This document shows, in pieces, positions 1 to 19,164 of a stretch of 19,164 bases of DNA. The stretch is taken from assembly GCA_027604665.1 (NCBI GenBank), contig JADGIZ010000218.1, positions 1 to 19,164 of the forward strand, written 5' to 3'. The position numbers and the translations under genes are program-made. The notes under the pieces were generated by a model. It did no database searches, had not been told where the DNA came from, and worked only from the letters and a program-made list of their open reading frames with translations. The stretch is from Polyrhizophydium stewartii (taxonomy: Eukaryota > Chytridiomycota > Chytridiomycetes > Rhizophydiales). Numbering within the stretch: the stretch's first letter is position 1; the number at the start of each line of letters is the position of its first letter.

Positions 1-80
1 GCCCACTGGCGCTCATGACCTCTTATCGGAAACGGGGTGAAGGAAATTTCATTGTGCATTTCATGTGCTTTAACACACAG

Positions 81-3000
81 TTCGACTTTCTCGCTCATAC
101 AAAGCTCAGGATCTTTTGTGCGCACTTCAATCCACTCTCGCACATCGATGTTGTCATGGCTGCAAACAGAACTGGACTGATCGGCCGAGACTACGGTGTG
201 TTGGTTCAGACCACTCGTTGCGAAGCTTCGCTTGAGCTTGGAACTGACTCTGGAATGTGATGGCAGTGTGGCTCTTGCCAAACGTGCCAAACGCCGATGC
301 AACCGCACAAGGAAGATGGGGTGAGGCGATCAACTCTCCGATTGCGCAATGCATCATATTGTCTCACGCTCTACAACTCGCCAAGACACGCCGCTCGACG
401 CAAGCCTGTTCCGTGGCGTGTTTTGTGTGTGGTCCTTTCTGGCGCCAAACCCAGCCGATCCATATTACGCCGCGTTCTTCCCGCGCTTCCAGACATTCGC
501 AACCTGGACCATCGCAAATCAAGCTGGCCTGTACTACAACATCAACTTTGGCCAAACAGACTCACGCCAGCAAGACTACCCGCGCAACTTCTTCTATGGA
601 GATCCGCCGACAGACAGCGTCCCTTCGACATATGTCACCGGCGCATATGACGTCACCCGCGCACTCGCATATACTCTCGAGCAGGTCAGCGATGCGACGC
701 TGCGCCGATCGCGGATGGCGTCCGTGCTGACATCGGTCGGCAATCAGATCATTGTCGATGCGCAGACGACTGGCGCTGCGCTCGCAAACGGATCGCTTGC
801 GTCGGCGATCACACTCGCAAAGCTCACCAAGGACTACACGACGAAGCCGATGCTTGTCACCATCCCTGCGTTCACGCCGCAAGGCGATCCGCTGCCAAAC
901 CCACTCATAATCGTCGAGCTGCAAGGCAAGAGCTTCACGGACGTATATGACACCGTCGCCAGTGTGTCGCTCGATCCCGTCACGGGCAACGGAAACATGA
1001 CGATCGACAAGTCAAAGTTCTTCTGGTCAGACGCACACGAGCCTGCTGCTCGCCCATCTTTGTCGCCGTGGCTGACGTGCGCGCGGCAATGTCGCACTCA
1101 GGAACGGCAACCGCTCGCTGAGCGATGTGCCGATCGACTCGATGCCCGACAAGGAGGACTTTGTCAAGACATCGGACACGATCGTTGTTGTGATGCTCGG
1201 TGCGACGCGAGTCGGCAGCACTGCTGTGCAACCACACGGCGAGTCTTGCTGATGCAGCGCGTGTGCAGCCATTGCGGCGCTTGTCGCATTGGCGTGTCTC
1301 GCGGCAGCCTTGTTTGTGATTGTCAAGGAGAAGAGCCAGTTCATTCGGCTGTTCTCGCCGCGGCTGCTTGCTGGCATCTCTGTGAGCAGCGCGCAAGAGA
1401 CACACGGCGCTGCAAAGCACACGCTGACCGCACACACGCGCGCGGCGCAGATCGGACTTGCTCTGATGCAAGTGAACTCGTTCCTGCTTGTTGGCAAGAA
1501 CAAGCCTGTCGGATGCGCGCTGCGGCCGTGGCCGGTGCCAGTTGGCGTCAGTGTGGTGCTTGCGTCTATCGTGGCAAAGGTGCGTGCGGTATGGCCATTG
1601 TTGTCGCGATGCACACTGACGTTGCTCTTGCGACTGTTCAAAGAACTTGCGCATTATCAGCGTTTTTGCGTTCAGCATGAGCCGTATGCTCTCACTTTTC
1701 GACCGGCTCAAGAAGATCCACATCATTGCAATTCACACAGTGTTGATCCTTGTTCCGATGGTCAGACGAGCCTCCTGAACCGCCACGAGTCCTTGCGCTG
1801 ATGCTGACCGAGCGTGATTGCGCAGATCCTGCTGGCAGTTGTCACGGCCATCTCGCCCATGACGTCCGATGCTGTGTATGCAAACTGGCTCGACGGATAC
1901 CAGTACACTTGTGTCGCGTCGGCCGCCGTGAACGTTGCAGTCGCTGCAGTCGTTGTCTGGATCGCGCTGCTGATGATCGGCACGTGGGTGCTGTGCTATC
2001 TCAACAGCGGCCTCCCTGACGCATACAACGACACGATCGAGTCGGCCGGGTCGGCCGCAATCATCCTGCTTCTTGGCGCTCTTGCGTTTCTTGCTGGAGC
2101 GTCGCCAGCAACGGCGACATCTGCGTTTGCGCTCGAGACGGTCTGCACGGCCGTGGCGGGCGTGACGGTTCTGATGCTGATGCTGGGCAAGCCCGTGATG
2201 AATTGCATCGTCGAAGAGATTCTCGGCGGCCGGCGTGTCAACAAGGCCGCGCGCGTGCGCACAAAGCGCAGCAGCAGGTCAAGCACTCATTCAGCGAGCA
2301 GCCACTCGCAAGTCACGAGCGTCACGTCGGACTCGTCGTTCAAAGTTTCCAAGTCGTCTGTTGCGGCCATCAACCCCAAGAGCTCGGAGATCGCGAGCGA
2401 TAAGCAAGGGCCAGAACGCCATGCCACACTCGAAACCGAGGCAATGTCGCAAGAGGTGCAGATCGACATCAGTCGTCACAGGATCTCGATTGCAATCCAC
2501 GGTGCGTTGTGCTGGTTGTGCAATCGTGAGCCGCCGAGTCGCAGCAGCGTTGACAGGCATCGGTCGGCACAGCAACGATGCTCGACACAGAGCTGCTGCC
2601 GCAGTGGCGTGCGGCCGCCATCCACCTGTTCCCGACGCCGGTCATGATGATCCGCGTCAGCACCAACAGAGCATCAAAGGCAATCGACGCCGTGCGATGG
2701 CGCTGGTCGGCGTGCGGCGATGTGCTGACATGGTCTTGGCGCTGTGTCCTGGCCGCCTGCAGATCGAGTATCTTCCGTTCGCCGAGCTGACTGGCTTCAA
2801 GCTGCGCACCAACGAACCAAATGTTGGGCAGTGCATGTGCACGCTGCACTTTGGCCGCCGCACCATCACGCTGTGCTTCGCGTCGCCGCTCAAGGCACGC
2901 TGCGCTGCATGTGCGCTGGCTCGGATGTGCTCGTGTGCGAGTGCTGACACGGAGTCGTCGCACGCAGGCGCAGGCATGGGCCGCGCTTCTTGGCCGCGCG

Positions 3001-3138
3001 CTTGTGGCCTGTGCGGGTCAGCGCGACAAGCTCAAAGACACGCACATTGTCACGAGCCTGACGCTCCAGGACCAAGCGGTGGCGGCGAGGCGAGGCGTCT
3101 CTCGGTCGCCGTCTCGCGGCGCTTCCAACGCCAAATGA
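81..3138 (+). CDS. Class C GPCR-like receptor, copy 1 (5' partial)
   Basis: Predicted exons: 81-195, 267-320, 386-1025, 1102-1199, 1269-1381, 1451-1579, 1644-1760, 1826-2501, 2573-2691, 2763-2894, 2968-3138 (TGA). Phases agree throughout. The first three exons encode the C-terminal part of a periplasmic-binding-type ligand domain (NRTGLIGRDY, then VWLLPNV, then PYYAAFFPRF). Splicing 1199 to 1269 builds TM1 (VVVMLAIAALVALACLAAAL); 1381 to 1451 builds TM2 (LLAGISIGLALMQVNSFLLV). TM3 carries GCALRPWPVP, and the second extracellular loop has YQYTC; these two Cys match the disulfide typical of class C receptors. Three more hydrophobic segments follow, giving seven in all. The tail is Ser/Lys-rich (SSRSSTHSASSHSQ) and ends in a PH-like stretch. 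The role would be a plasma-membrane sensor of a small ligand coupled to G proteins; the ligand is unknown. The first exons lie outside the window or are missing. Family assignment is strong; individual splice sites are inferred. Confidence 0.75.
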
Positions 3139-3419
3139 GGCGGCAACGGCAAGACAGCACTCGGTCCTCGGACGGGCCGCTGCTCTTTGCCACCTCATGC
3201 CTCATGGCCGCATTCTTGGTTTCTCTGTGTCCTTCTGCGCGACAGCAGCTCACCACGGCGTTGCGAGCCACCGGCAGGCAAGGCTCCTCAACAACAGACT
3301 CGCCGCTGTTGTGAGACACGCAAGGCGGCGTTTCTGGCGAGAATGAAGCGCTGACGGGTTGGCACACCAGCCGCTGGCGCAAGAGAAAGAGCGCTGGATC
3401 AAAATGTCCATGTTGAGCT
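3139..3419. other. 3' flank of receptor copy 1, no convincing gene
   Basis: This non-coding tail is duplicated at 8000-8280. Open frames exist on both strands, but none shows recognisable protein character or a plausible start and splice context. It presumably carries the 3' UTR of the receptor; no AATAAA was seen here. Confidence 0.5.
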
Positions 3420-3597
3420 CTGAGACGAAGGAGATCAGCCCAAGCCGAATCAGTGTCGTGGCAAGCACATGCTCGGCCGTGTTGGCGTCGCTCGTCTTTG
3501 TGAAGTCATCGATGCAGAGTCCCGCTCTTGCGAGTCGGGCGATACCAGGAACCGTGATCTGTGTGTGCATCTCGAGCCGATTGCCGAGTGCCAACTT
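3410..3597 (-). pseudogene. Possible minus-strand coding fragment, unrecognised
   Basis: Read on the minus strand, this unique stretch next to the duplication border has protein-like composition: LALGNRLEMHTQITVPGI followed by GLCIDDFTKTSDANTAEHV and TTLIRLGLISFVSELNM. An in-frame TGA lies just upstream at about 3610, so it would have to be an internal or terminal exon or a remnant. The downstream end runs straight into the duplicated block, where the frame loses character. It may be a gene fragment truncated when the duplication formed. No family was recognised, and the plus-strand reading of the same bases cannot be excluded. Confidence 0.25.
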
Positions 3598-3599
3598 CG

Positions 3600-3912
3600 A
3601 GCTCGCGGACTCCGTTCAGTCAATACAACGAGGTGACCAGGCCGCGGTGTCCGCGCGCCGACTCACTCAACAACCCCTTGCCCGAGCAGCGGACGCCATG
3701 TCACGCCGAGAGGGGGGGGGCGACTTGCGAGCTTCGCCACCGCGAGCGTCTTTGAGACCCTGCATTCGGCAAGACTCGCGCGGGAGGTCTCATATTCGAC
3801 TCGTCGCGCTTGTCATGTGCCTCATGGATATGTCGGCGGTCGCCTCAGAGCCAACAAATCTCGACCGGCGAAGTTTTCGCATCTCGACGCGAGCCCGGGC
3901 TTTCTCGACGCG
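3600..3912 (+). promoter_or_regulatory. Upstream region of receptor copy 2
   Basis: About 310 bases with no convincing gene, between the unrecognised fragment and the signal-peptide ATG at 3913. It contains a run of nine G near 3711-3719. No TATA box or other named element could be identified; it is called a promoter and 5' UTR region only from position. Confidence 0.35.
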
Positions 3913-6900
3913 ATGCTCGTCGCCATGGCTGTCGGCGCGCTCGTCTTTGCGGTCGGCGCGCAGACCCGCCCGTCGAACAAGACCGCCAACGCCGTCAACA
4001 TTGGATTCCTCGACGTCGGAAACGTCGTCACAGCCGACCAGTTCTACTTTGGTGAGTCGCTGTTTAGTTCATCTGAACCTCCCGGGTCGTCTCTACGCCT
4101 TCCAGCCTCATGGCTGCCGAGCTGCCGAGATTCTCGGGACACGCTCAGCGTGGCCCCTCCCCCTGGGCTCGCCACCCGTGTGACGTTGCCCGCCCGCGCG
4201 CGCCGCCTTGTCCCGTCAACGTCGTGCGGCTGACGCGCTGCCTCTGTCCCGCATCCGCTCGCGCGCCAGGCATGCTCATGGCCGGCAACGAAATCAATGC
4301 CAACGCGACCATCCTGCAGGATGTCACGCTCACCTTTCCGCGTATCCGTATGCAGTCCGCGACGACCCGGCCGGCGGCCGTGTACGACTCTGTTGCGTCC
4401 TTATGCGACTCGGGCCAGTACAGGGCCTTCCTGTGCAGCATCAATAGTGCGACAGGGCAGGCAATCTCTTTGATCTGCCCGACGGTGGGTCCAGTCCGCG
4501 ACCTGCCTTGTTCTTGTTGTCGGTGAGCGAGAATAGAAGATCGGCCACGCTGACGCCTCGCGTCGCGCCGCCGCCGGTCAGATCCCGACGTTTTCGTCCA
4601 CTGCAAAATCGACTCTGCTCAGTAACAAAAAGCTGTGAGTTTAATACACATACGCAACTTTGGGAACATATTCAGCTAACAACACGCTGACGTATAGTTA
4701 CCCACTTTTCTATCGCTCTCAGACACCCCTCACGCCAAACATCCTCACGATGATCGCCATGTTCCGCTACTTTGGCTGGAAGAAGACTGGAATTGTCTAT
4801 GGCGCCTCAGGCCTCTACCCAGAGACAAATGACGCCTCAAAGCAGATGTTTCCCGCATACGGCATCCAGGTGCTCACGAGCATCAAGATCCCAGACTACG
4901 ACTCGACGATCTCGACGCTGTACTATCCGCAGATCAAGGCACAGTTCGACTTTCTCGCCCAGACAAAGCTCAGGATCTTTTGCGCATACTTTGATACAGC
5001 TGTTGTGCTGGATGTTGCCATGGCGGCAAACAGAACTGGACTGATCGGCCGAGACTACGGTGTGTAATATCTGACGGCTAGTTGGAGATCTTGCCAGATT
5101 GTCGAGCTAACCGAGGTATATTTGGTTAGTCTGGTTTTCATTGAACACACCGACGTCAGATGTCAACGCCCAGCGACGATGGGGTAAGTTTTGTATCACT
5201 CATCTCGTCATGCAGCGTGTCAGCTGAAGTATGTTTGAACTGCAAGATACGCCGCTCGACGCAAAACTGCTTTCAGGCTTTCTCGTTCCATCGTTTTCAA
5301 CAGCACCAAACCCAGCCGATCCATATTACGCCGCATTCTTCCCGCGCTTCCAAACATTCGCAACCTGGACCATCGCAAATCAAGCTGGCCTCTACCGTGA
5401 CATCAACTTTGGTCAAACAGACTCACGCCAGCAAGACTACCCGCGCAACTTCTTCTATGGCGATCCGCCGACAGACAGTATTCCTGCGCAAAGCGTGATA
5501 TTCGCATATGACGTCACCCGCGCACTCGCATACACTCTCGAGCAGGTCAGCGATGCGACGCTGCGCCGATCGTAGATGGCGTCCGTGCTGACATCCGTCG
5601 GCAATCAGATCATTGTCGATGCGCAGACGACTGGCGCTGCGCTCGCAAACGGATCGCTTGCGTCGGCGATCACACTCGCAAAGCTCACCAAGGACTACAC
5701 GACGAAGCCGATGCTTGTCACCATCCCTGCGTTCACGCCGCAAGGCGATCCGCTGCCAAACCCGCTCATAATCGTCGAGCTGCAAGGCAAGAGCTTCACG
5801 GACGTATATGACACCGTCGCCAGTGTGTCGCTCGATCCCGTCACGGGCAACGGAAACATGACGATCGACAAGTCAAAGTTCTTCTGGTCAGACGCACACG
5901 AGCCTGCTGCTCGCCCATCTTTGTCGCCGTGGCTGACGTGTGCGCGGCAATGTCGCACTCAGGAACGGCAACCGCTCGCTGAGCGATGTGCCGATCGACT
6001 CGATGCCCGACAAGGAGGACTTTGTCAAGACATCGGACACGATCGTTGTTGTGATGCTCGGTGCGACGCGAGTCGGCAGCACTGCTGTGCAACCACACGG
6101 CGAGTCTTGTTGATGCAGCGCGTGTGCAGCCATTGCGGCGCTTGTCGCTCTGGCGTGTCTCGCGGCAGCCTTGTTTGTGATTGTCAAGGAGAAGAGCCAG
6201 TTCATTCGGCTGTTCTCGCCGCGGCTGCTTGCTGGCATCTCTGTGAGCAGCGCGCAAGAGACACACGGCGCTGCAAAGCACACGCTGACCGCACACACGC
6301 GCGCGGCGCAGATCGGACTTGCTCTGATGCAAGTGAACTCGTTCCTGCTTGTTGGCAAGAACAAGCCTGTCGGATGCGCGCTGCGGCCGTGGCCGGTGCC
6401 AGTTGGCGTCAGTGTGGTGCTTGCGTCTATCGTGGCAAAGGTGCGTGCGGTATGGCCATTGTTGTCGCGATGCACACTGACGTTGCTCTTGCGGCTGTTC
6501 AAAGAACTTGCGCATTATCAGCGTTTTTGCGTTCAGCATGAGCCGTATGCTCTCACTTTTCGACCGGCTCAAGAAGATCCACATCATTGCAATTCACACA
6601 GTGTTGATCCTTGTTCCGATGGTCGGCTGAGCCTCCGGAACCGCCACGAGTCCTTGCGCTGATGCTGACCGAGCGTGATTGCGCAGATCCTGCTGGCGGT
6701 TGTCACGGCCATCTCGCCCATGACGTCCGATGCTGTGTATGCAAACTGGCTCGACGGATACCAGTACACTTGTGTCGCGTCGGCCGCCGTGAACGCTGCA
6801 GTCGCTGCAGTCGTTGTCTGGATCGCGCTGCTGATGATCGGCACGTGGGTGCTGTGCTATCTCAACAGCGGCCTCCCTGACGCATACAACGACACGATCG

Positions 6901-7999
6901 AGTCGGCCGGGTCGGCCGCAATCATCCTGCTTCTTGGCGCTCTTGCGTTTCTTGCTGGAGCGTCGCCAGCAACGGCGACATCTGCGTTTGCGCTCGAGAT
7001 GGTCTGCACGGCCGTGGCGGGCGTGACGGTTCTGATGCTGATGCTGGGCAAGCCCGTGATGAATTGCATCGTCGAAGAGATTCTCGGCGGCCGGCGTGTC
7101 AACAAGGCTGCGCGCGTGCGCACAAAGCGCAGTAGCAGATCGGGGGGGCATTCGGCGAGCAGCCACTCGCAAGTCACGAGCGTCACGTCGGACTCGTCGT
7201 TCAAAGTTTCCAAGTCGTCTGTTGCGGCCATCAACCCAAAGAGCTCGGAGATCGCGAGCGATAAGCAAGGGCCAGAACGCCAGGCCACACTCGAAACCGA
7301 GGCAATGTCGCAAGAGGTCCAGATCGACATCAGTCGCCACAGGATCTCGATTGCAATCCACGGTGCGTTGTGCTGGTTGTGCAATCGTGAGCCGCCGAGT
7401 CGCAGCAGCGTTGACAGGCATCGGTCGGCACAGCAATGATGCTCGACACAGAGCTGCTGCCGCAGTGGCGTGCGGCCGCCATCCACCTGTTCCCGACGCC
7501 GGTCATGATGATCCGCGTCAGCACCAACAGAGCATCAAAGGCAATCGACGCCGTGCGATGGCGCTGGTCGGCGTGCGGCGATGTGCTGACATGGTCTTGG
7601 CGCTGTGTCCTGGCCGCCTGCAGATCGAGTATCTTCCGTTCGCCGAGCTGACTGGCTTCAAGCTGCGCACCGACGAACCAAATGTTGGGCAGTGCATGTG
7701 CGCGCTGCACTTTGGCCGCCGCACCATCACGCTGTGCTTCGCGTCGCCGTTCAAGGCACGCTGCGCTGCATGTGCGCTGGCTCGGATGTGCTCGTGTGCG
7801 AGTGCTGACACGGAGTCGTCGCACGCAGGCGCAGGCATGGGCCGCACTTCTTGGCCGCGCGCTTGTGGCCTGTGCGGGTCAGCGCGACATGCTCAAGGAC
7901 ACGCACATTGTCACGAGCCTGACGCTCCAGGACCAAGCGGTGGCGGCGAGGCGAGGCGTCTCTCGGTCGCCGTCTCGCGGCGCTTCCAACGCCAAATGA
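3913..7999 (+). CDS. Class C GPCR-like receptor, copy 2, with in-frame TAG (possible pseudogene)
   Basis: Predicted exons: 3913-4051, 4270-4484, 4582-4634, 4698-5059, 5130-5183, 5247-5886, 5963-6060, 6130-6242, 6312-6440, 6505-6621, 6687-7362, 7434-7552, 7624-7755, 7829-7999 (TGA). If TAG 5573-5575 is ignored the sum is 3018 nt, or 1005 codons plus stop. The chosen ATG opens a signal peptide (MLVAMAVGALVFAVGAQT); ATG 3928 is an alternative. The ligand domain follows the receptor-family pattern: GFLDVG, AGNEINANATILQDV, FRYFGWKKTGIVYG, RTGLIGRDY. Copy 1 has CGG at the stop position (codon 384), and the downstream seven-TM part is intact in frame. As read, the product would be a secreted ligand domain without membrane anchor. 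It could be a pseudogene, a soluble decoy, a product rescued by readthrough, or an assembly error. The acceptor for exon 3 and the donor for exon 2 are the least certain junctions. Confidence 0.7.
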
Positions 8000-8280
8000 G
8001 GCGGCAACGGCAAGACAGCACTCGGTCCTCGGACGGGCCGCTGCTCTTTGCCACCTCATGCCTCATGGCCACATTCTTGGTTTCTCTGTGTCCTTCTGCG
8101 CGACAGCAGCCCACCACGGCGTTGCGAGCCACCGGCAGACAAGGCTCCTCAACAACCGACTCGCCGCTGTTGTGAGACGCGCAAGGCGGCGTTTCTGGCG
8201 AGAATGAAGCGCTGACGGGTTGGCACACCAGCCGCTGGCGCAAGAGAAAGAGCGCTGGATCAAAATGTCCATGTTGAGCT
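4942..8280 (+). repeat. Segmental tandem duplication, unit 2
   Basis: Second unit of the duplicated block, carrying most of receptor copy 2 and its 3' flank. Besides scattered substitutions it differs from unit 1 by the nonsense change at 5573-5575 and by a small cluster at 7128-7155 in the Ser-rich tail, where unit 2 has a run of seven G and encodes SGGHSA in place of SSTHSA. Confidence 0.95.
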
Positions 8281-8419
8281 TGATGCAGGATATGGCTGCA
8301 GCGGCGCAACCTGGCCCTTCCAGTCCCGCTCGTCTGCGAGCCGGGTGTCTCCCTGGTCGCTGATGTCTGATTTCAGCGCCACTCTCCCGATCGCGACATG
8401 CCACGGCCAAGTTCCCCCG
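8000..8419. other. Intergenic: receptor copy 2 3' flank and upstream region of the small bundle gene
   Basis: Up to 8280 this repeats the 3' flank of copy 1. From 8281 the sequence is unique and should hold the promoter and 5' UTR of the gene starting at 8420. In-frame ATGs at 8345 and 8363 could extend that gene, adding 25 or 19 residues. No regulatory motif is recognisable. Confidence 0.4.
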
Positions 8420-9393
8420 ATGAGCGGCAAACCCGACGTCGACGGCCCGCAGCCCGTCGAGAGCAAGGCGCTGGTTGTTCGGCAGCCGCACCCTGCGTGG
8501 GCAAGCGTCACCCGGCTCTTGCGCTCAACGAGTCTGGATGACAACACGAAGGCCAGGCTCGCAGCCGGCAAGCTGGTGAGCACCTCGCTGCCTGTCCGGC
8601 CGGCACCGAGCGCCACGAGTGCACCGCGCGGATGCTGATGGACCGCCGCGGCAGCACCGCGGGGAGCTGCTCAAGCTGCTCAGCAGCGCCGCGGCCTCGG
8701 CGCGCGCCAACCGCTCGATATGCGACGACGACATCGAGCGCATCATGGACGACGTCGGCGACGGCCTCTTCGCCCTGCGCGGACGCATCATGGACGAGCG
8801 GCTCTCTGCCGAGGCGGGCGACGGCACACCCAGCGACGACAAGCAAGGGTCCCTGGTCCGCACCAACCCGGCCCAGGAGCAAATGTTCAGGACGGTCAAG
8901 TCGGCGCTCAAGGGCAGCGCGGAGGTGCGGAGGCCCTGAATGCTTCGAGTGACTTCGAGGGTTCTGACGCTGCGCCTTCTAACAGAGCAGAGAGAGTGCC
9001 ATCGCCATGCTGGACGTTCTTGTCAAGCAGGTGGACCGGGGCCTCTGGGTTCCGAAATTCAACCAGATCGAGGATACCATTAACGATACCAGCACCCTCG
9101 CCGAGTTTGTCGGCATACTCGCCAAGCGGCGGGATGCAAAGAGCACGGGAGTCAGGGCCGTGACTCGGTTCCTGACCGCCAATCGCCTTGTGATTGCCTC
9201 GACAGTCGTCAGCGTCGCCAGGGCCGCCACAGAAATAGCACCAATCCCTGGGCTCTCCGCGGCCCTCGGGATCCTCAATGAGATCATCCAGAGCATGAAC
9301 GAGGGCTGGGACGCACAAAGGATCATGCAGGCAATCAGCGCCCGCGTCAACGAAGTCAAGGAGATCATTCTTGCCAATATGAGGCGTGTGTAG
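8420..9393 (+). CDS. Stand-alone MLKL-NTD-like four-helix-bundle protein
   Basis: Exons 8420-8575, 8655-8924, 8986-9393 join in phase 0 (introns of 79 and 61 nt) to give about 277 aa ending TAG-TAA. The N-terminal half is helical and charged (ICDDDIERIMDDVGDGLFAL). The C-terminal half contains LVIASTVVSVARAATEIAPI-PGLSAALGILNEIIQSM, which aligns with FEVASTILTVAKKAADFVPI-PGIGVALSMIETVLDNV of the large gene at 11882-17310. The shared core is VAST, then VA, then PIPG, then AL. This hydrophobic helix-PIPG-helix signature is known to me from fungal proteins with MLKL-type N-terminal domains, which act at membranes in cell death. There is no kinase or LRR part, so it may be a truncated paralogue, a decoy or inhibitor, or a partner. 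The start could lie upstream at 8345. Confidence 0.65.
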
Positions 9394-9488
9394 TAAAATC
9401 GATTGTAACATATGCAGGGTGTTGTTCAGTTGGACTCGGAATTATGTGGCCGCATCACGATTACGCTATGCACATGGCCCTGGCTTGA
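9394..9488. other. Convergent intergenic spacer
   Basis: Ninety-five bases separate the TAG-TAA end of the small bundle gene from the TAG end of the minus-strand gene. It must contain both 3' UTRs or they overlap; no canonical AATAAA was seen on either strand. Confidence 0.5.
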
Positions 9489-11730
9489 CTAGGGGCGGAG
9501 CTGGTCCTCGGCGAACGCCGGTCCTTGCATCTGTTCCTTGTGGATTGATAGCGCCCTGAATACTGCCTCCATTTCTTGCATCTGTGCTAGATAAATGTCT
9601 CCCAGGCTCTGTCCTACGATGTTGCGCTCCTTGTTGATGGCTGCGACGGGACACATCCGGCTTTGTCCGAGGGGCCGCCGTCTTGAAGTAGATTACAACT
9701 GGCCGCTGAATCAGCATACGGTCAATGTCGCTTAGAGCCGGTTGCGGTATATGCTGGAAGACGGGCGGTCCGGCATCTGTCACAATCCATGCAATTGTTG
9801 GTCAGTTTGCCTGGTCAACTGATAACCAGATGCAAAGAAAGCTAGGCTCACCAGGGCTGTCGGAGTGCCGCTGGCGCACCGACTGCTGCCGCTCCTCAAA
9901 GATGGGTGGTAGTGTTGTCGTCTGTTTGGTGAAGTAGTGACCTCGAGCCGACGGGGCCTGCCAATGCATCGATGGATACGTATTCAATGACCGCTGCAAA
10001 GACGACTGGTCTTGCAGCAGCTTGGGTTGCTGAGAGCTTTTGGGAGTCGACACTGGCTTTGATGCATCGGTGAGTGCGGGCAACTTCTGGTGCAAAGCTG
10101 CGTCATTTTGACCCGCCGCTTGTTCAGTCGAAGGGACTGGGCGTGCAGCGGCCCCGCCACCAATGCTAGGCAGGCGTATGGTGGCGTGCTTTGGCGGGAT
10201 GCTGCTTGCAGAGTGGCGCGGCACAACAAGGTTGGATGCCGGAGATACGTCCGCAGCCATCATCTCCACGCTCTCAGTTGCATGTGATAAGTCACCAGCA
10301 GCTGAAGTTGTCGCCAAATTTGTCGCTCCGGCTGACTCGACAAGTCCTCCCTCGGTCTTGGGGATCTGGCAGGCACCACCATGAGGCTCGCGTTTACGCA
10401 AGCACGACGGCGGAGGTAGCACGACGTGGACGCTTCCGCTGCCTCCGTCCTCGCCGCTCACGCGCACGACTCCGATTCCAGCATGCGGACTGAATTCCTT
10501 GGAAAGGACATCGGGCACAGGCCGCCGCCTGACAACGACGCTTGCCGGGTCGAGGATTGCACGCGCAATTCGCTCGTTGGCCGTGGCTGCGTACGCCATG
10601 GCTGCTGGTGTCGGCGCGCTGAGCGTCAGCGTCGGGGATGCCGCGAGGCAGGCACGCATTTCCGGGGATGTGTTGACGGATGCGAGTGCCTTGCGGCTGC
10701 GATGGCCAATGCGCTGTGCGTGGTGTTGCTGCTTGTGCAGCGCGTTGAGGCGAGGCCCAGGCACGGTCGAGTCGGGGTCTGGTGTTCCCAGCGGTCTCCG
10801 TCGTTGCGAAAGCTTCCGCATGAGAACCAGATCCCGGTCAATATCCGAGATGATCTTGGCGCGGCTATGTGGAAGCGGGTTCATCTCGAGCACCGTGACG
10901 ACCCGCCGCCGGTGGTGTCTGCTGTCGTAATTGTGTAGCCGTGAGCCTGCACGCTTTCGCGCTCTCACAGCCGCAGCGGCAGCACGCTTCTTCTTCCGCC
11001 GCTGCTGGCTGTTGTTCTCGAAGTCGTCGCTGTTACCGCTGCTATCCGGGTCATTGTCACTGCTGTCGCTTTCTCCTTGGCTTCCGCTGAAGTTGTCGCT
11101 GCCATCGCTGTCGTTGGAGCGTAAATGCGCCGGTGGCCGTGCATTGTTGCGAGCACCGCGAGCACGCATGGCGGCTGCGCCTCCCCCCGCGCCAGAGGGC
11201 TCGCCGTCGCTCGCCACCGCCATCGCCGCGTCATCGTGTGCGTCATCTGACCCCTCGCGGGAGGAGTGGACGTCGTCGACCCACGACACGCTCTTGCCCC
11301 CAGCAGGACGATCGCGCTGCGTTGGTCGACCGGCGCGGCCAACGCCGCCGTGCGCTTGCTCATGTCGTCGCTGGAACTGCCGTTGTCGGATCTCTCTTCG
11401 TCTGCCGCCTCGAGCAGCCTCCATTGCGGCGGCGGCGGCTTTCGTTGCGGCATCGGCAGCCGCAGCCGCGCGTGCCGCTGCTCGAGAGCCCTTTAGCCTT
11501 GCAGCTGCGGCGGCCTCGGTGGCCATTCTCCCGACTCGCTGCAGCCGGTCGTCGGCAATGTCCAGAGTGCGATAGACCCTTGTGTCGCCCATGCGAAGCG
11601 CATCTGCGCTGCCACCGCCCCTGCCCTCGGCCGCCGCATTCAGCACGTCGAGCACAGGAGGGAAGCGCAGCGGCGGCGGAGGGGGCGTTGGCGGCGGCAG
11701 CGGCTCGATCTCGATGCTGAGTGAGACCAT
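9489..11730 (-). CDS. Disordered charged protein of unknown function
   Basis: Exons on the minus strand: 11730-9852, 9776-9720, 9640-9489 (TAG), about 695 aa. Introns of 75 nt (GTGAGC) and 79 nt (GTATGC) keep the frame in phase 1. The start MVSLSIEIEPLPPP is preferred; the frame stays open upstream, with ATGs at 11859 and 11958 that would overlap the divergent gene. Features in order are Pro-rich N-terminus, Ala/Arg-rich probable coiled coil (TRVYRTLDIADDRLQRVGRM then AAAAADAATKAAAAAMEAAR), acidic Ser/Asp tract (SDNFSGSQGESDSSDNDPDS), basic RRKKKR and RARKR clusters that could be nuclear localisation signals, and a long low-complexity region. The C-terminus becomes ordered-looking after splicing (NIVGQSLGDIYLAQMQEMEA). 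No family was recognised. The acidic/basic layout would fit a nuclear or cytoskeletal scaffold, but this is only a guess. Confidence 0.65.
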
Positions 11731-11881
11731 GTTTGCGAGCGCGGCGGGAAGCAGCGGCGGCGGTGGCGGATCTGGGGCGGCGGGGGCGACGCGGAAGCGA
11801 CGTGGAACGTGGCGAAAGCACAGCACAGCCCATCGGTGCCCCACCTCCAGTGCACGCATGGCAGGGCCGCGAACGTCGAGC
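11731..11881. promoter_or_regulatory. Short bidirectional promoter between divergent genes
   Basis: About 150 bases of GC- and purine-rich sequence with GGCGGC repeats lie between the preferred starts of the minus-strand unknown gene (11730) and the LRR-pseudokinase gene (11882). If upstream ATGs are used (11858 on +, 11859 or 11958 on -) the coding regions touch or overlap. No TATA box is visible. Co-regulation of the two genes is a reasonable inference. Confidence 0.45.
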
Positions 11882-14800
11882 ATGCAGCCGCACCGGCCGG
11901 GCGACGGGCCAGGCGGGGATACCAGTGCAGCGCAAGGCGCCAGTGCATCGCCCGCCAACAGTGGCCGCGCTCAGGGTGACTTTGGCCGCAAGTTCCTCGA
12001 GTTCATGGGAGTCGAAATCCAGGACGACGACAGGCGTGGCCGCACAGCGGGCGAGCCCCAGCCAAACGAGGCGGCCGGCGCCGGCGGGCCACAAACAGCA
12101 GGCGCTGCCCTGGCTGCGTCGGACGAGCGCCGCTCGCTCCTGGTTGCGCTCGAGTCGGCGGCCGAGATCGTCAAGACGAGCGACGCCCTCGAGCCCGAGA
12201 CCGTGACCGCCAACCTCGACATCATCACTCACTCGGCAGACACGTTGGTGACGAAGCTCAAGGCCGCGCTGCCGCAGCACGAGGCCGCTTCGTTTATCTC
12301 GCGTTTCATCCCAAAGTCGCGCTTCGAGGTGGCCTCGACGATCCTCACGGTCGCCAAGAAGGCGGCCGACTTTGTGCCGATCCCGGGCATCGGCGTGGCG
12401 CTTTCGATGATTGAAACGGTCCTTGATAACGTGCGCGACAACTTTGATGCCGTTGATGACATCCGCGACTTTTGCGACGACCTGATCGAGCTCAGGAACA
12501 TTCTCACGCCGCTCACAAACGAATGCTTCTCGGCAGATGTGCGCAGCAAGATTGGCGAACTCCTCGATGTGCTCGGCGACGCGGCCGCAGCCATCAAAAA
12601 GGGCGAGTTCAAGAAGCGCACCATCTTTGTGGTCACGAACATGCCGTCCAAGGAGCTGGCTGGTGCTCTTGCTAGCTTCAAAGGCAGGATCGCCAAGATC
12701 AAGGAGGTGCGAGTTTCGCCGCCACATTATTGCGCCAATGTGATGCTGACTTTGTCGGCCCAGACCCTTTCGTACGCGATCCAGGTTGACAGCGCGGTGA
12801 TGCTCATGCACTCGGCAGAGAAGCTCAACCTGATTGACAGCAAGGTCGATCTTATCATACGGTGCGTCAAAGATGCACCAGCGATCAATGCCCGCACCGC
12901 TGACTAGCCGCCCTGGCATGCGGCTGTATTCCCTGGTGCGACCTTGTGAGCAGGATCCTGCGCCCGCGAGGCCTCAACGTACGACGCGACGACTTTCAGA
13001 TTGCCGAAACGCCCATGGACCACTCGGGCACGTTTACCGTGTATGCGGCCAAGATGGACAATGAGGCGTATGTCATCAAGGAGTTCAACGCCGCGCTGGA
13101 CGAGGTCACGCGTGACGCCGTTGAAGACGAAGCGCGCAAGTGGTTCCCGCTCAGCCATTCCAATCTGCTGCGGCTTAGCGGCATCTGCGTCGACGGGGAC
13201 GAGAAGCCGTTCGTGGCGTTGCCTTTTATCGAGCACGACCTCGAGTCTTTTTTGGCGGCCAATCCGGCGGCCGACGTCGAGGTGCGCATGCGCGTGCTGA
13301 CCCGCGTCGCCCGCGCGCTCAAGTATCTGCACCACGATGCACCCGGCGGGCCGATCTTGCATGGGTGCTTGTCCATGCGGCGAGTGCGGCTGGGTGGGTG
13401 GCCCGCATTCTGCTGCGTGATGGCAGTGATGCTGACGCTGCTGGCTCTGCTTTCCCCAGACGCCCGAGCCCGCAAGATCAAGTTGGCAATGGGCATGATG
13501 GCACACCGCTCGTCTGGCAGCGACGATGCGGCCATGTCGCCGTACACGGCGCCCGAGTGCCGCGACGAGAACGAGCTTGCCGCTGCCGCTGCCGCAAGCG
13601 GCAGCAGCAACGACGACGCCGACGAGCCCGGCGGCTCGGCACCGCCGCTCGAGCGTGACGTGTATGCTTTTGGTGTGCTGTGCGCGCATGTCCTGGCTCC
13701 CGGCGCCTCCATATTGGATCTCGCGAGAGCGTATATGTGCCCACCAAGTGTGCCTGAAGGCGTGCGCGAGACGATTGCGTCGTGTCTGACGAGTATGCGT
13801 CGGATGCGGCCCGAGATGCGCGACGTTGCCGCCGACTTTGCCGCCGCAGTCCATGTCGAGCCCACCCGCCGTCGCAGACTCGCTGCGGGAGCCTCGGACC
13901 TCGAAATACTTGTCGCCGTCTTGCCCGAATGGACCCGCGACAGCGAGATATCAACAAAGTCGGACGACCCCACAGGCGAGACTTTCTTTGTGTACGACCA
14001 CGAAACCAAGCGCAACATACCCAAGCTGCGGCTCGAGTGGGACTCGAACCACTGCCTCACTGCTTTGTGCGTGGCCCAGATGCCGCCAGATGACTCGGTG
14101 GATTGAGTACTGACGTGCAACGCAGGCGGCTCACCGGAAGCGGCCTGTCGGGCACGATTCCAAAGGAGATTGGCCGGCTGACGCAGCTGCGTGAACTGTA
14201 TGTGTACCGCACTGCTGTGAATATCCTGTTCAGATGTCGTACAGAGGCTCTGACGCTGCGGTGCAGGTGGCTTGACCAGAACGAACTCGAGGGCTCGATT
14301 CCGAAGGATATATGCAAGCTGCCTTTCCTCAAGTCGCTGTGAGACGCCGCGGAATACCCCCTTTGAGTGTGCTTCAGCCCCTCGCTCACTGGGCAGCGCC
14401 GCTTTTATGCACAGCCGCCTCGGACAGAACAGGCTTTCGGGCACGCTGCCGTACCTGATAAGCCGCTTGGTTTGTCTCGAGGAGCTGTGAGTCTCTTGGA
14501 CCAGCATCGTTTGTTGAAAGGGACTTGCGCCACTCACACGCAGCTGCAGGGTTGTTTGCGACAATCTGATCGATGCGCTGCCCGAGACGCTCGCGGATCT
14601 CGAGAATCTGCGTATTCTGTGAGCCGCTCCGTATTTTATTCAACCGGATGCACAGTGACTGGCTGACGAATGGCGGCGTAAGCGACCTGGGCAAGAACAA
14701 GATTGAGGCGATCCCACCTGAGCTCGGGCGGCTGTCCAATCTTGAAATCTTGTGAGCCTCGCTTGTATTGCGTTGCATCGCCAGGTTCCCGCGTGCTGAT

Positions 14801-17310
14801 CTGCGGGCAGGCGTATTGGTGGCACAATGGACGACCGACTCATTACGGAGGTTCCCAGCGAAATCGGCGAGATGGCCAGCCTTGTCGAGCTGTGAGGTCT
14901 TTGCATTTCTCGACTACTGTTTGATATTGCTCTGACTCGAATGGGCCGCCAGGGACCTGTCGCTCAACATGATCGAGACACTGCCGGCCGCCGTCGGCAA
15001 ACTCGCGCAGCTGAGGCGTCTGTGCGTTTGCGCGGCGGTGCATTTTGCGAAATGGCCTGGTTGCAGCTGACGAACCATGACACACAGGAATCTGCTTTTG
15101 AACAATCTCACGGAGCTGCCCGCTCAAATCGGCGAGCTCCGCGAGCTCCGGCTGCTGTGAGTCTGCACACTTTGCCTGCTCGCTTCGGCACGGTCTGATG
15201 CTTTAGAACGAATGCAGCAATGTCGGCTGCAACATGCTTACGACTTTGCCGCCTGCAATCGGAAACCTCAAGCACCTCGAGACGCTGTAAGCAGTTGGCG
15301 CAGCATGCCATATCAACATTCAGACGGATCATGCTGACGCTGCACATGGCCAATCAGCTTTGCCCACTGGAACACGATTGAGGAGCTGCCGCGCGAGATT
15401 GGCAGCCTCAAGCAGATGGAGCACCTGTATGCCATGTTGGCTTGCATGTTGATCAGCGGCTGCATCGCTGATAGGCTACTTCTGAAAACAGAAACTTGGC
15501 CCACAACAGTCTTGTGCATCTACCGCGCGAGATTGGCAATCTCCGCCAACTCGAGATTCTGTGAGTCGGCAAACTCGACCCACGGTGCGCACCGGCGCAA
15601 AGTCACTGACCGGTATGCGCTTTGCCACAGAGAGCTGGAGCTCAACAGCATCAAGGAGTTGCCATCCGAGATGGGAAACCTTGACCAGCTCATTAAGCTG
15701 TGAGACGCTTTGCAGAGCTACTGCCGTCAGTCGGCGATGCAGAGACCAAGTTAACCTCTGTTACTCGATATTCTGCGCAGGAACCTGTCTCGCAATGAGC
15801 TCAAGTCAGTCCACGACCAGATCGGCTCTGCCGACCAGCTAATTGAGCTGTGAGCGCACCAGACATGCCTTGCACATCGACTCCCAATCGGCAGCTGACT
15901 CGGCTGAGGCGTCCGACATGCAGAAAGCTGAGCCACAACCACCTCACGGCCCTGCCCGAGTCGTTTGAGGACCTGGACAGGCTCGAGATCCTGTAAGAAC
16001 GCGCAGCCATGACCAGAAAAACAGTTCGAGTCGTTGCTGACCTTGCTTTGTCAGTGATGTCTCGGGCAACGAGCTCGAGTTGCTGCCTGATGGCCTTGGC
16101 GGCATGAGAAATCTCGAACGCTTGTAAGACGCGCAACCTTTCGAGTGTTGTATGCGCAAGGCTGACTTTTGTGCGGCAGGGATGTGCATGGCAACAAGCT
16201 TGAGCAGCTGCCGAACAGCCTGTGCGAATCCAGCAACCTCAAGTGGCTGTAAGACGGGCAGCATTCGCCATCGCTGTGATGCTTGCTGACGCATATTCCA
16301 TGCAGCAACGCATCCCAAAACAAGCTCGAGTTTCTGCCAGAGGGCATCGGTGCGCTGTCGCGGCTCGAGTGGCTGTAAGCTGCACGCACACAAGCGTTTG
16401 GCAGCGCAGATGTCTGATGATCGTGCACTTTTCAGAAACATGTCAAACAACCGACTTGTCAGGATCCCGTCAAGCATATGCGATGCCACAAAACTCGCCT
16501 TTCTGTGGGTTCTGGCGGCTGCTGGATATCTGCTGGCAAAGCTGATCCCGTCAACCCCAGCGACGTGCGCCACAACCAGATTGCGAATCTGCCTGTTGAG
16601 ATGTTTTCGCTGCCAAAGCTGCAGGCGCTGTGCGTGTTTGCTTGTCACTGATTGGTGGTTTGACAGCCAGAAGCTGATCCTCTGCGCAGATACGCATCGG
16701 GAAATGTTATTGACGTGCTTCAACACGAGATTGGCGTGCTCACCAGCCTCCGTGACCTGTGGGTGCTGAATCTGAAGCCAAGCGAATATCGAGACAAAGA
16801 CTGACTTGCCTTGGCAGCGATGTCTCCGAGAACCGCATTGCAGCCGTGCCGGCATCGATTGCGGCCTTAAAGAACTTGTCGCGTTTGTAAGCCTCCTTAT
16901 GTTTGCTCGCCAAATCGCGGGAGCTGCTGACCCGTGCGCAGCGCAATTGGAAACAACCGCCTTTCGCAGGCGCCAGCAGAGATTACAGCTCTGACCAGAT
17001 TGCGCACGCTGGATCTGAGCGGCAACCAGCTTGCCGACCTGCCTGCGGGGCTTGGGAAGCTCCCGCTGCGGTTCATGTGCGGGAATGCTCAGCGGATGCG
17101 GCTGCTTTCACCTGCCCAGCTGACCTCTTGTCCACTCGCAAACTCGCAGATTCATCTCGGGCAACGCGTTCAAGACTGTGCCTCCCGGAATCCCACACAG
17201 CATGTGAGTGCCCTGACTGCGAACCTGGACGGCGAGCTGTGTTGCTGACGCCTGCTGCCAGTGTTGGCGACGCCCACTTGCTCGACGGCCATGACCAAGA
17301 CAACCAATAA
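11882..17310 (+). CDS. MLKL-like four-helix-bundle / pseudokinase / LRR protein (28 exons, ~1225 aa)
   Basis: Exons begin 11882-12706, 12764-12861, 12954-13393, 13460-14066; then 21 single-LRR exons from 14126 to 16886; then 16942-17076, 17150-17203, 17262-17310 (TAA). The exon sum is 3678 nt, exactly 1226 codons. Residues 1-60 are disordered. Residues about 80-300 are helical, with VASTILTVAKKAADFVPI-PGIGVAL at about 150-172, as in MLKL-type N-terminal bundles of fungi. Residues about 320-590 form a kinase fold: YVIKEF (beta-3 Lys about 349), LKYLHHD, HGCLSMRRVRLD in place of HRDLKPxNVLLD, KLAMGMM in place of KxADFG, YTAPE, and ERDVYAFGVL. It is therefore a predicted pseudokinase. Residues about 640-1190 hold about 23 LRRs, the first of plant type (GLSGTIPKEIGRLTQLREL). 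Intron 14067-14125 removes the TGA at 14104 and fuses kinase to LRRs as CLTALRLTGSGL. The likely role is a ligand- or damage-sensing cell-death or membrane-permeabilising protein, by analogy with MLKL. ATG 11858 would add 8 residues. Confidence 0.75.
14126..17076 (+). repeat. LRR exon array, one repeat per exon, phase-2 introns
   Basis: Exons: 14126-14197, 14267-14338, 14415-14486 (72 nt each); 14550-14618, 14683-14751 (69); 14811-14891 (81); then 69 nt each at 14953, 15088, 15218, 15358, 15492, 15631, 15781, 15924, 16055, 16180, 16306, 16436, 16561, 16690 and 16818; then 16942-17076 with two repeats. Each ends with the first two bases of a Leu (once Phe) codon and the next exon supplies the third, so all are symmetric 2-2 exons. 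The 72-nt exons encode 24-residue repeats with GxIP/GxLP; the 69-nt exons encode 23-residue repeats of the form LDVSGNELELLPDGLGGMRN. Introns are 55-81 nt. Confidence 0.9.
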
Positions 17311-17311
17311 A
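17306..17311 (+). terminator. Poly(A) signal AATAAA of the LRR-pseudokinase gene
   Basis: AATAAA overlaps the TAA stop codon at 17308-17310 of the predicted last exon. It would be the cleavage/polyadenylation signal for the + strand transcript. Confidence 0.5.
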
Positions 17312-17378
17312 TGCGCTGCTTCAATCGGCTGCAAGTCGCATAAAGGCAGCACATGCTGGGATTGTATGCCATATTCAG

Positions 17379-17384
17379 TTTATT
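17379..17384 (-). terminator. Poly(A) signal AATAAA for the minus-strand secreted-protein gene
   Basis: TTTATT on the + strand reads AATAAA on the minus strand, about 145 bases downstream of the last in-frame stop (17527) of the convergent gene. Together with the signal at 17306 it places both 3' ends within 80 bases. Confidence 0.45.
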
Positions 17385-17526
17385 CACTGGCAAATCACAA
17401 ATACTCACGGCGTGCGCGGTGCCCGAGCCCCGCCGCCGCACGCCGGCTTCATGTGCTGGCAGCGGGCGGCGGGGCCGGTTGACGGGCACGGCTTGTGCGC
17501 ACTGGCCTGTTGGCGCCGGTTGCTAT

Positions 17527-19164
17527 TTACGGCGAGACGGGAGTGATGGCGGCAAAGTTGGTCTTGATGCCAAAGACGGCGTTCCAGGCGTCGGCCTGCG
17601 CACCGGTCTTGGCCGCCGCCTGCGCCTTGGTGCACAGCGCCTTGGCCGCGGCAGACGCCTTGCACGTGTCGTTGAGGCGGTCGCAGATGAAGCCCGTGAT
17701 CACGCCAATGTTCTACGCAGAGCCATGCGCAAAGCTCTTCTTGTCGACCGGCTGGAACGCAGTCTCCTTGCGGCCGTCAAAGCCGACGCCGAACTCGATC
17801 TGCGGCGCCGTGCACGAGCCAAACGACACCGTGTTGTCGGTCGTGCCCGTGCCCGTCGACGCGCCGGGCTTGCCGGTGCCGGCAATGGGCACTCCGGTGA
17901 CGTCGATGGCCTGGACATCGGCAAAGTTGGTCTTGATGCCGAACACGGCGTTGAAGGCGTCGGCCTGGCCGCCGGTCTTGGCCGGGGCGTTGTTGACGGC
18001 GGCCTGCGCCTTGTCGCACAGCGCCTGCGAGGCGGCAGGCGCCTTGCACTTGTCGCGCAGCTGGTCGCAGATGGCGCGGGCAATGATGCCGATGTTCTGC
18101 GCCGAGCCATGGTCGAACGAGTCGCGGTTGACGGGGCGGAACGACTTCTCCTTGCGGCCGTCAAAGCCCTTGCCGAACTCGATGGTCGGCGCCTTGCATG
18201 AGCCAAAGTCGACGGTGCCGGCGTTGCTGCCGTTGCTGCCGGTGTTGCCGGTCGAGGGGGCCTCCGTGGCGCACGACGACGTGTCCGTGACGGCCACGGT
18301 GACGGTAACGGTCTTGGTGGTGGTCGTGCCGGTGGTGGGCGACGGCGTGGTGTTGCCGCCCGTGTTGCCGCTGGCGCCGAGAGCCGCCAGCAGATCGGCC
18401 TTGGAGATGGACGGCACGGCCTTGGACTTCGAGCCCTCGAGCGTCGCCTGCGTGATGCAGTCGATCTGGTCGCCCTTCTTGATGGCACGGCCAAAGAAGT
18501 CGCCGTCGCGGTCGGCCGTCACGGGGTTGTTGTCACACGACAGCCCGCGCGCGGTGTTGTCGCCGATCTGGCCGGGGCCGAACGTCGACGTCTGCAGCGC
18601 GAGGCTGGCGGCCTCGTCGGCCGTGAAGCCCAGCTTGAGCAGGTTCTTGGCGAGCTGCGTCTGGATGCCGGCGTTACCCGACTTGCCCTCGGCAGACGCT
18701 GGGTCCTGCAGCTGCGTGAGGCCGGCGAGCTCGGCGCTGCAGAGGGGAGGCACCGAGTGACACGGAGGCGTGGGTCAGCATCGGCACGATTGTGCACCAG
18801 ACGAAGTGCGTGGCGAGGCAGGGCGAGGCGGCACTCACTTCTTGGGCGTCTTGGTGCACGTTGCCTGCGCACCGCCGACCGAGCCCGAGTTGCGCTCGAG
18901 CACGCGGAACTGCATGCACACGGCAATCTCGTTCTTGTTGTTGCCGTTCTTCTTGGCGTTGGTGACGCACAGGTCGGCGAGGTTCTGCTGCAGGCACTTG
19001 TCGTCCTTCTGCTCGGCAGAGAGGCCGGGCGTCTTGTTGATCTGGGTGATCTGCGCCTGCGTGCCGAGCGGGCCGAACACCGGGTCGACGCCGAGCAGCG
19101 GGTCGTTGTTGCCGCCCTTTTGCGAGATGGTGCGGACGGCGTTGACAATCAGGTCGTGCGAGTG
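17527..19164 (-). CDS. Secreted-type DGRK-repeat Cys protein, 5' partial, with internal TAG
   Basis: Two exons are visible: 19164-18839 (start beyond the window) and 18736-17527, with an intron of 102 nt (GTGAGT...CTGCAG) in phase 2. The first exon has several Cys (DKCLQQNLADLCVTNAKK, EIAVCMQFRVLE). The second has CDNNPVTADRDGDFF, a Thr/Val-rich linker (TTTTKTVTVTVAVTD) and two tandem modules of the pattern GSC.AP.IEFG.GFDGRKE..F.PV, then HGSAQNIG, ICD.L.D.CKA, LC.KAQAA, AFNAVFGIKTNFA. Proteins with this DGRK module occur widely in fungi as putative extracellular or wall-associated proteins; no enzymatic role is known to me. The second module is interrupted by TAG at 17713-17715 where module 1 has CAG (Gln); the frame then stays open and module-like to TAA at 17527. 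It may be a truncating allele, a pseudogene or a sequencing error. Confidence 0.7.

Follow-up and report, generated by a model that had tools for sequence, protein, structure and literature searches.

A single gene on the forward strand of a 19,164-nucleotide stretch of DNA from the chytrid Polyrhizophydium stewartii (hereafter, the window) encodes a helical bundle region, a TKL pseudokinase and an array of LRRs in one chain. The gene occupies positions 11882-17310 and consists of 28 exons separated by 27 GT-AG introns of 55-92 nt, which are consistent in phase. It starts with an ATG at 11882 and its stop codon ends at 17310, giving 1225 amino acids plus the stop, or 1226 codons. Its parts, and a second member of the family in the window, are as follows.

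11882-12706, forward strand: exon 1, encoding a low-complexity N-terminal tail (residues 1 to about 82), a helical extension and the greater part of the bundle core, which begins near 12296 and contains the PIPG motif; placed by the P0002 splice-aware alignment in the final model and homologous to the bundle regions of paralogs.
12764-12861, forward strand: exon 2, encoding the final portion of the last long helix of the bundle and the linker to the kinase (TLSYAIQVDSAVMLM...); the preceding intron, 12707-12763, is demanded by P0002 and the paralogs, and a QVDSA/MLM motif is conserved.
12954-13393, forward strand: exon 3, encoding the pseudokinase N-lobe and the start of the C-lobe (Pfam PF07714, motif table).
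13460-14066, forward strand: exon 4, encoding the pseudokinase C-lobe and then a conserved cap (about 13852-14066) that precedes the LRRs.
14126-17203, forward strand: exons 5-27, encoding 24 LRRs (exon chain, repeat table, Pfam LRR families).
17262-17310, forward strand: exon 28, encoding the C-terminal tail and the stop codon (final model).
8580-9393, forward strand: a separate truncated copy of the family, encoding the N-terminal extension and the first bundle helices, followed by a stop.

The final model was guided by a splice-aware alignment of P0002, a protein of another chytrid, Entophlyctis helioformis. Compared with an initial homology-free model (27 exons, 1246 amino acids), which was used for the full-protein Pfam scan, the alignment brought in one further intron (12707-12763) and shifted an acceptor to 14550, and it recovered exactly the 28 exons and 1226 codons that a sequence-only reading of this DNA had proposed. 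The alignment score of P0002 was 1885 for the real strand, compared with 335 for the reverse complement and a mean of 200 (maximum 251) over 20 dinucleotide shuffles. A second in-frame ATG is found at 11858, and the start at 11882 is provisional.

Two or three adjacent genes, for the bundle, the pseudokinase and the LRRs, might have been wrongly joined in this model, as there are in-frame stops at 12907 and 14106 and the depositors' own annotation is faulty here. Their P. stewartii protein HK105_003092 includes these exons wrongly fused with genes upstream, and the 1965-residue P0001, a fusion with an upstream class C GPCR-like gene, skips kinase exons and would require a roughly 2.6 kb intron spanning an antisense open frame of 722 amino acids, for which we rejected it. 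However, the two stops fall inside introns 12862-12953 and 14067-14125, respectively, the GT-AG introns agree in phase, P0002 and the paralogs are annotated as single chains over both junctions, and the real alignment score far exceeds that of any shuffle. Separate neighboring genes are rejected on these grounds, and a joining artefact is very hard to credit; the earlier proposal of one gene stands.

The kinase fold is recognized by Pfam PK_Tyr_Ser-Thr (PF07714, E 1.3e-10 in the 1246-residue model). The β3 Lys (codon 13078-13080) and a TAPE motif are kept, HGC (13360-13368) replaces HRD and AMG (13486-13494) replaces DFG. The catalytic Asp of HRD and the loop Asn are lost in 20 of 20 assessable family members (P0015 was not assessable), and all 21 members lack the Asp in the DFG context and possess the β3 Lys, while two kinases of a second family, described below, keep intact motifs in the same alignment. 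The protein was correctly called a pseudokinase, a state shared, by motif, by every assessable relative. Animal MLKL, the executioner of necroptosis, is also a TKL pseudokinase, with the β3 Lys present and the catalytic Asp and DFG missing. The PDB matches listed for the chytrid kinase include MLKL chains (6vbz, E 6.8e-4; 4m68, E 0.0015; 4btf, E 0.0021), and the SYMRK, IRAK1 and MET kinases outscore them. A tblastn search of a 57-residue piece of the kinase against plasmids gave no match.

Pfam LRR families match the array with E-values down to 3.5e-64 in the 1246-residue model. Each of exons 5-27 carries one repeat unit except exon 26, which carries two; the array that had been put at about 23 repeats has 24 in the repeat table. 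Seventeen of the 23 LRR exons are exactly 69 nt long, and the introns from exon 4 through exon 28 are all in phase 2. The consensus, LxLxxNxLxxLPxxIGxLxxLxx, is of the SHOC2 type. The full protein matches 12 Pfam families at E ≤ 1 (1246-residue model), and neither NB-ARC nor NACHT is one of them. In a hydropathy scan, three 19-residue windows exceed 1.6; they start at residues 522-525 and all lie within the kinase. An LRR receptor kinase of the plant or oomycete RLK type was rejected on this ground and because the kinase precedes the LRRs. The protein is probably intracellular.

The evolutionary affinity of the bundle is less certain. Pfam profiles were compared with 15 bundles (14 family members plus C474), drawn from a core set of 19, with a reversed copy as the control. 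MLKL_N (PF22215), the family most often matched, was found in seven bundles with a best E of 1.7e-5, against 1.7e-3 for reversed sequences. It was also found in 4 of 11 bundles of a smaller set (best E 6.6e-5) and in 4 of 8 full proteins, all four of them related P. stewartii members, with printed scores of 18.7-20.9 bits that are below the gathering cut-off of 27 bits. The window's own bundle had no MLKL_N match in these scans of bundle sets and full proteins. Its best Pfam match, INTS7_HB (E 1.5e-4, 22.3 of the 23 bits), occurs in 1 of 11 members and was taken as chance. PigL_N matched 1 of the 15 bundles (E 0.066), and HeLo and Goodbye profiles were absent among the best 25 of the 26 Pfam families matched at E ≤ 1. 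The profile search suggested for the N-terminal region gave MLKL_N in some of the relatives, but neither MLKL_N in the window's bundle nor HeLo among the families listed.

The region is helical in both AF2 models, although confidence is low (the window's bundle has a pLDDT of 50). In Foldseek, nothing matched that pLDDT 50 model at E ≤ 0.001, and no MLKL, HeLo or RPW8 structure was among the best 50 matches listed, a negative that at such confidence excludes none of these folds; the matches listed for the model of the E. helioformis protein P0008 were all kinases (BRAF, CRAF, c-MET, BTK and others). A single-sequence PDB search yielded kinases only, with no bundle, among the best 60 of 166 matches, and an NCBIfam search gave nothing useful. 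The PDB match at the top of the list for the family bundle profile, the RPW8-type (CC-R) bundle of NRG1, was discarded as non-significant (E 0.08, compared with 0.006 in the reversed control). Judged by sequence, the kinship of the bundle to MLKL is plausible rather than proven, and the label 'MLKL-like' is weakly supported, by relatives that match above the reversed control.

The searches gave bundle-bearing relatives in two species alone, P. stewartii (at least 11) and E. helioformis (10 deposited proteins); one relatives search gave 83 matches, of which 74 came from outside both chytrids and were left out of the one-by-one comparison. Batrachochytrium was not among the named matches of these searches, many matches of one search carrying no name. 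The order of bundle, pseudokinase and LRRs recurs in at least 11 P. stewartii members and in deposited E. helioformis proteins, and each species has expanded the family separately; the single-chain architecture and the fungal character proposed for the protein are supported. Between members C135 and C253, identity is mostly 98-100% over the stretch that runs from the kinase C-lobe to the end of the cap, with 94% in one 100-base segment; their LRR regions are mostly unalignable and C253 largely lacks the array, a pattern of recombination and array turnover.

Conservation within the family is highest in the bundle, whose mean pairwise identity (21 pairs per species set) is 60.3% for P. stewartii and 83.2% for E. 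helioformis, compared with 42.5% and 64.2% for the LRRs. These values bear on the idea of a SHOC2-like developmental or Ras-type scaffold whose conserved, working portion would be the LRRs, with the bundle and pseudokinase merely positioning them. The SHOC2-type repeat consensus would suit such a scaffold, as would the E. helioformis paralogs, in which LRR identity (64%) exceeds that of the kinase (56%). The superior conservation of the bundle, the largely missing array of C253 and the lineage-specific copies nevertheless make it improbable.

The P. stewartii genome also encodes an MLKL_N/RPW8-like bundle joined to an intact kinase (family II). In one such protein, C310, the bundle, the intact kinase and LRRs follow in that order. 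MLKL_N matches 3 of 8 family-II bundles (best E 1.2e-5), RPW8 one of 8 (E 0.049), the sole RPW8 match among the bundles of either family, and PigL_N one of 8 (E 0.04). The best PDB matches of the family-II profile are designed bundles, and hhalign relates the two kinds of bundle weakly.

Considering (i) the exact single gene and the recurrence of its domain order in expanded families of two species, (ii) the uniform loss of catalytic residues with uniform retention of the β3 Lys next to intact family-II kinases, (iii) the MLKL_N matches in the bundles of both families, above the reversed control in the first, and (iv) the PIPG helix, where hydropathy reaches its maximum for the whole chain (1.92) in P0008 and P0093 of E. 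helioformis, together with the C135/C253 recombination and array turnover, we tentatively infer, with almost even confidence, a receptor-like, LRR-gated bundle-pseudokinase switch, probably for immunity or non-self recognition and possibly lytic. A partner, or a ligand signaling non-self or danger, would bind to the LRR solenoid; the pseudokinase would then change conformation, perhaps with ATP bound or after phosphorylation by an intact bundle-kinase of the same genome; and the freed N-terminal bundle might oligomerize at a membrane as MLKL 4HB, HeLo or CC-R domains do. The outcome would be a defense or incompatibility response, maybe a lytic one.

A non-lytic signaling adaptor is a substantial possibility, if a somewhat less probable one. 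Here the bundle would serve oligomerization or membrane docking without killing, and the pseudokinase-LRR chain would act as a scaffold or decoy regulating the intact family-II bundle-kinases, whose presence in the genome, along with the domain order of C310, speaks for this explanation. So do the window's bundle, which is without a strongly hydrophobic helix, and the partial extent of the MLKL_N similarity (profile positions 45-126 of 142). A multi-copy, recombining family with LRR turnover resembles a receptor repertoire more than it does a housekeeping scaffold, although non-lytic receptors would still be compatible with it.

Among known systems, animal MLKL shares the order of N-terminal helical bundle and TKL pseudokinase, the latter in the same motif state; the chytrid chain adds the LRR array and cap, and its bundle similarity is under the Pfam cut-off. 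Plant MLKLs, reportedly described by Mahdi in 2020 and said to include wheat Pm13, also combine a bundle with a kinase-like domain and have an immune role. They are not known to carry LRRs in the chain, and they were compared here through Pfam MLKL_N alone. Plant RNL and CNL resistosome proteins (NRG1, ZAR1) are laid out as an N-terminal bundle, a middle switch and a C-terminal LRR sensor, as is the chytrid protein, but their switch is an NB-ARC instead of a pseudokinase.

In fungi, the available text of two sources (PMC9815663, PMC12881547) describes HeLo, Goodbye-like and basidiomycete MLKL-like domains as MLKL-superfamily bundles N-terminal on NLR sensors, with an additional pre-bundle helix and another, short one separating h3 from h4; the low-confidence P0008 model predicts a similar helix order. 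These NLRs combine NACHT or NB-ARC with WD40, ANK or TPR repeats (PMC9815663, PMC12881547), and LRRs are not found in them according to the portion of the review available (PMC12881547), whereas the chytrid protein has a pseudokinase and LRRs and no NOD. A genome survey, in its available text, finds fungi almost entirely without LRR receptors and lists four Batrachochytrium dendrobatidis genes with LRR and kinase by Pfam content and no transmembrane region (PMC2939053). As described there, these too are chytrid proteins with both domains in one chain, and that text mentions neither a bundle nor a pseudokinase for them. Glomeromycotina, the only fungi with MLKL homologs in the available part of another survey, join MLKL-type and repeat domains in another early-diverging lineage, their repeats being Sel1 instead of LRR (PMC8778642).

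No description of the bundle-pseudokinase-LRR architecture was found in open-access PMC text among the matches listed. What could be new here is the fusion of LRRs, a dead kinase and possibly an MLKL-type bundle in a multi-copy chytrid family. Early-diverging fungi might possess NOD-less LRR immune receptors, each combining LRRs as the sensor, a pseudokinase as the switch and a lytic bundle of the MLKL superfamily. Exon-by-exon turnover of the LRRs and gene conversion would have diversified them, and intact-kinase sister proteins with an MLKL_N/RPW8-like bundle, at least one of them with LRRs, would trigger them as RIPK3 triggers MLKL in animals; taken as a whole, this broader scheme is rather unlikely. 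If true, such a class would be a fungal counterpart to plant NLR resistosomes. With this family, zoosporic fungi would have a recognition system built on LRRs and perhaps linked to cell death, and the pairing of bundle and pseudokinase would seem to be older, or to have been reinvented more often, than the animal and plant cases show.

The truncated copy upstream of the gene carries neither kinase nor LRRs and matches the family bundles at C218:9154-9354 (E 9.9e-7) and C218:8983-9372 (E 4.3e-28).

The assembly of P. stewartii comprises 12.86 Mb in 690 contigs, one of which (C218) is the entire window. The window gene (11882–17310, + strand) has 28 exons, 27 GT-AG introns of 55–92 nt and 1226 codons including the stop, as the sequence-only reading had proposed. 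A first, homology-free chain of 27 exons was refined by splice-aware alignment of P0002, a homolog from Entophlyctis helioformis, which gave an additional short intron (12707–12763) and moved an acceptor to 14550. The alternative 5′ end, the additional exon 4 intron and the one LRR-intron read-through of the same alignment were not taken into the model. The alignment scored 1885 on the real strand; 20 dinucleotide shuffles peaked at 251, and the opposite strand gave 335. A second in-frame ATG 24 nt upstream, at 11858, makes the start at 11882 tentative.

In the predicted protein, a low-complexity stretch (residues 1 to ~82) is followed by a helical region, whose bundle core is encoded at ~12296–12861. 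The next part has a kinase fold of TKL type (Pfam PF07714, E 1.3e-10), and a conserved cap region separates it from 24 LRRs, of which 18 have a unit length of 23 residues. Seventeen exons are exactly 69 nt long, and all introns from exon 4 onward are in phase 2. The run of 69-nt exons is also present in the three paralogs modelled over full-length loci (contigs C161, C57 and C409); the model of the C114 paralog is reliable in its 5′ half only. Hydropathy reveals no apparent signal peptide or membrane helix in the window protein, and the windows exceeding 1.6 begin at residues 522–525, within the kinase. Within the low-complexity N-terminal tails of P0002, P0003, P0005, P0006, P0008, P0014 and P0093 lies a short stretch that is basic and hydrophobic and in many cases contains Cys; it is a possible membrane anchor.

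Three protein searches found bundle-bearing relatives in P. stewartii (Rhizophydiales) and E. helioformis (Chytridiales), both Chytridiomycota according to the NCBI taxonomy. Among the matches listed, all 17 that the bundle-only search gave at E ≤ 1 came from these two chytrids, and bundle-bearing relatives made up 7 of 7 and 9 of 83 matches in the other two, the remaining 74 of the latter carrying kinase families. More distant relatives are possible, as the searches depend on shared five-residue words and score a limited number of candidates. If P0004/P0005, P0006/P0007 and P0091/P0092 are each taken as one, the P. stewartii members number at least 11:

P. stewartii, this assembly: window gene, C114 (P0014), C161 (P0003), C409 (P0005), C135 (P0090), C57, C660, C253, C512
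P. stewartii, further members: P0006 and P0092, whose best matches in this assembly are only 76% and 59% identical
E. helioformis, 10 deposited members: P0002, P0008–P0013, P0015, P0093, P0094 (some possibly alleles; P0013 marked partial; P0008 with the first LRRs only)

The deposited proteins P0003 and P0005 correspond essentially to what C161 and C409 encode. A tree of 21 rows places eight from E. helioformis in one starred clade (support 98/97) and nine from P. stewartii in another (94/99), from which it seems that each species expanded its own set independently. The window gene, P0014 and P0002 fall outside both clades on weakly supported forks. C474 (L011), on a very long branch, is a divergent relative with a bundle and a kinase that retains the HRD-site Asp and lacks the DFG Asp. 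Another divergent relative, C454 (L026), is an LRR-kinase at a contig edge with HRD present, GFG, and Gln at the expected β3 Lys position.

Motifs of 21 family members were aligned with, for reference, two intact kinases encoded in the P. stewartii genome. Both Asp and Asn of the catalytic loop are absent from all 20 assessable members (the deposited model of P0015 is missing this stretch), and no member of the 21 has an Asp in the DFG context, as read from the printed context strings since the automatic alignment displaces this column by a few residues; the deposited model of P0013 is seemingly mis-spliced here. The β3 Lys is retained in 21/21 members and the αC Glu in 19/21. Judged by its motifs, the kinase is dead. 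In retaining the β3 Lys while having lost HRD and DFG, it resembles MLKL. P0091 was deposited under the name ‘Interleukin-1 receptor-associated kinase 1’; its longer model, P0092, has a catalytic loop without Asp.

The bundle had been read from sequence as MLKL-like. In favour of this, MLKL_N is the most often matched Pfam family, with 7 of 15 bundles (14 family members and C474; best E 1.7e-5) and, in an overlapping set, with 4 of 11; the same bundles reversed reached at best E 1.7e-3, to unrelated families. Against it, the counts include paralogs, which are not independent of each other, and the window's own bundle had no MLKL_N match in the Pfam search and matched INTS7_HB best (E 1.5e-4). 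In full proteins, MLKL_N was matched in 4 of 8, which belong to a single P. stewartii clade, at profile positions 45–126 of 142 and with 18.7–20.9 bits against a cut-off of 27. The first PDB match of the family bundle profile was the plant NRG1 CC-R bundle (E 0.08), a likeness that is only a hint because reversed sequences reach E 0.006, to designed bundles. The AF2 model of the window bundle shows a four-helix core at low confidence (pLDDT 50), and that of P0008 has a good kinase and a poor bundle. The predicted helix order of P0008 (a first helix, then the four of the bundle, with a very short one ahead of the last) appears to agree, at low confidence, with that described for basidiomycete MLKL-like domains (PMC9815663). 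The family only possibly belongs to the MLKL family.

The window family carries LRRs, unlike animal and plant MLKL, which are not known to have any. In fungal NLRs, PMC12881547 and PMC10197012 describe MLKL-superfamily bundles paired with NACHT or NB-ARC, without LRRs. The lack of a NOD places the window family outside the NLRs. LRR receptors are reported to be nearly missing from fungi, and four LRR-kinase genes are listed for Batrachochytrium dendrobatidis (PMC2939053); Sel1-repeat MLKL homologs are reported from Glomeromycotina only (PMC8778642). No description of the bundle-pseudokinase-LRR architecture was found among the papers listed in searches of open-access PMC text.

The domains differ in conservation. 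Mean pairwise identities of bundle, kinase and LRRs are 60.3, 43.4 and 42.5% among seven proteins from P. stewartii and 83.2, 55.8 and 64.2% among seven from E. helioformis (21 pairs each), where the shared scaffold inflates LRR identity and several deposited models have parts missing. Conservation is highest in the bundle, and that of the kinase is not above that of the LRRs. C135 (L006, L021, L040) and C253 (L009, L024, L041) have in common a single 2.9-kb block (mean identity 92.8%), in which 100-base stretches range from 70% to 100% and the part from the kinase C-lobe to the cap is mostly 98–100% identical, with one stretch at 94%. Past the first LRR exons, blastn gave no further alignment, and C253 has 1 LRR motif versus 10 in C135. 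The pattern looks like gene conversion combined with an LRR array that was lost or replaced. In P0094 of E. helioformis, several LRRs recur as a nearly unaltered block, as would follow from a recent duplication of entire exon groups.

A kinase search of the P. stewartii genome listed 46 matches, and a pattern scan found both an HGD catalytic loop and DFG in 3 of 10 further kinase loci (C366, C310 and C649). These belong to a second family:

L030 (C310), L029 (C366), L035 (C649), L042–L053: bundle and intact TKL kinase, the bundle being MLKL_N/RPW8-like in C310

In C310, the parts follow one another as in the window family (bundle, intact kinase, cap-like region, LRRs), and the bundle has MLKL_N (E 0.0064) and RPW8 (E 0.049) among its four Pfam matches. 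This bundle as a query gave 28 genome matches (exons, not genes), more than one on several contigs. MLKL_N matches 3 of 8 bundles of the second family (best E 1.2e-5); separate scans of the bundle pieces of C366 and C649 gave no such match. The two bundle families resemble each other weakly in a profile comparison, which is still better than its reversed control (P 0.005 versus 0.089). The second family provides natural candidates for upstream kinases or the ancestral form.

Beyond anatomy, motif loss, family and turnover, which are established at the sequence level, the LRRs would do the sensing, the pseudokinase would act as a switch and the bundle at a membrane, in an immune or non-self role and perhaps in partnership with kinases of the second family. 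A switch for which death is possible but not required is a tentative reading, somewhat short of an even chance, and a full necroptosis-like immune receptor is rather unlikely. By inference, the mode of action would combine, in one chain, those of MLKL and of a plant CC-NLR.

The window contains further features:

~1–3500 and 4650–8200, +: class C GPCR-like gene, two copies (ANF_receptor and 7tm_3 in P0001)
8580–9393, +: truncated family copy with the N-terminal extension and first bundle helices, an early stop and no kinase or LRRs
9802–11970, −: 722-aa open frame, low-complexity, head-to-head with the LRR gene
17713–18774, −: 353-aa open frame with an internally repeated cysteine-containing motif

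The deposited protein P0001 (HK105_003092) includes exons of the window gene but leaves out some that encode kinase and LRRs; as deposited, it is a fusion that runs from the upstream GPCR-like gene through the truncated copy into the window gene, and was rejected. The truncated copy, wrongly included there, is either a paralog in decay or a gene for the bundle alone. The GPCR-like copies, which share one 300-nt pair of 91% identity at a spacing of 4861 bases, are probably a tandem duplication. Neither the 353-aa nor the 722-aa frame matches a Pfam family at E ≤ 0.01; if the latter is real, it and the LRR gene would have a short promoter region in common.
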